DNA from: Rhodobacterales bacterium | GTDB taxonomy: Bacteria > Pseudomonadota > Alphaproteobacteria > Rhodobacterales > Rhodobacteraceae | Assembly: GCA_002748265.1 (NCBI GenBank) | Contig: PDRY01000016.1 | Span: forward strand, 248,001-312,000 | Length of the DNA: 64,000 nt | Direction: 5' to 3' | Part shown: positions 1 through 64,000 of the stretch, piece after piece | How positions within the stretch are numbered: position 1 is the first letter of the stretch | Layout of the letters: every line of letters begins with the position of its first letter | The notes under the pieces: generated by a model | Seen by the model: the letters and a program-made list of their open reading frames with translations, nothing else | The model's database searches: none | Told to the model about the DNA's origin: nothing | Translations under genes and position numbers: made by a program

Positions 1-784
<784 letters not shown>

Positions 785-816
785 TCAGAGCGGTAGCGAG
801 GGCGGGGTCAGGGTGC

Positions 817-882
817 AAGGGGGGCGCTGCCCCCTTGGGCCTGCGGCCCAATTCCCCCGAGGTATTTGTCACAAATAAGAAG
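817..882. repeat. Intergenic repeat with two hairpins before obgE
   Basis: Two adjacent perfect hairpins are visible: AAGGGGG/CCCCCTT (817-823 with 830-836) and TTGGGCC/GGCCCAA (835-841 with 845-851). They are followed by a 24-base block at 859-882 which, read on the minus strand, is CTTCTTATTTG, three bases, CAAATACCTC. The same 24-base block with two mismatches recurs at 29105-29128. The block begins immediately beyond the stop codon of the triple GNAT gene. It looks like a short dispersed intergenic repeat and may also act as a weak terminator. Confidence 0.6.
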
Positions 883-2394
883 TTATGGCGCGCTTGGGAT
901 GGTGAGCCGATAACGACGGCAGGTGGTGTCTTCCCCGCGAGCTGTGGCGAAGGCGGTGCTGGTGCCGGTCTGCACAAAGCCCAGCTTGCGCAGCACGGCA
1001 TCGGAGGCCGGGTTGTCGTGCCAGGTGGTTGCGCCGATCTCCGACCAGCGGTGATGCGATGCGGCATGAGCGATGGCAGCCCGCGCGGCCTCGGTGACGA
1101 ACCCCTGGCCGTGCCACTGTGCGCCCATCTGGTAGCCAATGGTCGGAATCTCCGAATCCTTGCGGGTGATCCCGATCGTGCCGACCATGTCGCCATCGTG
1201 GCAGATGGCCCATAGATCGCCCTCTCCCTCGAAGGTTTGGCACCGGTTTGCGGTGAAACTGCGGTCGGCGGGCCAGGGCCACGACCCCGTTTGCCGGGCC
1301 ACGTTCCAATCCGACATGAAGCTGTGCATCCGCTCCGTATCCGAGGAACGCAGGGGGCGTAGCAGGAGCCGGTCTGTGTGTATGGTCCGGCGCTCGAAGA
1401 GCACCACAGGGTGCGCACCGTCCCGCGCTGCGGAGTGGCCTTCGCCCTGCCCGGTCCTGCGAAAGCCGAGGTTGTGGAGCACGGCGCCGCTGGCCGGGTT
1501 GTCGGTGAAGTGGTCTGCTTCGAGCAGCGCGGGTGCGAAACGTCGGTCAAGTTCATCTACGAAGGCCCGCATCGCTTCGGTTGCGTAGCCCTGCCCTGCG
1601 TGATCGGGATGGATCGCATACATGACCGAGGGCGAGCTGCGCGGTCCGATCCCGCCCACGCCGCAGGTGCCGATCATTTCGCCATCCTTGCAGATGGCCG
1701 CGCGGAACGGGATCCGTCCCCGGTAGCGGGAGGCGGCGATGAGCCGTGCTGCGTCCTCTTCGGACCAGCCCACGGTCATGGCGAACAGGTTGGGCGCGAC
1801 CTGAGGATGGCCGCAGATCCGTGCAAACGCCGGGGCGTCGGCATCGGTCATCTCGCGGAGCGTCAGACGGTCGGTCTCCAGGCGAAAGGCGCGCCGATCT
1901 TGCCAGCGGGTGCGGGTCAGGAGCATTTCGCGGCCCGGAATATCCGTGCGCCCGTCGCTGCGACAGAAGGAGCGTTTGGGGCCGGTATCAATGAACCCGA
2001 TTTTCTCAAGCGCGCGGCGTGAGCGGTCATTCGCGGCAAAATGGCTGGAGGGGAGATCGCCATGGGCGGGGTCCGAGAACCACCAATCCACCGCCGCGTC
2101 TCCGGCTTCGGTGATGATCCCCTGCCCCCACGCATCCTGCGCCAGCCAGTATCCAAGCTCGTCCGAGACGCCGATCACGCCTTGCGGCGCGCCGTCCTGT
2201 TCGATGAGCCATGCCGTGCCGGGCGCGATCTGGGTGATGAACTCCATCGCGTCGTCATGGGTGTAGGGCTGCGGGATCACCGACAGCCATTCCCAGATCG
2301 CCCGATTTTGCAGCTCATTGGTGATGAACGCCGCGTCCTGCGCCTCCAGCGGGCGCAGAACCAGCCGGGAGGTGCGCAGGACAGGAAGCGTCAT
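883..2394 (-). CDS. Triple-GNAT acetyltransferase fusion protein
   Basis: A 503-residue protein made of three complete RimJ/RimL-type GNAT domains in tandem: about 1-165 (opening LRTSRLVLRPLEAQDAAFI), 168-340 (RLETDRLTLREMTDADAPAF) and 342-503 (IHTDRLLLRPLRSSDTERM). Each repeat has the acetyl-CoA loop region (GQGIITEA, GQGYATEA, GQGFVTEA) and a closing NPAS-type segment with a LGF or IGF motif. Single GNAT proteins are usually about 160-190 residues, so this is a genuine in-frame triple fusion or duplication; no stop or frameshift breaks it. The start overlaps the stop of the upstream GNAT gene by ATGA (2391-2394), so the two are translationally coupled. The acceptor substrate is unknown; RimJ/L relatives acetylate protein N-termini. 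Confidence 0.85.
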   Translation of the reverse strand: MTLPVLRTSRLVLRPLEAQDAAFITNELQNRAIWEWLSVIPQPYTHDDAMEFITQIAPGTAWLIEQDGAPQGVIGVSDELGYWLAQDAWGQGIITEAGDAAVDWWFSDPAHGDLPSSHFAANDRSRRALEKIGFIDTGPKRSFCRSDGRTDIPGREMLLTRTRWQDRRAFRLETDRLTLREMTDADAPAFARICGHPQVAPNLFAMTVGWSEEDAARLIAASRYRGRIPFRAAICKDGEMIGTCGVGGIGPRSSPSVMYAIHPDHAGQGYATEAMRAFVDELDRRFAPALLEADHFTDNPASGAVLHNLGFRRTGQGEGHSAARDGAHPVVLFERRTIHTDRLLLRPLRSSDTERMHSFMSDWNVARQTGSWPWPADRSFTANRCQTFEGEGDLWAICHDGDMVGTIGITRKDSEIPTIGYQMGAQWHGQGFVTEAARAAIAHAASHHRWSEIGATTWHDNPASDAVLRKLGFVQTGTSTAFATARGEDTTCRRYRLTIPSAP

Positions 2395-2936
2395 CCGTCC
2401 ATCTTCCGGCTATAGGTCCAGGTTGGCACGGTCGCGCCGCGCGCGACGGAGAACTGTTCCGCATCGCCCAGATAATCGAACCCGCAATTCGTCAGCACCC
2501 GCGCAGAGCCCGCGTTGTCCTGAAAGACCTCAGCAAAGAGCCGATCCGCCCCATGAGGGTTTGCCGCAAGCACGGCGCGCACTGCCTCGGTTGCAAGGCC
2601 CGCATTCCAAAACGCTGGCGCAATCCAGAAGGAGACTTCGCTTTGCGCACGATCAAGCCGGTCCAGCATCAACATGCCCATGAACTCGGGACGCTCGGCC
2701 GGAGTTCCGTCAATGCTCCAGATGTCGAAACTGCGGTCTTTGCGGCCCGCACTGTCGATATAGGCCGCCGCCGCGCCGGGGGGGAACGGGTGCGGGATGG
2801 TGCGGGTCATCCGCGCCACACGCTCATCGCCCGCGTGGAGCGAGAAAAGGCCGGCATCAGACGCCCTGACCGGGCGCAGCACGAAGCCATCGGCTTCGAT
2901 CATCGGGGGTGTTTCCATCGTTTTGTCTTTCAACAT
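2391..2936 (-). CDS. GNAT family N-acetyltransferase
   Basis: RimJ/RimL-type acetyltransferase of about 181 residues, opening with ADGFVLRPVRASDAGLFSLHAGDERVARM and carrying the acetyl-CoA-binding region WNAGLATEAVRAVLA followed by DNAGSARVLTNCGFDYLG. I chose the ATG at 2936 because a GAGGAG ribosome-binding site lies five bases upstream; a GTG two codons earlier and an ATG six codons later are possible. It sits between the rpmA terminator and the triple-GNAT gene, with which it overlaps by four bases. GNAT genes are often found between rpmA and obgE in this bacterial family, which suggests a link to ribosome or translation modification, but the substrate cannot be read from sequence. Confidence 0.9.
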   Translation of the reverse strand: MLKDKTMETPPMIEADGFVLRPVRASDAGLFSLHAGDERVARMTRTIPHPFPPGAAAAYIDSAGRKDRSFDIWSIDGTPAERPEFMGMLMLDRLDRAQSEVSFWIAPAFWNAGLATEAVRAVLAANPHGADRLFAEVFQDNAGSARVLTNCGFDYLGDAEQFSVARGATVPTWTYSRKMDG

Positions 2937-3011
2937 GCGCACTCCTCCTCGCGCAGGTCTGGACCAAATTCATGAACAAAGGACCGAAGAGAAAAGAACC
3001 GGAAAAAGAAG

Positions 3012-3041
3012 AAGGGGGACCGGTTCTCACCGATCCCCCTT
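3012..3041 (-). terminator. Terminator after rplU-rpmA
   Basis: On the minus strand the hairpin AAGGGGGA...TCCCCCTT, with an inner CGGT/ACCG extension and a GAGA loop, is followed by a T-rich run (TTCTTCTTTTTCC). It lies 30 bases past the rpmA stop and before the GNAT genes, so obgE and the GNAT genes are probably expressed by read-through or from their own promoter. Confidence 0.8.
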
Positions 3042-3071
3042 GTCACATTTGCTCGCTTGGGATTTCGGCGT

Positions 3072-3341
3072 TTACTCCGCGGCTTCCGCCATTGGCATCA
3101 CGGATACAAAGGTGCGACCCTTGAGGCCCTTGCGGAACTCAATGGTGCCCTCAACGGTGGCGAACAGGGTATGATCTTTACCCTGGCCGACACCTTCACC
3201 GGGCCAATACTTGTTGCCGCGCTGACGCGCGATGATGTTGCCGGGGATGACGTGCTCACCACCGTATTTCTTCACACCAAGGCGGCGACCGGCAGAGTCG
3301 CGACCGTTGCGGGAGGAACCGCCTGCTTTCTTATGTGCCAT
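3072..3341 (-). CDS. rpmA: 50S ribosomal protein L27
   Basis: L27 of the large ribosomal subunit, 89 residues, a normal length. The N-terminus [16 protein letters not shown] reaches the peptidyl-transferase centre in known structures, and the [22 protein letters not shown] core is diagnostic. It lies 11 bases downstream of rplU and is followed by a strong terminator. Confidence 0.99.
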
Positions 3342-3352
3342 CTCGCTTCTCC

Positions 3353-4048
3353 TTAGGCTTTCATCAGCTCGTTGGCCTGAGCGATCCAGTCGTCACGCTC
3401 AATACGGCCTTTGAAGCTGAGTTGGTCATCCATATAGGCGATTTCCGCCGCATTCCAAGCTGCGATCTGATCGAAGTGGAACACACCGTTTTCGTGCAGC
3501 AGGCCTTCCAGCTTCGGACCCACGCCGGAGATCTTCTTCAGATCATCCGCGCCGCCCTCACGGGCTTCGGTCAGCAGGTTGGTCGGCTTGGTGCCTTCGG
3601 AGGCAGCCTCGGCCTTGGGTTCGGCTTTCTTCTCGGCCTTCTTGGCAGCGGGCTTCGCCGCTTTCTTTTCAGCCTTCGGGGCAGCGGCAACACCACCAGC
3701 AGCGCCGGTGCCGATCGCAGCCATCACGCCGGATTTGTCAGCGCCCTTTTCCAGGATCTCGGTGATCCGGACGAGAGTCAGCTTCTGGCGGTGGCCACGG
3801 GTGCGCTGCGAAGAGTGCTTCCGGCGACGCTTGACGAAGGTGATGACCTTGTCCGCCTTGACCTGGTCGATCACTTCGCCCTGCACACCCGCGCCTTCGA
3901 CGAGGGGCGTGCCGACGGTGCCGCCGACCATGAGAATATCGTTGAATTGGACTTTGTCGCCCGCTTCGGCAGCCAGCCGCTCAACCCGGATCACGTCGCC
4001 CGTGGTCACTCGGTATTGCTTGCCACCGGTTTTCATAACCGCAAACAT
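3353..4048 (-). CDS. rplU: 50S ribosomal protein L21 with C-terminal helix-hairpin-helix extension
   Basis: The L21 core occupies residues 1-102 ([14 protein letters not shown] start; [16 protein letters not shown] 23S rRNA-binding signature). It is extended by a low-complexity Ala/Lys/Glu linker (about 103-165) and a helix-hairpin-helix-like domain (about 166-231, with [20 protein letters not shown]). Ordinary L21 is about 103 residues, so this protein of 231 is more than twice the usual size. The ATG at 4048 is the natural L21 start; the open frame runs upstream to 4153 but that part has no L21 homology. Forms with such an extension occur in alphaproteobacteria; the role of the extension is not known to me. 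Confidence 0.97.
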
Positions 4049-4152
4049 CTGCGTTCTTCCTTCGTATCCCGCGTCCTCGGGCCCCCGGTTTCGGGCGTTT
4101 GCGGGATCATCCCGCCCTCGAACAGCGCGCCCGCTTTTCGGGCGATGTAACA

Positions 4153-4182
4153 CAAAACCGGGCGTGGTTACCCATGCCCGGT
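4153..4182 (-). terminator. Terminator after DUF2059 gene
   Basis: Hairpin 4157-4167 with 4172-4182 (11 pairs including one G-T, loop TTAC on the plus strand) followed on the minus strand by TTTTG. It separates the DUF2059 gene from the rplU promoter region. Confidence 0.75.
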
Positions 4183-4224
4183 CCGGCGCGTATCGCCCAA
4201 GGGGACGTTCAAGTCAAGCGTTAT

Positions 4225-5070
4225 TCACAGCTCCTGCGCGGAGACGTGCTTGGCCGCAGCGGCGCCGAGCGCCATGGAAACCTCGTTGAACAGCGCGTCG
4301 TAGGCGGCAAAGCTCGCCTCAACCAGGGCCTTGCTCTCTTCGGTCTCCGAAAAGGCGATGTAGTCCTCAAGGTCGCCCTCGTCGAGCAGCTTATACGCCA
4401 TGCCCAGGAAGCCCGTCAGCCAGGTGCCCGTGTCGGCGCGCAGCTCGCCTTCGCCGGACCAGACCTGACGCAGGATTTCGCCCTCCGTCAGATCGGAGCC
4501 CCCGATCCCGCCGCCGCCCGCCAGCCCGGTGAGAAACGCGACGTTGCTGTTGAGCCCCCCGACCACGTTGCGCTCCACCAGGTCATTGGCGTCAATGAAC
4601 CGCGCGATCTGTGCCGCATAGTCCGGGTCCGTCCGCTCAAGCGCCGCGCCTGCCGCACGCGCGGTCTCCTCGATATCGTCATCGAGCATCAGGCGACGGG
4701 TCTGGGTCTCGGCCGCCATGGCGCGCTGCCCGACCGGGCTTTCAAAGAAGGTGATGGCTGGGGCGGTGATTTCCTCACGGGTGTCGAGCAGCGTGTGGAA
4801 CGCGGCCTCCACGGTCACCTGCATCCGCTCGACATCGTAAATGCGGGCCAGATCGGTCTCCCACCCTGCCCCGCCGCGACCGGGAAACATCTCGTCCGCC
4901 AGTTCGGCACCATAGGAGAGCCCCTCCTCGGACATGATCTCGATGATCTCATCGACCTGCATCAGATCAAGCATGCGGTCCACCTGCGCCGCATCCGCAT
5001 GGGCCTGCCCCCCGAGCCCAAGCACAATGAGCACGGCTGCGCCTCGAAGCGAAGAGGTCTGCATGGACAT
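4225..5070 (-). CDS. DUF2059 domain-containing periplasmic protein
   Basis: A 281-residue protein with a cleavable-type signal peptide (hydrophobic stretch LRGAAVLIVLGLGGQAHA, predicted cut after AHA) and a helical body with the DUF2059 signature: an acidic N-terminal helix (VDRMLDLMQVDEIIEIM) and a conserved helix around EEITAPAITFFESPVGQRAMAAE. It is probably periplasmic; no enzyme motif is visible. A ribosome-binding site AGGAG lies eight bases before the ATG at 5070. It stands alone between its own terminator and the tRNA-Ser gene on the other strand. The function of the family is unknown. Confidence 0.8.
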   Translation of the reverse strand: MSMQTSSLRGAAVLIVLGLGGQAHADAAQVDRMLDLMQVDEIIEIMSEEGLSYGAELADEMFPGRGGAGWETDLARIYDVERMQVTVEAAFHTLLDTREEITAPAITFFESPVGQRAMAAETQTRRLMLDDDIEETARAAGAALERTDPDYAAQIARFIDANDLVERNVVGGLNSNVAFLTGLAGGGGIGGSDLTEGEILRQVWSGEGELRADTGTWLTGFLGMAYKLLDEGDLEDYIAFSETEESKALVEASFAAYDALFNEVSMALGAAAAKHVSAQEL

Positions 5071-5200
5071 GGCGCGGTCTCCTTATCACTGGCCGGTCCA
5101 ATAGGTTTAAGGGCTCAGCGCTTCCGCGAAAAGGGGAAGTCCACAGATGGGGTTGCACAGCATGCGCGAGGGCGGTAGAGGAGCGGCCCAGACCCTTCGC

Positions 5201-5290
5201 GGAGAGGTGCCGGAGTGGTCGAACGGGGCGGTCTCGAAAACCGTTGTGGGTGCAAGCCCACCCAGGGTTCGAATCCCTGTCTCTCCGCCA
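5201..5290 (+). tRNA. tRNA-Ser(CGA)
   Basis: A 90-base class II tRNA with a long variable arm. The acceptor arms GGAGAGG and TCTCTCC pair (last pair G-T), followed by G73 and an encoded CCA. The anticodon loop CTCGAAA gives anticodon CGA; the T arm contains GGTTCGAATCC. The gene is followed by a short hairpin and by the lowest-GC stretch of the window. Confidence 0.97.
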
Positions 5291-6087
5291 CTTGACTACC
5301 AGACACGTTGGTAGTCCTTAATTCTCTGAACCCAACTAACTCTATATCTGGTTAGTTCCATGTTGGCCTGTATCATGCCGAGATTTGATGTTCGGCACCG
5401 ACATCTCTGCGAATTGAGCGCCGAGCTTATTGCTTGCAAATTCATGCGGAGATCAGTGTTTCGACGGTATTTTTCTTAGCATTTTCAGGGGCGCTCTTCC
5501 AACGTGGCGCTTCAGCGCAAAGCTCTCACGCACCACGCCCTCATGTTCATTAGCGCGCCATAGGTGAAATGGATCACCGTCGATTTGCACGAAGAACCTG
5601 TCAACCACCATTACCATTTCGGGTCCGTATTCGCCCGTCGCTGCCGGACCAGATTCGCAAGAACGGGGCAGAACCTTACTTGCTAATAGCGGATACTATC
5701 GTAGCAAACATCTATTCAGCACCAGTGTAGTACGTCTTTAATTTGACGCAAACTGAGTGGGTATCGAGTCTTGTATAGCACCGCCAACTTAGTGATCTCA
5801 GGTCTGGTTTGAAAATGCTTGTCCGGAGAGCAACTGCTCGTATTGCTAGGCTAAACCTCCGGCCTCCCCGGACCGACGCAACTTCCTCTTACGGAACCTT
5901 CAGGATATACCTTAGCTGGCTGTCCGGATTTCTGGGGCAAAGTCAGTTAGGCTATCGATTTTCTGCTCCGGGCGGCATCGTCGGAGGCCAACTATGGACT
6001 GGAAACCACCCGATGGGCGCGCGCCGCGCAGACAACAGACGGAAAGACCGGCGCTACGTTTGAATCCCTTGAATATATGGAGATCCA
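5291..6087. other. Gene-poor, lower-GC stretch after tRNA-Ser
   Basis: About 800 bases without a convincing gene. Base composition is clearly more AT-rich than the surrounding DNA. Besides the hairpin at 5294-5316 it holds a second inverted repeat, AACTAAC/GTTAGTT (5334-5340 with 5351-5357, loop 10). A possible 84-codon frame at 5809-6063 has no recognisable protein features and no clear ribosome-binding site, so I do not call it. The stretch may be the remnant of an element integrated at the tRNA gene. Confidence 0.5.
5294..5316 (+). terminator. Hairpin after tRNA-Ser
   Basis: GACTACCA and TGGTAGTC form an 8-bp stem with a seven-base loop, followed by a weakly T-rich stretch. It is the probable tRNA transcript terminator. 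Confidence 0.55.
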
Positions 6088-6882
6088 ATGATGAGAACTT
6101 CTACTGCTTTCGCTGCAATCATCCTCTTTTTGGGATCAACCGTGCTGGCTCAGGCCGAAGGTGAGCGTCGCCCCTCCACTACAGTGATCGCTTTCATCGA
6201 AGCCATAAAGGCTTGGCCGGGGGACATACAGAAATTTTATGATCCAATTGCCGAAACAACCGGCGAAGGAAGTGGCCTGGTCACTTCTTTTTCGGCGGGG
6301 CCAGACTTGAGATCGTGGCAACTGATTGAGACACTCGGCAGTGGCCCATCGCGAATGAATGATCCTTGGATCGGGCACTACGATCAGGCCGGAAGTTATG
6401 ACGATACCGATTGGTATGGTCTTAGCTGTTACCGTTTTGGAAAGGCCAGCAAGCCACTTTTCGATCAGGCTATCGACGAAGGCTTCACGCTAAACCAAGG
6501 AATCAATTCCTCCGCCGCACCCACGATTTCAGCTGGAGATGCGTTTCGCATGCTAGTGGGGGTAGACATGTCCGGGTTCTTCTGGATTTCGGAACTATCG
6601 GATGTGGAAGTCGCGACCAATTGCGATTTTGTAATGACTTTCGCAGGCATGACGACCACAGATGCGGCTCACGATCTGCAAGAAGGCCTTGTAGATCTTT
6701 TGGGAGAAGATTCTGTTTCACTGTCGAATCCGCAGGAAGGCGTTTTCTCTATAGACATCACCTATGATGCCCGAAACTCAGACCAAACCAAGATTGAGGC
6801 GCTAGAGATCTTCATTGACGATTTTTATGGACGTACGTCGCTAAGCATTTCGGCACATGCGTATCGAACCCACATGCCCTAG
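6088..6882 (+). CDS. Secreted protein of unknown function
   Basis: A 264-residue protein with a clear signal peptide (RTSTAFAAIILFLGSTVLAQA, cut probably after AQA). The mature part has no family I recognise. It is acidic, contains two cysteines (in LSCYRFGK and ATNCDFVM) that could form a disulphide, and has no membrane segment after the signal. Codon use and GC are lower than in the flanking core genes, consistent with horizontal acquisition together with the neighbouring tRNA-linked stretch. The start at 6088 follows GGAGATCC; a second ATG is immediately adjacent. There is no operon partner within 200 bases. Confidence 0.7.
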   Translation: MMRTSTAFAAIILFLGSTVLAQAEGERRPSTTVIAFIEAIKAWPGDIQKFYDPIAETTGEGSGLVTSFSAGPDLRSWQLIETLGSGPSRMNDPWIGHYDQAGSYDDTDWYGLSCYRFGKASKPLFDQAIDEGFTLNQGINSSAAPTISAGDAFRMLVGVDMSGFFWISELSDVEVATNCDFVMTFAGMTTTDAAHDLQEGLVDLLGEDSVSLSNPQEGVFSIDITYDARNSDQTKIEALEIFIDDFYGRTSLSISAHAYRTHMP

Positions 6883-7172
6883 CTTTGGAGCATCTTCACT
6901 GGGGGAGGATCGGCAACGTCCCGACAGATAGCTGTCCTATTTACTCGCGTCCCCCTGCAAGCATAGGCGTGGGCCACCCTACAGGTGGATTGGTTTCGCG
7001 GCATCTAGAGTAAGGGGCCTTAGGTGCTCCGATCCGCCAGAGATCCTGCGCGTCCATTCTTATGCGTATCTGCCCAAAGAGGTTGAATTAAGTCTGGGCA
7101 GCACCGCGCAAAGCTGGGAAGCTCCGCGTCGAAGAGACACCCGCTTAACCGCCACCTGTTCAGGAGGAGCGC
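6883..7172. other. Intergenic stretch before DUF4262 gene
   Basis: About 290 bases with no open frame worth calling. Only a good ribosome-binding site (AGGAGG, about 7162-7167) for the following gene is evident. Confidence 0.5.
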
Positions 7173-7928
7173 ATGACCTCGGCGTTAGATCGGCGCAAAA
7201 TGCTCGACCGCATTCGCATCACTATCCAAGAGTATGGACGGCATGTGTATTCGGTGTCCGGGGGGCATTCCCCGCGATTTCTATATACGATCGGGCTCTA
7301 CGGGAAAGCGGGCGTGGAGCTTCTCTTTGCGGGCGGTGCGATCTATGACGAACGCGCGCTTGCATCACTGCTCAATCGCGCTGCGGTTCTGATCGAAGAC
7401 GGTGACGACCCGTCCCAACTGCATATGCAGGACGATCAACTTGGCCCCGTGCGTTTGGTTCGGGCCGATCAAAGCTGGGTTTCCCGGCTGCTTCTGGGCG
7501 CTTTGGACTACTATGACATTGCCGAACTCCCCGTCTGGCAATTGGTCCCGGAGGACACTGAAAGCGCCAGCTTCGATATTCCGAACACCACGGAGCCTTT
7601 CAGCGAGCCCGCTCACCCGGCCTGGCGTTGGTTAGACGAGGACTGCCCCTACAACCTGCCGCCAGACAGCATCGCGATCACTGACCTGGATCTGATGCTG
7701 GGGTACGGCGCGAGCGAAGTCATGCGGTGGGACAGCGCCGAATGGGAGATCTACTCAGGCGAGAAGCCGACGCATGAGGCCGATACATATCGCGTCCCGC
7801 TGGCGCCGTTGCTCGCGTTTGACGCGGCACTGGCGCCTGCCGCCGAACTCGCCGTGGGCCGGGGGTTGATCCGTGACTATACCGCAGACGGATCGCCCGG
7901 CCCGTGGCAACCTTGGGGCCCGAAATAG
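7173..7928 (+). CDS. DUF4262 domain-containing protein
   Basis: A 251-residue cytosolic protein. The N-terminal part (about 10-125) fits DUF4262: EYGRHVYSVSGGHSPRFLYTIGLYGKAGVELLFAGG, then an LNR segment and a region ending in LDYYDIAELPVWQLVPED. The remainder (about 150-251) has no family I recognise. A strong AGGAGG site precedes the ATG. The gene is followed 44 bases later by a SUFU-like gene and then a third small gene on the same strand. DUF4262 proteins have no established biochemical role; the company of a SUFU-like gene suggests an immunity or accessory role, which is inference. Confidence 0.75.
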   Translation: MTSALDRRKMLDRIRITIQEYGRHVYSVSGGHSPRFLYTIGLYGKAGVELLFAGGAIYDERALASLLNRAAVLIEDGDDPSQLHMQDDQLGPVRLVRADQSWVSRLLLGALDYYDIAELPVWQLVPEDTESASFDIPNTTEPFSEPAHPAWRWLDEDCPYNLPPDSIAITDLDLMLGYGASEVMRWDSAEWEIYSGEKPTHEADTYRVPLAPLLAFDAALAPAAELAVGRGLIRDYTADGSPGPWQPWGPK

Positions 7929-7972
7929 GCCCGGCGCCCCAGGCCACGATCCCAGTTTGAGAGCACAGAGCA

Positions 7973-8548
7973 ATGGCACGGTCCGATCAGGAAAACCCCA
8001 TCACTCATGACGATATAGAGGCGCATTATGCGTCTCTGTTTGGCGCGCCCGACGAAAGGCACGTGTATCGGACCAAGACCCATAGCTTTGCGGTGCTGTG
8101 CTGGTCTCCGCAAAAGACAGGCGAAGACGTCTATATCTTCGCGACGGTCGGCGCGTATGCCGCAATGGGCACCCCGACCGAAAGATGTGAGTTCTTTTTT
8201 GGGCTTACCGAGAAACCGGCAGGTGTTGCGGACTCGATTGCCGAGGTGGCTTTGGACGGGAACGGAACCGGGCGCGTTCCGTCATCCGGCGATACCGTGA
8301 CCTTGGCGTTTGCATTGTGGGACGGCACGCGCGCCACGAGTTATATGTTCACGGATGGCGGCGACGAAATCGTGCCACGGCTGCGACGGAACGCGACCGT
8401 GGTCGAGTTTATCCAGCTGGTTCCTCTCTTTGCAGACGAGGTTGACTACAAGAAGGCGCATGGGGAGGAGGCTCTTTGGCGGCATTTCGAAGACAACCAC
8501 GTTGCCTATTGGGATCCTGACCGGATCTCGTCATTGTCCGATGGGTAA
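7973..8548 (+). CDS. Suppressor-of-fused (SUFU)-like domain protein
   Basis: A 191-residue cytosolic protein. The order of elements fits bacterial SUFU-domain proteins: an early sheet region (TKTHSFAVLCWSPQKTGEDVYIFATVGAYAAM), a middle segment ERCEFFFGLTEKPAG, and the C-terminal signature FIQLVPLFADEVDYKKAHGEEALWRHFEDNHVAYWDPDR, resembling the typical 'l-P-l...E...k..G...l' ending. Bacterial SUFU proteins are known as immunity proteins for polymorphic toxins or as stand-alone genes. No toxin gene is adjacent. Assignment is from motif memory only and is moderately secure. Confidence 0.65.
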   Translation: MARSDQENPITHDDIEAHYASLFGAPDERHVYRTKTHSFAVLCWSPQKTGEDVYIFATVGAYAAMGTPTERCEFFFGLTEKPAGVADSIAEVALDGNGTGRVPSSGDTVTLAFALWDGTRATSYMFTDGGDEIVPRLRRNATVVEFIQLVPLFADEVDYKKAHGEEALWRHFEDNHVAYWDPDRISSLSDG

Positions 8549-8574
8549 CGACTAGATGAACGTTGGGCCCTGAC

Positions 8575-9165
8575 ATGAGTGATGCAAGCGTTTTCAAAGA
8601 CGTGCTTTCGACCTGGGAGGCCCGAGAAACCGAAGAGTTCTGCGAGCTGGTCAATGATGCGCTCGGCCGTTCTGACGCGGCATGGGAGTTTGGACCCGAT
8701 CCGTTGGATGACGACAAGATGCTCTTCTCGCTCAGCCTTCGGAACGATCCGGACTGGACCACAGCCGTCTCCAAGCGCCTGGAAATCCCGTTTCAATATG
8801 GGGAGGTCGGAGCCACTTTGGGCATCCCGCCGCGTCACTGGGACCGCTATTTCGAATACGTGGATCGCGACAATCAGGTGCGGGAGATCGACGGTGAAAC
8901 CTGGGCGTTTCGCATGTCTCCAACAGATGATCCGAACATGGTGCGACTAAGTGTCTTTGCCGACCTTCCTCCAAGCGTTGATTGGTTCGATGCGGTGTCT
9001 ATCATGCTGACCGGCGAGCTTGGTGAGTGCAATGTCGCCGAGTGCATTTGCCAGGTTGAGCGCATTGATAACCCTCAAGGATCAGCCCCGTTCGCCGATC
9101 TAAGAGCAGCCTTTGCCCGGCGCTTCCCCGGCTGCCACTACTATGCTGTTCTTTCAGAGGTCTAG
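8575..9165 (+). CDS. Hypothetical protein, third gene of accessory trio
   Basis: A 196-residue acidic cytosolic protein with no signal peptide or membrane segment and no family I recognise. Visible features are a W/F-rich N-terminal half (AAWEFGPDPLDDDKMLFSLSLRNDPDWTTAV) and an aromatic C-terminus ending CHYYAVLSEV. I place the start at the ATG at 8575; a TTG four codons upstream is possible. It follows the SUFU-like gene by 26 bases on the same strand, so the trio 7173-9165 may be one transcript. Its size and acidity resemble immunity proteins, but this is only suggestive. Confidence 0.6.
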   Translation: MSDASVFKDVLSTWEARETEEFCELVNDALGRSDAAWEFGPDPLDDDKMLFSLSLRNDPDWTTAVSKRLEIPFQYGEVGATLGIPPRHWDRYFEYVDRDNQVREIDGETWAFRMSPTDDPNMVRLSVFADLPPSVDWFDAVSIMLTGELGECNVAECICQVERIDNPQGSAPFADLRAAFARRFPGCHYYAVLSEV

Positions 9166-9185
9166 GCCCGCCGACCGGCAGCGTC

Positions 9186-9202
9186 TGTCCTAAATCCGGA
9201 CA
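9186..9202. promoter_or_regulatory. Candidate operator before alcohol dehydrogenase gene
   Basis: Inverted repeat TGTCC-N7-GGACA, 55 bases before the dehydrogenase start. A dyad with the same GTCC-N7-GGAC core lies before the AcxR-like gene (10356-10370). No sigma-54 (-24/-12) element is evident around it. Confidence 0.45.
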
Positions 9203-9256
9203 CACTCGCGCGTCAGATCTTGTAGAATGAGTAGGAATCAATCGGAGGATGAAACC

Positions 9257-10294
9257 ATGAAAGCGCTTGAATTCCGTGGCCCGGGCGAAAAGGCTTGGGT
9301 GGAGAAGGACAAACCCGGCATCGAAAAGCCGACCGATGTGATCGTTAAAGTCACGAAGACGACGATCTGTGGGACCGATCTGCACATCCTCAAGGGCGAC
9401 GTCCCGGCTGTCACCAAGGGCCGGACACTGGGTCATGAGGGCGTCGGGATCGTCGAAGAAGTCGGCGCCGCAGTGCGCAACTTCAAAAAGGGCGATCCGG
9501 TTCTGATCTCTTGCGTTACCTCCTGCGGGGCCTGCCCGAACTGCAAGCGGCAGCTCTATGCGCATTGCTCCGATGGCGGCTGGATCCTGGGGCATCTGAT
9601 CGACGGCACTCAAGCCGAATATGTGCGCATCCCCCATGGCGACAACTCGCTCTATCCGATCCCGGATGGCGCGGATGAGGAAGCCCTGGTGATGCTGTCC
9701 GACATCATGCCCACCGGGCTGGAGATCGGCGTGCAATATGGCGGCGTTAAGCCCGGCGACACCGTTGCCATCGTGGGCGCCGGACCGGTCGGCATGTCGG
9801 TCCTGCTGACCGCGCAGTTCTATTCGCCCGGACGGATCATCATGGTCGATATGGACCCCGCGCGGCTGGAACTGGCCAAGACATTCGGCGCCACCGACAC
9901 CGTTGAGGTCGGCAAGGAAGACGCCGTGGCCCGCATCATGGAGATGACCGGCGGCGCCGGTGTCGACGTGGCGATTGAGGCCGTCGGCGTGCCCGCGACC
10001 TTTGATGTCTGTCAGAAGGTCGTCGCAGCGGGCGGCAATGTCGCCAATGTCGGCGTGCATGGCACCCCGGTCGAGCTGCATATCGAAGAGCTTTGGATCA
10101 AGAACATCAATATCTCGATGGGTCTGGTCTGCACCAACACCACGCCGATGCTGCTCAAGACGCTGCAATCGGGCAAGGTCGATCCGGCCCAGCTGGTGAC
10201 CCACCGGTTCAAGCTGGATGAGATCATGGACGCCTATGAGGTCTTCGCCAACGCCGCCCGCGAAAAGGCGATGAAGGTCATTCTGACCGCATGA
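9257..10294 (+). CDS. Zinc-dependent alcohol dehydrogenase (probable 2-propanol/secondary alcohol dehydrogenase)
   Basis: A medium-chain dehydrogenase of 345 residues. Catalytic zinc ligands are C38 (in ICGTDLH) and H60-E61 (GHEGVG); the structural zinc cysteines are C90, C93, C96 and C104. The Rossmann motif GAGPVG (about 174-179) is followed by an acidic residue near D198, which favours NAD over NADP. The ATG at 9257 has GGAGG nine bases upstream. It is followed by the AcxR-like regulator and the acetone carboxylase genes, so oxidation of 2-propanol to acetone is the most economical role, though the sequence alone does not fix the substrate. A dyad shared with the regulator promoter lies upstream. 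Confidence 0.85.
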   Translation: MKALEFRGPGEKAWVEKDKPGIEKPTDVIVKVTKTTICGTDLHILKGDVPAVTKGRTLGHEGVGIVEEVGAAVRNFKKGDPVLISCVTSCGACPNCKRQLYAHCSDGGWILGHLIDGTQAEYVRIPHGDNSLYPIPDGADEEALVMLSDIMPTGLEIGVQYGGVKPGDTVAIVGAGPVGMSVLLTAQFYSPGRIIMVDMDPARLELAKTFGATDTVEVGKEDAVARIMEMTGGAGVDVAIEAVGVPATFDVCQKVVAAGGNVANVGVHGTPVELHIEELWIKNINISMGLVCTNTTPMLLKTLQSGKVDPAQLVTHRFKLDEIMDAYEVFANAAREKAMKVILTA

Positions 10295-10353
10295 CCCCTG
10301 ACCACTGCCGGGGAGCGCCAATTCCCCGGCAGTGTGCTTCGGAGCCACCCTGC

Positions 10354-10372
10354 CCGTCCGAAAATCGGACGG
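10354..10372. promoter_or_regulatory. Palindromic operator before acxR-like gene
   Basis: A perfect 8-bp inverted repeat, CCGTCCGA and TCGGACGG, separated by three A bases. The core is GTCC-N7-GGAC, the same geometry as the dyad before the dehydrogenase gene at 9186-9202. It sits 116 bases before the regulator start and is a candidate autoregulatory site. It could also contribute to termination of the dehydrogenase transcript, but no T-run follows. Confidence 0.5.
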
Positions 10373-10487
10373 ACTAATCGTCTCCGATCTGTTACACAGA
10401 TGTATTGCCGCCCTTCGCGGATGCGAAAAAACATACCGGTCAAGGGGCTTGCCGGTCACCGTTGTCAATCGCTCTGGGGAGGGAGAG

Positions 10488-12275
10488 ATGCCACAGCGGC
10501 TCAACAAAACCGATTGGGAGGATTATCTGGCTGTCGGCCGTATCCCCCCGCAGATCAGGAGCGATGTGCTGCACAGTTGGCAGCGCTCGTCGGAGCAGCA
10601 CATTTCGCGTCTGAAACGTGCGCCGATCCTGAACGAAGAAGAGTTGCTGACCCGCCGGGCTCTGTCGCGGCGCCTGCGGATCAGCGCGCAAACCGCGCTC
10701 AGCCGGGCCGGACAGCTTCTGGACGACACCGGCAACATTCTGCTGCTATGCGACCGCTCCGGTGTCGTGGTGGACGCCGCCGGAGATCGCGCAACGCTCG
10801 ATCGGGGCCGCGAGAACCATCTGCATCTTGGTGGCAACTGGTCCGAACCGGCCATCGGCACCAATGCCATCGGCACGGCCCTTCATCTGGGGCGCCCCGT
10901 GACCATCCGCGAGGCCGAGCATTTTTGCGAGGAGATCCAGCTTTGGAACTGCGCCGCCGCTCCAATTTCCGAACCCGGATCGGGCGAGGTGATCGGCGTG
11001 GTGGATATCTCCTGGCGCAATGGCATTGACCACCAGCACAACGCAGCGGCCCTTTCGGCCACCATGGCCATGCAGATCGAAGCAGAGCTGCGCCGCATGC
11101 AGGAGCGCGAGCGCGCCGAGCTTATGGAAAAACTGCATCTGACACGGCTGCGGCGCGGCGGTGAGCCGATGCTGGTCATGGACCGCACGGGCTCGGATGT
11201 GTTCGCGACGGAGGACTTTGCCCGGTTTTGCAAGGATGACAGCGCCCTGCGAGACCTGCGCGCCCGGATCCCCACCCTGATCGACCAGCGGCCCGCGACC
11301 ATTGCAGAGGCCCTGTCGGACTGCATGCCGGGTATAGATCTGGAGGTGGTCGGCTCTGCCGAGGAAGCCATCGGCGTAATGATCTCTCTGCGCCGCTCTC
11401 GCCCGGCGAAAGCGGATCCCGGCGCCGAACTGACCCGGATCGGATCTGCAGGTCAGGCCGCAGCCCGGCTGTGCGCACATGCGCAGCGGCTGGCGCAGAC
11501 GGAAATCCCGATCCTGATCGAAGGAGAGACCGGCACCGGCAAAACCTTCATGGCCCGCGCGATCCACCGGGCAAGCGCCCAGTCCGATGCGCCGTTCGAG
11601 CTTCTGGATTGCGCGGGGCTGACGGATGAGGTGCTGCGCGATCATCTGGCATCGGGGCGCTTTGACCGCGCGGGCGTGCTTTGTCTGAATTCGCCCGGCG
11701 CCATATCGCTCTCCAACCAGAAGCTGCTCCTGGGCCTCGTGGAGCATGTGTCGGACCGGGGTGCGCGGATCATCGCGCTATCGACCCGGCATCTTTATGA
11801 CGAAATGTCCGAAGAGCGGTTCCGGGGGGATCTGTATTACCGGATCGCCGGCGCCCGGTTGGACATTCCGCCCTTGCGTGCGCGCCGTGACGAAATCGCG
11901 CCGATGCTGCGTGAGCTGGTGCGCCACCACGCGCTGACCAACGACGCCCGAGAGCTGCGCTTCACCTCCGGTGCCATGGCACGGCTGGTGGGCCATGCCT
12001 GGCCTGGCAATCTGCGCGAGATGCAGAACCTGATCGCAGCGCTTGATGCGCTCTCGCCCACTGGTCTGATCGACGAGGCGACCCTGCCGACGGAGTATCG
12101 CAGCGCCGCCCGCAAGACGGGCGAAAACACCTTGCGCGATGCGGAGCGGGCCCAGATCCTCGCCGCGATGGAGGCCGAGGGCGGCAACCTGACCCGCGTC
12201 GCCCGCCGTTTGGGGATCGCCCGCTCGACGCTCTATCTCAAACTGGATAGCTATGGGATCGAACGGAGTCGCTAA
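10488..12275 (+). CDS. acxR: AcoR/AcxR-type transcriptional regulator lacking the GAFTGA loop
   Basis: A 595-residue regulator with an N-terminal GAF-type sensor (about 75-200, with the family motif GTNAIGTAL), a central AAA+ domain (about 315-535) and a Fis-type helix-turn-helix (about 548-592, NLTRVARRLGIARSTLYLKL). Walker A is intact (GETGTGKT, 346-353) and the FRGDLYYRI arginine-finger segment is present. However, the stretch between the DCAG motif and Walker B is shortened and has no GAFTGA, and Walker B reads VLCLNSPG instead of a hydrophobic-DE form. Such proteins cannot remodel sigma-54 polymerase; NtrC and HupR of Rhodobacter capsulatus are known GAFTGA-less precedents working with the housekeeping sigma factor. 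The start follows GGGAGGGAGAG. The gene lies 11 bases before sulP. Confidence 0.85.
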   Translation: MPQRLNKTDWEDYLAVGRIPPQIRSDVLHSWQRSSEQHISRLKRAPILNEEELLTRRALSRRLRISAQTALSRAGQLLDDTGNILLLCDRSGVVVDAAGDRATLDRGRENHLHLGGNWSEPAIGTNAIGTALHLGRPVTIREAEHFCEEIQLWNCAAAPISEPGSGEVIGVVDISWRNGIDHQHNAAALSATMAMQIEAELRRMQERERAELMEKLHLTRLRRGGEPMLVMDRTGSDVFATEDFARFCKDDSALRDLRARIPTLIDQRPATIAEALSDCMPGIDLEVVGSAEEAIGVMISLRRSRPAKADPGAELTRIGSAGQAAARLCAHAQRLAQTEIPILIEGETGTGKTFMARAIHRASAQSDAPFELLDCAGLTDEVLRDHLASGRFDRAGVLCLNSPGAISLSNQKLLLGLVEHVSDRGARIIALSTRHLYDEMSEERFRGDLYYRIAGARLDIPPLRARRDEIAPMLRELVRHHALTNDARELRFTSGAMARLVGHAWPGNLREMQNLIAALDALSPTGLIDEATLPTEYRSAARKTGENTLRDAERAQILAAMEAEGGNLTRVARRLGIARSTLYLKLDSYGIERSR

Positions 12276-12286
12276 GTCCCACAATC

Positions 12287-13522
12287 ATGCGTCAGCCAAA
12301 GCTGCTCACCACACTCAAAACCTATGACCGGCAGCAGCTGGGCGCGGATCTCAAGGCGGGCGTCACGGTCGCAATGATCGCGCTGCCGCTCAGCCTCGCG
12401 ATCGCCATTGCCTCGGGCGCCGATCCCGGCACCGGGCTCATCACGGCGATCATCGGCGGCTTTTTCATCTCGGCCCTCGGGGGCAGCCGCGTACAGATCG
12501 GCGGGCCGACAGGGGCGTTCATCGTCGTCGTTTTCGGTATCATCGCCGAGCACGGGTATGACGGGCTGGTGCTGGCCACCCTGATGGCGGGTGTCCTGCT
12601 TTTGCTGGCGGGCGCGTTGCGCGCCGGGCGATTGGTTGCCCTGGTGCCAGAGCCGGTGATCAACGGCTTCACCATCGGGATCGCGATCATCATCGCCACC
12701 AGTCAGATCAAGACCTTCCTTGGCCTCGAACTTGCCCAGGAGCCCGCTGATTTTCTGGAAAAGCTGCCCGCGCTTTGGGGCGCGCGCGGCACGCTGAGCC
12801 TCTCCACATTGTGCATCGGGCTGGCCTCCATGGCGCTGATCGTTGTCTTGCGCCGCGCCGCGCCGCGTCAACCCGGCCTGATCGTCGCTGTCGCGATCAC
12901 CTCCGCACTCGTCGCGCTGTTTGGCCTGTCGGTGGAGACCCTGCACAGCCGCTTTGGCGCACTGCCGACGGCGCTCCCTGCCCCGGCATGGCCCGATCTG
13001 TCTATCGAGCGCATGATCGAACTGCTGCCCTCAGCCGTGATCATTGCCGTTTTGGCGGCGATTGAGTCCCTCTTGTCCGCGATCGTCGCGGACCGGATGA
13101 TCGAAGGCAATCACCGCCCCAATGCCGAACTGCTCGCCCAAGGGGTCGCCAACAGCGCCTCCGCCCTGTTCGGAGGGTTGCCGGTGACCGGCGCCATCGC
13201 GCGCACCGCGACCAATGTCCGCGCCGGGGGGCAAACGCCCATGGCGGGCATCTTTCATGCGCTCACGATCCTTATCGTGATGCTCGTCGCGGCCCCCGCG
13301 GCGGGACATCTGGCGATGCCCGCACTGGCGGCGCTGCTCATGCTCACCGCCTGGAACATGAGCGAGCCCGACAGATGGGCCTCCTACGCCCAGGCTCCGT
13401 GGCCGGATCGGGTGTTGCTCCTGATCACTCTGGCGCTGACGGTTCTGGTCGATCTGACGGTCGCCATCGGGGTCGGTGTCGCCCTGGATCTGCTGCTGCG
13501 CAGGCTGCGCGCCCGCCGCTAA
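12287..13522 (+). CDS. SulP family anion transporter without STAS domain
   Basis: A 411-residue inner-membrane protein with about ten to twelve hydrophobic segments. The SulP signature is at the N-terminus (LKAGVTVAMIALPLSLAIAIASGADPGTGLITAIIGGF) and the family segment GGLPVTGAIARTATNVRAGGQTPMAGIFHA lies around residues 300-330. The protein ends after the last membrane segment (LLLRRLRARR), so the cytosolic STAS domain of typical SulP proteins is absent. Members carry sulfate, bicarbonate (BicA) or other anions. Because it sits between the regulator and acetone carboxylase genes, and that enzyme consumes bicarbonate, bicarbonate uptake is a plausible role (inference). Confidence 0.87.
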   Translation: MRQPKLLTTLKTYDRQQLGADLKAGVTVAMIALPLSLAIAIASGADPGTGLITAIIGGFFISALGGSRVQIGGPTGAFIVVVFGIIAEHGYDGLVLATLMAGVLLLLAGALRAGRLVALVPEPVINGFTIGIAIIIATSQIKTFLGLELAQEPADFLEKLPALWGARGTLSLSTLCIGLASMALIVVLRRAAPRQPGLIVAVAITSALVALFGLSVETLHSRFGALPTALPAPAWPDLSIERMIELLPSAVIIAVLAAIESLLSAIVADRMIEGNHRPNAELLAQGVANSASALFGGLPVTGAIARTATNVRAGGQTPMAGIFHALTILIVMLVAAPAAGHLAMPALAALLMLTAWNMSEPDRWASYAQAPWPDRVLLLITLALTVLVDLTVAIGVGVALDLLLRRLRARR

Positions 13523-13548
13523 GGGGTGATGTAGCCGCGCAACCGCGC

Positions 13549-13642
13549 GTCCGCAGCATGTCCGTCAGCGCGCCCGATCATCGGACAATGCGCCGCTTTC
13601 GATCTGCGCCATCCTAGGTCTCAGCCGTACCCAATCCGGGAC
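13549..13642. promoter_or_regulatory. Candidate regulatory region before acetone carboxylase genes
   Basis: The 147-base gap between sulP and the beta-subunit gene has GTCC half-sites at 13549-13552 and 13560-13563 and GGAC half-sites at 13583-13586 and 13639-13642. TGTCCG (13559-13564) and CGGACA (13582-13587) form an inverted pair. The half-sites match the dyads at 9186-9202 and 10354-10372, though with wider spacing. No convincing TGGCAC-N5-TTGC sigma-54 promoter is seen. Confidence 0.35.
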
Positions 13643-13669
13643 GGTCGTGAGACATGGGAGGAGTTTTTC

Positions 13670-15823
13670 GTGCCACTGGACAAGAAAAACCAACGCTCTG
13701 TGCAGGTGCTTGGCATCGACGCGGGCGGGACAATGACGGACACGTTCTTCGTCGACGCGGATGGCGATTTCGTCGTCGGCAAGGCGCAATCGACGCCGGA
13801 CAACGAGGCCCGCGGGCTGATCGAATCCAGCCGTGAAGGGCTGGAGCATTGGGGGCTGAGCCTCGAAGAGGCGCTGTCCTCGATCCAGACAGGTGTCTAT
13901 TCCGGCACCGCGATGCTGAACCGCGTGGTGCAGCGCAAGGGCCTTAAAACCGGGCTGATCGTCAATGCGGGGATGGAGGATTTTCACCGCATGGGCCGCG
14001 CCTGTCAGGCCTATCTGGGCATGGCCTATGAGGACCGGATCCACCTGAACACGCACTATTACGACGATCCGCTGGTGCCCCGTCACCTGACCCGCGGCGT
14101 GATGGAGCGCATCGACATGTTCGGTGACGTCGTCATCCCGCTGCGCGAAGACACCGCCCGTCAGGCCGCGCAGGAGCTGATCGCGCAAGATGTCGAAGGC
14201 ATCGCGATTTCGCTGCTGCACAGCTACAAGAACCCGGGCCATGAGCGCCGCGTGCGCGACATTGTCGCCGAAGAGGTCGAAAAGGCGGGCAAAGAGATCC
14301 CGGTCTTTGCGTCCTGCGACTACTACCCGGTGCGCAAGGAAACGCATCGCACCAACACCACCGTGCTGGAGGCCTTCGCGGCGGAACCCAGCCGCCAGAC
14401 GCTGAAGAAGATCTCGGGCGAGTTCAAAGAGAACGGCTCCAAGTTCGACTTCCGCGTGATGGCGACCCATGGCGGCACCATTTCCTGGAAGGCCAAAGAG
14501 CTGGCGCGGACTATCGTGTCCGGTCCGATTGGCGGCGTGATCGGTGCGAAGTACCTCGGCGAAGTGCTGGGCTACAAGAATATCGCCTGCTCTGACATTG
14601 GCGGCACGTCCTTTGACGTGGCCCTGATCACCCAAGGCGAGCTGACCATTCAGAACGACCCGGATATGGCGCGCCTTGTGCTGTCGCTGCCTCTGGTCGG
14701 GCTGGATTCGGTCGGCGCGGGCGCCGGATCGTTCATCCGTCTTGATCCCTACACCAAGGCGATCAAGCTGGGCCCGGACAGCGCGGGCTACCGCGTGGGC
14801 GTGTGCTGGGCCGATAGCGGCATCGACACGGTGACCATCTCGGATTGCCACGTGATCCTGGGCTACCTGAACCCGGACAACTTCCTGGGCGGTCAGGTCA
14901 AGCTGGATCGTCAGCGCGCCTGGGACGCCATGAAAGAGCAGATCGCCGATCCGCTTGGCATCAGCGTCGAAGAGGCCGCCGCAGGCGTCATCGAACTGCT
15001 CGACTCCGATCTGCGCGACTACTTGAAGGCGTTGATTTCGGGCAAGGGATACTCGCCCTCTTCCTTCACGTGTTTCTCCTATGGCGGCGCCGGTCCGGTG
15101 CACACCTATGGCTACACCGAAGGTATGGGCTTTGAGGATGTCATCGTCCCGGCCTGGGCGGCGGGCTTCTCGGCCTTTGGCTGCGCGGCAGCCGATTTCG
15201 AGTATCGCTACGACAAATCCATGGACATCAACATTGCCGAAGAGGCCAGTGACGATGCCAAGGAAATCGAAGCCAAGATGATCAACGACGCCTGGCACGA
15301 ACTGGCGGAGAAGGTTCTCGAGGAGTTCGAGCTCAACGGCTACACCCGCGATCAGGTCGAGTTGCAGCCGGGCTACCGGATGCAGTATCGCGGCCAGCTC
15401 AACGATCTGGAGATCGAAAGCCCCATCGAGTCCGCGAAGACCGCCGCCGACTGGGACAAGCTGGTCGAAGCGTTCAACGACAAATATGGCCGCGTTTATG
15501 CCGCTTCGGCGCGCTCGCCCGAACTGGGCTACTCGGTCACCGGTGCCATCATGCGCGGCACCGTGCCGATCCCGAAACCCAACATCCCCAAGGAAGAAGA
15601 AGGCCCCGCCACGCCGCCCGAAGAGGCCAAGCTTGGTACCCGGGAATTCTACCGCAAGGGCAAATGGGTCGATGCGCAGGTCTATCAGATGGAGACGCTG
15701 ACGCCCGGCAACCGGATCACCGGCCCCGCCATTATCGAATCCGACGCCACGACCTTTGTTGTGCCTGGCGGTTTTGAGACCTGGCTCGACGGCCACCGCC
15801 TGTTCCACCTGACAGAAGTGTGA
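13670..15823 (+). CDS. acxA: Acetone carboxylase beta subunit
   Basis: A 717-residue protein of the hydantoinase A/oxoprolinase family, the right size for the acetone carboxylase beta subunit, which takes part in the ATP-dependent carboxylation of acetone to acetoacetate. The N-terminal phosphate-binding motif GIDAGGTMTDTFFVD (about 15-29) and the second nucleotide-binding region CSDIGGTSFDVALIT (about 307-321) are clear, as is the HGGTISWKAKELARTIVSGPIGG segment. The start is GTG at 13670, with GGGAGGA about ten bases upstream. It is the first of three adjacent subunit genes, with 22 bases to the next. Confidence 0.95.
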   Translation: MPLDKKNQRSVQVLGIDAGGTMTDTFFVDADGDFVVGKAQSTPDNEARGLIESSREGLEHWGLSLEEALSSIQTGVYSGTAMLNRVVQRKGLKTGLIVNAGMEDFHRMGRACQAYLGMAYEDRIHLNTHYYDDPLVPRHLTRGVMERIDMFGDVVIPLREDTARQAAQELIAQDVEGIAISLLHSYKNPGHERRVRDIVAEEVEKAGKEIPVFASCDYYPVRKETHRTNTTVLEAFAAEPSRQTLKKISGEFKENGSKFDFRVMATHGGTISWKAKELARTIVSGPIGGVIGAKYLGEVLGYKNIACSDIGGTSFDVALITQGELTIQNDPDMARLVLSLPLVGLDSVGAGAGSFIRLDPYTKAIKLGPDSAGYRVGVCWADSGIDTVTISDCHVILGYLNPDNFLGGQVKLDRQRAWDAMKEQIADPLGISVEEAAAGVIELLDSDLRDYLKALISGKGYSPSSFTCFSYGGAGPVHTYGYTEGMGFEDVIVPAWAAGFSAFGCAAADFEYRYDKSMDINIAEEASDDAKEIEAKMINDAWHELAEKVLEEFELNGYTRDQVELQPGYRMQYRGQLNDLEIESPIESAKTAADWDKLVEAFNDKYGRVYAASARSPELGYSVTGAIMRGTVPIPKPNIPKEEEGPATPPEEAKLGTREFYRKGKWVDAQVYQMETLTPGNRITGPAIIESDATTFVVPGGFETWLDGHRLFHLTEV

Positions 15824-15845
15824 CGGGCAAGGGAGGAGAAAACCC

Positions 15846-18155
15846 ATGAATATTCAAACGACAACCAAAGGCATCGTGCGTGGCGGGCAAACGCTCAAGC
15901 AGCACCGCGACCAGATCATGGATGCCACCAAAGCGACCGGCCACTACGCCGGTCTGAAGGAACGGGCGCTGCAGAAGGAAAGCCCGATCCTCTATAACAA
16001 GCTGTTCTCGCGCCTTCGGGCCGGGGTGGTGGATGCGCGCGAAACCGCGAAAAAGATCGCCGCCTCGCCCATCGTGGAGCAGGAAGGTGAGCTGTGCTTC
16101 ACGCTCTATAACGCGGCCGGGGACAGCATCCTGACCTCCACGGGGATCATCATCCACGTGGGCACCATGGGCGCGGCGATCAAATACATGATCGAAAACG
16201 ATTGGGAGGGAAATCCCGGCATCGCCGACAAGGATATCTTTACCAACAACGATCCGCTGATCGGGAACGTCCACCCCTGCGACATCCACACGATCGTGCC
16301 CATCTTCCACGAAGGTGAGCTGATCGGCTGGGTTGGCGGCGTGACCCACGTGATCGACACCGGGGCGGTTGGCCCGGGCTCAATGACCACAGGTCAGGTG
16401 CAACGGTTCGGGGATGGCTATTCGGTCACCTGCCGCAAGACCGGCGCCAATGACGAGCTGTTCCGCGACTGGCTGCATGAATCGCAGCGCTCGGTGCGGA
16501 CCACGCGGTACTGGATGCTCGACGAGCGGACCCGCGTCGCGGGCTGCCACATGATCCGCGACCTCGTTGAGGAAGTGATCGCCGAAGACGGCATCGAAGC
16601 CTATTGGAAGTTCGCCTATGAGGCGGTCGAGCATGGCCGGGTCGGCCTGCAAAACCGCATCAAGGCGATGACCATTCCGGGCACCTACCGTCAGGTCGGC
16701 TTCGTCGATGTGCCTTACGCCCATGAGGACGTGCATGTGCCCTCGACCTTCGCCAAGGTCGACACGATCATGCACACCCCGTCCGAGATGACGATCAGGC
16801 CGGACGGGACGTGGAGGCTCGATTTCGAGGGCTCAAGCCGATGGGGTTGGCACACCTATAACGCCCACGCGGTGTCCTTTACCTCGGGCATCTGGGTGAT
16901 GATGACCCAGACGTTGATCCCGTCCGAGATGATCAACGACGGTGCGGCCTACGGGACGGAGTTCCGATTGCCAAAAGGCACCTGGATGAACCCGGACGAC
17001 CGGCGCGTGGCCTATGCCTACAGCTGGCACTTCCTGGTGTCCTCCTGGACAGCACTGTGGCGCGGGCTCTCGCGGTCCTATTTCGGGCGCGGCTACCTCG
17101 AAGAGGTGAACGCGGGCAATGCCAACACCTCCAACTGGCTGCAAGGCGGCGGGTTCAACCAGTATGACGAAATTCATGCGGTGAACTCCTTCGAATGCGC
17201 GGCCAACGGGGTTGGGGCATCGGCCTTCTCCGATGGGATCTCCCACGCGGCGGCCATCTGGAACCCCGAAGGCGATATGGGCGACATGGAGATCTGGGAG
17301 CTGGCCGAACCGCTGGTTTACCTGGGCCGCCAGGTCAAAGCCTCCTCGGGCGGCGCGGGCAAGTATCGCGGCGGTTGCGGGTTCGAAAGCCTGCGCATGG
17401 TCTGGAACGCCAAGGACTGGACGATGTTCTTCATGGGTAACGGTCATATCAGCTCCGATTGGGGTCTGATGGGCGGCTATCCGGCAGCATCGGGCTATCG
17501 GTTTGAAGCCCATGACACCGGGCTCAAGCAGAAGATCGCCAATGGCGAGCCGATCCCCTTTGGCGGCGATACCGACCCGGAGAACCCGATCTATGACGGG
17601 CTGATCAACCCGGAGGGCATCAAGCGCGACAAGCAGGCCATCACCACCGAAGACATGTTCGAGGATCACGATCTGTACCTCAACTACATGCGCGGTGGGC
17701 CGGGCTTTGGCGATCCGCTGGATCGCGAACCCTCCTCCGTGGCGGACGACGTCAATGGCGGCTACCTGCTCGAACGCTTTGCGGAGCGCGTCTACGGCGT
17801 CATCCTGACCGAGGGCGCGGATGGCCTGAAGGCCGCCGATGAGACCGCGACCGAGGCGAAGCGCGCCGAGATCCGCAAGGATCGTCTGGCCAAGGCCGTG
17901 CCCACCAAGGAGTGGATGGCCAAGGAGCGCGAGCGCATCCTGAACAAGGACACCGGTGTCCATGTGCAGCAGATGTATGCCTCCAGCTTCAAGCTGGGGC
18001 CGACCTGGGCACAGGGCTTCCGCGAGTTCTGGGATCTGCCGGAGAGTTGGGACCTGAAGGAAGAGGATCTGCCGATCCCCTCCTATGGCCGCGAATACTC
18101 GATGGACCTTTCCGAGCTGCCGGACGTGAAAACCGTCCAGTTCGTCGAGGAATAA
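15846..18155 (+). CDS. acxB: Acetone carboxylase alpha subunit
   Basis: A 769-residue hydantoinase B-family protein matching the acetone carboxylase alpha subunit in length and content. Diagnostic stretches include TNNDPLIGNVHPCDIHTIVPIFHEGELIGWVGGVTHVIDTGAVGPGSMTTG (about 137-187), the tryptophan-rich WRLDFEGSSRWGWHTYNAH, and AIWNPEGDMGDMEIWELAEP. In the known enzyme this subunit with the others forms an alpha2-beta2-gamma2 complex with a metal centre. A GGAGG site lies before the ATG. It is co-directional with and probably co-transcribed with the beta and gamma genes. Confidence 0.95.
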   Translation: MNIQTTTKGIVRGGQTLKQHRDQIMDATKATGHYAGLKERALQKESPILYNKLFSRLRAGVVDARETAKKIAASPIVEQEGELCFTLYNAAGDSILTSTGIIIHVGTMGAAIKYMIENDWEGNPGIADKDIFTNNDPLIGNVHPCDIHTIVPIFHEGELIGWVGGVTHVIDTGAVGPGSMTTGQVQRFGDGYSVTCRKTGANDELFRDWLHESQRSVRTTRYWMLDERTRVAGCHMIRDLVEEVIAEDGIEAYWKFAYEAVEHGRVGLQNRIKAMTIPGTYRQVGFVDVPYAHEDVHVPSTFAKVDTIMHTPSEMTIRPDGTWRLDFEGSSRWGWHTYNAHAVSFTSGIWVMMTQTLIPSEMINDGAAYGTEFRLPKGTWMNPDDRRVAYAYSWHFLVSSWTALWRGLSRSYFGRGYLEEVNAGNANTSNWLQGGGFNQYDEIHAVNSFECAANGVGASAFSDGISHAAAIWNPEGDMGDMEIWELAEPLVYLGRQVKASSGGAGKYRGGCGFESLRMVWNAKDWTMFFMGNGHISSDWGLMGGYPAASGYRFEAHDTGLKQKIANGEPIPFGGDTDPENPIYDGLINPEGIKRDKQAITTEDMFEDHDLYLNYMRGGPGFGDPLDREPSSVADDVNGGYLLERFAERVYGVILTEGADGLKAADETATEAKRAEIRKDRLAKAVPTKEWMAKERERILNKDTGVHVQQMYASSFKLGPTWAQGFREFWDLPESWDLKEEDLPIPSYGREYSMDLSELPDVKTVQFVEE

Positions 18156-18217
18156 GATCCCTTGGGTGCGCCGCAGCCTCCCTGTGGCGCACCCCCTTTT
18201 CCAAAAGGAGTAAAGAA

Positions 18218-18721
18218 ATGGCTTACACAAAGGCAAAGATCAAAGACCTGGTCGATGGCTCGATCGACCGCGATACGCTGCACACCATGCTGTCCACGCC
18301 CAAGGATGGGGACCGCTTTGTGAAATACATCGAAGTGCTGCAGGAGCAGGTGCCGTGGAAAGACCGGATCATCCTGCCTCTGGGGCCGAAGCTGTTCATC
18401 GTGCAGCGGGCCTCGGACAAGAAATGGGTGGTCAAGTCGCTGGCCGGTTACGAGTTCTGCGACTGGAAGGAGAACTGGAAGCTCCACGCCGTGATGCGGG
18501 TCCGGGAAACCGCCGAGGACATGGAAGAGCTGTATCCCCGTCTCATGGCGCCCTCCACCGACTGGCAGGTGATCCGGGAATACTACTGCCCCGCATCCGG
18601 TGATCTGCTTGATGTCGAAGCGCCCACGCCCTGGTATCCTGTGATCCACGACTTCGAGCCGGATATCGACGCCTTCTACACGGAATGGCTGGGGCTCGAG
18701 CTGCCCGAACGCGCGGCCTGA
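18218..18721 (+). CDS. acxC: Acetone carboxylase gamma subunit
   Basis: A 167-residue small subunit of acetone carboxylase, beginning MAYTKAKIKDLVDGSIDRDTLHTML and containing the conserved YEFCDWKENWKLHA segment and a second cysteine in REYYCPASGDLLDVEAP, with the ending WYPVIHDFEPDIDAFYTEWL. The ATG at 18218 is preceded by AAGGAG. It lies 62 bases after the alpha subunit, and a strong terminator follows, closing the operon. Confidence 0.95.
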   Translation: MAYTKAKIKDLVDGSIDRDTLHTMLSTPKDGDRFVKYIEVLQEQVPWKDRIILPLGPKLFIVQRASDKKWVVKSLAGYEFCDWKENWKLHAVMRVRETAEDMEELYPRLMAPSTDWQVIREYYCPASGDLLDVEAPTPWYPVIHDFEPDIDAFYTEWLGLELPERAA

Positions 18722-18737
18722 TCGCGCCGCCGCATTC

Positions 18738-18773
18738 AATGCCCGGCTGACAGCCATGTCAGCCGGGCATTTT
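18738..18773 (+). terminator. Terminator of the acetone carboxylase operon
   Basis: A perfect 15-bp stem (18738-18752 with 18757-18771, loop GCCA) begins AATGCCCGGCTGACA and ends in TTT. It lies 16 bases past the gamma-subunit stop. Confidence 0.85.
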
Positions 18774-18783
18774 GAAACCAGGT

Positions 18784-18813
18784 CCTCCATGGCCGCCACA
18801 GCGGCCATGGAGG
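18784..18813. repeat. 13-bp perfect hairpin without T-run
   Basis: CCTCCATGGCCGC and its exact complement flank the loop CACA. It lies eleven bases after the acetone carboxylase terminator and before the convergent MipA gene. No T-run follows on either strand. Its role is unknown. Confidence 0.5.
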
Positions 18814-18873
18814 GGGCTTCCGAGGTCACACAGAGACTGAGGCCCGCAGGGATCGCCCGCCGCCTCCGCGCCC

Positions 18874-19596
18874 TCAGAACCGCATGATGGCCCCCAGCCC
18901 GAACGACACCGGATGCTGCTCTTTGACGAGAGGGCTTTCCGCACTCTTTCCAAGATCTTCGTAATCGACGGAGCCGATGAGCGTCACACTGTCGGTGATC
19001 GGATAGCCAACCGTAAGAGAGGCAAAGCCGGTCGTCGTCTTCTCGGCGGTGTAGGCCGCCCGAACCGATGTCGCTTCCGCCGCGGTCACACCGTAGAGAT
19101 ACTGGTTAAGCTTCGCGTCGCGGTACTTCGCCCCGATCGCTATATCCACCTGGAACGCCCCGGCATCAAGCACATACCCAATGGTTGCCGTCGCCTCGGT
19201 ACCTTTATGGGCGTCTGTGATGTCCTTGCTCACGTCCAACCCCAGATAGGCATCCCCGAAATTGAGCATCGTGCCGATGCCCGCCTCGACGGCGCCATCC
19301 CGCTTGAGGCCCTTGAACAGATCCTTGTCGGGAAAGTCAGGCGCCCCGCGATAGCCGAGCGAAAGACTGACGGTCCCGATCCCGTAGTCAAAAGCCTCAT
19401 AGGACACGCCGTCCAGCCCGATATGGAGCCGTTCCGTGTCGTAGGACAACATCGGCACTACTCCGTAGGTGTAATCGTCCTCGCCGACATAGACGCCTTT
19501 CGTGCCTCCGCCGATCAGGCCAAACGTCCAGGTTCCTTCTGCATATGCGCCTGTCGCGCAGAAGATCAGCGCTGCGACCCAAACCGTTCTCGTCAT
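18874..19596 (-). CDS. MipA/OmpV family outer-membrane protein
   Basis: A 240-residue protein with a signal peptide (MTRTVWVAALIFCATGAYA) and a beta-barrel body of alternating aromatic strands, including GTWTFGLIGGGTKGVYVGEDDYTYGVVPMLSYDTERLHIGLDG near the start. It ends in VSFGLGAIMRF, the terminal phenylalanine expected of an outer-membrane barrel. MipA/OmpV proteins act as scaffolds or porins. The ATG at 19596 gives the signal peptide and has AAGGA upstream; the open frame extends further but without signal. It is divergent from the AraC-type gene, with a 155-base shared region carrying CGGACA motifs. Confidence 0.85.
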   Translation of the reverse strand: MTRTVWVAALIFCATGAYAEGTWTFGLIGGGTKGVYVGEDDYTYGVVPMLSYDTERLHIGLDGVSYEAFDYGIGTVSLSLGYRGAPDFPDKDLFKGLKRDGAVEAGIGTMLNFGDAYLGLDVSKDITDAHKGTEATATIGYVLDAGAFQVDIAIGAKYRDAKLNQYLYGVTAAEATSVRAAYTAEKTTTGFASLTVGYPITDSVTLIGSVDYEDLGKSAESPLVKEQHPVSFGLGAIMRF

Positions 19597-19662
19597 CTCA
19601 TGATCCTTGATTGAGTTGTTGATGCCCCCTTGCTCTGCAAAAGCAGGCTGTGTGTCGTCCAA

Positions 19663-19698
19663 TCCCTCACGGACGGACATTTATTGACGATCCGGACA
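19663..19698. promoter_or_regulatory. Operator candidates between mipA-like and araC-like genes
   Basis: The 19-base element TCCCTCACGGACGGACATT (19663-19681) is repeated in inverted orientation at 20930-20948 with 17 of 19 matches. A second CGGACA lies at 19693-19698, 19 bases from the first (19674-19679). The position between divergent genes and the second copy before the downstream hydrolase suggest binding by the AraC-type regulator encoded in between. Confidence 0.5.
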
Positions 19699-19751
19699 CG
19701 CGATATGCTCTAACGGATGGCGACCGCTCCGGGGTTTGATAGAGAGTGCGG

Positions 19752-20984
19752 ATGGACGACGTTTTCGTAGACCTGATCACCACGGCAACGGTCGTGATCT
19801 CGCTCTTTGGCGCGACGCTCGCGCTGAACCAGCAGCGCTACCCGCATGTGGCACGCAGCTTTGCGGCCTTTCTGCTGATCGTCGCGGTCAACAACCTACC
19901 CGATATCGTGCGCCGCGCCCTGAGCACAGCGCAGCAAGAGGCGTTCGAGCCGCTGCTTGCCGCCGTCGGGATCGCCACCAGCTTGTGCATCGCTCCGGCC
20001 TTCTGGCTCTACGTGGTCATGCTGACATCCACGCAGCCGCGAATTCCCCCGCACCCTTGGCGGCATGCCGCATTGCCCGTTCTGGGGCTGGTCGCAGCCA
20101 TCTTAGTGGCGTTCTTCTCACGGGATCTCTTGTTCCTGTCCGAGGCGGAGATCAGCCAGGACTTCACCGCGTGGCAGATGGCGATCCTCGCGCTCCTGCT
20201 GCTGGTCATTCTGACGATGTTTGCGCAATTGCTGGTCTATCTCTACCTCATCATGCGCCGCCTGCTGCGCTATCGGCGCCGCCTTCAGGATTTCTACGCC
20301 AGCACGGAAAAGCATGAGCTGCGTTGGATCTATATTATCGGAGGGCTTGGCCTGCTGTTCTGGTGCGCGCAGATCATGTCGGTGCGCAATGAGATCACGC
20401 CCGAGCGTCAGCTTCTGTCGCAGGCCGCGCTTAGCCTCGCGGGACTCGCCATGGTGGTGGCGACCACATTCTGGGGGCTTCGCCAAAGGCCCGCTTTGGT
20501 CCCTGCCCCATCCGAGCCCGAGCCTGCCCCCCTGCCCGATCAGCCCTCCGGTTCCAGCCCCGAAAAGTCCGCGGAGAAGTATGAGAAATCCGCCCTCAGC
20601 CCCGAGGCCTCGGCGCGGATCGAACGCAAGCTGCGCGCGGCGATGGAGACGGACAAGCTGCACCGCGACGCCAACCTGTCGCTGTGGAGTCTGGCGCGCC
20701 ATGTCGGGGCGTCTCCGAACTACATCTCTCAGACGCTCAACGAGGTGATCGGGGAAAGCTTCTTCGACTTCGTCAACCGCCACCGGATCGCAGAGGCCAT
20801 GCGGCGGCTCTCCGATACGGACGAAACGGTGCTTACGATCACCTATGATGTCGGCTTCAACTCCCGCTCGTCCTTCTACACAGCGTTCAAGCGGGTGACG
20901 GGCCAAACCCCGACCGGATATCGAAAATCATTGTCCGACCGTGAGGGAGCGGACGACGACTCGGAGGCACAAGGCCACATCTGA
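19752..20984 (+). CDS. Membrane-bound AraC family transcriptional regulator
   Basis: A 410-residue protein. About seven hydrophobic segments fill residues 1-245 (for example LITTATVVISLFGATLAL, LCIAPAFWLYVVMLTS, MAILALLLLVILTMFAQLLVYLYLI). A Pro/Ser-rich linker follows, then a C-terminal AraC-type double helix-turn-helix (about 292-400) with SLWSLARHVGASPNYISQTLNEVIGESFFDFVN and VLTITYDVGFNSRSSFYTAFKRVTGQTPTGYR. It is therefore a one-component membrane sensor-regulator. I prefer the ATG at 19752 with GAGAG in front; a GTG at 19746 is possible. It is divergent from the MipA-like gene and 29 bases before the lipoprotein hydrolase, both probable targets. Confidence 0.88.
   Translation: MDDVFVDLITTATVVISLFGATLALNQQRYPHVARSFAAFLLIVAVNNLPDIVRRALSTAQQEAFEPLLAAVGIATSLCIAPAFWLYVVMLTSTQPRIPPHPWRHAALPVLGLVAAILVAFFSRDLLFLSEAEISQDFTAWQMAILALLLLVILTMFAQLLVYLYLIMRRLLRYRRRLQDFYASTEKHELRWIYIIGGLGLLFWCAQIMSVRNEITPERQLLSQAALSLAGLAMVVATTFWGLRQRPALVPAPSEPEPAPLPDQPSGSSPEKSAEKYEKSALSPEASARIERKLRAAMETDKLHRDANLSLWSLARHVGASPNYISQTLNEVIGESFFDFVNRHRIAEAMRRLSDTDETVLTITYDVGFNSRSSFYTAFKRVTGQTPTGYRKSLSDREGADDDSEAQGHI
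20930..20948. promoter_or_regulatory. Inverted second copy of the AraC-linked operator
   Basis: Reverse complement TCCCTCACGGTCGGACAAT, matching 19663-19681 at 17 of 19 positions. It lies inside the last codons of the regulator gene, 66 bases before the GTG start of the hydrolase, a suitable position for an activator site. Confidence 0.45.
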
Positions 20985-21013
20985 TCGAGACAACACCGAT
21001 CAGGAGACATCTT

Positions 21014-22144
21014 GTGACATTCCAACCCCTTTCCCTGCGCCTGCGCAGAGCCCTTCCGATGAGACAATCCCGGCCCGACCGCCGGACGCCCTCGCGCGGG
21101 CTTGCAACCTGCGGTCTGTGCGCCGCTTTGCTCCTGTCCGCCTGCGGCCTTGTCGGCTCTGGTCAGGCGCGCCCCCAGGATCCAAAGGACCGCCCCTACC
21201 GCATTGAAACCGTCAGTTTCGCCGGTGGACCGGGCGTCACACTGGCCGGAGAGCTGACCATGCCGCCATCGGGTGGCCCGTTCAAAGCCGTCGCGCTGAT
21301 TTCGGGATCCGGCCCGCAGGACCGCAATGAAAGCGTGGCCGACCATAGGCCGTTCCTGGTTCTGTCGGATTACCTGACACGGGCCGGCTACGCGGTGCTG
21401 CGCTATGATGATCGCGGCACCGAAGAAAGCACCGGCTCCTACGAGGATGCGGCGCTGCCTGACTTTGCCGACGATGCCGCTGGCGCGTTCCGCTACCTGC
21501 AAAGCCGCCCGGAGATCGACAAGACCGCAATCGGTTTCATCGGTCATTCCGAGGGCGGCGAAATCGCCCCGTTCGCCGCGGCGCAGGTCGATCCTGCCTT
21601 TATGGTCTTCCTGGCGGGCTCCGGGCGCCGGACATTGCCGGATGTGCTCGCCACCCAAGTGGCCGATATCGCCCGCGCGCAAGGCGTCGACGAGGACGAG
21701 ATCGCAGAAGCCAAGGAGGTGATTGAGCAGGCCAGCCGCATCCTCGCCCGCCCCGCCCCGCTGCCGGAGATCCGCGAGGAATTGAATAGTTATCTCAAGT
21801 CCAAGGGACTCGGCCGGAGCAGCCGTCAGGCCTATCTCGCGCAGTACGGAAACCGCTGGGGCGTCAGCCAGGCGACCAACGACCCGACCGTCTCGCTCCG
21901 GGCGCTGAATGTGCCGGTGCTGGCGCTGTTCGGTGAAAAGGATCTGCAGGTCGCCGCGCGCTATGAAGCGCCGGTCATGCGCTCCGCGCTCCGCCACCCG
22001 CGCTCAAGGGTCGAAACGATCGAAGGTGTCAATCACCTGTTCCAACCCGCTGAGACCGGCCTGCCATCGGAATACGGGGAGATCGAAACCACGATCTTGC
22101 CCTCCGTTCTGGAGCGGATCCGCACCTGGATGGATGCGCTCTAA
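21014..22144 (+). CDS. Alpha/beta hydrolase, lipoprotein
   Basis: A 376-residue serine hydrolase. The N-terminal signal ends in a lipobox (LSAC, C44), placing it on a membrane surface facing the periplasm. The catalytic serine is in GHSEGG (S179), the oxyanion region in ISGSGPQDRNES, and candidate acid and histidine are in LFGEKDLQV and GVNHLF. This layout fits the family of prolyl-oligopeptidase-like esterases or alpha/beta hydrolases of unknown substrate. The GTG at 21014 follows AGGAGACATCTT. It probably belongs to the regulon of the AraC-type gene directly upstream and is followed by a small lipoprotein gene. Confidence 0.85.
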   Translation: MTFQPLSLRLRRALPMRQSRPDRRTPSRGLATCGLCAALLLSACGLVGSGQARPQDPKDRPYRIETVSFAGGPGVTLAGELTMPPSGGPFKAVALISGSGPQDRNESVADHRPFLVLSDYLTRAGYAVLRYDDRGTEESTGSYEDAALPDFADDAAGAFRYLQSRPEIDKTAIGFIGHSEGGEIAPFAAAQVDPAFMVFLAGSGRRTLPDVLATQVADIARAQGVDEDEIAEAKEVIEQASRILARPAPLPEIREELNSYLKSKGLGRSSRQAYLAQYGNRWGVSQATNDPTVSLRALNVPVLALFGEKDLQVAARYEAPVMRSALRHPRSRVETIEGVNHLFQPAETGLPSEYGEIETTILPSVLERIRTWMDAL

Positions 22145-22254
22145 GCGCCGCCGCCGGTCCATCACCCCTCTTCGGCATCCGCCCTACAAGCGGGCGCCGC
22201 TCATCCTCCCGCCCGGCAATTCCGCCGCGGCACCCACGTCATAAGGAAAACTCA

Positions 22255-22575
22255 ATGACACCGACGAAGACCCTGATCCTGACCGCCGCCATTCTGGCTG
22301 GCCTGGCCCTTTCTGCCTGCAGCGATCCGAACGCCATTCCCGTCTCGACCATGAGCTGCACCGATCTGGCGCGCGAGATCGGCCGCTATACCCAAGTCCG
22401 GGATGACGCCACGATCGACAGCCTGGCGGCGTCGGTCGACAACCTGTTCACCGATGAGAAGGAAAAGCTCATCACCAACAGTGTAGAAGCCCTGGCCGAA
22501 GACATCACCGGAGTAGATGCAACGCAGCGGCTCGACGTTCTGAACCGCGCCTACGCCCAACGCGGCTGCCGCTAG
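22255..22575 (+). CDS. Small lipoprotein of unknown function
   Basis: A 106-residue protein with a lipoprotein signal (LTAAILAGLALSAC, lipidated C22). The mature part is helical and acidic, with three further cysteines, one in MSCTDL and one in the C-terminal RGCR. No family recognised. It lies 110 bases after the hydrolase gene on the same strand, preceded by AAGGAAAA. Confidence 0.75.
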   Translation: MTPTKTLILTAAILAGLALSACSDPNAIPVSTMSCTDLAREIGRYTQVRDDATIDSLAASVDNLFTDEKEKLITNSVEALAEDITGVDATQRLDVLNRAYAQRGCR

Positions 22576-22655
22576 CGCAGCGTCTGAGCGCGCTCCTGGA
22601 TACTTCACAGGCCCCTTCCCAGCGGGCGTAAGACGGCCAAATCCAGAGCGCCACC

Positions 22656-22680
22656 GGAGCCCGGCATGCGTCCGGGCTCC
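22656..22680 (+). terminator. Possible terminator hairpin after small lipoprotein gene
   Basis: A perfect 9-bp stem GGAGCCCGG/CCGGGCTCC with a seven-base loop, followed by AATCTTCC. The T-run is weak, so it is only a candidate. The remainder of the 22576-22786 gap holds nothing else recognised. Confidence 0.4.
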
Positions 22681-22786
22681 AATCTTCCAACGCAACGTCA
22701 CTCACGGATCGACGCGCATTTCGGAATTTTATTCTTCTTTGGACCAGCTCCGCGTTCTACGCTGACCGGCAGGAGGAGAACCCGAA

Positions 22787-23443
22787 ATGCGCGACGATCA
22801 GGCTGATCTGCCGCTGACCTTGCACACCCGTGCCACACCCAAGCAGGCGCGTGCCCGCCAGAGGGTGCGCGAAATCCTCAGCGCTGCCGTAGAGGTGCTG
22901 GCGGATCACCCGCCGGGCGATCTGTCGGCCAACCTCGTCGCCGCGCGCGCGGGCATCCCGGTCAGCTCGATCTATCGCTATTTCCCGACCCCCGATGACC
23001 TCGTCGATGAGCTTTACCTGCAGGCCGCCGCCGAGCTGAAAGATGCTATGGAGCAAGCAGTGGACCGCCCCGGATCGTGGCGCGCGCGGCTTGCGGATGT
23101 TTTGCAACTGATCCGCCGTTTTCTCGAAGAGCACCCCTATTACCGGCCCCTGCTTGTGCTCATTGCCGCGCGGCGCGGACCGCAGGGGCTGTCGCATGAT
23201 TTCAACCACGACATCGCAAGCTTCCTGGCGGAACGGTGGGAAATGGGCAAAGACGGCTTCCACGGCGGCACCCCGAAAACCGTCGCCGCTATTGCCGTGC
23301 AGATGGTCCTGTCCTTCGAAGAGCTGATGATCTTGCAAGACGGCACGCGCCGCGCCGCCTACATGACCGAATCCCTACGCGCGCTTGAGGCCTATCTCGC
23401 GCTGTACCTCACCGATGACACCCCGGAAGGAGACCCTGCATGA
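22787..23443 (+). CDS. TetR family transcriptional regulator
   Basis: A 218-residue TetR-type repressor. The N-terminal helix-turn-helix lies at about 20-75 (RVREILSAAVEVLADHPPGDLSANLVAARAGIPVSSIYRYFPTPDDLVDELY), with the typical SSIYRYF recognition end. The helical ligand domain fills the rest. It overlaps the cytochrome gene by four bases (ATGA), so it is the first gene of an operon with the cytochrome, lactone dehydrogenase and DUF819 genes, and probably represses it in response to a sugar lactone or related ligand (inference). Confidence 0.92.
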   Translation: MRDDQADLPLTLHTRATPKQARARQRVREILSAAVEVLADHPPGDLSANLVAARAGIPVSSIYRYFPTPDDLVDELYLQAAAELKDAMEQAVDRPGSWRARLADVLQLIRRFLEEHPYYRPLLVLIAARRGPQGLSHDFNHDIASFLAERWEMGKDGFHGGTPKTVAAIAVQMVLSFEELMILQDGTRRAAYMTESLRALEAYLALYLTDDTPEGDPA

Positions 23444-23814
23444 GGGCATTGATCGCAATCGCAGCCATCGCCGTGATCGCCGGAGCCGCCTTTCTGATGT
23501 GGCCGGAGCCGGACCTTGAGCCGGGCCCCGAAGACATCGCACGGGCGGAGCGCCTGCACCCTCTCGATCCCGAGCTGGGCGCGATCTATGACCGCTCCTG
23601 CATCAGCTGCCACGCCCTCCCGGGCACCGGCGCTCCGCTCGCGGGGCATCTCGCCGCGTGGGAGCCCCGGCTCAAGGCCCGCGGCGAGGCCGGGTTGCTG
23701 CATTCTGCCCGCAACGGATACGGCGCAATGCCCGCCATGGGGCTGTGCAACGATTGCAGCCCGGACGAATTGGCCGCGCTGATCACCTTCATGTCCACCG
23801 GAGAGCCTCAATGA
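23440..23814 (+). CDS. Membrane-anchored c-type cytochrome (c5-like)
   Basis: A 124-residue cytochrome with one N-terminal hydrophobic segment (ALIAIAAIAVIAGAAFLMW) that may be an anchor or signal. It has one haem site, CISCH (residues 54-58), a methionine ligand near M97 or M100, and a second cysteine pair, CNDC (103-106), as in cytochrome c5-type proteins. It is translationally coupled both to the TetR gene and to the downstream flavoprotein by ATGA overlaps. This makes it the likely electron acceptor of the lactone dehydrogenase. Confidence 0.9.
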   Translation: MRALIAIAAIAVIAGAAFLMWPEPDLEPGPEDIARAERLHPLDPELGAIYDRSCISCHALPGTGAPLAGHLAAWEPRLKARGEAGLLHSARNGYGAMPAMGLCNDCSPDELAALITFMSTGEPQ

Positions 23815-25241
23815 CCCTGACTCGTCGCAAGACCCTGGCCCTTGGGGCCGGAGCCGCCATCGCCGTGCCCGCCGCTTTGCAGGGCCGATGGCTTGCCAAG
23901 GACTTCTCCGTGGATCAGCCCCCCGCCCCCATGCCCACCGACGGCGCTCGGGTCTGGCGCAACTGGTCGGGTCTGCACAGCGCCACCCCGCGCGAGATTT
24001 TCACGCCGACCAGCGAAGACGAACTGGCCGCCAAGATCGCCGCCTGGCCGGGGCGCGTACGGCCGGTGGGCAGCGGGCATTCCTTCATCGACATCGTGCC
24101 GACCGAAGATCTCATGGTCGATGCCAGCCGCCTGTCGGGGCTTATAGACGCCGACCCTCAGGCGGGCACCGCCACATTTGGCGCAGGCACCCGCCTCAGG
24201 CAGGCCGCGATGGAGGCCGATGCCGAAGGGCTCGCCTTCCCGAACCTGCCCGATATCGACGTGCAGACGCTTGCCGGGAGCTTCTCAACCGCCACCCATG
24301 GCACCGGGCGCGATCTGCCCGCCCTCCATGCGCGGCTGCGCGGGTTCCGGTTGCTGACCCCGTCCGGAGAGTTCCGCGATGTGACCCGAGAGAGCGACCC
24401 CGATCTGTTCGCCGCCGGGCAGGTGTCGCTTGGCACGCTGGGCATTCTGACCCAGGTCACGCTCGACATGGCTCCGCGTTTTGCACTGAACCGCAAGGTG
24501 TTCCTCGTCCCGCTCGACGAGGCGATCGAAACCATGCACGAGCGCGCCGCGCAGCATCCGTATTTCGAATTCTACGTTCTGCCACATACCGGCTATTGCG
24601 CGCTCATCACCCATGATCATTTCGACGGAGAACCGGAAGGCCGCGCCCCGAGCAAGGATGAGGACTTCATCAGCACATTCAAGACGTTGCGGGACGTTCT
24701 TGGCTGGGCACCCTGGCTGCGCAAGAAGGCGTTTGAGACCTATGTGAAGACGCAGGTCGACGGCTCCGGCCTGATCGAGGACGAAACCGATCTCTCGTGG
24801 AAGCTGCTTTCAACCGCGCGCGCAACGAAGATGCACGAGCTGGAATACCACCTGCCCGCCGAGGAGGTGCAGGACGCCCTGCGCGAGGTGGTCGCGGCCA
24901 TGGAGAGCCGCCCCGACACGTTCTTCCCGATGGAAGTCCGCTTCATCGCCACCGATGACGCCTGGCTGAGCCCGTTCCAGGGCGGTCCGCGCTGCTCGAT
25001 CGCCGTCCATACGGCCCAAAATGAAACCCATCAGACCCTGTTCGATCTGGCAGAGCCGATCCTGCGGGCCCATGGCGGGCGGCCCCACTGGGGCAAGCTG
25101 CACTCGCTCAGTGCGGAGCAACTGGCCGGGCTCTATCCCCGCTTTGGCGACTTCCAAGCCGTCCGCGCCCAAATCGACCCAGAGGGCAAGATGCTCAACC
25201 CCCGCACCGCCGCGCTGTTTGGCGTGCCCTTCGAGGCGTAA
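23811..25241 (+). CDS. FAD-dependent sugar 1,4-lactone dehydrogenase (ALO/gulonolactone oxidase family)
   Basis: A 476-residue flavoprotein. It starts with a twin-arginine type signal (TRRKTLALGAGAAIAV), so it should be exported folded. The FAD domain carries VGSGHS (H90, the position of covalent flavin attachment in relatives), then LPDIDVQTLAGSFSTATHGTG. The C-terminal D-arabinono-1,4-lactone oxidase domain has GGRPHWGKLH and ends YPRFGDFQAVRAQIDPEGKMLNP. Relatives oxidise aldonolactones such as L-gulono-, L-galactono- or D-arabinono-1,4-lactone. The coupled cytochrome c gene indicates a respiratory dehydrogenase rather than an oxidase. The exact lactone is not readable. Confidence 0.88.
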   Translation: MTLTRRKTLALGAGAAIAVPAALQGRWLAKDFSVDQPPAPMPTDGARVWRNWSGLHSATPREIFTPTSEDELAAKIAAWPGRVRPVGSGHSFIDIVPTEDLMVDASRLSGLIDADPQAGTATFGAGTRLRQAAMEADAEGLAFPNLPDIDVQTLAGSFSTATHGTGRDLPALHARLRGFRLLTPSGEFRDVTRESDPDLFAAGQVSLGTLGILTQVTLDMAPRFALNRKVFLVPLDEAIETMHERAAQHPYFEFYVLPHTGYCALITHDHFDGEPEGRAPSKDEDFISTFKTLRDVLGWAPWLRKKAFETYVKTQVDGSGLIEDETDLSWKLLSTARATKMHELEYHLPAEEVQDALREVVAAMESRPDTFFPMEVRFIATDDAWLSPFQGGPRCSIAVHTAQNETHQTLFDLAEPILRAHGGRPHWGKLHSLSAEQLAGLYPRFGDFQAVRAQIDPEGKMLNPRTAALFGVPFEA

Positions 25242-25246
25242 TCTCC

Positions 25247-26401
25247 ATGGCTCTCTTGTTTCTAGTCGTCCCGCTGCTCACCATCCTGGCCGCGCAGCGC
25301 ATTTCGGTGCTGGACCGGATCGGCGTTGTGCCGCTGGTGTTCCTGCTGGGATTCATCTGCGCGCTGACCCTCGACACGCAGGCGCTTTGGGGGAGCGACC
25401 TGCAACAGACCGTGATCGAGGTCAGCGTCGCCCTGGCTCTGCCGCTGATCATCTTTGCCGCCAATATCCGCACCGCGCTGAGGGACGCAGGCGGTGCGTT
25501 GCGCGCGATCGTCGCCGCCTTTGTGGCAGTGGTGGTCACCGCGCTCGTCGGCACGATCCTGTTCAGCGGCACGGTCGATGGCCTGCCGCAGGTGGCCGCG
25601 CTGTCGGTCGGCGCCTACACGGGCAGCAATATCAACATGGGCGCGATCAACAGCGCGATCGACGGAGACCCGACGATCTTCACCACGATGATCACCTACG
25701 ACATCGTGTTTTCGGTCGTCTACATGCTTGTGATCCTGCTAGTCGGCCAACGGCTGGCCGGGCTGATCCTGCCGCCCTATGAGGCCACGCACTCCGCCGA
25801 GGAAAGCGCCATGGCCCATTTGGCGGATGAAAGCGCGGGCGCCTACCGGACCCTCCTGCAGCGCTCCACGCTGGCGGGCTCTGCCCTGGTGCTGGTCGCG
25901 GCCGCCGTGGTGGTGGGGCTGTCGGTGCTGGTCGGGGAGCTGGCGCCCGAGTCCCTGTCCTCTGTCGCCGTGATCCTGTCGATCACGACGCTCGGACTAA
26001 TCGGATCGCTCATCCCGCAGCTTCACAAAGTGAAGACGAGCTTTCACCTTGGCATGGTGTTCATCCTGATCTTCGGCTTCGCCACGGGCACCACGCTCGA
26101 CACCACGGTGCTGGCCAGGATGGATCTGAGCCTTGCGGGCTATTTCCTGTTCGTGATCTTCGGCGCCATGATCGTGCAGGCACTCCTGTGCCGCCTGATG
26201 GGCATCGACCGGGACACGTTCCTGATCGCCTCCGGGGCCTCGGTCATGTCCGTGCCCTTCATCCCGGTGATCGCGGGCGCCCTGCGCAACCGCGCGCTGC
26301 TGGTGCCGGGAATCGCGATTGCGATCATCGGCTACGCGGTCGGGAACTATCTGGGGATCATGGTGAACGCCCTTGCAGGCGGGATTTCTGGTGGGTGGTG
26401 A
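25247..26401 (+). CDS. DUF819 family membrane protein
   Basis: A 384-residue inner-membrane protein with roughly ten to twelve hydrophobic segments. The family motif GAYTGSNINMGAINSAI lies at about 121-137 and a second conserved region ASGASVMSVPFIPVIAGALRNRALLVPG near 320-350. DUF819 proteins resemble transporters but substrates are not established. It is five bases downstream of the lactone dehydrogenase, so uptake or export of the lactone or product is a reasonable guess. Its last 13 bases overlap the 3' end of tRNA-Val on the opposite strand. Confidence 0.85.
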   Translation: MALLFLVVPLLTILAAQRISVLDRIGVVPLVFLLGFICALTLDTQALWGSDLQQTVIEVSVALALPLIIFAANIRTALRDAGGALRAIVAAFVAVVVTALVGTILFSGTVDGLPQVAALSVGAYTGSNINMGAINSAIDGDPTIFTTMITYDIVFSVVYMLVILLVGQRLAGLILPPYEATHSAEESAMAHLADESAGAYRTLLQRSTLAGSALVLVAAAVVVGLSVLVGELAPESLSSVAVILSITTLGLIGSLIPQLHKVKTSFHLGMVFILIFGFATGTTLDTTVLARMDLSLAGYFLFVIFGAMIVQALLCRLMGIDRDTFLIASGASVMSVPFIPVIAGALRNRALLVPGIAIAIIGYAVGNYLGIMVNALAGGISGGW

Positions 26402-26464
26402 GGGGCTCGAACCCCCGACATCCTCGGTGTAAACGAGACGCTCTACCAACTGAGCTAACCACCC
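26389..26464 (-). tRNA. tRNA-Val(UAC)
   Basis: A 76-base tRNA on the minus strand. Acceptor arms GGGTGGT and ACCACCC pair, followed by A73 and an encoded CCA. The D arm has TAGCTCAGTTGGTAGAGC, the anticodon loop TTTACAC gives TAC (UAC), and the T arm has GGGGGTTCGAGCCCC. The CCA end and acceptor overlap the last codons of the convergent DUF819 gene. Confidence 0.96.
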
Positions 26465-26489
26465 GCCGGGCGCCCAGATAGCGCAGGGA

Positions 26490-27083
26490 TCAATCGGGTG
26501 CAAGCACGCTCAGCACACCGTCTTTGCAGTGGTAAACCACGCCCTGTGCAATCCCCGGCGCGTCCCCGAACCGCGATGTATCGCCCGCAAGTGCAAGGCT
26601 GCGCAGCATTCGGATCGTGATCCCGTGGGCGATCAGAACCGCAGGCCCCTTGAGATCAGCCATCAGGCTTTCGCAGCGCGCCTTGAGCCCGTCGAATCCC
26701 TCTCCGCCCGGAGCGGCGTCATACCATGCCAACCGCTGCGCAGGATCGTCCGAGAACAGATCGGGCCGCTGCGCGCGCATCTCGTGCATGTAAAGGCCGG
26801 ACCATGCGCCCACGTCGATCTCCATCAGGCGATCATCGGTGCGCAGCGGGGCTTCGCGGTGCCCAAGCGCAATCGCAGCGGTCTGCACCGCCCGCCCCTG
26901 CGGGCTCACCCGCAAATCCAGCCCGCTCAGGTCGAGCGGATCAAGGATCGCACGCAGCCGCGCCGCCTCCTGCCGCCCCTTGGGGGTCAGTGCAGAGTTC
27001 AGCCGCCCCTGCATCCGCTGGACCGCGTTCCATTCCGTCTGCCCGTGGCGGGCAAGATAAAGATCATGGGCGAAACCAGCCAT
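26490..27083 (-). CDS. Histidine phosphatase family protein (phosphoglycerate mutase-like)
   Basis: A 197-residue branch-2 type phosphatase/mutase with the catalytic LARHGQTEWN motif (RHG, about 10-18), the second arginine in SPQGRAVQTA, the acid E in LMEIDVGAWSG and the second histidine in VLIAHGITIRML. No signal peptide. Substrate unassigned; GpmB/CobC-like proteins have similar architecture. It stands alone 25 bases before the tRNA-Val gene on the same strand. Confidence 0.88.
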   Translation of the reverse strand: MAGFAHDLYLARHGQTEWNAVQRMQGRLNSALTPKGRQEAARLRAILDPLDLSGLDLRVSPQGRAVQTAAIALGHREAPLRTDDRLMEIDVGAWSGLYMHEMRAQRPDLFSDDPAQRLAWYDAAPGGEGFDGLKARCESLMADLKGPAVLIAHGITIRMLRSLALAGDTSRFGDAPGIAQGVVYHCKDGVLSVLAPD

Positions 27084-27249
27084 GGGCGCGATCCCTCATA
27101 TCAGTTGTGCGGAAAAGGCGGCCCCCTTCCGCAGTTCTCAACGGCCTCACCTGATCGGCGGAAACGGGGCGATTGACCCGCGCGGTTGCACCGTCGCTTG
27201 CCATTGACCCTGCGCCGTGACAGGCACGGATAAGCCGCAAGGAGCCCGC

Positions 27250-27699
27250 ATGTCCACCGCCTATCATCTCTGCCAGCCCGAAGACCTCGATCTGCTGATC
27301 TCGCTCGCGCTCCGGCGCACCGAAGAAGCGGGCGCCGACTACGAGGAAGAGACGCTGCGCGCGGGCTACGCGCCGCTTTGTGCCGGAGGCTCGGAAGGAG
27401 CCGCCTATCTGTTCGGCCCGGCCCGGGCCCCCGTGGGCTATTTGGCCATCACCTTTGGCTGGTCCGTGCCCCTGGCCGCTCCCGAAGCGCGGATCGTCGA
27501 CATGTATATTCGCCCCTCCGTGCGGCGCCGCGGGCTTGCGGGTGAAGCGCTGCGCGCCGTATCGCGCGGCCTGCGCGAAGGCGGCATCAAGGCCATCCAT
27601 GTGGAGCTGCCCCACGGCAACGCCCCTGTCTCCGCCTTGATCCGCCGCGCGGGTTTCGTGGCCGACCCTGGCGCGATCCGCGCCACCCGGCTGCTGTGA
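27250..27699 (+). CDS. GNAT family N-acetyltransferase
   Basis: A 149-residue GNAT protein with the acetyl-CoA loop RRRGLAGEALRAVSRGLREGGIKAIHVELPHGNAPVSALIRRAGF, and VDMYIRPSVR in the central strand. The ATG at 27250 has AAGGAG upstream. It overlaps the selO start by four bases, so both are in one transcript. The substrate is unknown. Confidence 0.88.
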   Translation: MSTAYHLCQPEDLDLLISLALRRTEEAGADYEEETLRAGYAPLCAGGSEGAAYLFGPARAPVGYLAITFGWSVPLAAPEARIVDMYIRPSVRRRGLAGEALRAVSRGLREGGIKAIHVELPHGNAPVSALIRRAGFVADPGAIRATRLL

Positions 27700-29090
27700 C
27701 GGGCTGGAATTTCGATAACAGCTATGCGCGCCTGCCCGCGCGGATGTTCCACCGACAGCCGCCCGCGCAGGTTCCGGCGCCGCGCCTGCTGAAGGTTAAC
27801 GCGGCTCTGGCCCATCGGCTGGGCCTCGACCCTGCCGAGATCACGGCGGACATCGCCGCAGGCAACGCGGTTCCCCCCGGCGCGGATCCGCTAGCCCAGG
27901 CCTATGCCGGGCACCAGTTCGGCAACCTGGTTCCGCAGCTTGGCGATGGCCGCGCGCTGCTCCTGGGGGAGCAGATCGCCCCCGATGGAGCCCGCTTCGA
28001 TCTTCAGCTCAAAGGCTCCGGCCGCACGCCCTTCTCCCGCGGCGGAGACGGCAAGGCCTGGCTCGGCCCGGTACTGCGCGAGTACCTGATGAGCGAGACC
28101 ATGCACGCGCTCGGCCTGCCCACGACCCGCGCCCTCGCCATGGCGACGACCGGGGAACAGGTCCTGCGCGAACGCCCCCTGCCCGGCGCGGTTCTGATGC
28201 GCGTGGCCGCCAGCCACATCCGGGTCGGCACGTTTCAGTTCTTTGCCCTGCGCGGCGACACCGAGGCGCTCGCCGCTCTGACAGAGTACGCCATAAATCG
28301 CCACGCCCCCGAGGCCTCCGGCCCCGAAGATCTGCTCGAACATGTCGTGCAAGCCCAGGCCGATCTGATCGCGGGCTGGATGGCCTTCGGGTTCATCCAC
28401 GGCGTGATGAACACCGACAACTGCACGATCTCCGGCGAAACCATCGACTACGGCCCCTGCGCCTTCATGGAAAGCTATCACCCGATGCAGGTGTTCTCCT
28501 CCATCGACCGGCAAGGGCGCTATGCCTATGGCAACCAACCTGCCATCGCGGCGTGGAACCTTGCGCAGCTCGGATCGTCCCTCCTTCCGCTGATGCCCGA
28601 TAGCGACGCCGCAATCCCCCGCTTCCAATCCCTGATCGACAGCTTCTTCGATAGGTTCAGCACCGCCTGGCTGGCCCGGTTCGCAGCCAAGCTCGGCCTG
28701 CCGGACGCGACCCCGGACGATGTGCCTCTGATCGAAGACCTGCTGGCACTGATGGCCGAGGAACGGCTCGATTTCACCCAGACCTTCGCCAGCCTCACCG
28801 ATCCGGACAGCCTGCCCGGACCGCAAGGCGCTCAATGGCGCGACCGGTGGCGCAAACGGACCATCGGCCACGACCCCGCGCCCCAGATGGCGCAGGCCAA
28901 CCCGACCATGGTGCCCCGTCTCCACCAGATTGAGTCCGCCATCACCGCCGCAGTCACCGACGACTTCGCCCCGTTCGAAACCCTGCTGGCGGCCGCCACG
29001 ACCCCGTTCGCCCCCCGAAAGGCCAGCGATCCGCTCACTCAAGCCGCACCGGCTGGCAAAGAAGTCACGCGCACCTTCTGCGGCACCTGA
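27696..29090 (+). CDS. selO: Protein adenylyltransferase SelO (YdiU/UPF0061)
   Basis: A pseudokinase-fold AMPylase of 464 residues that, in characterised relatives, transfers AMP to Ser/Thr/Tyr of target proteins in redox homeostasis. Visible family signatures are QAYAGHQFGNLVPQLGDGRALLLGE (about 68-92), FDLQLKGSGRTPFSRGGDGKA, and HGVMNTDNCTISGETIDYGPCAFM (about 232-255), which holds the metal-binding residues. The start is GTG, overlapping the GNAT stop. Length is slightly below the usual 480-490. Confidence 0.95.
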   Translation: MTGWNFDNSYARLPARMFHRQPPAQVPAPRLLKVNAALAHRLGLDPAEITADIAAGNAVPPGADPLAQAYAGHQFGNLVPQLGDGRALLLGEQIAPDGARFDLQLKGSGRTPFSRGGDGKAWLGPVLREYLMSETMHALGLPTTRALAMATTGEQVLRERPLPGAVLMRVAASHIRVGTFQFFALRGDTEALAALTEYAINRHAPEASGPEDLLEHVVQAQADLIAGWMAFGFIHGVMNTDNCTISGETIDYGPCAFMESYHPMQVFSSIDRQGRYAYGNQPAIAAWNLAQLGSSLLPLMPDSDAAIPRFQSLIDSFFDRFSTAWLARFAAKLGLPDATPDDVPLIEDLLALMAEERLDFTQTFASLTDPDSLPGPQGAQWRDRWRKRTIGHDPAPQMAQANPTMVPRLHQIESAITAAVTDDFAPFETLLAAATTPFAPRKASDPLTQAAPAGKEVTRTFCGT

Positions 29091-29104
29091 GCGCCGCCCC
29101 CCAT

Positions 29105-29128
29105 CTTCTTATTTGCGGCAAATACCTC
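29105..29128. repeat. Second copy of the intergenic repeat
   Basis: A 24-base block reading CTTCTTATTTG, CGG, CAAATACCTC. It matches the minus-strand reading of 859-882 at 22 of 24 positions and is followed by the small palindrome CTCCGCCGGAG. It sits just after the selO stop. The rest of the gap to bioY holds only the bioY terminator. Confidence 0.6.
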
Positions 29129-29206
29129 CGCCGGAGGCGCATCTCTCCACCCGTGATACCGCCGAGCCGCGCGGGCTCACATCACCGCAGAGCCCAGAAA
29201 ACAAGA

Positions 29207-29238
29207 AAGGCGCGGCGCCCGTCAGGGTGCCGCGCCTT
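29207..29238 (-). terminator. Terminator of bioY
   Basis: A 10-bp stem AAGGCGCGGC (29207-29216) with GCCGCGCCTT (29229-29238). On the minus strand it is followed by TTTCTTGTTTTC, a proper T-rich tail. Confidence 0.85.
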
Positions 29239-29255
29239 CCCGCAATCGTAATCGA

Positions 29256-29855
29256 TCAGCTGCGGGCGTCGCCCACCAGTTTCCAGGCGGCAGGCAGCAG
29301 CAGAGCGGCCAGAGCCAGCTTCACCGCGTCACCGATCAGGAACGGGGTCAGACCCCAGGCCAGGATCGGCTGATCCCAGCCATAGAGCTGGCCCAGCCAC
29401 AGCAGGCCGGGGACATAGATGATCGCGTTGCCGATCAGCATGGCCACAGCCATCTTGCCCACCGAGCGATCCCAGCCCTGACGGGCAAACCAGCCTAGGG
29501 CGACCGCGGCCAGGGCGTAGCCAACCAGATAGCCACCGGTGCCACCCATCATATAGGTCAGACCGGCTTTCTCCGCCGAAGACCCGGCAAACACGTCATA
29601 GCCAAGAGCACCAACGGCCAGGTAGCCCAGGATCGTCACCAGCCCGAGCCGCGGGCCATAGGCCGCCCCGACACCCAGCACGGCGAACGTGCCCATGGTG
29701 ATCGGCACGGGCCACATCGGCACCTTGATCTTCGCGGCAAGGGCCAGCAGCGCGATACCCGCGATGACGAGGGCAACCTGCTTGGCCAGTTTCAGGGCGC
29801 CGTCCTGAGCCCCGAAGGTCTCGGTCAGCACCGCGTCATTCATCACTCGAGCCAT
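29256..29855 (-). CDS. bioY: Biotin transporter BioY
   Basis: A 199-residue integral membrane protein with about six segments and the BioY signatures KIKVPMWPVPITMGTFAVLGVGAAYGPRLG (about 43-72) and GTGGYLVGYALAA. It is the substrate-binding S component for biotin, which works alone or with BioM/BioN energy-coupling subunits; no bioM or bioN lies in this window. The ATG at 29855 is preceded by GAGGAG. It ends in a strong terminator. Confidence 0.94.
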   Translation of the reverse strand: MARVMNDAVLTETFGAQDGALKLAKQVALVIAGIALLALAAKIKVPMWPVPITMGTFAVLGVGAAYGPRLGLVTILGYLAVGALGYDVFAGSSAEKAGLTYMMGGTGGYLVGYALAAVALGWFARQGWDRSVGKMAVAMLIGNAIIYVPGLLWLGQLYGWDQPILAWGLTPFLIGDAVKLALAALLLPAAWKLVGDARS

Positions 29856-29917
29856 CGGCTCCTCCTCTCGTTTGATCCGCGACAATCTGCACCACCGGTG
29901 CTGCACGTGCAAGCGTG

Positions 29918-30328
29918 TTAGCGCCGGTAGAGCGTCTCCATCCTGTAATCCTTGGCCGGGCCGCGCACCTGCCAGGTGACGCGCCAGTGATCCGGGAGCG
30001 CCAGATCGTAATGCCCCTCATAGGTGTCCGGATCGCACCAATGGGGTACACAATCGCCTCCTTGCGCGGGATCCCAGACATGAAACGGACGTCCATCATC
30101 GAATAAGACGGCGATCCGCGCGCCATCTGCCTGCCAGAGATAGCGCCGCTCCCCGCCCAGCCCACGATAGGGACCATCGACCCACCTGCCGCTTTCAAGC
30201 AGCACCGCCCCGGATCCCTCCAGCTTGACCTCCGCACGCCCCTCAAACCGGCTCGTCTGGCCCGCGCGGCGGTCGTCCACCACGCGCTCCAAAATCCAGT
30301 CGCCCTCAAAGGGAGAGATCACCGACAT
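29918..30328 (-). CDS. DUF6314 family protein
   Basis: A 136-residue soluble protein starting MSVISPFEGDWILERVVDDRRAGQTSRFEG and carrying repeated aromatic beta strands (GERRYLWQADGARIAVLFDDGRPFHVWD, then HWCDPDTYEGHYDL and HWRVTWQVRGPAKDYRMETLYRR). This is the layout of DUF6314, a lipocalin-like small family; it may bind a small molecule. Function unknown. It is 62 bases upstream of bioY on the same strand and divergent from purB. Confidence 0.75.
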   Translation of the reverse strand: MSVISPFEGDWILERVVDDRRAGQTSRFEGRAEVKLEGSGAVLLESGRWVDGPYRGLGGERRYLWQADGARIAVLFDDGRPFHVWDPAQGGDCVPHWCDPDTYEGHYDLALPDHWRVTWQVRGPAKDYRMETLYRR

Positions 30329-30400
30329 CGCTTCGCCCGCTTGCCCATACCGGGGTCCAAGCCTAAGAGAGGCGCGACGCAATGAACAGAGGCCGCTGCC

Positions 30401-31708
30401 ATGATCCCCCGCTATGCCCGCCCCGAGATGACCGCGATCTGGACCCCGGAGACCAAGTTCCGCATCTGGTACGAGATCGAGGCCCATGCCTGCGACGCCC
30501 AGGCCAAGCTGGGCGTGATCCCGCAAGCCAACGCCGACGCCGTGTGGAAGGCCAAGGACGTGGAGTTCGACGTGGCCCGCATCGACGAGATCGAGGCCGT
30601 CACCAAACATGACGTGATCGCCTTCCTCACCCACCTGGCCGAAATCATCGGCAACGAAGAAGCCCGCTTCGTTCACCAGGGGATGACCTCCTCTGATGTG
30701 CTCGACACCACGCTGAACATCCAGCTCGTGCGCGCCAGCGATCTGCTGCTCGCAGGGATGGACCGCGTGCTGACCGCGCTCAAGGCCCGCGCGATGGAGC
30801 ACAAGATGACCCTGCGCATCGGCCGCTCCCACGGCATCCACGCGGAGCCGACCACGATGGGCCTGACCTTCGCCCGCTTCTACGCGGAGATGGAGCGCAA
30901 CAAGAACCGTCTGGAAAAAGCCCGCTGGGAAATCGCCACCGGCGCCATTTCCGGCGCGGTCGGCACCTTTGCCAATATCGACCCGGCCGTCGAAGAGCAT
31001 GTCTGCGACCAGCTGGGCCTGCGGCCTGAGCCGATCTCGACCCAGGTGATCCCGCGCGATCGCCACGCGATGTTCTTCGCCACCCTCGGCGTGATCGCGT
31101 CGAGCATCGAAAACATCGCCATTGAGATCCGCCACATGCAGCGCACGGAGCTTCAGGAGGCCGAGGAGTTCTTCTCCAAGGGCCAGAAGGGCTCGTCCGC
31201 AATGCCGCACAAGCGCAACCCCGTGCTGACGGAGAACCTCACCGGGCTCGCCCGTCTGGTGCGCATGGCCGTGATCCCGGCGATGGAAAACGTGGCCCTC
31301 TGGCACGAGCGTGACATCTCTCACAGCTCCGTAGAGCGCGGGATTGCCCCCGATGCGACCATCACGCTGGATTTCGCCCTGCACCGCCTGGCCATGGTGA
31401 TCGAGAAACTGGTCGTCTATCCGGAGCGGATGATGGACAACCTCAACCGCACCCACGGGCTGGTTAACTCGCAGCGCGTGCTGCTGGCCCTGACCCAAAA
31501 GGGCGTGAGCCGCGAAGACGCCTACAAGATGGTGCAGCGCAATGCGATGAAGGTCTGGGACGAAGGCGAGGATCTGCGCGAGCTTCTGGGCCGCGATGAA
31601 GACGTGTCCAAGGCGCTTACCGCCGAGGAGCTCGATGGGCTGTTCGACATGGGCTACCACACGCGCCGCGTCGATGTGATCTTTGGCCGGGTCTTCGGCG
31701 AAAGCTGA
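30401..31708 (+). CDS. purB: Adenylosuccinate lyase
   Basis: A 435-residue enzyme of purine synthesis that cleaves SAICAR and adenylosuccinate with release of fumarate. Fumarase-superfamily motifs are plain: TSSDVLDTTLNIQL (about 88-101), GRSHGIHAEPTTMG (about 138-151, general acid His) and the signature KGSSAMPHKRNP (about 264-275, catalytic Ser loop). Length is normal. The ATG at 30401 starts MIPRYARPEM, typical of the family. It ends with a terminator at 31752. Confidence 0.98.
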   Translation: MIPRYARPEMTAIWTPETKFRIWYEIEAHACDAQAKLGVIPQANADAVWKAKDVEFDVARIDEIEAVTKHDVIAFLTHLAEIIGNEEARFVHQGMTSSDVLDTTLNIQLVRASDLLLAGMDRVLTALKARAMEHKMTLRIGRSHGIHAEPTTMGLTFARFYAEMERNKNRLEKARWEIATGAISGAVGTFANIDPAVEEHVCDQLGLRPEPISTQVIPRDRHAMFFATLGVIASSIENIAIEIRHMQRTELQEAEEFFSKGQKGSSAMPHKRNPVLTENLTGLARLVRMAVIPAMENVALWHERDISHSSVERGIAPDATITLDFALHRLAMVIEKLVVYPERMMDNLNRTHGLVNSQRVLLALTQKGVSREDAYKMVQRNAMKVWDEGEDLRELLGRDEDVSKALTAEELDGLFDMGYHTRRVDVIFGRVFGES

Positions 31709-31751
31709 CCCCTACTGAGCGACCGCAGAACATGCGATCCAGATCATAGGA

Positions 31752-31780
31752 AAGGGGTGCGCCAAGGCGCACCCCTTATT
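31752..31780 (+). terminator. Terminator of purB
   Basis: An 11-bp stem AAGGGGTGCGC/GCGCACCCCTT with a four-base CAAG loop, followed by ATT. It is near-symmetrical and may also serve luxI from the other side. Confidence 0.75.
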
Positions 31781-31831
31781 CGCATCTACCGTGCGGCGTC
31801 CTCCCGATGCGCCGCAGGTGAGCGATCCGTA

Positions 31832-32449
31832 TCAGGCAGCGACGGGCGCAGCCTTGGGCCGCTCCCCAACCTTCCACGGCTCCATCGTGAGCACCGCGTG
31901 CGGCTTGCCGGAGCTGGGATCGCGATAGGTCGGGCCGCACTGCTCGGGATCGTATCCCAGCTTGCGGATCGCACGCACCAACGTCACATGGCTCAGCGCG
32001 ATGATCCGGTGCGCACCGCGGTTGAGCGATTCCGACACGATCCCCTCCACCAGAAGATCCAGCACCTCTGTGCGCTCCGCCGCGTTGAGGTGATCCTCGA
32101 TCACCAGCCGCGTGGCCTCCATAATGCCCGGTCCCTCGTAGCCAGCAGGCACGATGGTTTCGGGAATACCGGGCAGCAGCCCGGCGCGAGCATCGCCCAG
32201 CATGTAGCCGGCGGAGCCCCAACGCGACGTAGTCGGCATGCAGCGGGCGCCGCCGACAACCTCTCCCAAGTGGGTGATCACCGAATAGAACGCCTGCGGC
32301 GTATCGTACTGATCCATCTCGACCTGATCATCGTGGGGAATGTCCCACCCCAGCTCATCGACGAAGTATTTCTTTCTCAATCTCAGGAAATCCCAAAGCA
32401 CGGTTCCATGTTCGTGTGCGGTGGAAAGATCGAAAACGTGAAGTTTCAT
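31832..32449 (-). CDS. luxI: Acyl-homoserine lactone synthase (LuxI family)
   Basis: A 205-residue autoinducer synthase. All the usual LuxI landmarks are present: R25, F29 and W35 in the N-terminal region (FLRLRKKYFVDELGW), E44, D46 and D49 (VEMDQYD), R69 (GGARCMPTT), and the conserved acidic region around GIMEATRLVIED. It makes an N-acyl-homoserine lactone from SAM and an acyl-ACP; the acyl chain cannot be inferred. It lies 173 bases downstream of luxR on the same strand. The ribosome-binding site region falls within an inverted repeat directly before the ATG. Confidence 0.94.
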   Translation of the reverse strand: MKLHVFDLSTAHEHGTVLWDFLRLRKKYFVDELGWDIPHDDQVEMDQYDTPQAFYSVITHLGEVVGGARCMPTTSRWGSAGYMLGDARAGLLPGIPETIVPAGYEGPGIMEATRLVIEDHLNAAERTEVLDLLVEGIVSESLNRGAHRIIALSHVTLVRAIRKLGYDPEQCGPTYRDPSSGKPHAVLTMEPWKVGERPKAAPVAA

Positions 32450-32453
32450 TTTT

Positions 32454-32467
32454 ACTACCCCCGTAGT
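32454..32467. promoter_or_regulatory. Inverted repeat over the luxI ribosome-binding site
   Basis: ACTAC-CCCC-GTAGT (a 5-bp inverted repeat, 14 bases in all) ends five bases before the luxI start codon on the minus strand, so that the purine-rich GGGGGTAG stretch used for ribosome binding is inside it. It could act as a small RNA hairpin or an operator; it does not fit the classical CT-N12-AG lux box. Confidence 0.4.
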
Positions 32468-32622
32468 GTTGCCTGCGCCCTCACCTTTTCGGGACGACGT
32501 CTTAATAAGATGTTAACCAACACAATGCGCACCCAGAGGTTGCGACCATCAAGCGACAAAAAAACGTTAGCGTGTGCTATTTACGCCAACCAAACGAATG
32601 CTCTTTGTGAGCGCCGAAGCGC

Positions 32623-33300
32623 TCAGATTAATCCGAAATCACGCGCCATCGTCGCGGCTTGCGCCGCGGTTTGCGCCTGTAACTTGGTCTTCGCGTTGCG
32701 CAGGCGCTGTTTCACGGCGCCCTCGGTTACCCCAAGTCGATAGGCAATTTCCTTTTGACGCAAGCCCTCACTGACCATACCGAGCGCTTCGAGCTCCGCG
32801 GCCGTGAGGTTTTTGGGCGGCGCCCGCTCTATGTGGAGAGAGGTCACATGGTCGAGCAGCGGCGCAAGCTCTTCATCCCTGAACTCCCTGTCGGAACGGG
32901 CAAAAATCCCAAAAGAGCGCATCCCGCGCGGGCCTTCATCACGGCAAGCCACAGCAGCACCATAGCGCAATCCGAAGGCATGAGCCTGGGCCAGAACGCG
33001 ATGTGGGTCGGGATCGTCAATTTCGCTCCAGCGAATCGCACCGGTCTCGCCGTAGACCCATCTCATGACCGGATCTCGCAAAACGAGTCGCTGCATCGTG
33101 TAATGCGCGATCCAACGATGAGGCCATTCGTTGATCTCGACCAACGGGAACGCAAAGCCAATCCGAAGGGCAATGTGGTACCCAACGGGAGAAAGCTGTT
33201 CCAGTTCCTCGGTTTTCAACACTTGACCCACAACATATCCTGATCCGTACCTGCCGAACCTGCCGGAAAAGAAAGATTGACGTACTTTCAACCTTGACAT
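32623..33300 (-). CDS. luxR: LuxR family quorum-sensing regulator
   Basis: A 225-residue transcription factor. The autoinducer-binding domain (about 30-160) has the conserved W and Y (HRWIAHY), D-P (LRDPVMRW) and W (IRWSEI). The C-terminal GerE-type helix-turn-helix (about 165-222) has LTAAELEALGMVSEGLRQKEIAYRLGVTEGAVKQRLRNAKTKL. The ATG at 33300 has AGGAG immediately adjacent, which is poor spacing, so translation may begin at an internal GTG near VVGQVLKTEELEQL. It pairs with luxI downstream and is divergent from an HTH-less relative. Confidence 0.93.
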   Translation of the reverse strand: MSRLKVRQSFFSGRFGRYGSGYVVGQVLKTEELEQLSPVGYHIALRIGFAFPLVEINEWPHRWIAHYTMQRLVLRDPVMRWVYGETGAIRWSEIDDPDPHRVLAQAHAFGLRYGAAVACRDEGPRGMRSFGIFARSDREFRDEELAPLLDHVTSLHIERAPPKNLTAAELEALGMVSEGLRQKEIAYRLGVTEGAVKQRLRNAKTKLQAQTAAQAATMARDFGLI

Positions 33301-33317
33301 CTCCTAGCTGCAAACGT

Positions 33318-33335
33318 CACGGCGGTGCAACCGTG
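33318..33335. promoter_or_regulatory. Dyad between luxR and the HTH-less luxR-like gene
   Basis: CACGG-N8-CCGTG, an 18-base inverted repeat in the 55-base divergent gap. Its length is that of lux-type operators but the arms do not match the consensus. It is followed by an AAGAGGAG ribosome-binding site for the plus-strand gene. Confidence 0.35.
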
Positions 33336-33355
33336 AAGAGGAGTTCCGAGGCGCC

Positions 33356-33850
33356 ATGGAACGACAAATTGCCATCAAAGAGACGGTCACCGAGTTGGGC
33401 CGGGAATGCCCGTCGGGCTATTCCGCAGCATTTCACTTCGGGTTTCATTCTCCTGATTTCCTGTTTCAGACCTATCCGCCGGCTTGGCGCGATGAATATA
33501 CCGACAACAGCCTGGTGATGTTCGACCCAGCACTTCGGTGGGGAATGGAGAATGCCGGAACCATTCGCTGGTCGGAAATTCCTGAGGCGAAAGATAACGT
33601 GGTAATGGCCCGGGCAGCCGCACACGGCGTTGTTTATGGTTTCGTTTGCTCTGTTGGAGAGAGCAATGATCGCTCCATTTTCAATGGCTCCCGTGCTGAT
33701 CGCGAATTCACGGATGCGGAAATCGCGTCTATCTCTGACAAAATCGCAAAGCTGCATGATCTTACAACTGATCTCGATGCGCTGAGCGAACAGTTTGAAG
33801 CCGAATTGCGCGCGCTCTCCATCGACGTGACTCACGGCGGCCACGCGTAA
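33356..33850 (+). CDS. Autoinducer-binding-domain protein without DNA-binding domain
   Basis: A 164-residue LuxR relative consisting only of the ligand-binding half. The landmarks W-x3-Y (AWRDEY), D-P (MFDPALRW) and W (TIRWSEI) are all kept, and the last segment matches luxR next door (IRWSEI). After about residue 130 it ends in a charged helix (LTTDLDALSEQFEAELRALSIDV) instead of a GerE helix-turn-helix; the stop is not a frameshift, since no HTH is readable downstream. The precedent is TrlR of Agrobacterium, a truncated TraR that forms inactive heterodimers. A quorum-sensing modulator role is therefore likely (inference). GC is lower than in the flanking core genes. Confidence 0.85.
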   Translation: MERQIAIKETVTELGRECPSGYSAAFHFGFHSPDFLFQTYPPAWRDEYTDNSLVMFDPALRWGMENAGTIRWSEIPEAKDNVVMARAAAHGVVYGFVCSVGESNDRSIFNGSRADREFTDAEIASISDKIAKLHDLTTDLDALSEQFEAELRALSIDVTHGGHA

Positions 33851-33904
33851 CCTTTCCTTTACCGCTCCCCTGCTACCCGTGCTGAACCAGCCACGGAGAT
33901 GTGC

Positions 33905-34930
33905 ATGACGGACGGTTTGCAAGCCTTATCCCCGCCACCTCGCGCCGAGAAGGCGGCAATGATCGTACGGCTACTGCTCAAGGACGGTGCGGATCTTCCG
34001 ATCAAGTCCTTGCCAGAACCCAGTCAGATCCGACTCACACGCGCTTTGGGGGCTCTACCCGCGGTCAGCCAGGCAACCCTAGACACCGCCGCTGCCGAGT
34101 TTGTCGAAGAGCTTGAGGCGATGGCCCTAACAGCGACGGGCGGAATGCATGGCGCGATCGACGTTCTGCGCGATCAGCTCAGCCATGCCGCGGCAGAGAA
34201 GCTCGCCAATGAGGCCGGTGCGGATGACCCGACACACGCCTGGCGTAGGATCGCCGCCCTGCCCTCCGAGGCGCAATCAGAGATTCTGCAATCCGAAAGC
34301 ACCGAGATCGCGGCGCTCACACTCTCCAAATTGCCAGTCGCCCGCGCGGCGGAGCTGCTGGGGCTCATCCCCGGTGATCGCGCCCGGCGGATCGCCTGCA
34401 TGACGTCGCAGATCGACGATCTGTCGACCGAGGCGGCCGCGCGAATCGCAAGGGCTCTCGTGGCGGACTACTGCACGACACCCGCACCCGTCTTTGATCG
34501 GGATGCCGTGGACCGCGTCGCGGATATGCTCAACGCCACGGGCCGCGCCCGCCGGGAGGAGGTGCTCGAAGGGCTGGATGCTGACGATGCCGATTTCGCC
34601 CAGGCCGTCCGCAAAGCACTCTTCGTCTTCGCCAACATTCCCGACCGGGTGGAGCCGCTGGACATCCCCAAGGTCGTCAAGCTCCTGAACCCCGAACAGA
34701 TGACCGCCGCGATTGGCTATGGTCTGGCCACGCCCGGCGACGACAGCGCAGCGGCGGAGTTCATTCTCGACAACCTGTCGAAACGGATGGCAACGCAGAT
34801 CCGTGAAGAGGTCGAAGATGCGGGCACCGTCGATCAGGAGAGCGCCGAAGAGGCGCAGGCCGCGCTAATCCAGTCGATCCGCGATCTCGCGGATGGCGGA
34901 GAGATTGCGCTCAAACGCAGCACGGCGTAG
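33905..34930 (+). CDS. fliG: Flagellar motor switch protein FliG-like
   Basis: A 341-residue protein fitting FliG: an N-terminal segment APPP-RAEKAAMIVRLLLKDGADL like the FliF-binding domain start, a middle domain, and the C-terminal MotA-facing domain with FVFANIPDRVEPLDIPKVVKLLNPEQMTAAIGYGLAT followed by NLSKRMATQIREEVEDAG and EEAQAALIQSIRDLADGGEI. The match is divergent, so gene and function are inferred from pattern. The ATG at 33905 has CGGAG six bases away; an ATG at 33899 is too close. No other flagellar gene lies in the window; it stands next to the quorum-sensing genes. Confidence 0.8.
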   Translation: MTDGLQALSPPPRAEKAAMIVRLLLKDGADLPIKSLPEPSQIRLTRALGALPAVSQATLDTAAAEFVEELEAMALTATGGMHGAIDVLRDQLSHAAAEKLANEAGADDPTHAWRRIAALPSEAQSEILQSESTEIAALTLSKLPVARAAELLGLIPGDRARRIACMTSQIDDLSTEAAARIARALVADYCTTPAPVFDRDAVDRVADMLNATGRARREEVLEGLDADDADFAQAVRKALFVFANIPDRVEPLDIPKVVKLLNPEQMTAAIGYGLATPGDDSAAAEFILDNLSKRMATQIREEVEDAGTVDQESAEEAQAALIQSIRDLADGGEIALKRSTA

Positions 34931-35129
34931 GCGGGCGGCCCGTCACGCGGTATCCTTGGGCGCCTCGCCCATGCGATCCCGAGACGTGGGCTATACGTGC
35001 TGTGAATTGCCCGCAGTTGACCGGCGATCCTCGGGCACACTGCCGCCGCGAAAGGTGCGTCCGCCCCTTGTTCCGCCCCCCCCAGTTGCGTAGCTCCCTG
35101 CAAAGCACCAACCTGTGAGGGCCAGGCAC

Positions 35130-36026
35130 ATGAGCGAAGAGACCCCGACCGGCTCGCCGGTCCAATGGCTGCAAAATGCCGTGTTCCGCACCGCGCTTGC
35201 CGGGCTGCATCGCCTGCCCTACCCGCGCCGCGTGGCGATGATGGGATCCCTGACCCGCCGGGCCATCGCGCCCGCTGCGGGGTGGCGCAAACGCGCCATG
35301 GACCAGATCGCCTGGATAGAGCCTGACCTGCCCCTCGATGCGGTCCGCAGCCGCGCCAACGCCGTCGCAGACAATACCGGCCGCACCCTGATGGAGCTTT
35401 ACAGCCCGCAGGACTTCCCGGCCCGCATGGCAGAGGAGGCCCCGACTGGCGCCGGGCTCGATGCCATCGAAGACGCACGGCAGGCCGGGCGGCCGGTTCT
35501 GTTCATCACCGGCCATTTCGGCAATCACGAGGCTCCGCGCCACGCATTGATCGCGCGTGGCTATCAGATCGGCGGGCTCTACCGTCCGATGAAGAACCCC
35601 TATTTCAATGACCATTACGCCCGCACGATGACCGATCACGGGGGGCCTGTCTTTGCCCAGGGCCGCAAGGGCACGATGGGGTTCCTGCGCCATCTGTCAG
35701 CCGGAGGCATGGCCACGCTGCTGTTTGACGTCTGGGTCGGAGAAGGCACGCTCATCGACTTTCTGGGCAAACCCGCGCCGACCTCGCTCGCCGCGGCGGA
35801 GTTCGCCTTGCGCAGCGACGCGCTGCTGGTGCCCTATTTTGGGACGCGCCGCGCTGATGGTCTGACCTTTGACGTTGAGATTGAGGCGCCGATCCCGCAC
35901 AGCGATCCTCTCACCATGATGCAGGAGGCGACCGCGCGGCTCGAGGCGCGCATCCGCCGCACGCCGGAGCAGTGGTTCTGGACCCATCGCCGGTGGAAGC
36001 CCGAACGCCAGGTCCCCACCGAATAA
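35130..36026 (+). CDS. Lauroyl/lipid A-type acyltransferase (HtrB/LpxL family)
   Basis: A 298-residue membrane-associated acyltransferase of the LpxL/HtrB family. The catalytic HX4D/E-like motif is in FITGHFGNHEAPRHA (about 126-140), followed by the substrate segment GGLYRPMKNPYFNDHYARTM and GRKGTMGFLRHLSAGG. It ends with WFWTHRRWKPER, typical of this family. It adds a secondary acyl chain to lipid A or a related acceptor. I prefer the ATG at 35130 over a GTG five codons upstream. The 199-base gap before it holds nothing recognised. Confidence 0.9.
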   Translation: MSEETPTGSPVQWLQNAVFRTALAGLHRLPYPRRVAMMGSLTRRAIAPAAGWRKRAMDQIAWIEPDLPLDAVRSRANAVADNTGRTLMELYSPQDFPARMAEEAPTGAGLDAIEDARQAGRPVLFITGHFGNHEAPRHALIARGYQIGGLYRPMKNPYFNDHYARTMTDHGGPVFAQGRKGTMGFLRHLSAGGMATLLFDVWVGEGTLIDFLGKPAPTSLAAAEFALRSDALLVPYFGTRRADGLTFDVEIEAPIPHSDPLTMMQEATARLEARIRRTPEQWFWTHRRWKPERQVPTE

Positions 36027-36033
36027 CGCCCGA

Positions 36034-36732
36034 TCAGTCCAGCGGCCGGACCGCGAGCACTGCGCCGGGACCGGGCTCCTGCACGATCAAAACGGCGCCC
36101 GCGCCCTCAGCGGCGGGAAGGTCGATCTCCATCTGCGGCTGGGCCGAGCTGTCCCAGGTCGCCAGACGGTCCCAGCTTGTCACCACGTTGACGTAGCTCA
36201 ACCGCTCTCCGGCGTTTTCACCGCCGGTGATCTCGGTTGTCTCGTTGGGCGAGAACCGCACGTAATCGACCCAAAGCGCCCCCATGCCGGACGTCGCATC
36301 GAAAACTGCGCGCCCGTCGTGAATTGCGATCGACACGGCCTCCGGCGCCTGCAGCGAGTCGCCAAGCGCCTGAGCCACTTCGCCTGCCCGGCTCCCGATC
36401 ACGGCATGAGCACCGGCAACGATCATCTGCGGGGTGTAGACCATCTTTGCGCCGTGCTCATGAGCATAAGCCTGCTGCCGCGCGGTCCATTGCGGCGTCG
36501 CAAACGCGTCGCGCCAGCCCAGATAGTCCCAGTAATCGACATGAAGCGACAGCGGCATGACGTCATTGCGCATGGCCAGCTGCTCCAACAGAGCATCGGC
36601 GGGCGGACAGGATGAGCAGCCTTGCGAGGTGAAGAGCTCCACCAGAACCGGGCCGTCCGCCCGCGCGTCCAGTGATGGGCCCGCCCCGATCGCGACGACA
36701 GCAAGAGTGAGGGATTTGAACCAGTCGATCAT
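36034..36732 (-). CDS. DUF1223 thioredoxin-fold secreted protein
   Basis: A 232-residue protein with a signal peptide (LTLAVVAIGAGPSLDARA). The DUF1223 body begins PVLVELFTSQGCSSCPPADALLEQLA, with a CSSC motif reminiscent of thioredoxin-fold proteins, and continues VMPLSLHVDYWDYLGWRDAFATPQWTARQQAYA, which is highly typical. Probably periplasmic; reaction unknown. The ATG at 36732 gives the best signal peptide. It converges with the acyltransferase gene and is divergent from acnA. Confidence 0.88.
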   Translation of the reverse strand: MIDWFKSLTLAVVAIGAGPSLDARADGPVLVELFTSQGCSSCPPADALLEQLAMRNDVMPLSLHVDYWDYLGWRDAFATPQWTARQQAYAHEHGAKMVYTPQMIVAGAHAVIGSRAGEVAQALGDSLQAPEAVSIAIHDGRAVFDATSGMGALWVDYVRFSPNETTEITGGENAGERLSYVNVVTSWDRLATWDSSAQPQMEIDLPAAEGAGAVLIVQEPGPGAVLAVRPLD

Positions 36733-36817
36733 AGCTCTGATATAGCCCGGCGGCGGGGGCCGTGCCAATCACCTCCTCGCGAGGGTCCGTGTGAGCACGG
36801 GGGCTCTGGACAGCATC

Positions 36818-36834
36818 GGTATGCAATGGTATGC
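36818..36834. promoter_or_regulatory. Tandem heptamer before acnA
   Basis: GGTATGC occurs twice, at 36818-36824 and 36828-36834, exactly ten bases apart, 82 bases before the acnA start. Helical-phase repetition suggests a binding site for a regulator; the factor is unknown. Confidence 0.35.
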
Positions 36835-36915
36835 GAGCCGCGAGTTTCCCTTGCTCCGCGCGCCGGGGCGGGGCAGAAGGCAAACAACCCAGTCACAGTA
36901 TAAGCGAGGTGTCCC

Positions 36916-39600
<2,685 letters not shown>

Positions 39601-39626
39601 TCCGGCCCCACGCCTGATCCAAATGG

Positions 39627-39660
39627 CGCGCCCCTTCGGGGGCGCGTCTTTTTTTTTTGT
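39627..39660 (+). terminator. Terminator of acnA
   Basis: An 8-bp stem CGCGCCCC/GGGGCGCG with a TTCG loop, followed by TC and an uninterrupted run of ten T bases or more. The remaining 165 bases before the next gene hold nothing recognised. Confidence 0.93.
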
Positions 39661-39824
39661 CTTGCGTGCGAGTCTTGCGTTCCTGCGGAACTTGCGCCCT
39701 GCGGATGACGAAATGCGGTCACGCCAGTCCAGCAGCGGGGACTCTTAAGGAGATCCTCTTGAACCTTCGCTCAATACGCGAGACCTGCTAGCGTATCGGT
39801 GTACTCTGTGCAGGGGGCGACGAC

Positions 39825-40433
39825 ATGGCCGACATCCGGCAAGCCGTTCAGAGCGACTTGGACGCGTTTTACAACATTTCGTTGAAAACCGGCCACTTAG
39901 GGAGAGACGCCACCGACCTCTATTTAGACCCAAAGATGATGGGCCACATCTATTCGGCCCCCTATCTGCTTTTCGAACCAAAGCTGGCTTATGTCATCGA
40001 AGAGCGGGATCAGGTGGTCGGGTTTTGCGTTGGCGCTGTGGATACGTTGAAATTCAGCGCCCTTCTCGAAGAAACGTGGTGGCCAGGCCTGAGGAAGGCA
40101 TATCCGAAACCTCGGATGTCTTTGCGCAGCACATGGTCAGCGGATGAACGCAGATCGCACATGATCCATACCCCCGAATCCGCGCCGAAATCGGTTGTCC
40201 AAACCTATCCCGCCCACATGCATATGAACCTGCTCCCCCATGTCCAAGGCCGAGGATTTGGCCGCGAGATGTTCAAGCACTGGGTGCAACAAGCGTCACG
40301 ATTTGACGTCGATGCCATTCATATTGGCGTGAATGCGGGAAATGTGGGCGCCCTTCGGTTTTGGGAAAGCAACGGTTTCCGGCGCCTCCCCGTTCAGGAA
40401 GGCAGAACCATCTGGCTAGGACTGAAGACCTGA
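39825..40433 (+). CDS. GNAT family N-acetyltransferase
   Basis: A 202-residue acetyltransferase. The acetyl-CoA loop is VQGRGFGREMFKHWVQQASRFDVDAIHIGVNAGNVGALRFWESNGFRRL, and the preceding YPAHMHMNLLPH strand is characteristic of a GNAT subfamily also found fused to O-GlcNAcase-type proteins. Base composition is slightly lower in GC than its neighbours. It is convergent with the polysaccharide deacetylase gene and has no operon partner. Confidence 0.88.
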   Translation: MADIRQAVQSDLDAFYNISLKTGHLGRDATDLYLDPKMMGHIYSAPYLLFEPKLAYVIEERDQVVGFCVGAVDTLKFSALLEETWWPGLRKAYPKPRMSLRSTWSADERRSHMIHTPESAPKSVVQTYPAHMHMNLLPHVQGRGFGREMFKHWVQQASRFDVDAIHIGVNAGNVGALRFWESNGFRRLPVQEGRTIWLGLKT

Positions 40434-40446
40434 TGTTCCCGTCGCT

Positions 40447-41925
40447 TTATTGCGGGCCTCTTTCCTGACCAAGCAACTGCACCGACACGGGGACAAGGCT
40501 AACGCCTTGAGCGCGCTCCGCATTCGACCACAGATCGAGGGCTGACAGCGTGTCAGGCCGCAGGCGTGCGAGCAGCACGACTTGGCCTTCGTTGCGGGCA
40601 CGGAACGCCGCCTGGTCAAGGAAGCGGCGGATCACCTGTGCGTCCTGCCCCTCGCGGTCAAGGTCGCGGTAGATCGCGGCGGCTGGCACGCCGTCCTTCT
40701 CTGCGGCACGCAAAGCGCCGCCCAGCCCGCTGGAGAGCGCAACGAGCCCGCGGCCATCATCCTGCAGACGCGTGATCGTTTCGGAGATGGCAACGCGGTT
40801 ATTGCCCAGGCCCAGCTCACCGGGATCAAGAAGCGCAATGGCTTCCGGCAGGGCCGAGAACAGTGCCTCAAGGGCAATCTGCTGGTCTCCGGCGGTGCCG
40901 CTTTCGGGCAGATCAGCGAGCGCGAGGGTCTCCACCCCTGCGGCACGGTAAGCGTCCATTCGAGCCCGCGCGTTGGAACCAGACGCCTCAAGGGCGACGG
41001 ACACCTGCATCGGCAGTGCAGAGACCGCGTCCGGCCCCAGCCCGATCCGGGCATCGTCGATCAGGATGACACTCAGAAGCGGACGGCCATCCGGCGCCGG
41101 AGCCTGCGCCGCATAGGCTTCGAGCGCGGGAAGCGTTTCGGGCGTCGCCTCCTCGGGTGCTGTGTCGAACAGCGACCCGGCATCCGATTTCAGCGGCGCC
41201 ACGGGCGCGAAGGTGGACGGCTTCTCGGCGGGGGCCTCATCGCTCGGCTCCATTGAGACGGGCGGGGCAATACGGATGAAACTGTCCTGCGGGGTGTCGG
41301 AGGCCTCCGGCTGCGCAGGATCGGTCGAAATCGCGATATCCTGTTCGGGGAGCGGCACCACAGGCGCCTGCGAGAGCGGGCTTTCCAGCACCTGCGAGTC
41401 GCGTTCCGGGCGATCTGCGGGCAGATCTGGTGAAACGGGGGCCGGGTCGGTCATCGTCGGCTCCGCCGCCGGGGCCAGAGCGGCCGCGGTATCGGCCGCA
41501 GGGCGCGGGCTTGGCTCTGGGGCGGTCGGGGCCGCGGGGGCTGTGCTGGGCGGGTTCGGCGCATCCGTCGCGTCACCCGAGGCGGGCGGCGTATCGGCCA
41601 TCATGGGCGCGGGACTGTCCTGCTCTAAACCGGTCTGCGGCACGGCGCCGGTGTCGATCTCAAGCGCAGGCGGCGTTGCGGCCTCACTGGGCGCCGGGAC
41701 CGTTGGGGTCGCTTCGGGCTGCGGAGCGGCGTCATCGCCATCCGGGGCCGCGATCAACGGCGCGAATTCGGTTGGCTGCGGCGCGCCGGTCACCGGGCTT
41801 TGCACCTGCGGCACCATAGGCGGCACCGCTCCAGCAGGCTGCTCTGACATCACCGACAATGTCGATAGGCCGATCACCGAAACGAATCCGCCGGTGAGAA
41901 TTCCGCCCAATACGCTCTTGACCAT
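40447..41925 (-). CDS. Divergent polysaccharide deacetylase family protein
   Basis: A 492-residue protein with one N-terminal hydrophobic segment (ILTGGFVSVIGLSTLSV), a very long Pro/Ala/Glu-rich low-complexity region (about 30-270), and a C-terminal domain of the divergent polysaccharide deacetylase (YibQ) type: PLLSVILIDDARIGLGPDAVSALPMQVSVALEASGSNARARMDAYRAAGVETLALADLP and then IRRFLDQAAFRARNEGQVVLLARLRPDT. It should sit in the periplasm tethered to the membrane, the linker spanning the cell-wall layer. It is divergent from trpG (117-base gap). Confidence 0.85.
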   Translation of the reverse strand: MVKSVLGGILTGGFVSVIGLSTLSVMSEQPAGAVPPMVPQVQSPVTGAPQPTEFAPLIAAPDGDDAAPQPEATPTVPAPSEAATPPALEIDTGAVPQTGLEQDSPAPMMADTPPASGDATDAPNPPSTAPAAPTAPEPSPRPAADTAAALAPAAEPTMTDPAPVSPDLPADRPERDSQVLESPLSQAPVVPLPEQDIAISTDPAQPEASDTPQDSFIRIAPPVSMEPSDEAPAEKPSTFAPVAPLKSDAGSLFDTAPEEATPETLPALEAYAAQAPAPDGRPLLSVILIDDARIGLGPDAVSALPMQVSVALEASGSNARARMDAYRAAGVETLALADLPESGTAGDQQIALEALFSALPEAIALLDPGELGLGNNRVAISETITRLQDDGRGLVALSSGLGGALRAAEKDGVPAAAIYRDLDREGQDAQVIRRFLDQAAFRARNEGQVVLLARLRPDTLSALDLWSNAERAQGVSLVPVSVQLLGQERGPQ

Positions 41926-42041
41926 GGAGCTGCTCCCTTTGCGGCGCCCGCTTGACCTTCGGCGGTCCGCGTGGCTCTTCTGGGGGCCAACTATACGGCG
42001 TGCCTGCGCCAGAGAAAACCGGATGAAGGAGAGCTGGCGAA

Positions 42042-42623
42042 ATGATCCTCTTGATCGACAATTATGACAGCTTCACCTGGAACCTTGTCCACTATCTGGG
42101 CGAGATGGGTGCCAAGGTCCGGGTTGAGCGCAACGATGCCCTGACGGTCGATGAGGCTATGGCGCTTGCGCCCGAAGCGATCCTTTTGTCTCCCGGCCCG
42201 TGCGATCCGGACAAGGCCGGGATCTGCCTGCCTTTGATTGACGCTGCGGCCAAGGCGCGTGTTCCGCTCTTTGGGGTGTGCCTGGGCCATCAATCCATCG
42301 GTCAGGCGTTTGGGGGCAAGGTGGTCCGCGCCAAAGAGATCGTCCACGGCAAGCCGGGGCGCATCCTGCATCGAGGGACCGGCGCCTTTGCCGGGCTGCC
42401 CTCTCCCTTGTCGGCCACCCGCTATCATTCGCTGATCGTCGAGCGGGCCTCCCTGCCCGACTGCCTGGAGGTGACCGCCGAGCTGGAGGACGGCACGATC
42501 ATGGGGCTGCGCCACCGCGAGCTCCCGATTGAGGGGGTCCAGTTCCACCCTGAAAGCATCGCCTCCGAACATGGCCATGCGATGTTGCGCAACGTCTTTT
42601 CCAGCCAGTTGGAGCCCGCATGA
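42042..42623 (+). CDS. trpG: Anthranilate synthase component II (glutamine amidotransferase)
   Basis: A 193-residue class I amidotransferase supplying ammonia to TrpE. The nucleophile is C80 in [16 protein letters not shown]; the oxyanion motif is LLSPGPCDP and the His-Glu pair is in [13 protein letters not shown]. It could also serve aminodeoxychorismate synthase, as such subunits are sometimes shared. It overlaps trpD by ATGA. trpE is not in the window. Confidence 0.97.
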
Positions 42624-43636
42624 GCGACCGCCTGAAACCGCTGATCGCCGCCGCCGCCGAAGGGCCGCTGCCCCCCGAGGATGCCCGCACGGCGTTCGAC
42701 ATCCTGTTTGAGGGCGACGCCACGCCCGCCCAGATCGGCGGGCTGCTGATGACCCTGCGCACGCGGGGTGAGACCGTCGACGAAATCGCCGCTGCCGCAA
42801 GCGCCATGCGGGCGCGCTGCCTTCCGGTGTCGGCGCCCGATGGCGCGATGGACATTGTCGGCACCGGCGGGGATGGCAAGCACACGCTCAATATCTCGAC
42901 CGCGACCGCCTTTGTCGTGGCAGGGGCCGGGGTGCCCGTGGCCAAGCACGGCAACCGCAACCTGTCATCGAAAAGCGGCACCGCCGACGTCCAGGGACAG
43001 CTTGGGATCAACGTCATGGTCGGCCCGGAGCTGGTGGAACGCGCGATCAAAGAGGCCGGGATCGGCTTCATGATGGCCCCCATGCACCACCCGGCGATGA
43101 AACATGTCGGTGGCCCTCGCGTTGAGCTGGGCACGCGCACGATCTTCAACGTGCTGGGCCCGTTGACCAACCCTGCCGGGGTCAAACGGCAGCTTACGGG
43201 CGCTTTCACGCGCGATCTGATCCGGCCCATGGCCGAGGTGCTGGGCGCGCTCGGCTCGGAGCGGGCGTGGCTGGCGCATGGCTCGGACGGCACCGATGAG
43301 CTGACCATCACCGGGCTGAGCTGGGTCGCCGCGCTCGAGGATGGCCGCGTTGAAGAACGCGAGCTGCACCCGGAGGACGCGGGGCTGCCGGTCCATCCTT
43401 TCGAGGCCATCATTGGCGGCACGCCTGAGGATAACGCCCGCGCGCTGCGGGCCGTTCTGGCCGGGGCGCCTTCCGCATATCGCGATGCGGTTTTGCTGAA
43501 TGCAGCGGCGGCGCTCGTGGTGGCCGGGCAAGCGGGCGATCTGCGCGACGGGGCCGCGATGGCGGCGCAAAGCATCGACAGCGGCGCGGCGACCCGCGCC
43601 GTGGAAACGCTGGCGCGGATCAGCTCGGGCGGCTGA
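42620..43636 (+). CDS. trpD: Anthranilate phosphoribosyltransferase
   Basis: A 338-residue enzyme joining anthranilate and PRPP. Signature segments are [36 protein letters not shown] (about 75-110, the PRPP-binding GTGGD), KSGTADV and [14 protein letters not shown]. Translationally coupled to trpG. The next gene is ung rather than trpC, which begins about 700 bases later. Confidence 0.98.
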
Positions 43637-43675
43637 ACGCTGCCCGGACGCCCGCAACGCCTCCGGGGGGCCGAT

Positions 43676-44371
43676 ATGATCAAACCCGATCTGACAGGCT
43701 GGGACGATCTGCCCTTCTGGCAGGAGGACTGGCCCCGCGTGGCGAAGCGTCTCGCGCAGGACGATCGCACCATCCTGCCCACGGAGCCGCAGCGCTTCGC
43801 CGCCCTCAGCGCCGTGCCCCCAGACGCGGTGCGCGTGGTGATCCTGGGCCAGGACCCCTACCCAACCCCCGGCCATGCCAACGGGCTGGCCTTTTCGGTG
43901 GCGCCTGGCGTCGCGCTTCCCCGGTCCCTGCGCAACATCTTCTCAGAGATGGAAGCCGATCTGGGCGCCGCGCCCGCAACCGGCGATCTGTCGGGCTGGG
44001 CCGCACAGGGTGTGCTGCTGCTCAACACGGCGCTGTCGGTTCCCGCCGGAGACGCGGGCGGGCATGATCGGATCGGCTGGGCGCCGTTGATTGACCAGGT
44101 GCTCGCACGCGCGGCGCAGCGCCCCTGTGCCTTCCTGCTCTGGGGCGCCAAGGCTCAAAAACGCGCAGCTCCGGTGCTAGGCCCCGATCACCTTGTGATC
44201 GCAACGGCGCACCCGTCCCCCCTGTCGGCCCGGCGTGGCTTTTTCGGATCACGTCCTTTCTCGCGTATCAACACGTGGTTGGAATCGCGCGAAGAAAGTC
44301 CCATAGACTGGGCGGCAAAGACGGGAGAGAGCGATGACAGAGACCATTCTGGACAAGATCAAGGCCTATAA
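43676..44371 (+). CDS. ung: Uracil-DNA glycosylase family 1
   Basis: A 231-residue DNA-repair enzyme removing uracil. The water-activating loop is [18 protein letters not shown] (58-75, D60), in which the His of the usual GQDPYH is Pro63. The His loop is [21 protein letters not shown] (H179), with the C-terminal SPIDW. It is inserted between trpD and trpC; its last 38 bases overlap the trpC start in another frame. The extra C-terminal residues ([19 protein letters not shown]) come from this overlap. Confidence 0.96.
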
Positions 44372-45149
44372 GCTGGAAGAGATCGCCGCCGGGAAAGAGA
44401 AGCACAGCCTCGCCCAGTTGGAAGCCAAAGCGCGCGACGCAGGTCCGGTGCGGGATTTCGCCGGACGCCTGCGCGAAGCGCGGCGCACCGGATATGGGCT
44501 CATCGCCGAGGTCAAGAAAGCGAGCCCTTCGAAAGGCCTCATCCGTCCCGATTTCAACCCCGAAGCCATCGCAAAGGCTTATGAGGCGGGCGGCGCCGCG
44601 TGTCTGTCCGTTCTGACCGATGCCCCGTCGTTTCAGGGGGCGCCCGAATACCTCACGCAGGCTCGAAATGCGGTGAGCCTCCCGGTGCTGCGCAAGGACT
44701 TCATGTACGATCCCTGGCAGGTGGCCGAAGCCCGCGCCTGGGGCGCCGATGCGATCCTTGTGATCCTTGCCTCGGTCAGCGACGCCCAGGCCGAAGAGCT
44801 GGAGGCCGCGGCGCGCCAATATGGCATGGCCGTTCTGGCCGAAGTTCACGATGAGGCGGAGCTGGAGCGGGCGGAGCGGCTCAAGACCCCGCTCATCGGG
44901 ATTAACAACCGCGATCTCAACACCTTCGTGACCTCCCTTGATGTGACCAAGCGCCTTGCGCGGCTGGTCTCTCCGGGGCGCGCCATTGTCGCGGAGAGCG
45001 GGCTTTCCACCCCCGAAGACCTCGCGGAGCTGGCGCGTTACGGGGCCCGCACGTTCCTCGTCGGAGAGAGCCTGATGCGCCACGACGATGTGGAAGCCGC
45101 CACGCGAGCGCTGCTGGCCAATCCCCTGACCCCTGATGGAGCGATGTGA
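44334..45149 (+). CDS. trpC: Indole-3-glycerol phosphate synthase
   Basis: A 271-residue TIM-barrel enzyme of tryptophan synthesis. Signatures are [41 protein letters not shown] (about 58-98), [13 protein letters not shown], and [10 protein letters not shown] near 190-199 with IVAESGL. The start lies within the end of ung, preceded by GGGAGAGAG. The stop overlaps the moaC start region. Confidence 0.98.
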
Positions 45150-45619
45150 TGCTGACCCATTTCGATGACGCGGGCAAAGCCCATATGGTCGATGTCTCAG
45201 CCAAACCTGTCACCGCGCGCATCGCCGTGGCAGAGGGCCATGTCATCATGTCCCCCGAAACCCTGAAGCGGGTGAAAGAAGGCCGCGCCGACAAGGGCGA
45301 TGTGCTGGGAGTGGCCCGGCTGGCCGGGATCATGGGCGCGAAACGCACGCCCGATCTGATCCCCCTGTGCCATCCCCTGCCCCTGACCAAGGTCGCGCTT
45401 GATCTGGAGATTGACGACAACCTGCCCGGCATCAAGATCACGGCCACCACCAAGACCTCGGGCCAGACCGGGGTCGAGATGGAGGCGCTCACCGCCGTGT
45501 CGGTCTGCGCGCTGACGGTCTACGACATGCTCAAGGCCGTGCAGAAGGATATGGAAATCGGCGGCATCCGGCTGCTGTCCAAGGAGGGCGGCAAATCCGG
45601 CCGCTATGTGGCGCCATGA
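45149..45619 (+). CDS. moaC: Cyclic pyranopterin monophosphate synthase MoaC
   Basis: A 156-residue enzyme completing cyclic pyranopterin formation in molybdenum-cofactor synthesis. The signatures are [20 protein letters not shown] (about 65-84), [30 protein letters not shown] and [10 protein letters not shown]. The ATG at 45149 overlaps the trpC stop; the GTG just before is less likely. It overlaps moeA by four bases. Confidence 0.97.
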
Positions 45620-46788
45620 TTTCTGTCGATGATGCCCTGGCCCGGCTGCGGGCTCTCGTCCCCTTGATGGACATTGAAGAAGTGTCCTTGATCGAAGCAA
45701 CGGGCCGCGTGTTGGCGCAGCCCGTCGCCGCCCGCCGCGACCAGCCGCCCTTTGCTGCGTCGGCCATGGATGGCTACGCGGTCTGTGCGCAGGATGCGGC
45801 CGCGGGCGCTGTGCTCGACGTGATCGGGGAAAGCGCCGCGGGATCGCGCTTCGATGCGCCCTGCACGCCCGGCAAGGCCGTCCGCATCTTCACCGGCGCG
45901 CCCGTCCCCGAAGGCGCGGCCCATGTCGTGATCCAGGAGAACGTCACCCGCGAGGGCGACCGGATCACCATCACCGCGCCCGGCGACGGCGCCAATATCC
46001 GGCCCGCTGGCGGCGATTTTCGCATCGGCGATGAGCTCTCCGCCCCGCGCCTGCTCACCCCGGCGGATGTCGCGCTGCTCGCAGCGATGAATATCGACCG
46101 CGTGCCGGTGCGGCGGCGCCCCGTTGTCGCGCTGATCGCAACCGGGGACGAACTGGTCCAGCCCGGAGAAACGCCCGGCCCCGACCAGATCATCGCGTCG
46201 AACTGCTATGGGCTGCACGGCCTGCTCTCTGCGACGGGTGCGGAGCCCAGGATGTTGCCCATTGCCCCCGATGAGCTGGATCAACTGATCGCGACCTTTG
46301 AGCTGGCGCAGGACGCCGATCTGGTGGTGTCCGTCGGCGGCGCCTCCGTCGGGGATCACGATCTGGTGGGCAAGGCCGCCGCGGCTCTGGGCATGGAACA
46401 GGCGTTCTACAAGGTCGCGATGCGGCCGGGAAAACCGCTGATGGCCGGCCAAATCAAGGACGTGCCGCTGATCGGCCTGCCGGGCAACCCCGTCTCGGCC
46501 ATGGTGTGCGGCGAGGTGTTCCTGCGCCCGGTCATCGCCACCATGCTGGGGCTGGAGCACAGCTTCGCGACGCGGCGGCTCCCCCTGACCGCGCCCATGG
46601 AGGCCAACGGGCCCCGTCAGCATTTCATGCGCGCCAAAGCCGGACCCGAGGGCGTCACGCCCTTCCCCAGCCAGGACAGCGCGCTCCTGACAGTGCTGAG
46701 CGCCTCGAACGTGCTGATCGTACGCCCACCCCATGCGCCCGAGGCAGCCAAGGGCGATGAGGTGGACGTGATCGACATCGGGCATTGA
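45616..46788 (+). CDS. moeA: Molybdopterin molybdenumtransferase MoeA
   Basis: A 390-residue enzyme inserting molybdate into adenylated molybdopterin. Landmarks are the N-terminal segment [13 protein letters not shown], the [12 protein letters not shown] region, the signature [23 protein letters not shown] (about 235-258) and the [20 protein letters not shown] segment. It is coupled to moaC by ATGA. The gap after it contains the lexA operators. Confidence 0.97.
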
Positions 46789-46798
46789 CACAAAACGT

Positions 46799-46839
46799 GA
46801 ACACTCGTAGAACATTCACAAATTGTTCTACGGGTGTGC
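46799..46839. promoter_or_regulatory. LexA operator pair (SOS boxes) before lexA
   Basis: A perfect alphaproteobacterial SOS box, GTTC-N7-GTTC, is read on the minus strand at 46799-46813 (plus strand GAACACTCGTAGAAC). A second box with one mismatch, GTTC-N7-GTGC, is on the plus strand at 46825-46839, ending one base before the lexA ATG. The two boxes are inverted copies agreeing at 13 of 15 positions. This indicates LexA autoregulation. Confidence 0.88.
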
Positions 46840-46840
46840 T

Positions 46841-47533
46841 ATGCTGACCAAGAAGCAACACGATCTTTTGCTCTTCATCCACAAACGCCTTCAAAAGGAA
46901 GGTGTTCCCCCCTCGTTCGAGGAAATGAAGGACGCGCTCGACCTGCGGTCGAAATCCGGGATCCACCGGCTTATCACCGCTCTGGAAGAGCGTGGGTTCC
47001 TGCGCCGCCTGCCGCATAAGGCGCGCGCGCTTGAAATCATCCGCCTCCCGGACAGCATGAGCGATGCCGCCCCCAAGGGCTTCGCGCCGAAGGTGATCGA
47101 CGGTGATCGCCCCGACAGCATCCCGCCCCGCGCCCGCACGGTCGAAGCCGCCGCGACGGAGCTGCCCGTGATGGGCCGCATCGCCGCCGGTGTCCCGATC
47201 GAAGCGATCCAGCACGCCTCGCACAACGTGGCCGTGCCGCAAAGCATGCTTGGCAGCGGCGAACACTATGCCCTTGAGGTGAAGGGCGATTCGATGATCG
47301 ACGCCGGGATCAACGATGGCGATGTCGTTGTCATCAAGGAAACCACCACCGCCGATGACGGCGAGATCGTTGTCGCTCTGGTCGAAGATCAGGAAGCCAC
47401 GTTGAAGCGCATCCGCCGCTCTGGCGGCACCGTGGCGCTCGAAGCGGCGAACCCCGCCTATGAGACCCGCCTGTTCCGCGATGATCAGGTCAAGGTTCAG
47501 GGACGCCTGGTCGGGTTGATCCGCACCTACTGA
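46841..47533 (+). CDS. lexA: LexA repressor
   Basis: A 230-residue SOS repressor and self-cleaving serine protease. The winged helix is at the N-terminus ([32 protein letters not shown] with [20 protein letters not shown]). The cleavage site is Ala116-Gly117 (RIAAGVP), the nucleophile S151 in GDSMIDAGI and the general base K189 (ATLKRI). The ATG at 46841 was chosen because it follows the SOS boxes. The 3' end overlaps the convergent comEC gene by seven bases. Confidence 0.98.
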
Positions 47534-49563
47534 TCAGGAGCGGACGCGGGGGGCTGCGGCGTATTCCAAAGCCGGGATCCCGCGCGCGCCTTCGCTGTTT
47601 CGATCCGCACCCCGTCTGCCCCCACAGAAATCGCAACCGCCCCCGTTTCTTGCAGCCGGGGTGGATCGAAGATCAGGCACGGGCGTTCCCCTGCCAGGCT
47701 GTTCGTGATCAGGATGTCGGCGCCGCCGCACCCCACCAGATCGCCAAGCGCCGTCTTGCCGCGCACGCTGAGCACAGTGAGCCCCGACATCGTCGCCCGC
47801 CCAATCCGTCCGTCCCAGCTCCATGCCGGGCGTTCGGCGGCGGTCTCCTGTTCGACCGGGGCGCCATCGTTCTCCAGCCAGAGCTGCGCGGCGAAACCAT
47901 CCCCACGGGGTCTCGACAGGCTCCGCCCCTGATCCGTCATCACGCCCACCAGACCTCCGGTCTGCGCGATCAGAAGATCAGGCCGCGTGCCCTGCCCCCA
48001 GATGACGAACGCGGCCAGCACGGGCACCGCCCCGGCGATCCGCGCGCGCCCCTGCCACAAGCAGGACCATAGCGCCCCAAAAGCCAGCAGAGGCAGGACA
48101 GAGCCGCTCGGCGCCGGAACATGGCTGACCGCGCCCGGCAAATCGGAGACAGTCCGAGCGACCCACAAGATCCATCTGAGCCCCCACTCCATCGCCCAGA
48201 GCCCGATCCCGGCGAGCCCAAACGGCCACAGGACCGCCGCAAGCACCGCCGACGGCATCACCACCATCGCCATGACCGGCACGCTCACGATATTCGCGAG
48301 CAGGCCGAAATGCGCGATCTGGTTGAAATGCGCAGCCGCGAAAGGCGCTGTTGCCAATCCCGCAACCAAGGATGAGATCAGCACAGACAGCACCGGATGC
48401 CGGGCCCATCGGTGCCGTTGAAGCGCGCGGAAAATCAGGATCAGCGCCGTCGTGGCCGCGAAGGACATCTGAAACCCCGGACCGGTCAGGGCTTCGGGTC
48501 GCAGCACCAGCACGATCAGCGCCGCCACCGCCACCGCCCGCAAGGTCAGCGCCCGTCGGTCCAGCAGAACCGCGCCCAGCACGACCATGGCCATGATGAA
48601 CGCCCGCTCCGTAGCGACCGCGCCGCCCGACAGCGCGAGGTAGAGCGCCCCGGCCGCCATCGCGCCCACAGCCGCGATCTTGCGCAGCGGCAGCCGCAGC
48701 GCCAGCGGGGCAATGGCCGCGCCCACAGCGCGCAGGGCAAAGAACACCACCCCGGTCATCAGCCCCATATGGAGCCCTGAAATCGCGAGCAAATGCGCGA
48801 GGTTGGATCGCCGCAGCGCCTCTACATCGGCTTGGTCGAGCGCGCTTCGATCCCCGGCCGTGACGGCGGCGGCAAAGGCCCCCGGCGCGCCGCCGATCCG
48901 CTCCGCGACGGCGTGGGAGATCGCGTGACGCAGCCGCTCTACCCCCGGCGGATCGGCGTGATCCAGCAGCAAGACCGGCGTGCGGGTGTATCCCACCGCG
49001 CCAAGCTGCTTGAACCAGGCGTGCCGCTGGAAATCAAAGCCCCCCGGTTCAACCGGACCGCCGGGCGGGCCCAGATGGGCGGTCAGGATCACGACCTGCC
49101 CCGGCTCGGGCGTGATCCACTCCTGCGCGCCATGAAGGGCGATGCGGATCCGCGCCGGGGTGCGGGCGGGCTCCATGCTCAGCACCACCCGATCCAGCGT
49201 CAGCCGCAGGGCATCCGAGGCGGATTTGTCGATCCGCACGATTCGACCTTCGACCGGGCCATAGTAGCGAAAGCCAAGGACGGGCTCTGCCACGGCGCGC
49301 GCCCGGGTTCCGGCCAGAGCAAAGCCAAGGGCGATAAGGGTCAGCCCCCACAGCAGCGGGCGGGCCGCTTCGGGGATGAGCCGCGACACGGGCAGCAGGA
49401 TGAGCCCGACAAGAGCACTCCCCGCGAGGGCCGCAACCGAAGGCTCGCGTCCCGCCTCGAAATACAGGCCGATCCCGCAGCCCAACGCGACCGGCGCCCA
49501 GAGCAGCAGGTGACCGCGTTGCCGCAGCCCCGCGTCCCGCATCATGGCAAAGAGCCGTGCCAC
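47527..49563 (-). CDS. comEC: ComEC/Rec2 family competence protein
   Basis: A 678-residue inner-membrane DNA-uptake channel. The N-terminal DUF4131/OB-like part (about 40-190) has [23 protein letters not shown]. The competence domain (about 210-490) has the core motif [28 protein letters not shown] and [15 protein letters not shown], and many membrane segments. The C-terminal region is short and lacks the HxHxDH motif of the metallo-beta-lactamase domain found in Bacillus ComEC; only a degenerate stretch ([14 protein letters not shown]) remains. It is convergent with lexA and divergent from gltX. Confidence 0.92.
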
Positions 49564-49641
49564 CCGCTTGTCTTCCCCCCGCCTGCCCGTCTATCGAAAC
49601 CCAAACTCACCGATCCATCGTTAGCGAAAGGTTAACGTCCG

Positions 49642-51051
49642 ATGTCTGACCGCCCTGTTGTCACCCGTTTCGCCCCCTCGCCCACTGGCGCGCTCCATAT
49701 CGGCGGCGCCCGCACCGCGCTGTTCAACTGGCTCTTTGCCCGCGGCCATGGCGGCACGTTCCTGCTGCGCATCGAGGACACCGACAAGGCGCGCTCGACC
49801 CCAGAGAACCGCGAGGCGATTCTCGACGGTCTGAGCTGGCTGGGGCTGGATTGGGACGGCGATCCGATCAGCCAGGCCGAACGCGCACCGCGCCATGTCG
49901 AGATCGCGCAGGAGCTGCTTGCCGCTGGCAAGGCCTACAAATGCTTCTCCACCCAGGAGGAGATCGAATCCTTCCGTGAGGCCGCCCGCGCCGAAGGCCG
50001 CTCCACCCTCTTCCGCTCGCCCTGGCGCGATGCGGATCCGGCGACCCACCCCGATGCGCCTTACGCGATCCGCCTGAAGGCACCGCAGGACGGATCGACC
50101 ACGATCCAGGACGAAGTGCAGGGCGATATCACCTGGCAGAACGATCAGTTGGATGACCTGATCCTGCTGCGTTCGGATGGCTCGCCCGTTTATATGCTGG
50201 CCGTCGTCGTGGACGATCACGACATGGGCGTCACCCATGTGATCCGGGGCGATGACCATATGGCCAACGCGTTCCGTCAAAAGCTGATCTACGACGCCAT
50301 GGGCTGGGACGTGCCGGTCATGGCCCATGTGCCGCTGATCTTTGGCCCCGACGGCAAGAAGCTGTCCAAGCGCCACGGCGCGACCGGCGCGGCGGAATAC
50401 CGCGCGCTTGGCTATCCGGCGGCGGGGATGCGGAACTATCTCACCCGTCTGGGCTGGAGCCACGGGGACGACGAATTCTTCACCGATGCGCAGGCAAGGG
50501 AGTGGTTCGACCTCAAGGGAATCGGCAAATCTCCGGCCCGGTTCGACTTCAAAAAGCTGGAGCACCTGTGCGGTCAGCACCTTGCGCAGATGGAGGACGC
50601 TGCAGTGCAGCGCGAACTGGACGGCTATTTGCAGGCCACGGGGGCGGATCCGCTGCCAGAGGCACAAAAAGACGCGATGGCGCAGGCAATTCCATTTTTG
50701 AAGGGCAGCGCCAAGACCTATCCCCAGCTCCTTGAAAAGGCACATTTCCTGCTGGTCAGCCGCCCGATTTCGCCCGACGAGAAGGCCTCCAAGGCGCTCG
50801 ATACGGTATCCCGTGGTATGCTGGAAGAATTGACGCCGCAGCTGCAAAATGCTAGCTGGTCGCGTGACGCTCTGGAGCAGATCGTGACCGACCTGGCGCA
50901 AGCCCATGACACCAAGATGGGTAAGCTTGCCGCGCCGCTCCGGGCGGCCCTGGCGGGACGATCCGCAACCCCGAGTGTTTTTGATATGATGCTGGTGCTG
51001 GGACGGGATGAAACCATCGCCCGGATCGCGGATGCCGCCAGCGGGGCCTAA
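49642..51051 (+). CDS. gltX: Glutamate--tRNA ligase
   Basis: A 469-residue class I aminoacyl-tRNA synthetase. The HIGH motif is in [25 protein letters not shown] (about 9-33) and the KMSKS equivalent in [11 protein letters not shown] (about 239-249). C-terminal helical anticodon-binding region complete. Followed by a small terminator. Alphaproteobacteria often have two gltX copies; which type this is cannot be told here. Confidence 0.98.
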
Positions 51052-51072
51052 GAGCTCCGAAGCCAAACTAGA

Positions 51073-51095
51073 CCCCCGGCACGCCGGGGGTTTTT
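51073..51095 (+). terminator. Terminator of gltX
   Basis: A 7-bp stem CCCCCGG/CCGGGGG with the loop CACG, followed by TTTTT, 22 bases after the gltX stop. Confidence 0.88.
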
Positions 51096-51123
51096 GACGC
51101 AAAACCGTATGTAGGGGACAAAT

Positions 51124-52413
51124 ATGACCGAAAAGACAGCAACACTGACCATCGACGACAAGGAATTCAAACTGCCGATCCTGTCGCCGAGCGCCGGGCC
51201 CGATGTCATCGACATCCGCAAGCTGTATTCCGATGCCGGTGTGTTCACCTACGATCCCGGCTTCACCTCCACCGCATCCTGCGACAGCACCATCACCTTC
51301 ATCGACGGTGGCAAGGGCGAGCTGCTGCACCGCGGCTACCCGATCGACCAACTGGCCGAGAAGTCGCACTATCTCGAAGTGTGCTACCTGCTGCTCTACG
51401 GCGAGCTGCCCTCGGCCAAGGCGCTCGAAGAGTTCGAGCTTCTGGTGACCCGCCACACGATGATCCACGAGCAAATGCACGGGTTCTTCAAAGGCTTCCG
51501 CCGCGATGCGCACCCGATGGCCACGATGGTGGGCGTGGTCGGCGCGATGTCGGCCTTCTACCACGACAGCACCGACATCAACGACGCGCATCAGCGCGAG
51601 GTCGCCTCGATCCGCCTGATCGCCAAGATGCCGACGATCGCAGCCATGGCCTACAAGTATTCCATCGGCCAGCCCTTCGTCTATCCGCGCAACGATCTGA
51701 GCTACGCGGCCAACTTCCTGCACATGTGCTTCTCGGTTCCGGCCGAGGAATATCACGTGGACCCGGTTCTGGCCCGCGCCATGGACCGCATCTTCACGCT
51801 GCATGCCGATCACGAGCAGAACGCATCGACCTCGACCGTGCGTCTGGCATCGTCCTCGGGGGCCAACCCCTTCGCCTGTATCGCGGCCGGCATCGCCTGC
51901 CTTTGGGGCCCCGCTCACGGCGGCGCCAACCAGGCCACGCTTGAGATGCTGCGCGAGATCGGCTCCGTCGACCGGATCCCGGAATTCATCAAGCGCGCGA
52001 AGGACAAGAACGACCCGTTCCGCCTGATGGGCTTTGGCCATCGCGTCTACAAGAACTTCGACCCGCGCGCGAAGGTGATGAAAGAATCCGCCGACGAGGT
52101 GCTCGACCTGCTGGGCGTGGAAAACAACCCCGCGCTCCAAGTCGCCAAAGAGCTGGAAAAAGCCGCACTCGCCGATGACTACTTCGCCGAGAAGAAGCTC
52201 TTCCCGAATGTCGATTTCTACTCCGGCATCATCCTTGAAGCGATGGGATTCCCGACCTCGATGTTCACCCCGATCTTCGCGCTTTCGCGCACCATCGGCT
52301 GGGTGAGCCAGTGGAAAGAGCAGCTTGCCGATCCGGCGCACAAGATCGGTCGCCCGCGCCAGCTCTACCAGGGCGACACCCTGCGGGACTATGTCGAGAT
52401 CGAAAACCGCTGA
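51124..52413 (+). CDS. gltA: Citrate synthase
   Basis: A 429-residue type II citrate synthase condensing oxaloacetate and acetyl-CoA. Catalytic His and surroundings are in [18 protein letters not shown] and [24 protein letters not shown]; the other His lies in [26 protein letters not shown]. The N-terminal small domain of type II enzymes is present. Preceded by GGGGAC; followed by a strong terminator. Confidence 0.99.
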
Positions 52414-52431
52414 TCGACCGCCAAACAAACG

Positions 52432-52463
52432 AAAGCCGGGCCCAAAAGGGTCCGGCTTTTTTC
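52432..52463 (+). terminator. Terminator of gltA
   Basis: A 12-bp stem AAAGCCGGGCCC/GGGTCCGGCTTT with an AAAA loop (one G-T pair), continuing into TTTTTT. Confidence 0.93.
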
Positions 52464-52506
52464 TTTGTGTGAGTCACCCCGCCGCGCGGACCCGGCGAGG
52501 CCGGTG

Positions 52507-54987
52507 TCAGTCTTGATCGCCGCCGGCCACCTCACTGCTGGAGACTGGTTCAATCGGTGCCGAAGGGCGCGCGGGCGTGGATGACGGCGCAAGAGGCGTA
52601 TCAAGCGGCGTGTCACTGCCGGTCTCGCTGGAGCGGATCCAGATGTCGCGCTGCGGGAACGGGATCTCGATCCCCTCTTCAGCGAAACGTTTGGCAATCT
52701 CGTGGCGCATTTCGCTGCCCACGCTCAGCCCCCAGTTCACATCCCTCAGGATCGCCCGAATTTCGAAGTCCAGAGAGTTGTCGCCAAAGCCCTGGAACAG
52801 GATCGAAGGCTCGGGGCGCATCAGCACCATGGGGTTCGATTCGGCCACCTCGCGCAGGATTTGCTCCACCCGGCGGGTATCGGTCCCGTAGGCGACCCCG
52901 ACCGGCACGATGACCCGCCCGACGGAATTCCCCCGCGTCCAGTTGGTCACCACGCCCGACACAAGATCGGCATTGGGGACGATCACATCCGTCCGGTCAA
53001 AGGTCTGAATGCGGGTTGAGCGGACCGAAATGGATTGGACAATCCCCATCTGCCCGCCAACCTCGATCCAGTCCCCTTCCGAAATCGGTCGCTCAATCAG
53101 AAGGATGATCCCCGATACGAAGTTCGACACCACGTTCTGAAGACCAAAGCCGATCCCGACCGACAGTGCCCCCGCGACGATGGCCAGCGACGACAGGTCG
53201 ATCCCCGCCAACGTGATCGCGGCGAGCGCGGCAATGAAAATGCCGATATAGCCCAGCCCCGACACAATCGCATTCTGCCCGCCCTTATCCAACGACGTGC
53301 GCGGCAGCACCGTGGAGGCCAGCGTACCCTGGATCAGCCGCGTCAGCGTGTACCCAGCCCCGAACACGATGGCGAAAGTTATGAAGTCGCTGGGTGAAAT
53401 CGTGGTCTGACCGATGGTGAACCCTTCGCGGAACCGCGCCCAGAGCTCTGTCAGATCGGCCACCCGCGCGCCCCAGATCAGCGCCAGCAGCGGCAGCACC
53501 AGAAGGGCCAGGGCAAAGCCGCCCAGCACCGGGATCAGCGCCTCTCGCTCGCTCGCGTCTTCGCTCCGCGTGAGATAGGCGTGAAGGTCGATCAGGAACC
53601 GCTGCAGCAGGATGACGCTGCCAAGCACCGCCAGGGTGGTGATCGCCGGGTAAATCAGCGCCTGGGCGCCGCGCGCATAGCCCAGAAGCGCCAGAGCCGC
53701 CCCGGCCAGAGCCACGATCCGGGCGGCCTGCCCCATCCAGCCCGCAAGCCTGCGCAGATAGGGGATCGGCGGCGCGTCATCGTCATCGGCGGGGTCTCGC
53801 GGCAGTCGCAAGATCCCCCCCAGAAGGAACAAAAGCCAGGCCGCCACGAAATCAGCCGGAAACAAGATCACGCCCGTGAGCGCCGCATCGGGCGCCTCAA
53901 GGCTGCCGCCGGACATCAGCAACGCCCCCCAGCTGCGGAGCGCCATGATCCAGGCCATGGCTGGCAGGACCCACCGGCCCCGCGCCGCGCGGGCGCTGTC
54001 CAGATCGAGCGGCCCGGGATCGGACGGATCAAAGAAATGCCCGGCCAACCAATGGGCCATCAGCACCAAGATGGCGAGCACCGGCAGCACGCCGACCATC
54101 GTTTCGCCGCGCCATGACAGCATGTTCAGCGCAATGATGGACTCCGTGACCAGCACCAGCCCGAGAAACGGCAGAACGATCAGCCCCAGTGATAGCAGGA
54201 ACCGCCAGACCGCCCGCCCTCTCAGGCCAACCCGATCCTGCAACCCCTTGATCCACGCCCGGCCACGCCACAGCAGCAGCACCGCCGCCGCGAGCAAGCC
54301 CATGATCAGAGGGAGGTTCGAGATCGCGGCCCCGATGCGCGCGGAATTGGACATCGACTCGCTCAGGTCTTCGACCAGGACACGAGTCTCATGCAGCAGC
54401 GCCATAATCGCCGGAGCCCAGTTCACGGGATTGAGCGGCGAGAGCCCGCGCGTTGTCACATGGGACGCCTGCCGGTCGCGGGTGATTGCGTCGATCTCAG
54501 CGATCAGCCCGTTGGCTTCGGTGTAGCGCTCCCGCGCAAGCAGAGCGGGAGCCTCAAGCCGCGCCAGTTCATCCCGCAGAGCCTCGCGCCGGGCCTGGAT
54601 AAGGGGGATGTCGTCCTGTCCTTCGTTGGGAACGGGGCCGAGCGCCTCAATCTGAGCCTTTACCGTCGAAATCCGCCCCGCATTCTCGTTCTGCGCGGTC
54701 AGAAATTCGTCGCGCCGGGTTGCCAGCTCTGCCCTGAGCTGGCGCAGGGAAAAGGCGCTCGGGTTTTCGGACTGGATCCGGGTTTCAGCGCGATCAGCAA
54801 GCGCAGCCCAGCCGCCCAGACCGGTCTCGGGCGCCAATTCTTGCTGCAGGGCTTCGGCCGGGGAGCGCTCCTCCGTTTGGCTTGCGGCGCCCGCGCTGCC
54901 TGCGTCGTCGATCGCGACCTGCGACAGCGCGACCGAGCCGCAAAGCCCGAGCGCCAGTGCCAAAAGCGCGGCGCGCAGGCGCATCAC
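52507..54987 (-). CDS. MscS-type mechanosensitive channel with DUF3772 periplasmic domain
   Basis: An 826-residue inner-membrane protein. A signal peptide (LLALALGLCGSVALS) leads to a coiled periplasmic DUF3772-like domain (about 30-190, with RQLRAELATRRDEFLTAQNENAGRISTVKAQIEALGPVP). About ten membrane segments follow. The C-terminal MscS core (about 560-780) has the pore and hinge region SLAIVAGALSVGIGFGLQNVVSNFVSGIILLIERPISEGDWIEVGGQMGIVQSISVRSTRIQTFDRTDVIVPNADLVSGVVTNWTRG. It releases solutes at osmotic downshock. Start overlaps cysK by four bases. Confidence 0.93.
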   Translation of the reverse strand: MMRLRAALLALALGLCGSVALSQVAIDDAGSAGAASQTEERSPAEALQQELAPETGLGGWAALADRAETRIQSENPSAFSLRQLRAELATRRDEFLTAQNENAGRISTVKAQIEALGPVPNEGQDDIPLIQARREALRDELARLEAPALLARERYTEANGLIAEIDAITRDRQASHVTTRGLSPLNPVNWAPAIMALLHETRVLVEDLSESMSNSARIGAAISNLPLIMGLLAAAVLLLWRGRAWIKGLQDRVGLRGRAVWRFLLSLGLIVLPFLGLVLVTESIIALNMLSWRGETMVGVLPVLAILVLMAHWLAGHFFDPSDPGPLDLDSARAARGRWVLPAMAWIMALRSWGALLMSGGSLEAPDAALTGVILFPADFVAAWLLFLLGGILRLPRDPADDDDAPPIPYLRRLAGWMGQAARIVALAGAALALLGYARGAQALIYPAITTLAVLGSVILLQRFLIDLHAYLTRSEDASEREALIPVLGGFALALLVLPLLALIWGARVADLTELWARFREGFTIGQTTISPSDFITFAIVFGAGYTLTRLIQGTLASTVLPRTSLDKGGQNAIVSGLGYIGIFIAALAAITLAGIDLSSLAIVAGALSVGIGFGLQNVVSNFVSGIILLIERPISEGDWIEVGGQMGIVQSISVRSTRIQTFDRTDVIVPNADLVSGVVTNWTRGNSVGRVIVPVGVAYGTDTRRVEQILREVAESNPMVLMRPEPSILFQGFGDNSLDFEIRAILRDVNWGLSVGSEMRHEIAKRFAEEGIEIPFPQRDIWIRSSETGSDTPLDTPLAPSSTPARPSAPIEPVSSSEVAGGDQD

Positions 54988-56027
54988 GAGTCCTCAAGCA
55001 CGGACGGCAGATCGGGGGCTTCAGCCTCCATCCAGTCAGCCAGCGGCAGACCTTTGTCGCGCAGGAACACCGGGTTGTAGAGCTTGGACAGGTAGCGCGT
55101 GCCGTAATCGCACAGCATGGTGACGATGGTGTGGCCCGGCCCCATCTCACGCGCCATGGCCATGGCGCCCGCGACGTTGATCCCGGCAGAGCCGCCCAGG
55201 CAGAGCCCCTCATCGGCCATCAGGTCGTAAAGCACCGGCAGCGCTTCGTCATCGAAGATCCGGTAGCTCATGTCGGGCGTGAAGCCTTCCAGATTGGCGG
55301 TGATCCGCCCCTGCCCGATCCCTTCGGTGATCGAGCCCCCTTCGGAGCCGAACTCGCCGGTGGTGTAATAGCTGTAAAGCGCCGAGCCGCCCGGATCGGT
55401 CAGCGCAACCTTAACGCCCTTGGGCTGCAGCGCCATGCCGACCCCTGCGAGCGTGCCGCCCGAGCCAACAGCGCAGGTGAACCCGTCCACGCGGCCGCCC
55501 AGCTGCTGCCAGATCTCGGGTCCGGTGCCGTCGATATGGGCCTGCCGGTTGGCGGTGTTGTCGAACTGGTTCGCCCAGACCACGCTGTGCCCCTGCGCGG
55601 CAAGCGCCTTGGCCAGACGTTCGGAATAGCGCACATAGTTGTTCGGGTTCTTGTAAGGCGCCGCCGGAACTTCAACGAGCTGCGCCCCCGCAAGCCGGAG
55701 CATCTCTTTCTTTTCCTGGCTTTGCGTCTCGGGAATGACGATCACCGTCTTGAAGCCCATCGACGCCCCCACGAGCGCGAGCCCGATCCCGGTATTGCCC
55801 GCCGTGCCTTCCACGATGGTGCCGCCGGGTTTGAGCGTCCCGCGCGCGACCGCATCCCGGATCATCCACAGCGCGGCCCGGTCCTTGACGGACTGGCCGG
55901 GGTTCATGAACTCTGCCTTGCCGTAGATCTCACAGCCGGTGGCATGAGAAGGGCCATTGAGCCGGATCAGGGGCGTGTTGCCGACGGCTTCGGCCAGGTT
56001 CTGCACGGGGGCTGGGGCATGGGTCAT
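54984..56027 (-). CDS. cysK: Cysteine synthase A
   Basis: A 347-residue PLP enzyme making cysteine from O-acetylserine and sulfide. The PLP lysine is K48 in NPGQSVKDRAA. The substrate loop reads GTAGNTG (74-80) where E. coli CysK has TSGNTG, and the phosphate loop is GSGGTLAG. In Rhodobacter sphaeroides cysK lies next to the tellurite-resistance genes trgAB, and the same order is kept here. Coupled to the MscS-type gene by ATGA. Confidence 0.95.
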   Translation of the reverse strand: MTHAPAPVQNLAEAVGNTPLIRLNGPSHATGCEIYGKAEFMNPGQSVKDRAALWMIRDAVARGTLKPGGTIVEGTAGNTGIGLALVGASMGFKTVIVIPETQSQEKKEMLRLAGAQLVEVPAAPYKNPNNYVRYSERLAKALAAQGHSVVWANQFDNTANRQAHIDGTGPEIWQQLGGRVDGFTCAVGSGGTLAGVGMALQPKGVKVALTDPGGSALYSYYTTGEFGSEGGSITEGIGQGRITANLEGFTPDMSYRIFDDEALPVLYDLMADEGLCLGGSAGINVAGAMAMAREMGPGHTIVTMLCDYGTRYLSKLYNPVFLRDKGLPLADWMEAEAPDLPSVLEDS

Positions 56028-56081
56028 GTCGCTACTCCGGTGTGGTCGGGTATGAATCCCTAGGCCGCGGGCGCGCGCGGT

Positions 56082-57218
56082 TCAAGCGGGAACGCGCCCC
56101 GCCGCCTCTTCACGAATGCAGGAGCGGTGGCGGGCCAGCCACAGCAGCATCATCGCCAGAGGCCCCACGTCGATCTCTCCGCTGTCGATCATGGCAAGCG
56201 CGGCGTCCAGCGGCAGGATGTGGGTGCGGATGTCTTCGTGTTCATCCTCGGCGCCGCCGATGCGCCCGTCCGACTCGGGCAGAATGCAGCGTGCGAGGAA
56301 GCAGTGGAAATACTCCGTCGAATACCCCGGCGAGGCATAGACCGTCGCGATCCGCTCCACCTGGCCCACGCTCAGCCCCGCCTCCTCGGTCGCCTCGCGG
56401 CGCACGCAGTCTTCGGGGCTTTCGCCTTGCTCGACCAGCCCGGCAATGGGCTCCAGCGTCCAGGGTCGGCTGTCGCCCCGACGCCACGGACCCAGCCGGA
56501 ACTGTTCGATCAGCAAGACCCGGTCGGTCGCGGGCTCATAGGGCAGCACGAGCGCCGCGTCATGGCCAACGAAGATCTCGCGCGACATGGGATCGCTCAT
56601 CGTTCCGACAAAGCGCGGGACGCTCAAGGTGACGGTGTCGAACCTGAAGAACCCGAAATGGGCCGGAGCGCTTTGCGCGACCTCGATCCGGGCGAGATCC
56701 GGCGGCGCGGGGCGGGTGAGCGCCTTGGGCTGCATCGCATAGAGCCGTGCTTGCGCCCGCGCCCGAATGGTCATCATGACGCGGGCCAGATCGGCGGCGG
56801 TCCGTCGGCCATATTCGGCCATGATCTCTGCGGCCACGATGCACTCCAGATCGGCGTGATCGCGCGCCCAGTACTCATAATCCCAGGCCATGGCCTCAGA
56901 GGTCGGCGCCCTGGCCGCAAGAAGCTGCGCCGTCTGCGACGTGCCATCGGCATTCACGCGGCGCTCTTGCACATCCAGCCCAAGCGCCGTGGCGTAATAG
57001 TCCACGCGCGCCTGCTCATCCTCACTGAGCCCGCTGCACAGCACCCCAGGCGCCTCCGCGCCCTCCTGAGGTTGCAAATGTGGCAGAGCCGCCCCTTGCG
57101 CGCAGTGCAGAGCAGACCCTGGCAGCACCGCTGCCCGCCCCGGCACCGCGCGACCGATGACGATCCCGCGCACCTCTTCCAGCCGCAAAGGCCCGTAGAG
57201 GAACAGCGGCGACGTCAT
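56082..57218 (-). CDS. trgB: NUDIX hydrolase fused to gamma-glutamylcyclotransferase-like domain (TrgB)
   Basis: A 378-residue two-domain protein. Residues 1-165 look like an AIG2/gamma-glutamylcyclotransferase-type domain, beginning FLYGPLRLEEVRGIVIGRA. Residues about 215-360 form a NUDIX domain with a full box, GLVEQGESPEDCVRREATEEAGL (Gx5Ex7REUxEExGU), after EQFRLGPWRRGDSRPWTLEPIAG, as in ADP-ribose/ADP-sugar pyrophosphatases. The order trgA-trgB-cysK matches the tellurite-resistance locus described in R. sphaeroides. It overlaps trgA by four bases. The ATG at 57218 is the natural start; the longer open frame upstream is the trgA shadow. Confidence 0.9.
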   Translation of the reverse strand: MTSPLFLYGPLRLEEVRGIVIGRAVPGRAAVLPGSALHCAQGAALPHLQPQEGAEAPGVLCSGLSEDEQARVDYYATALGLDVQERRVNADGTSQTAQLLAARAPTSEAMAWDYEYWARDHADLECIVAAEIMAEYGRRTAADLARVMMTIRARAQARLYAMQPKALTRPAPPDLARIEVAQSAPAHFGFFRFDTVTLSVPRFVGTMSDPMSREIFVGHDAALVLPYEPATDRVLLIEQFRLGPWRRGDSRPWTLEPIAGLVEQGESPEDCVRREATEEAGLSVGQVERIATVYASPGYSTEYFHCFLARCILPESDGRIGGAEDEHEDIRTHILPLDAALAMIDSGEIDVGPLAMMLLWLARHRSCIREEAAGRVPA

Positions 57219-57658
57219 CGCGCGAACCGACCCACGATCGACGCGATCACCCCGGTGCCGACCGCCCCGGCCAGCAAGAACCCCATCACATCGGCCCGCG
57301 CGCTCAGCGCAACATAGTCGAGCGCAATCTTCAGCATTCCCTCGAACGCCTCCACCGGTCCGCGATAGCGGTTCTGCAACGCGTAATCGAGCGCCATGCC
57401 CGCCGCCGCGACGAAGATCGCCAGCACGTAAAGGACCACGCCGCCGGTGAAGCCGAAGGTCACCCCCGCCACCAGCCCTTCGGGCGCACGGGGGCCGATG
57501 GTGCGCCACCCGGTAAGGGCGCCCAGCACCACCATGATCGGCAGGTAGTATCCGGTGCCGTATCCTTCACCCAGCAGGGGAAACAGCGTGGTGGTCAAGA
57601 GCCACCAGGTCACGATGGCAAGACAAATGGCGGCAACGGCTTTCGATGCAGTGGGCAC
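57215..57658 (-). CDS. trgA: TrgA family membrane protein (tellurite resistance)
   Basis: A 147-residue protein with about four hydrophobic segments (AVAAICLAIVTWWLLTTTLFPLL, YYLPIMVVLGALTGWRTIG, GLVAGVTFGFTGGVVLYVLAIFVAAAGMAL and FLLAGAVGTGVIASIVG). It fits TrgA. The start is GTG at 57658 (VPTASKAVAAI), with AGGAG about ten bases upstream. The longer open frame lacks a ribosome-binding site. How TrgA contributes to tellurite resistance is not understood. Confidence 0.85.
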   Translation of the reverse strand: MPTASKAVAAICLAIVTWWLLTTTLFPLLGEGYGTGYYLPIMVVLGALTGWRTIGPRAPEGLVAGVTFGFTGGVVLYVLAIFVAAAGMALDYALQNRYRGPVEAFEGMLKIALDYVALSARADVMGFLLAGAVGTGVIASIVGRFAR

Positions 57659-57723
57659 CCGGCAAACTCCTGTAATAACTGCCGCCACCTTCCGCCATTG
57701 CAAGCGCGGTGGCAAGCGCAGCA

Positions 57724-59118
57724 CTAGCCTCGAAAGCTCTCATAAGCCGCAAGTGCACGGGCGCGGGCCTTCTTATGGTCCACCACCGGGTCGGGGTAGC
57801 GCTGTGTTGGAGTCAGCCCCCACCGACGCGGCACAACGTCAAAGAACGCGCGTGCGTCTTGGCCGGGGGTGCTTTGGCCCTCTGCGATCCAGCGGCGGCG
57901 ATAGGTGTGATCGGGGTCGAACTTTTCCGCTTGAGTGTCAGGGTTGAAGATCCGAAAGAACGGCGCCGCGTCCGGCCCGCTCCCCGCGACCCATTGCCAC
58001 CCCATGGCATTCGAGGCCGGATCCCAATCCGTGAGATGCTCTTCGAAAAAGCGAAGACCGATCCGCCAATCGGTCAGCAGATGCTTGGTCAGGTAGGACG
58101 CGGCCACCATCCGCACCCGGTTGTGCATGCGCCCCGTCACGTGCATCTCGCGCATCCCGGCATCGACAAAGGGCACGCCGGTCCGGCCCTGCATCCAGGC
58201 GAGGACGGCGGGGGTGATCTTGGTGCTCCAGGGGAATCCGTTCCACTCCCCGCGCCAGTTGTCGCTGGAGAGGGTCGGGAAGTGATAGGCGAGATGATGG
58301 GCAAACTCGCGCCAGACGAGCTCCTTGATGAAGGTCTCGGCGCCGGGTTTTCCCTCTTCGACGGCGCGCCAGCCCGCGGCCCACACGGTGCGAGGGCTGA
58401 TTTCCCCGGTGGTGAGGTTCTCGGACAGGTTTGAGGTTGCACCGGCGGTCGGCACATCGCGCTGCGCTTGGTATCGGCGGATCGCATCGGCGCAGAAGCC
58501 ATCAAGGCGCCCGCGCGCGGCCTCTTCTCCGACCACCGCGCGGGCGGCCACGATCTCCGCGCCGCGCTTCATGGCAGCGCCCATCGCCCAGTCTTCGAGC
58601 CGGTCCGAGCTGGGCCAGGCTTCGGGCGCGGGGATCGCTCCCGGCGCAGGCAAAGGCGCGCCCGGATCACGGCTGCGCACCGCCTTCCAGAAGGGGGTGT
58701 AGACCTTGTAGGGCCCGCCCTGCCCCGTCTCGACGCTCCACGGCTCGAAAAGCAGATGGCCCGCGAAAGATGTCGCTTCGATGCCGAGCGTCTCTTTGAC
58801 CGCGCGGCCGGTGCGTTGGCCGTCGGCATCGTAGAGCCGTGACCAGTAGACCGCTTGCGCGCCCGTCTCGGACGCCAGATCGTGAAGTACCTGAGCCGGG
58901 TCGCCGCGCCGCAGGATCAGCCGCGATCCTCGCGCCGCAAGGTCTTTGGCAAGCGCATGAAGCGAAAGGCCAAGACGCAAACGCGGCGCCGCTCCACCGC
59001 GACCATCGTCCACATAGACCGGGATCACGGGGGCACCGGTCGCGCAGGCGGCACTCAGGGCGGGATGATCGCTCAGCCGCAGATCACGGCGCAGCCACAA
59101 TAGGATGGATCGGGTCAT
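57724..59118 (-). CDS. phrB: Deoxyribodipyrimidine photolyase
   Basis: A 464-residue FAD-dependent photolyase repairing UV pyrimidine dimers. The N-terminal antenna domain opens SILLWLRRDLRLSDHPALSAAC. The FAD domain has TSNLSENLTTGEISPRTVW, then ELVWREFAHHLAYHFP, VDAGMREMHVTGRMHNRVRMVAASYLTKHLLTDWRIGLRFFEEHLTDWDPASNAMGWQWVAGSG, all diagnostic. The ATG at 59118 was chosen over the upstream open frame. It lies 65 bases before trgA on the same strand. Confidence 0.97.
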   Translation of the reverse strand: MTRSILLWLRRDLRLSDHPALSAACATGAPVIPVYVDDGRGGAAPRLRLGLSLHALAKDLAARGSRLILRRGDPAQVLHDLASETGAQAVYWSRLYDADGQRTGRAVKETLGIEATSFAGHLLFEPWSVETGQGGPYKVYTPFWKAVRSRDPGAPLPAPGAIPAPEAWPSSDRLEDWAMGAAMKRGAEIVAARAVVGEEAARGRLDGFCADAIRRYQAQRDVPTAGATSNLSENLTTGEISPRTVWAAGWRAVEEGKPGAETFIKELVWREFAHHLAYHFPTLSSDNWRGEWNGFPWSTKITPAVLAWMQGRTGVPFVDAGMREMHVTGRMHNRVRMVAASYLTKHLLTDWRIGLRFFEEHLTDWDPASNAMGWQWVAGSGPDAAPFFRIFNPDTQAEKFDPDHTYRRRWIAEGQSTPGQDARAFFDVVPRRWGLTPTQRYPDPVVDHKKARARALAAYESFRG

Positions 59119-59193
59119 GGGGTCTCGTTCTGCTGTTCGGCAGACAATGCGTGATGGCCCGATTGGTTCCAACCAAAACCCCGCCGCTCCCAC

Positions 59194-59222
59194 AAAAAAG
59201 GGCCGCGCAGAGGCGGCCCTTT
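59194..59222 (-). terminator. Terminator of the BCCT transporter gene
   Basis: A 10-bp stem AAAGGGCCGC/GCGGCCCTTT (with a six-base loop), followed on the minus strand by TTTTTTG. Confidence 0.87.
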
Positions 59223-59243
59223 CTCAAGATGTCAGAGGGTGGA

Positions 59244-60893
59244 TCAGGACTTTCGTTCGTCCATGAGCCCCTTGGCGATGGCGAAGCACATCACGAGCAG
59301 CACCACAGTGAAGGGAAGCCCAGTCGAGATCACCATGGATTGCAGCGATTGCAGCCCGCCCGCCGACAGCAGCAGCACGATCGCCACGGCGCCTTCGAAC
59401 ACGCACCAGAACACCCGCTGCGGCACCGGCGCATCGACCTTGCCGCCCGCCGTGATCGTGTCGATCACCAGCGAGCCGCTGTCCGACGACGTCACGAAGA
59501 ACACGACCACCAGGACGATCCCGATCAGCGACGTGATCCCGGCCAGCGGCAGCACGTCGAGCATCTTGAACAGCTTGAGCTCAAGCGCCGCGTCCTGCGC
59601 GGAGGTATAGCCATCCGCAATCACCTGATGCAGCGCGGTGCCGCCAAAGACGGACATCCACAAAACGCAAACCAGCGACGGGATCAGCAGCACGCAGATC
59701 ACGAATTCCCGCACCGTGCGGCCCCGCGAGACGCGGGCAATGAACATGCCGACGAAGGGTGACCAAGAGATCCACCACGCCCAGTAGAACGAGGTCCAGC
59801 CTTGGCTGAAGTTCACGTCCGCCCGGCCTACCGGGTTCGACAGCGCAGGCAGGTATTGGAAATACGCGCCCAGCGAGCTGACGAACAGCTTGAGCAGGTA
59901 CACCGTCGGCCCCACGAACAGCACGAACAGGAGCAGCAGGAACGCCAGCCCCATGTTGATCTCGGACAGCACCTTCACGCCGCCATCGAGCCCGCGCAGC
60001 ACCGAGATCAACGCGATCGAGGTGATGGCAGAGATCAGGATGACCTCGGTCGTGGATCCGACCGGGATGCCGAACAGCTCATTGAGCCCCGCATTGGCCT
60101 GGGTCGCCCCAAAGCCAAGCGACGTCGCCAGCCCAAACAGGGTCGCAAACACCGCCAGCGTGTCAATAATGTGCCCCGGCCAGCCCCAGACGGAATCGCC
60201 CAGGAGCGGATGGAACGCGGAGCGGATCGTCAGCGGCAGGCCCTTGTTGTAGCTGAACAGGGCAAGCGCCAGGGCCACCACGGCATAGATCGCCCAAGGG
60301 TGCAGGCCCCAGTGGAAGATCGTCGCCGCCATACCCAGCCGTACGGCCTCGGCCTCATCCCCGGCGGCGGCGCCCAGCGGCGCCCAGTCGGTGCGCACGC
60401 CGTTTTCCATCGCTGTGCCGCCCATCGACGAAGAGAAGTGGCTCATCGGCTCGGACACGCCGTAGAACATGAGGCCAATCCCCATGCCCGCCGCAAACAG
60501 CATCGCGAACCATCCCGCATAGCTGTAATCGGGCGTGGCATCCGATCCGCCCAGCCGCACATTGCCCCAGGGCAGGACGATCAGCAAAAGGCAGAACAGC
60601 ACGAAGATGTTTGCCGCGCCCAGGAAGAACCAGTCAAAGCCCTTCGTCACGGCGCTGAACATCCAGCTGAACGCCGCGCCCGCCTGTTCGGGCAGGGCCA
60701 GCGTGTAGAACACGAAGGCCACCACGGAGAGCCCCGAGATCAGGAAGACCGGGTTGTGGATGTCAAAGCCAAACGGCCCGAGATTGCCTTCGATATTGTC
60801 CTGACCGACCTCGTAATCGGTGTCGATCATGCTCACATCGCCTTCCGGCGTCGGGATGCCCTCTGGGGCATCGAAGTCGCTATTGTCGCTCAT
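59244..60893 (-). CDS. BCCT family osmolyte transporter
   Basis: A 549-residue betaine/carnitine/choline-type transporter with 12 membrane segments after an acidic N-terminal tail. Family motifs are GMGIGLMFYGVSEPMSHF (about 140-157) and the signature WWISWSPFVGMFIARVSRGRTVREF (about 370-394). It imports compatible solutes such as glycine betaine with sodium or protons; the exact substrate is not readable. It is ten bases downstream of a universal stress protein gene, and the two form an operon ending in the terminator at 59194. Confidence 0.95.
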   Translation of the reverse strand: MSDNSDFDAPEGIPTPEGDVSMIDTDYEVGQDNIEGNLGPFGFDIHNPVFLISGLSVVAFVFYTLALPEQAGAAFSWMFSAVTKGFDWFFLGAANIFVLFCLLLIVLPWGNVRLGGSDATPDYSYAGWFAMLFAAGMGIGLMFYGVSEPMSHFSSSMGGTAMENGVRTDWAPLGAAAGDEAEAVRLGMAATIFHWGLHPWAIYAVVALALALFSYNKGLPLTIRSAFHPLLGDSVWGWPGHIIDTLAVFATLFGLATSLGFGATQANAGLNELFGIPVGSTTEVILISAITSIALISVLRGLDGGVKVLSEINMGLAFLLLLFVLFVGPTVYLLKLFVSSLGAYFQYLPALSNPVGRADVNFSQGWTSFYWAWWISWSPFVGMFIARVSRGRTVREFVICVLLIPSLVCVLWMSVFGGTALHQVIADGYTSAQDAALELKLFKMLDVLPLAGITSLIGIVLVVVFFVTSSDSGSLVIDTITAGGKVDAPVPQRVFWCVFEGAVAIVLLLSAGGLQSLQSMVISTGLPFTVVLLVMCFAIAKGLMDERKS

Positions 60894-60903
60894 CTTGTCC
60901 CCC

Positions 60904-61317
60904 TTAGCGCACCAGGAAGACCGACGCGTCGGAATGGGCGGCGATATGAGCGCCATGCCCGGACCAGACGTAATCGGTCGCGTTTGGAATATGGGTGGCC
61001 ATCACCACCAGATCGGCCCCGATCTTGTCCACCAGCTTTTCAAGCTCGCGGTCCATCTGGATCGAGGGATCATGGCTGACCAGAACGTCGCTGGTCGCGG
61101 TGATCCCAAAGGCTTTGCCCTGCCCTTCGGCAAAGCTGGCCAGCTTGCGGCCGAATTCTTCCGGGCTGCGGGCCAGGGCCGATGGGGTCGATGTCGTGAC
61201 CCCGATGAAACACAGCTCTGCACCGTGATCGCGCGCGAGGCCGGCGGCGACGGTGATCGCCTTCTCCAGCCGTTCGGTATGCGCCAGATCGACGGGCAGC
61301 ATGATCTTGTTGAACAT
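60904..61317 (-). CDS. Universal stress protein (UspA family)
   Basis: A 137-residue single-domain Usp. It starts MFNKIMLPVDL and ends with the nucleotide-binding type segment VVMATHIPNATDYVWSGHGAHIAAHSDASVFLVR, resembling the G-x2-G-x9-G(S/T) ATP-binding pattern only loosely (SGHGAHIAAHSDASV). The ATG at 61317 was chosen because the residues before it have no homology and a GGAGGG lies upstream. Coupling to an osmolyte transporter recalls TeaD, a Usp acting on the TeaABC ectoine transporter in Halomonas. Confidence 0.9.
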   Translation of the reverse strand: MFNKIMLPVDLAHTERLEKAITVAAGLARDHGAELCFIGVTTSTPSALARSPEEFGRKLASFAEGQGKAFGITATSDVLVSHDPSIQMDRELEKLVDKIGADLVVMATHIPNATDYVWSGHGAHIAAHSDASVFLVR

Positions 61318-61332
61318 GATCCCTCCAAACGG

Positions 61333-61362
61333 CGAGCCCGCATGGGGGGCCCATGCGGCTCG
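61333..61362. promoter_or_regulatory. Hairpin in the leader of the Usp gene
   Basis: A 13-bp stem with a single bulged base (CGAGCC-CGCATGG type arms, loop GGG), ending 16 bases before the Usp start codon on the minus strand. It is too close to the gene to be a terminator of an upstream gene and may be an RNA control element. Confidence 0.35.
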
Positions 61363-61422
61363 TCTTATCTTTGCAAAGGTCCGCGCAGATCCGCGCGACA
61401 CCTGACGCCGCGATCAGACCTC

Positions 61423-61444
61423 AACGCCGCCCAAAGGCGGCGTT
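61423..61444 (-). terminator. Possible terminator hairpin after acuI
   Basis: A 9-bp stem AACGCCGCC/GGCGGCGTT with the loop CAAA, 80 bases beyond the AcuI-type stop codon on the minus strand. No T-run follows, so it is a weak terminator candidate. Confidence 0.4.
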
Positions 61445-61483
61445 TGCGGCAACACGGCTGCCGGGGGGACTCTCGCATGCCTG

Positions 61484-61507
61484 TTTGCGACATGCAAATG
61501 TCGCAAA
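61484..61507. promoter_or_regulatory. Perfect 10-bp dyad after acuI
   Basis: TTTGCGACAT and its exact complement ATGTCGCAAA flank GCAA. Further GCCTG/CAGGC arms extend it with a bulge (61479-61515). It sits 17 bases past the AcuI-type stop and about 170 bases before the Usp start, read on the minus strand, so it could be a terminator-like hairpin or an operator of the usp-BCCT operon. Confidence 0.45.
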
Positions 61508-61523
61508 TGGCAGGCCTTAGATG

Positions 61524-62516
61524 TCAGGCGTTGACGTCAACCACCACGCGCCCGCGCACGCCACCTTTGAGGATCTTGGCGCCCAGCTCCGGCAGATCGG
61601 ACAGCGTGGCAGGCACGATCATGTCGTGAAGCTGATCGCGCGGCAGATCCTGCGCCAGACGGTCCCAGGCCCGCAGCCGGGCCTCATAAGGCTGCATCAC
61701 GCTGTCGATCCCCAGAAGGTTCACGCCGCGCAAGATGAAGGGCGTGATCAACGCGCCGTCAATCGCGGCGCCGCCCGCAAGGCCGATCGCCGCCACCGAC
61801 GCGCCGTAGTTCATCTGCTTGAGAACCCGGCCCAGCATCGCGCCCGCCACCGCATCAATGCAGCCCGCCCACTGCTCGCTTTCCAGCGGCTTGCGGGTCT
61901 GCTCGGTCAGATCCTCGCGCGGGACGATCCGGCTGGCGCCGAGCGTGCGCAGATAGGCTTCCTCGGATGTCTTGCCGGTCACGGCGGCCACCTCGTGACC
62001 TAGCTGCGCCAACAGCGCCACGGCCACCGATCCGACGCCCCCGGTTGCCCCGGTGACCAGCACTTCGCCCTGTCCCGGCGCGAGCCCGTGGTCTTCCAGA
62101 GCCTGCACTGCCAGCATCGCGGTCAGCCCCGCCGTGCCCACGGCCATGGCGTCGCGGGTCGACAGGCCATCGGGCAGCGGCACCAGCATGTCGGCCTTCA
62201 CCCGCGCCTTTTGCGCATAGCCGCCCCAGCGGTTTTCGCCCACGCGCCAGCCGGTCAGCACCACCTTGTCGCCGGGCGCGTAGCGGTCATCTTCGGAGCG
62301 CTCCACCGTCCCCGCGAAATCGATGCCCGGCACATGCGGATAGCTGCGCACCAGACCACCGCCGGGGCCGATGCACAGGCCGTCCTTGTAGTTGAGCGTC
62401 GAATACTCGACCGCGACCACGACATCGCCTTCGGGCAGACGGTCTTCGGTGATCTTCTGGATGGCGGCATGTGTCTTGCCGTCCTCGTCCTTCTCCACAA
62501 GCAGCGCGTTGAACAT
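61524..62516 (-). CDS. acuI: AcuI/YhdH-type NADPH-dependent acryloyl-CoA reductase
   Basis: A 330-residue zinc-free medium-chain reductase. The N-terminus MFNALLVEKDEDGKTHAAIQKITEDRLPEGDVVVAVEYSTLNYKDGLCI is diagnostic for YhdH/AcuI. The dinucleotide motif is VTGATGGVGSVAVALLAQLG (about 148-167). In Rhodobacter and roseobacters AcuI reduces acryloyl-CoA to propionyl-CoA in 3-hydroxypropionate and DMSP catabolism. No dmd or ddd gene is adjacent here. It is divergent from the PotD-like gene. Confidence 0.93.
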   Translation of the reverse strand: MFNALLVEKDEDGKTHAAIQKITEDRLPEGDVVVAVEYSTLNYKDGLCIGPGGGLVRSYPHVPGIDFAGTVERSEDDRYAPGDKVVLTGWRVGENRWGGYAQKARVKADMLVPLPDGLSTRDAMAVGTAGLTAMLAVQALEDHGLAPGQGEVLVTGATGGVGSVAVALLAQLGHEVAAVTGKTSEEAYLRTLGASRIVPREDLTEQTRKPLESEQWAGCIDAVAGAMLGRVLKQMNYGASVAAIGLAGGAAIDGALITPFILRGVNLLGIDSVMQPYEARLRAWDRLAQDLPRDQLHDMIVPATLSDLPELGAKILKGGVRGRVVVDVNA

Positions 62517-62678
62517 GGCTCTCTCCCTCTCCTGCCTTTGCGCGCACTGTCGCCGCGCCCGACGGTAAGCGCAAGGCGCCCGCATCTTTTTCGCCCCGCC
62601 CACAGATTTTGATTGCAAGGGCGGCCCGGTGTTCGTATGCGCCGCGTCACAAGAAACCTTGGATGGGAGGACCCCCCA

Positions 62679-63707
62679 ATGCTTCGCACCACCCTGCTTG
62701 CTGGCACCTTCCTGGCCACCGCCGCGGCGGCCCAGGATACTGATATCCTCGTCTTCGACTATTCGGGCTTTGAAAGCCCCAGCTATCACAGCGCCTATGT
62801 CGAAACCCACGGCGACAGCCCGGCCTTTGCCTTCTTCGGGGACGAAGAGGAAGCCTTCCAAAAGCTGATCTCCGGCTTCACAGCGGACACCGCCCATATC
62901 TGCGCAGGCTCGGTGAGCAAGTGGCGCGAAAGCGGCATGCTGGAGCCCTGGGACAAGACCCGCCTGCCGCTGGCCGATCTGAACACCGATCTGGCAAGCG
63001 CAAATGTGACCGGTGACGGAGACCTCTACTTCCTGCCGACCGATTTCGGCTCCACCGCCGTGGCCTACAACCCGGACGAAGTGCCCGCCGAAGACGTGGC
63101 CTCGCTGGCCGTGTTCACCAACCCCGCCTATGCCGGCCGCATGTCCCTGCCCGACAATGTCGATGACGCCTTCGCGCTCGCCTATCTGGCGACCGGCGTG
63201 ACCGACTGGAACACTGTGGGCGACGCGGAATTCGAAGCCGCAACCGCATGGCTGCGTGAGGTTCACCCGAACCTGCGCACCTATTGGACCGATGCCGCCG
63301 AGCTGGCGCAGCTGATGGCGACCGGCGAAGTGCTGATCTCCTGGGCGTGGAATGAGACCTATCCGACCATGGCCGAAGAAGGCCGCCCGGTGGGCTTCAA
63401 CCGCGAAACCACGGAAGGCTCGTCCCTGTGGGTCTGCGGCTATGTGAACCTCGCCAAGGGCGAAGGGGATGACGCCAAGGTCTATGAATACGTGAACGCC
63501 GTTCTGGGCGAAGGCTCCGCCGCCGCGCTTCTGGAAGACGGGTTCGGCCAGGCCAACGCCAAGAACATGGCGCAGTTCGGCGAAGAAGAGCTGGAGGCCG
63601 GCGGCCTTGGCACGATCTCTGTGCCGGTTCTGGCCCAGCTCCCGATGAGCCAGGCGCTGCGCGACAAGCAGGCCGAAGCCTTCGAGATGATCAAAGCCGG
63701 GTTCTGA
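62679..63707 (+). CDS. PotD-like ABC transporter substrate-binding protein
   Basis: A 342-residue periplasmic protein with a signal peptide (MLRTTLLAGTFLATAAAA). The mature part fits the spermidine/putrescine-type binding fold: DILVFDYSGFE near the start, FLPTDFGSTAVAYNPDEVPAED, VFTNPAYAGRMSLPDNVDDAFALAYLATG and LISWAWNETYPTMAEEGRPVGFN. No permease or ATPase gene accompanies it; a terminator follows directly, so its partners are elsewhere or it is an orphan. The ATG at 62679 has GGGAGGA upstream. Confidence 0.88.
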   Translation: MLRTTLLAGTFLATAAAAQDTDILVFDYSGFESPSYHSAYVETHGDSPAFAFFGDEEEAFQKLISGFTADTAHICAGSVSKWRESGMLEPWDKTRLPLADLNTDLASANVTGDGDLYFLPTDFGSTAVAYNPDEVPAEDVASLAVFTNPAYAGRMSLPDNVDDAFALAYLATGVTDWNTVGDAEFEAATAWLREVHPNLRTYWTDAAELAQLMATGEVLISWAWNETYPTMAEEGRPVGFNRETTEGSSLWVCGYVNLAKGEGDDAKVYEYVNAVLGEGSAAALLEDGFGQANAKNMAQFGEEELEAGGLGTISVPVLAQLPMSQALRDKQAEAFEMIKAGF

Positions 63708-63713
63708 TCCGGT

Positions 63714-63743
63714 AAAGGGCGGCCCTAGTGGCCGCCCTTTTCA
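63714..63743 (+). terminator. Terminator of the PotD-like gene
   Basis: An 11-bp stem AAAGGGCGGCC/GGCCGCCCTTT with the loop CTAGT, followed by TTCATTT. Confidence 0.87.
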
Positions 63744-63759
63744 TTTGGAGCCCAAGACC

Positions 63760-64000
63760 ATGATCGAAGGCATAAACCACATCACCCTGACCGTGAGCGA
63801 CCTGCCCCGGTCGCTTGCGTTTTACGAACGGCTCGGCCTGCGCCGCCGCATGACCAGCCCGCGCAGCGCGTATCTGGAAGCCGGATCGCTCTGGCTGTGT
63901 CTTGTGAAGGGCGATGCCATCCCGGCACAGGATTATTCCCACATCGCGCTCCATGTCGCGCCCGCGCAGTTCGACACCATGGCGCAGCGGCTGGCCGATC
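63760..64000 (+). CDS. FosA-like VOC family protein (C-terminus cut by window edge)
   Basis: The first 80 residues of a vicinal-oxygen-chelate (glyoxalase-fold) protein. The opening GINHITLTVSDLPRSLAFYERLGLRRRM and the stretch AYLEAGSLWLCLVKG, with a second His in DYSHIALHV, resemble the fosfomycin thiol transferases FosA, which use H7 and a later His as metal ligands. The C-terminal half, including the third metal ligand and substrate residues, lies outside the window, so resistance cannot be claimed. It follows the PotD-like gene after a terminator. Confidence 0.8.
   Translation, partial: MIEGINHITLTVSDLPRSLAFYERLGLRRRMTSPRSAYLEAGSLWLCLVKGDAIPAQDYSHIALHVAPAQFDTMAQRLAD

Follow-up and report, generated by a model that had tools for sequence, protein, structure and literature searches.

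Loss of the sigma-54 loops in an AcxR-type acetone regulator and the probable move of its operon to a sigma-70-type promoter

Xanthobacter autotrophicus and Cupriavidus metallidurans each possess an acxABC-linked regulator, AcxR, of the same family as the regulator described here. Regulation of acx in Xanthobacter runs through sigma-54 and AcxR (PMC2244623), and the acxRA region of C. metallidurans contains a TGGCATGNNNNTTGC promoter (PMC2864759). Relatives of sigma-54 activators without the loop are known singly, namely NtrC, HupR, TyrR, DhaR and VpsR. HupR, TyrR and DhaR have no working GAFTGA and depend on sigma-70 (PMC3162934). R. capsulatus NtrC has no GAFTGA, uses sigma-70 and sets the precedent of a protein that binds ATP but need not hydrolyse it (PMC10274813); an earlier note on this DNA had named R. 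capsulatus NtrC and HupR as proteins of this kind. A change of sigma factor with the targets retained requires protein and promoter to change jointly, and is seldom easy to observe for that reason. The orthologous operons compared here show the two sides at once: a conserved operator serves as the fixed point, and sister loci that kept the loop can be set beside them.

NtrC and HupR are response regulators, not GAF-sensing regulators of the AcoR type, and mycobacterial MimR is an acetone-responsive AcoR-type regulator of organisms without sigma-54. For acetone carboxylase itself, Sluis et al. in 2002 reportedly described an AcxR homologue in R. capsulatus B10 that is encoded 127 bp upstream of acxA and lacks key sigma-54 activator features; they are said to have seen no apparent sigma-54 promoter at acxABC and to have proposed sigma-54 independence, reportedly without an operator, a promoter geometry or a phylogeny. 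Presumably that homologue belongs to the same clade as the regulator studied here. If this account of Sluis et al. is right, the sigma-54 independence of loop-less AcxR has been in print since 2002 for one species, and what is added here is promoter geometry, a single origin and ATPase erosion. The passages on acxR that were covered, those of PMC2864759 and PMC2244623 among them, mention neither a sigma-70 promoter nor an AcxR without the loop, and a literature search that lay mostly outside subscription papers met, in the portions of the sources it covered, nothing on the operator, class II geometry, single origin or ATPase erosion.

The acetone carboxylase cluster and its loop-less regulator

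The window, by which we mean the whole 64-kb stretch of DNA analysed, carries acxABC together with genes for a regulator, a transporter and an alcohol dehydrogenase (Table 1). The regulator reading frame has an alternative in-frame GTG at 10332, upstream of the ATG, and a domain search of its product returned, in order, GAF, Sigma54_activat (AAA+), the AAA_lid_14 lid and an HTH_8 Fis-type helix-turn-helix. The SulP gene begins 11 bp past the regulator stop; 29 other loop-less loci have no room for such a gene, with a gap of 119-276 bp between regulator and acxA. Because the SulP proteins include bicarbonate transporters, and bicarbonate is a substrate of acetone carboxylase, this transporter may supply the enzyme with its co-substrate. 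The dehydrogenase probably converts 2-propanol to acetone, and in some relatives copies 83-89% identical to it adjoin acx.

Table 1. Features of the acetone cluster in the window; operators and -10 hexamers are predictions
Feature	Position	Strand	Basis or remark
Putative operator TGTCCTAAATCCGGACA upstream of the alcohol dehydrogenase gene	9186..9202	+	similar sites in relatives
TAGAAT, -10-like hexamer, 20 bp after the dehydrogenase operator	9223..9228	+	position
Zinc-type alcohol dehydrogenase	9257..10294	+	ADH_N and ADH_zinc_N domains
Putative operator, perfect palindrome CGTCCGAAAATCGGACG, before the regulator gene	10355..10371	+	TACACA after 21 bp
AcxR-type regulator without sigma-54 loops	10488..12275	+	ATG start, 595 aa
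Walker A GETGTGK, residues 346-352, intact	11523..11543	+	Lys kept in 32/32 loop-less proteins aligned
Shortened L1, residues 376-395, no GAFTGA	11613..11672	+	alignment length
Asn-Ser at the site of the Walker B acidic pair, residues 401-402	11688..11693	+	alignment; VLCLNSPG, both D and E gone
Shortened L2 / pre-sensor I insertion, residues 412-428	11721..11771	+	alignment length
SulP-type transporter, between regulator and acxA	12287..13522	+	Sulfate_transp domain
Putative acx operator: CGTCCG, TGTCCG, degenerate third (middle) half-site, CGGACA	13548..13587	+	conserved in loop-less loci
CATCCT, sigma-70-like -10 hexamer, 22 bp after CGGACA	13610..13615	+	predicted start near 13622
acxA, acetone carboxylase subunit	13670..15823	+	domains and relatives
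acxB, acetone carboxylase subunit	15846..18155	+	domains and relatives
acxC, acetone carboxylase gamma subunit	18200..18721	+	Acetone_carb_G domain

The earlier note had read this protein as one with intact Walker A and FRGDLYYRI segments, with VLCLNSPG at the Walker B position and with no GAFTGA between it and the DCAG motif. Each of these readings holds. Both segments are present in the reading frame, and neither the sequence nor the alignment contains a GAFTGA-like motif between DCAG and VLCLNSPG. Beyond what the note stressed, both Walker B acidic residues are gone. The loss is more than a point change, as L1 (C375 to G396) measures 20 residues in the window's regulator versus 37 in 22/22 loop-keeping acx-linked regulators, and L2 (Q411 to sensor I) measures 17 versus 27. 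Across the loop-less proteins L1 ranges over 20-30 and L2 over 17-22 residues, whereas all 22 acx-linked loop-keepers share the lengths 37 and 27. In the predicted structure, which is of high confidence (mean pLDDT 90.4), helix 380-389 and strand 397-401 are joined by a short link where L1 would be. The AAA+ fold is kept in a structural alignment of model residues 317-542 with FleQ 145-394 that reported ranges rather than residues, and we read the structural absence of the loop from the lengths of these two segments, the secondary structure of the model and the sequence alignment.

Among the 32 loop-less proteins aligned, the Walker B glutamate is missing in 15 and the aspartate in 12. Loss of the glutamate and then of the aspartate agrees with the window's subclade, but one fixed order is weakened by the paralogues L076 and L081 (SE) and L082 (IE), which are not linked to acx and have lost the aspartate yet kept the glutamate. 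With Walker A kept and both Walker B acidic residues gone, regulators of the window's subclade probably bind ATP without hydrolysing it. Of the hallmarks of a sigma-54 enhancer-binding protein, a GAFTGA-type L1, an L2 of normal length and a Walker B DE pair are missing and Walker A is present; the absence of GAFTGA, the retained AAA+ fold and the presence of Walker A are those of the GAFTGA-less, sigma-70-dependent relatives. Elsewhere in the same genome a single further strong match to Sigma54_activat was met (L001, C2:381392); by eye it is a DctD-like response regulator, also without GAFTGA and with ED in place of DE. Three weaker matches (L003-L005) occur there as well.

Phylogeny of the loop-less regulators

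Relatives were drawn from a family search (295 genomes), a scan of species genomes (82 relatives, the best 80 of 82 kept), annotated plasmids (10 records out of 19 in which AcxA reached at least 60%) and a class-wide search, in which PF08882 was found in 25/385 genomes and 10 stretches were taken from among the stronger matches. Six candidates (L141-L146) were rejected as acetone carboxylases on AcxA identities of 23-40%. The acx-linked regulators obtained come from alpha- and betaproteobacteria and from Bacillota. Closest to the window's regulator are those of L047 (72%), Rhodovulum strictum (67%) and Thioclava marina (62%), all encoded immediately before acxABC and all without the loop. Loop-keeping acx-linked regulators occur in Bosea, Rhodomicrobium, Methylobacterium, Methylorubrum, Methylocella, Ancylobacter, Acidibrevibacterium, Cupriavidus, Paraburkholderia (where the regulator is located after acxC), one further alphaproteobacterial genus (L138-L140) and Bacillota. 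The proposed Cupriavidus comparison was run on two loci (L131, L132), which have both GAFTGA and a -24/-12 element.

A quick tree of 90 regulators places the window and its loop-less relatives in one clade of 36 rows (SH-aLRT 100), whose sister group consists of nine acx-linked regulators with the loop; this position, the linkage to acxABC, the domain order and an operator word shared with proteobacterial loop-keepers are those of an AcxR orthologue. For four of the 36 (L076, L077, L081, L082) the stretch contains no acetone carboxylase. The tree leaves out near-duplicates (L050, L052, L053, L055, L060, L072), short or odd sequences (L100, L112) and L114-L126, and three changes are counted on it, in the window's clade, in L017 and in the L020-L033 lineage; L035, scored as lost by the motif expression, in fact reads NSFTGA. 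In a quick AcxA tree of 51 rows, which leaves out L052, L060, L072 and loci with a short AcxA and scores L137 as a keeper although its regulator lies outside its stretch, the 31 loop-less loci form one clade (SH-aLRT 97) and the 20 others fall outside it. Both trees give the same split, and hence the loop was lost once in this lineage, with operon and regulator inherited together. Martelella, Breoghania, Pseudochelatococcus and Acidocella nest within the mostly rhodobacteral loop-less clade, which in these two quick trees points to horizontal transfer of the acx module to those genera.

Regulators without the motif were also met elsewhere. L017 (G133:C185) shows an apparently independent loss of GAFTGA with the Walker B DE pair kept, in a genome where Sigma54_DBD was not found, and a second AcoR-like lineage of the family (L020-L034) has no GAFTGA and carries, at the DE position, pairs of the RG, RR, AG or DG type. 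More distant relatives (L112, L114-L126), among them Nocardioides (L114) and Pleomorphomonas, showed no GAFTGA either, with the exception of L116; the alignment covered two of these, L112 and L114. In the plasmid records L133-L135, loop-less proteins are annotated 'sigma-54-dependent' or 'sigma 54-interacting', labels that are probably wrong.

Promoter architecture before acxA

The earlier note had seen no -24/-12 promoter before the carboxylase genes, and we likewise found no TGGCA-N7-TGC at positions 9000-18721; the whole window holds three matches at two places only (28529-28545, 57120) against 4.39 expected by chance. Within the 350 bp before acxA, the element is present in 22/22 loop-keeping and 0/36 loop-less loci, which is to be counted as one evolutionary contrast and not as 58 independent ones (loop loss and promoter change occurred once each in the clade) and which uses a form chosen, like the -10 rule below, after inspection of these sequences. 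Dinucleotide shuffles of the loop-keeping regions gave it in 17 of 2200 cases, and a stricter form, TGGYAYN5TTGC, occurs in 14/22 loop-keepers and 0/36 loop-less loci. These counts leave out L137 (regulator outside its stretch), L094 (no acxA) and other loci without acxA; the uncounted L137 carries TGGCACGGCGCTTGC. In the Bacillota loci L089, L091, L093 and L096, whose regulators are of the GTFTGA type, a -24/-12 element precedes acxA together with repeated words of another kind, which by eye resemble CTGTAGCGCTACAG.

Loop-less loci share, before acxA, a conserved 40-bp operator that runs from GTCCGCAGCATGTCCG to (TGTCCGAAAAY)CGGACA and is followed by a little-conserved spacer and the hexamer NANNNT. 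The operator was matched by expression in 34/36 loop-less loci and by eye in the other two (L063, L065). All 34 CGGACA-anchored promoters have NANNNT, 29 at 22 bp and 5 at 21 bp; the remaining two, the Neomegalonema loci, carry CGGACG instead and by eye show GATCCT at the 22-bp distance. An ungapped, operator-anchored profile over 27 clusters contains 40 conserved base pairs; from the third base of the spacer on, no column exceeds 0.4 bit until the hexamer, whose positions 2 (A) and 6 (T) are each 93% conserved over the same 27 clusters. The combination CGGACA-N22-CANNCT occurs in 20/36 loop-less regions, 0/22 loop-keeping regions and 2/3600 shuffles. No -35 was found in the loop-less promoters, where the best match to TTGACA averages 2.26 of 6 positions and 2.47 in shuffled sequence. 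If the hexamer is taken as -12 to -7, the last base of CGGACA falls on -35 and the centre of the palindrome close to -43; a site near -43, overlapping -35, is the position of a class II activator. The loop-less layout is, as predicted from these spacings, that of a class II sigma-70 promoter with an adjacent activator site, against which stand the poor -10 of the window, CATCCT rather than TATAAT, the degenerate middle half-site of its operator and the TACACA that serves as -10 candidate before the regulator gene.

The proteobacterial loop-keepers have the same word, GTCCG/CGGAC, at a different position: in 12 of 15 of them (11 exact, one with a mismatch; L138-L140 are close kin) GTCCG-N5-CGGAC is centred some 84-142 bp ahead of TGGCA on its upstream side, and it is absent from L080, L128 and L130. 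There the word is placed as an enhancer would be, and judged from this comparison it stayed while its place changed. The proposal of the earlier note that this branch of acetone regulators has moved away from sigma-54 is supported by protein and promoter together: by the lost loops of the regulator and, at the level of predicted promoters, by the distribution of the -24/-12 element and by an operator held at a short, fixed distance from a sigma-70-like -10.

Similar sites lie elsewhere in the cluster. An operator upstream of adh was found in 15/15 loci examined (copies more than 75% identical), with TA at 22 bp in 9/15 and at 20 bp in the window; five do not fit. The exact palindrome occurs upstream of the regulator in 6/43 loci, and the seven regulator-upstream palindromes among 16 loci examined all have TA at 21 bp. 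The palindrome is no rarer than chance, with one found and 0.97 expected in the window and GTCCG-N5-CGGAC at 6 places in 2.79 Mb versus 16 for the reversed pattern, that is, with no enrichment in the genome; only conservation and position support an operator. Of the five places outside the cluster, C56:99347 was dropped as lying inside a gene, by eye that of lysyl-tRNA synthetase. The regulator probably autoregulates through the site at 10355-10371. In all, three promoters (9186-9228, 10355-10398 and 13548-13615) probably make up a small regulon in the window; the one at 13548-13615 is well supported. In L076, L081, L082 and L100 (the last cut), a loop-less regulator paralogue lies right before an alcohol dehydrogenase gene with an operator between them.

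Alternative readings and comparison with known systems

The main rival to activation is a TyrR-like repressor that would bind at -74 to -35, block RNA polymerase and be released by acetone. The operator does overlap -35, where repressors bind too, and the palindrome before the regulator's own gene would suit negative autoregulation. However, a repressible promoter must be good by itself, and here the -35 is at shuffle level and the -10 is weak. The loop-keeping AcxR of Xanthobacter is an activator (PMC2244623), and a spacing of 21-22 bp held across diverged spacers suggests contact with the polymerase, so that we consider repression unlikely. Less probable still is a promoter read by a sigma-70-family factor other than the housekeeping one. 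The non-canonical -10 (CATCCT/TAGCCT) and the missing -35 would fit such a factor, but the two conserved hexamer positions correspond to A-11 and T-7, which matter most to housekeeping sigma-70.

Loss of Walker B residues in part of the clade could also mark an AAA+ domain in decay, in a gene on its way out. Against this, dN/dS measured with the same four relatives is about 0.17-0.32 for the AAA+ part, close to the roughly 0.15-0.26 of the whole gene (with dS near saturation); the reading frame is intact and the operator conserved. The regulator gene is not decaying, and we give this reading very little credence.

The distribution of rpoN sets the switch apart from the loss of sigma-54 itself. 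A profile search of the window's genome, whose assembly is 88% complete, found neither Sigma54_DBD nor Sigma54_CBD. In the family Sigma54_DBD scored above cut-off in 92/290 genomes, G051 having four matches and G259 three. It is found in five of the six genomes with a loop-keeping acx locus (the exception, L080, is a draft) and in 22 of the 31 with a loop-less one, so that the switch did not wait for the loss of sigma-54, and rpoN loss as the cause of loop loss was rejected. The same 22 genomes are what could speak for continued use of sigma-54 through a cryptic loop, the least credible reading of all, as alignment and predicted structure contain no such loop, TGGCA-N7-TGC is absent in 36/36 loop-less loci and rpoN was not found in the genome of the window.

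We favour, at a probability of roughly three in four, a formerly sigma-54-dependent AcxR that now acts as a class II sigma-70 activator of acxABC, protein and promoter both having changed. The ancestor would have been a sigma-54-dependent AcxR that lost L1, with its GAFTGA, and L2 once, in an alphaproteobacterial ancestor, and the target promoter would have exchanged a remote enhancer with a -24/-12 element for a sigma-70-type architecture in which that operator word overlaps the -35 position. In the present state the regulator most likely binds from about -74 to -35 of the acxA promoter, its GAF domain would sense acetone or a related compound, and direct contact would recruit housekeeping RNA polymerase to acxABC; the similar sites suggest the alcohol dehydrogenase gene and the regulator's own gene as further targets. 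The full account we find rather probable, though with less assurance than this core: regulator and promoter of an acetone (probably 2-propanol) regulon would have moved once from sigma-54 to sigma-70, the operator word sliding from a remote enhancer to about -43; in one subclade the ATPase would have eroded (loops, Walker B glutamate, then aspartate) to leave an ATP-binding, non-hydrolysing class II activator; and the self-contained module would have reached further orders (Martelella, Breoghania, Pseudochelatococcus, Acidocella), some of its hosts having rpoN and others not. Such a switch would allow the acx module to function in hosts without sigma-54. It also provides ready regulator/promoter pairs in which to ask what contact took over from the sigma-54 loop and whether it is enough for ATP to be bound.

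Among known systems, R. capsulatus NtrC and HupR resemble the window's regulator: they too are alphaproteobacterial, related to enhancer-binding proteins and devoid of GAFTGA, and they use sigma-70. The DhaR and TyrR proteins of E. coli differ in that they serve other regulons, and Vibrio cholerae VpsR in that it is a c-di-GMP sensor and not a GAF-type acetone regulator. The AcxR of Cupriavidus contains SELFGxxxGAFTGA, as presumably does that of Xanthobacter; the window's regulator lacks it. The motif and promoter that we found in C. metallidurans agree with the published description (PMC2864759), and the window has neither; what C. metallidurans and the window share is the operator word GTCCG/CGGAC.

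What the first reader, a model, noticed from the sequence alone, without database searches (positions are those of the whole stretch)
10488..12275. Acetone-pathway regulator has lost the sigma-54 contact loop
Seen: the AcoR/AcxR-type protein has intact Walker A and FRGDLYYRI arginine-finger segments, but no GAFTGA between the DCAG motif and the Walker B position, which reads VLCLNSPG. Known: GAFTGA is needed to engage sigma-54, and R. capsulatus NtrC and HupR lack it and work with the housekeeping sigma factor. Inference: this branch of acetone regulators has moved away from sigma-54, in line with the lack of a visible -24/-12 promoter before the carboxylase genes.
Basis: partly seen in the sequence, partly recalled or inferred. 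Interest (0 to 1): 0.72.

Follow-up and report, generated by a model that had tools for sequence, protein, structure and literature searches.

The report
Acetone regulator that abandoned sigma-54
A bacterial switch protein for acetone use comes from a lineage that once drove a special gene-reading factor (sigma-54) with an ATP-powered motor; in this branch the motor parts are gone and the control DNA next to its genes looks rebuilt, as if it now works with the ordinary transcription machinery.

Summary
Confirmed and extended. The AcoR/AcxR-type protein at 10488-12275 has no GAFTGA. It belongs to one well-supported clade (49 of 92 tree rows) in which loops L1 and L2 and, but for one row, the switch asparagine are lost too; the window's sub-branch has also lost the Walker B acidic pair (LCLNSPG). 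Walker A is kept in 120 of 120 listed proteins. Outside the clade, 35 of 35 named-locus regulators, Xanthobacter included, keep GAFTGA (or GSFTGA/GTFTGA), the asparagine and Walker B. Promoters follow: a -24/-12 site precedes acxA in 29 of 29 GAFTGA+ loci and 0 of 41 GAFTGA- loci. Both groups share a 17-bp palindrome, TGTCCG-N5-CGGACA: 65-130 nt before the -24 element in GAFTGA+ loci, exactly 22 nt before a -10-like hexamer in 37 of 41 GAFTGA- loci. No rpoN was found in the window's genome (88% complete) or in 12 of 43 GAFTGA- genomes searched, acetone-degrading Paracoccus solventivorans among them. Best reading: a former sigma-54 enhancer-binding protein turned class II-type activator of sigma-70 RNA polymerase. 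GAFTGA loss is known in NtrC, HupR, DhaR and TyrR; this acetone case was not found in print in nine searches, but the key 2002 acx paper is not held. Nothing was tested at the bench.

The parts
10488..12275 (+). AcoR/AcxR-type regulator without GAFTGA (GAF, AAA, Fis HTH), 595 aa
10689..11090 (+). GAF sensor domain (residues 68-201); the N-terminal region (23-224) fits E. coli DhaR(N) best
11523..11546 (+). Walker A GETGTGKT, kept (GxxGxGK in 120 of 120 listed proteins, query included)
11610..11675 (+). Shortened helix-2 stretch where loop L1 with GAFTGA should be
11676..11699 (+). Former Walker B, VLCLNSPG: DE replaced by NS
11718..11768 (+). Shortened stretch QKLLLGLVEHVSDRGAR where loop L2 (pre-sensor I) should be
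   Evidence: 17 residues here against 26-27 in 44 GAFTGA+ rows
11820..11846 (+). Arginine-finger segment FRGDLYYRI, kept
12129..12254 (+). Fis-type HTH (residues 548-589)
13547..13564 (+). Upstream half-sites GCGTCCGCAGCATGTCCG of the conserved acxA control region
   Evidence: conserved block; half-site pair in 39 of 41 loci
13571..13587 (+). acxA operator palindrome (CGCCCGATCATCGGACA; 10 of 12 to TGTCCG-N5-CGGACA)
13610..13615 (+). -10-like hexamer CATCCT, exactly 22 nt after the operator
   Evidence: A2 and T6 at +22 in 37 of 41 loci
10355..10371 (+). Operator-like palindrome CGTCCGAAAATCGGACG upstream of the regulator gene (possible autoregulation)
9186..9202 (+). Operator-like palindrome TGTCCTAAATCCGGACA upstream of the alcohol dehydrogenase
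9223..9228 (+). TAGAAT, -10-like, 20 nt after that palindrome
   Evidence: sequence
9257..10294 (+). Zinc alcohol dehydrogenase, perhaps making acetone from 2-propanol (function inferred; start chosen at MKALEFRG)
   Evidence: Pfam; homologues with the operator in other loci
13670..15823 (+). acxA (hydantoinase A-type subunit)
   Evidence: copies 84-95% identical beside GAFTGA- relatives
15846..18155 (+). acxB (hydantoinase B-type subunit)
18218..18721 (+). acxC (Acetone_carb_G; start chosen at MAYTKAKIKD inside ORF 17912-18721)
   Evidence: Pfam PF08882 179 bits; start

Best explanation
The protein is the acetone-operon regulator AcxR of a clade found mostly in Rhodobacterales that was converted from a sigma-54 enhancer-binding protein into a direct activator of an ordinary RNA polymerase holoenzyme. 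Its GAF domain senses acetone or a related signal (inferred). Walker A and the arginine fingers are kept, so ATP is probably still bound, perhaps for oligomerisation (inferred); the residues for ATP hydrolysis and for mechanical coupling to sigma-54 (switch Asn, L1, Walker B, L2) are lost (shown by sequence). Through its Fis-type HTH it binds TGTCCG-N5-CGGACA (inferred from conservation), which ends 22 nt before a -10-like hexamer, about -51 to -35 if that hexamer is the -10, and recruits RNA polymerase as a class II activator at a promoter without a recognisable -35 (inferred). Targets: acxABC, the alcohol dehydrogenase and, in the window's subclade, probably its own gene.
For: Single GAFTGA- clade, 49 rows, SH-aLRT 100, in a tree built without the L1 and Walker B columns. 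Switch Asn in 35 of 35 GAFTGA+ but 1 of 49 GAFTGA- named loci; Walker B DE 35 of 35 against 19 of 49. L2 stretch 26-27 residues in 44 GAFTGA+ rows, 17-22 in 54 of 55 GAFTGA- rows. Walker A in 120 of 120, arginine fingers in 108 and 107 of 120. -24/-12 site before acxA in 29 of 29 GAFTGA+ loci (scores 10.2 or more) and 0 of 44 GAFTGA- rows (best 8.2; 41 without duplicates); reverse-strand control 0 of 29 and 0 of 44 at p 0.01. Also in 4 of 4 loci found through acxC and about 70% alike in acxA, 3 of them with a GAFTGA+ regulator in the stretch fetched. Same palindrome in both groups, 5-nt spacer only, 10 of 12 or better in 27 of 29 GAFTGA+ loci, 65-130 nt before the -24 element there. In GAFTGA- loci A at position 2 and T at position 6 of a hexamer at exactly +22 in 37 of 41 (27 of 31 representatives), 6 or fewer at any other offset from 8 to 44; GAFTGA+ loci 1 of 29. 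No TTGACA-like -35: at most 3 of 6 matches at spacers 15-19 in 41 of 41. No rpoN by two domains in the window genome and 12 others. Published: L1 and L2 contact sigma-54 and the -12 region (PMC7175178, passages); AcxR of Xanthobacter and Cupriavidus has GAFTGA and a sigma-54 promoter (PMC2864759, passages).
Against: No experiment on a member of the clade was found. The 49 rows are one evolutionary transition, so the co-loss of loop and promoter is one event, not 41 independent ones; several GAFTGA+ loci are near-duplicates too. CATCCT is a weak -10. The Sensor II arginine is kept in only 69 of 120 proteins, which weakens the claim of normal ATP binding. 31 of 43 GAFTGA- genomes keep rpoN. The palindrome alone is not enriched in the window genome (6 sites against 16 for the reversed control) or clearly in the window (8 against 4.07 expected, 8 of 100 shuffles as high). 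At dehydrogenase genes with their own regulator paralogue the operator is present, but in four of five loci (L065, L074, L075, L089; not L080) no -10-like hexamer sits at +22. The window's genome is 88% complete, so a missing rpoN is not proof.
Confidence: 0.78

Rival explanations
1. The protein is sigma-54-independent but mainly a repressor or dual regulator (as TyrR is) that blocks a sigma-70 promoter and is relieved by acetone.
For: The operator lies next to the core promoter, where a repressor would also work; DhaR is annotated as a dual regulator; an operator-like site lies upstream of the regulator's own gene in the window.
Against: The operator-to-hexamer distance is fixed at 22 nt in 37 of 41 loci, and no TTGACA-like -35 stands at normal spacing (at most 3 of 6 matches), which fits an activator-dependent promoter; the GAFTGA+ relatives are of an activator family.
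Confidence: 0.13
2. The regulator is a decaying, non-functional bEBP and acx is now constitutive or controlled by something else.
For: Walker B, L1, L2 and the switch Asn are degraded.
Against: Long open frames in the loci examined, Walker A in 120 of 120 listed proteins, invariant HTH residues such as R579-Y583 in 63 aligned proteins, and an operator conserved beside it.
Confidence: 0.03
3. It still works with sigma-54, by forming mixed rings with a GAFTGA-bearing partner.
For: 31 of 43 genomes of the clade keep rpoN.
Against: 0 of 44 upstream regions has a -24/-12 site; 12 of 43 clade genomes and the window genome show no rpoN; the one other bEBP-like hit in the window genome (L001) also lacks GAFTGA.
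Confidence: 0.02
4. It activates an alternative sigma factor of the sigma-70 family rather than the housekeeping one.
For: The common hexamer CATCCT departs from TATAAT at positions 1, 4 and 5.
Against: In the 10 acx-linked dehydrogenase rows the hexamer at the same +22 spacing begins with TA: TAGGGT twice, TAGACT twice, TACACT, TAGAGT, TACAAA twice, TAAGTC, TAGCCA, which is nearer a housekeeping -10.
Confidence: 0.1

Closest known systems
AcxR of Xanthobacter and Cupriavidus (sigma-54-dependent acetone regulator)
   Same: Same domain order, adjacent acxABC genes in most loci (GAFTGA+ relatives 31-39% identical to the window protein), same palindrome TGTCCG-N5-CGGACA upstream of Xanthobacter acxA
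   Different: It has GAFTGA and a -24/-12 promoter (PMC2864759; L067), plus L2, switch Asn and Walker B DE; the window protein has none of these
Rhodobacter capsulatus NtrC and HupR; Rhodobacterales and Caulobacter NtrC (GAFTGA-less bEBPs)
   Same: L1 with GAFTGA deleted; regulation at sigma-70 promoters reported (PMC3162934, PMC10274813, passages)
   Different: Response regulators of nitrogen or hydrogenase control, another branch of bEBPs (recalled; not placed in a tree here)
E. coli DhaR
   Different: DhaR keeps an L2-like stretch and a longer L1 remnant and does not group with the clade, though its branch is very long and its place unsure; its sensor domain binds DhaK and DhaL (titles of 4lrx, 4lrz)
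TyrR, PhhR and VpsR
   Same: Other bEBP-derived regulators reported or proposed to have lost sigma-54 (PMC3162934, passages)
   Different: Other pathways and sensor parts (recalled)

Membership tests
sigma-54-dependent enhancer-binding protein | GAFTGA motif in loop L1 | tested here: not met
   Absent in the window protein and in all 120 listed proteins, query included
sigma-54-dependent enhancer-binding protein | Walker B DE and switch Asn for ATP hydrolysis coupling | tested here: not met
   NS and Asp in their place
sigma-54-dependent enhancer-binding protein | Loop L2 | tested here: not met
   17 residues against 26-27
sigma-54-dependent enhancer-binding protein | -24/-12 promoter at the target operon | tested here: not met
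   Best score -1.9, p 0.92
sigma-54-dependent enhancer-binding protein | rpoN in the genome | tested here: inconclusive
   None found with PF04552 or PF04963, but the genome is 88% complete
AcxR lineage (acetone-carboxylase regulator) | GAF, AAA, Fis HTH architecture | tested here: met
AcxR lineage (acetone-carboxylase regulator) | In one locus with acxABC | tested here: met
   Window layout; acxA over 60% identical in the locus for 42 of 49 GAFTGA- and 30 of 35 GAFTGA+ named loci
AcxR lineage (acetone-carboxylase regulator) | Shared operator with GAFTGA+ AcxR | tested here: met
   Same palindrome and spacer in both groups; 10 of 12 in the window
AcxR lineage (acetone-carboxylase regulator) | Acetone-dependent activation of acxABC | not testable with these tools
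   Needs expression data
GAFTGA-less sigma-70-acting bEBP (NtrC of R. capsulatus, DhaR) | L1 lost, P-loop kept | tested here: met
GAFTGA-less sigma-70-acting bEBP (NtrC of R. capsulatus, DhaR) | Acts on a sigma-70 promoter | tested here: inconclusive
   -10-like element at fixed spacing; no start site mapped

The most novel reading that the evidence does not exclude
The clade preserves a stepwise conversion of an enhancer-type sigma-54 activator into a recruiting class II activator. Contact loops L1 and L2 and the switch Asn went first, while the Walker B pair survives in several sub-branches; hydrolysis residues then decayed in others, the window's included. In parallel the acx promoter kept its operator but exchanged a -24/-12 core, worked from 65-130 nt away, for a -10 core at a rigid 22 nt. 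It would be a natural before-and-after pair for how a regulator changes sigma factor without losing its regulon.
Probability: 0.7. Interest if true: 0.7.

Novelty: new variant of a known kind. Interest (0 to 1): 0.62.

Why it matters
GAFTGA-less enhancer-binding proteins are known singly, but here related operons with the same operator exist in both states, so protein change and promoter change can be read together. It makes the question of how an activator switches sigma factor directly testable in organisms such as Rhodobacter capsulatus, whose homologue (P0022, 63% identical) belongs to the GAFTGA-less group and whose rpoN is well studied (recalled). It also warns that the name 'sigma-54-dependent Fis family transcriptional regulator', carried by a number of these proteins, is misleading for the clade.

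Tried and rejected
Chance or assembly error: rejected, because the feature is clade-wide. Loss driven by loss of rpoN: not supported as a general cause, since 31 of 43 GAFTGA- genomes keep rpoN; 27 of 28 GAFTGA+ genomes do. Shared ancestry with DhaR: the tree does not group them, but the DhaR branch is very long and its place unsure. Genome-wide operator search as a regulon predictor: the palindrome core is not enriched over its reversed control, so no wider regulon is claimed. A sample through acxC gave few strong loci: in the family 8 of 296 genomes had PF08882, 4 of them with 177 bits or more, and these 4 carry GAFTGA- regulators; the other 4 were weaker (30-140 bits). In the class 28 of 387 genomes had PF08882; I fetched 10 stretches for and for two regulator loci. 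Of these, L113-L116 have a -24/-12 site before acxA and L112 one before a distant homologue; L117, L118, L120 and L121, with acxA homologues 23-42% identical and no AcxR-type regulator found in the stretch, have none in 500 nt; L119 was not scanned. A first pattern run was off by one base and was replaced. A small DNA alignment used badly chosen coordinates for L023 and was dropped. Of the other Sigma54_activat hits in the window genome, L003-L005 are other AAA proteins (ClpA/ClpB- and MoxR-like by eye, recalled). Literature: nine library searches. None of the listings or passages seen describes a GAFTGA-less acetone regulator; Sluis 2002 on the R. capsulatus and Xanthobacter acx genes and Bowman and Kranz 1998 are not held and were not read, so it may already be noted there.

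Full report
What is there. The window (C27:248001-312000 of a 2.79 Mb genome, 88% complete) holds a zinc alcohol dehydrogenase (9257-10294), the regulator (10488-12275), a SulP-family transporter (12287-13522; by its solved relatives) and acxA, acxB and acxC (13670-18721), all on the + strand. The regulator is a GAF, sigma-54-activator AAA, Fis-HTH protein of 595 aa.

Phylogeny. In a tree of 92 rows without the L1-Walker B columns, the GAFTGA- proteins form one clade (49 rows, SH-aLRT 100), with one further loss, L018, elsewhere. Inside the clade the Walker B pair is kept in some branches (for example Paracoccus denitrificans, Neomegalonema, Breoghania) and lost in others, which suggests that contact loops went first and hydrolysis residues later. 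The tree is a quick search without bootstrap, rooted on two rows of choice.

Promoters. Upstream of acxA, 29 of 29 GAFTGA+ loci score 10.2 or more on a -24/-12 matrix (shuffled p 0.02 or less; 21 of 29 at 0.01 or less), mostly about 50 nt before the start; the 44 GAFTGA- regions score at most 8.2 (lowest p 0.04). The weights are my own approximation of the recalled consensus, and some GAFTGA+ loci are near-duplicates (L067/L068, L070/L071, L081/L085, L093/L096). Four loci found through acxC rather than through the regulator also carry TGGCACG-N4-TTGC, three of them with a GAFTGA+ regulator in the stretch fetched; two with acxA about 40% identical and no such regulator do not (L117, L118). PMC2864759 reports GAFTGA and a sigma-54 promoter for Xanthobacter and Cupriavidus (passages), and PMC2244623 says, citing its reference 15, that X. 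autotrophicus regulates acxABC through sigma-54 and AcxR (passage).

The replacement. In the 41 GAFTGA- upstream regions a block like GCGTCCGCAGCATGTCCG-N9-CGAAAATCGGACA is conserved, its left half-site pair in 39 of 41. Its right part is a palindrome, TGTCCG-N5-CGGACA, degenerate on the left in the window's subclade, which also occurs at 10 of 12 or better in 27 of 29 GAFTGA+ regions; of spacers 0-12 only 5 stands out in both sets. In those 27 GAFTGA+ loci it lies 65-130 nt (median 77) before the -24 element, as an enhancer would. In GAFTGA- loci a hexamer with A at position 2 and T at position 6 stands exactly 22 nt after it in 37 of 41 (27 of 31 representatives under 70% alike); no other offset from 8 to 44 exceeds 6. 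No TTGACA-like -35 stands at spacers 15-19 (at most 3 of 6 matches in 41 of 41). If that hexamer is the -10, the palindrome covers about -51 to -35, a class II position. Upstream of dehydrogenase genes in 17 rows of the clade (some near-duplicates) the palindrome is present at 11 of 12 or better in 17 of 17; TA stands at +22 in 10 of 17, all acx-linked. The dehydrogenase genes that follow a regulator paralogue (L065, L074, L075, L089) lack a -10 there; L080 has CATTCT. In the window the three sites are 9186-9202 (dehydrogenase, with TAGAAT 20, not 22, nt later), 10355-10371 (regulator) and 13571-13587 (acxA, CATCCT at 13610-13615). By palindrome alone these would not stand out from chance in the window (8 sites against 4.07 expected); the evidence is their conserved position.

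Sigma-54 itself. No rpoN was found in the window genome with either of two domains. In the family, 95 of 296 sampled genomes pass the rpoN cut-off. Of 43 genomes holding GAFTGA- regulators 31 have rpoN and 12 do not; of 28 with GAFTGA+ regulators 27 do. The 12 comprise 7 MAGs and 5 isolates (Paracoccus solventivorans DSM 6637, P. aminovorans, P. yeei, Pseudodonghicola flavimaris, and Paenirhodobacter enshiensis, whose regulator is the dehydrogenase-linked kind); they were negative for a second rpoN domain too, while 6 of 6 rpoN-bearing controls rang. P. solventivorans was described as acetone-degrading (title of Siller 1996 seen in the reference list of PMC3281130). Most of these are drafts of unknown completeness, but together they make sigma-54 dependence of acetone use in the clade unlikely. 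The one other bEBP-like hit in the window genome (L001) also lacks GAFTGA.

Mechanism. Shown: the parts lost and kept, the shared palindrome, the fixed spacing, the absence of -24/-12 sites. Inferred: DNA binding by this protein to the palindrome, sensing of acetone, ATP binding without hydrolysis, recruitment of the housekeeping holoenzyme. The published parallel is R. capsulatus NtrC, reported to act through sigma-70 with the L1 loop deleted; PMC10274813 says that some such proteins act without ATP hydrolysis (passages).

Limits. One clade is one event. The loci were chosen by similarity to the regulator. No expression data were available. Prior description in Sluis 2002, not held, cannot be excluded.

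Noticed in passing
window 12287-13522: A SulP-family transporter gene sits between the regulator and acxA, 11 nt after the regulator; no other locus of the set searched listed a match to it. Its best solved relative is 6ki1 (E 1e-41), which I recall as the cyanobacterial bicarbonate transporter BicA; bicarbonate is a substrate of acetone carboxylase.
   Followed up: partly
window 13616-13656 and GAFTGA- relatives: Between the -10-like hexamer and the Shine-Dalgarno sequence GGGAGGA of acxA a hairpin is predicted in most of 41 loci with differing stem sequences (median z -1.7 against mononucleotide shuffles, z below -1 in 80%); possibly a 5' mRNA stabiliser or RNA control element. Covariation was not tested.
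   Followed up: partly
G046, G073, G075, G112, G208, G292: In six Rhodobacteraceae genomes a GAFTGA+ AcoR-type gene lies 10-17 kb from an rpoN copy on the same contig, which suggests clusters with their own sigma-54.
   Followed up: no
L112 (G041:C58): A genome with a GAFTGA- acx regulator on another contig (L010) also has a GAFTGA+ relative (L022) beside hydantoinase A/B-type genes, with TGGCATCAACCCTGCT upstream and an rpoN copy within 3 kb of the regulator: both kinds in one cell.
   Followed up: partly
L018 (G120:C185): A distant AcoR-type protein with an apparently independent loss of GAFTGA, in a genome without an rpoN hit.
   Followed up: no
L065, L074, L075, L089: Paralogues of the GAFTGA- regulator stand directly upstream of an alcohol dehydrogenase gene with a perfect or near-perfect operator between them: a second, dehydrogenase-linked branch.
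   Followed up: partly
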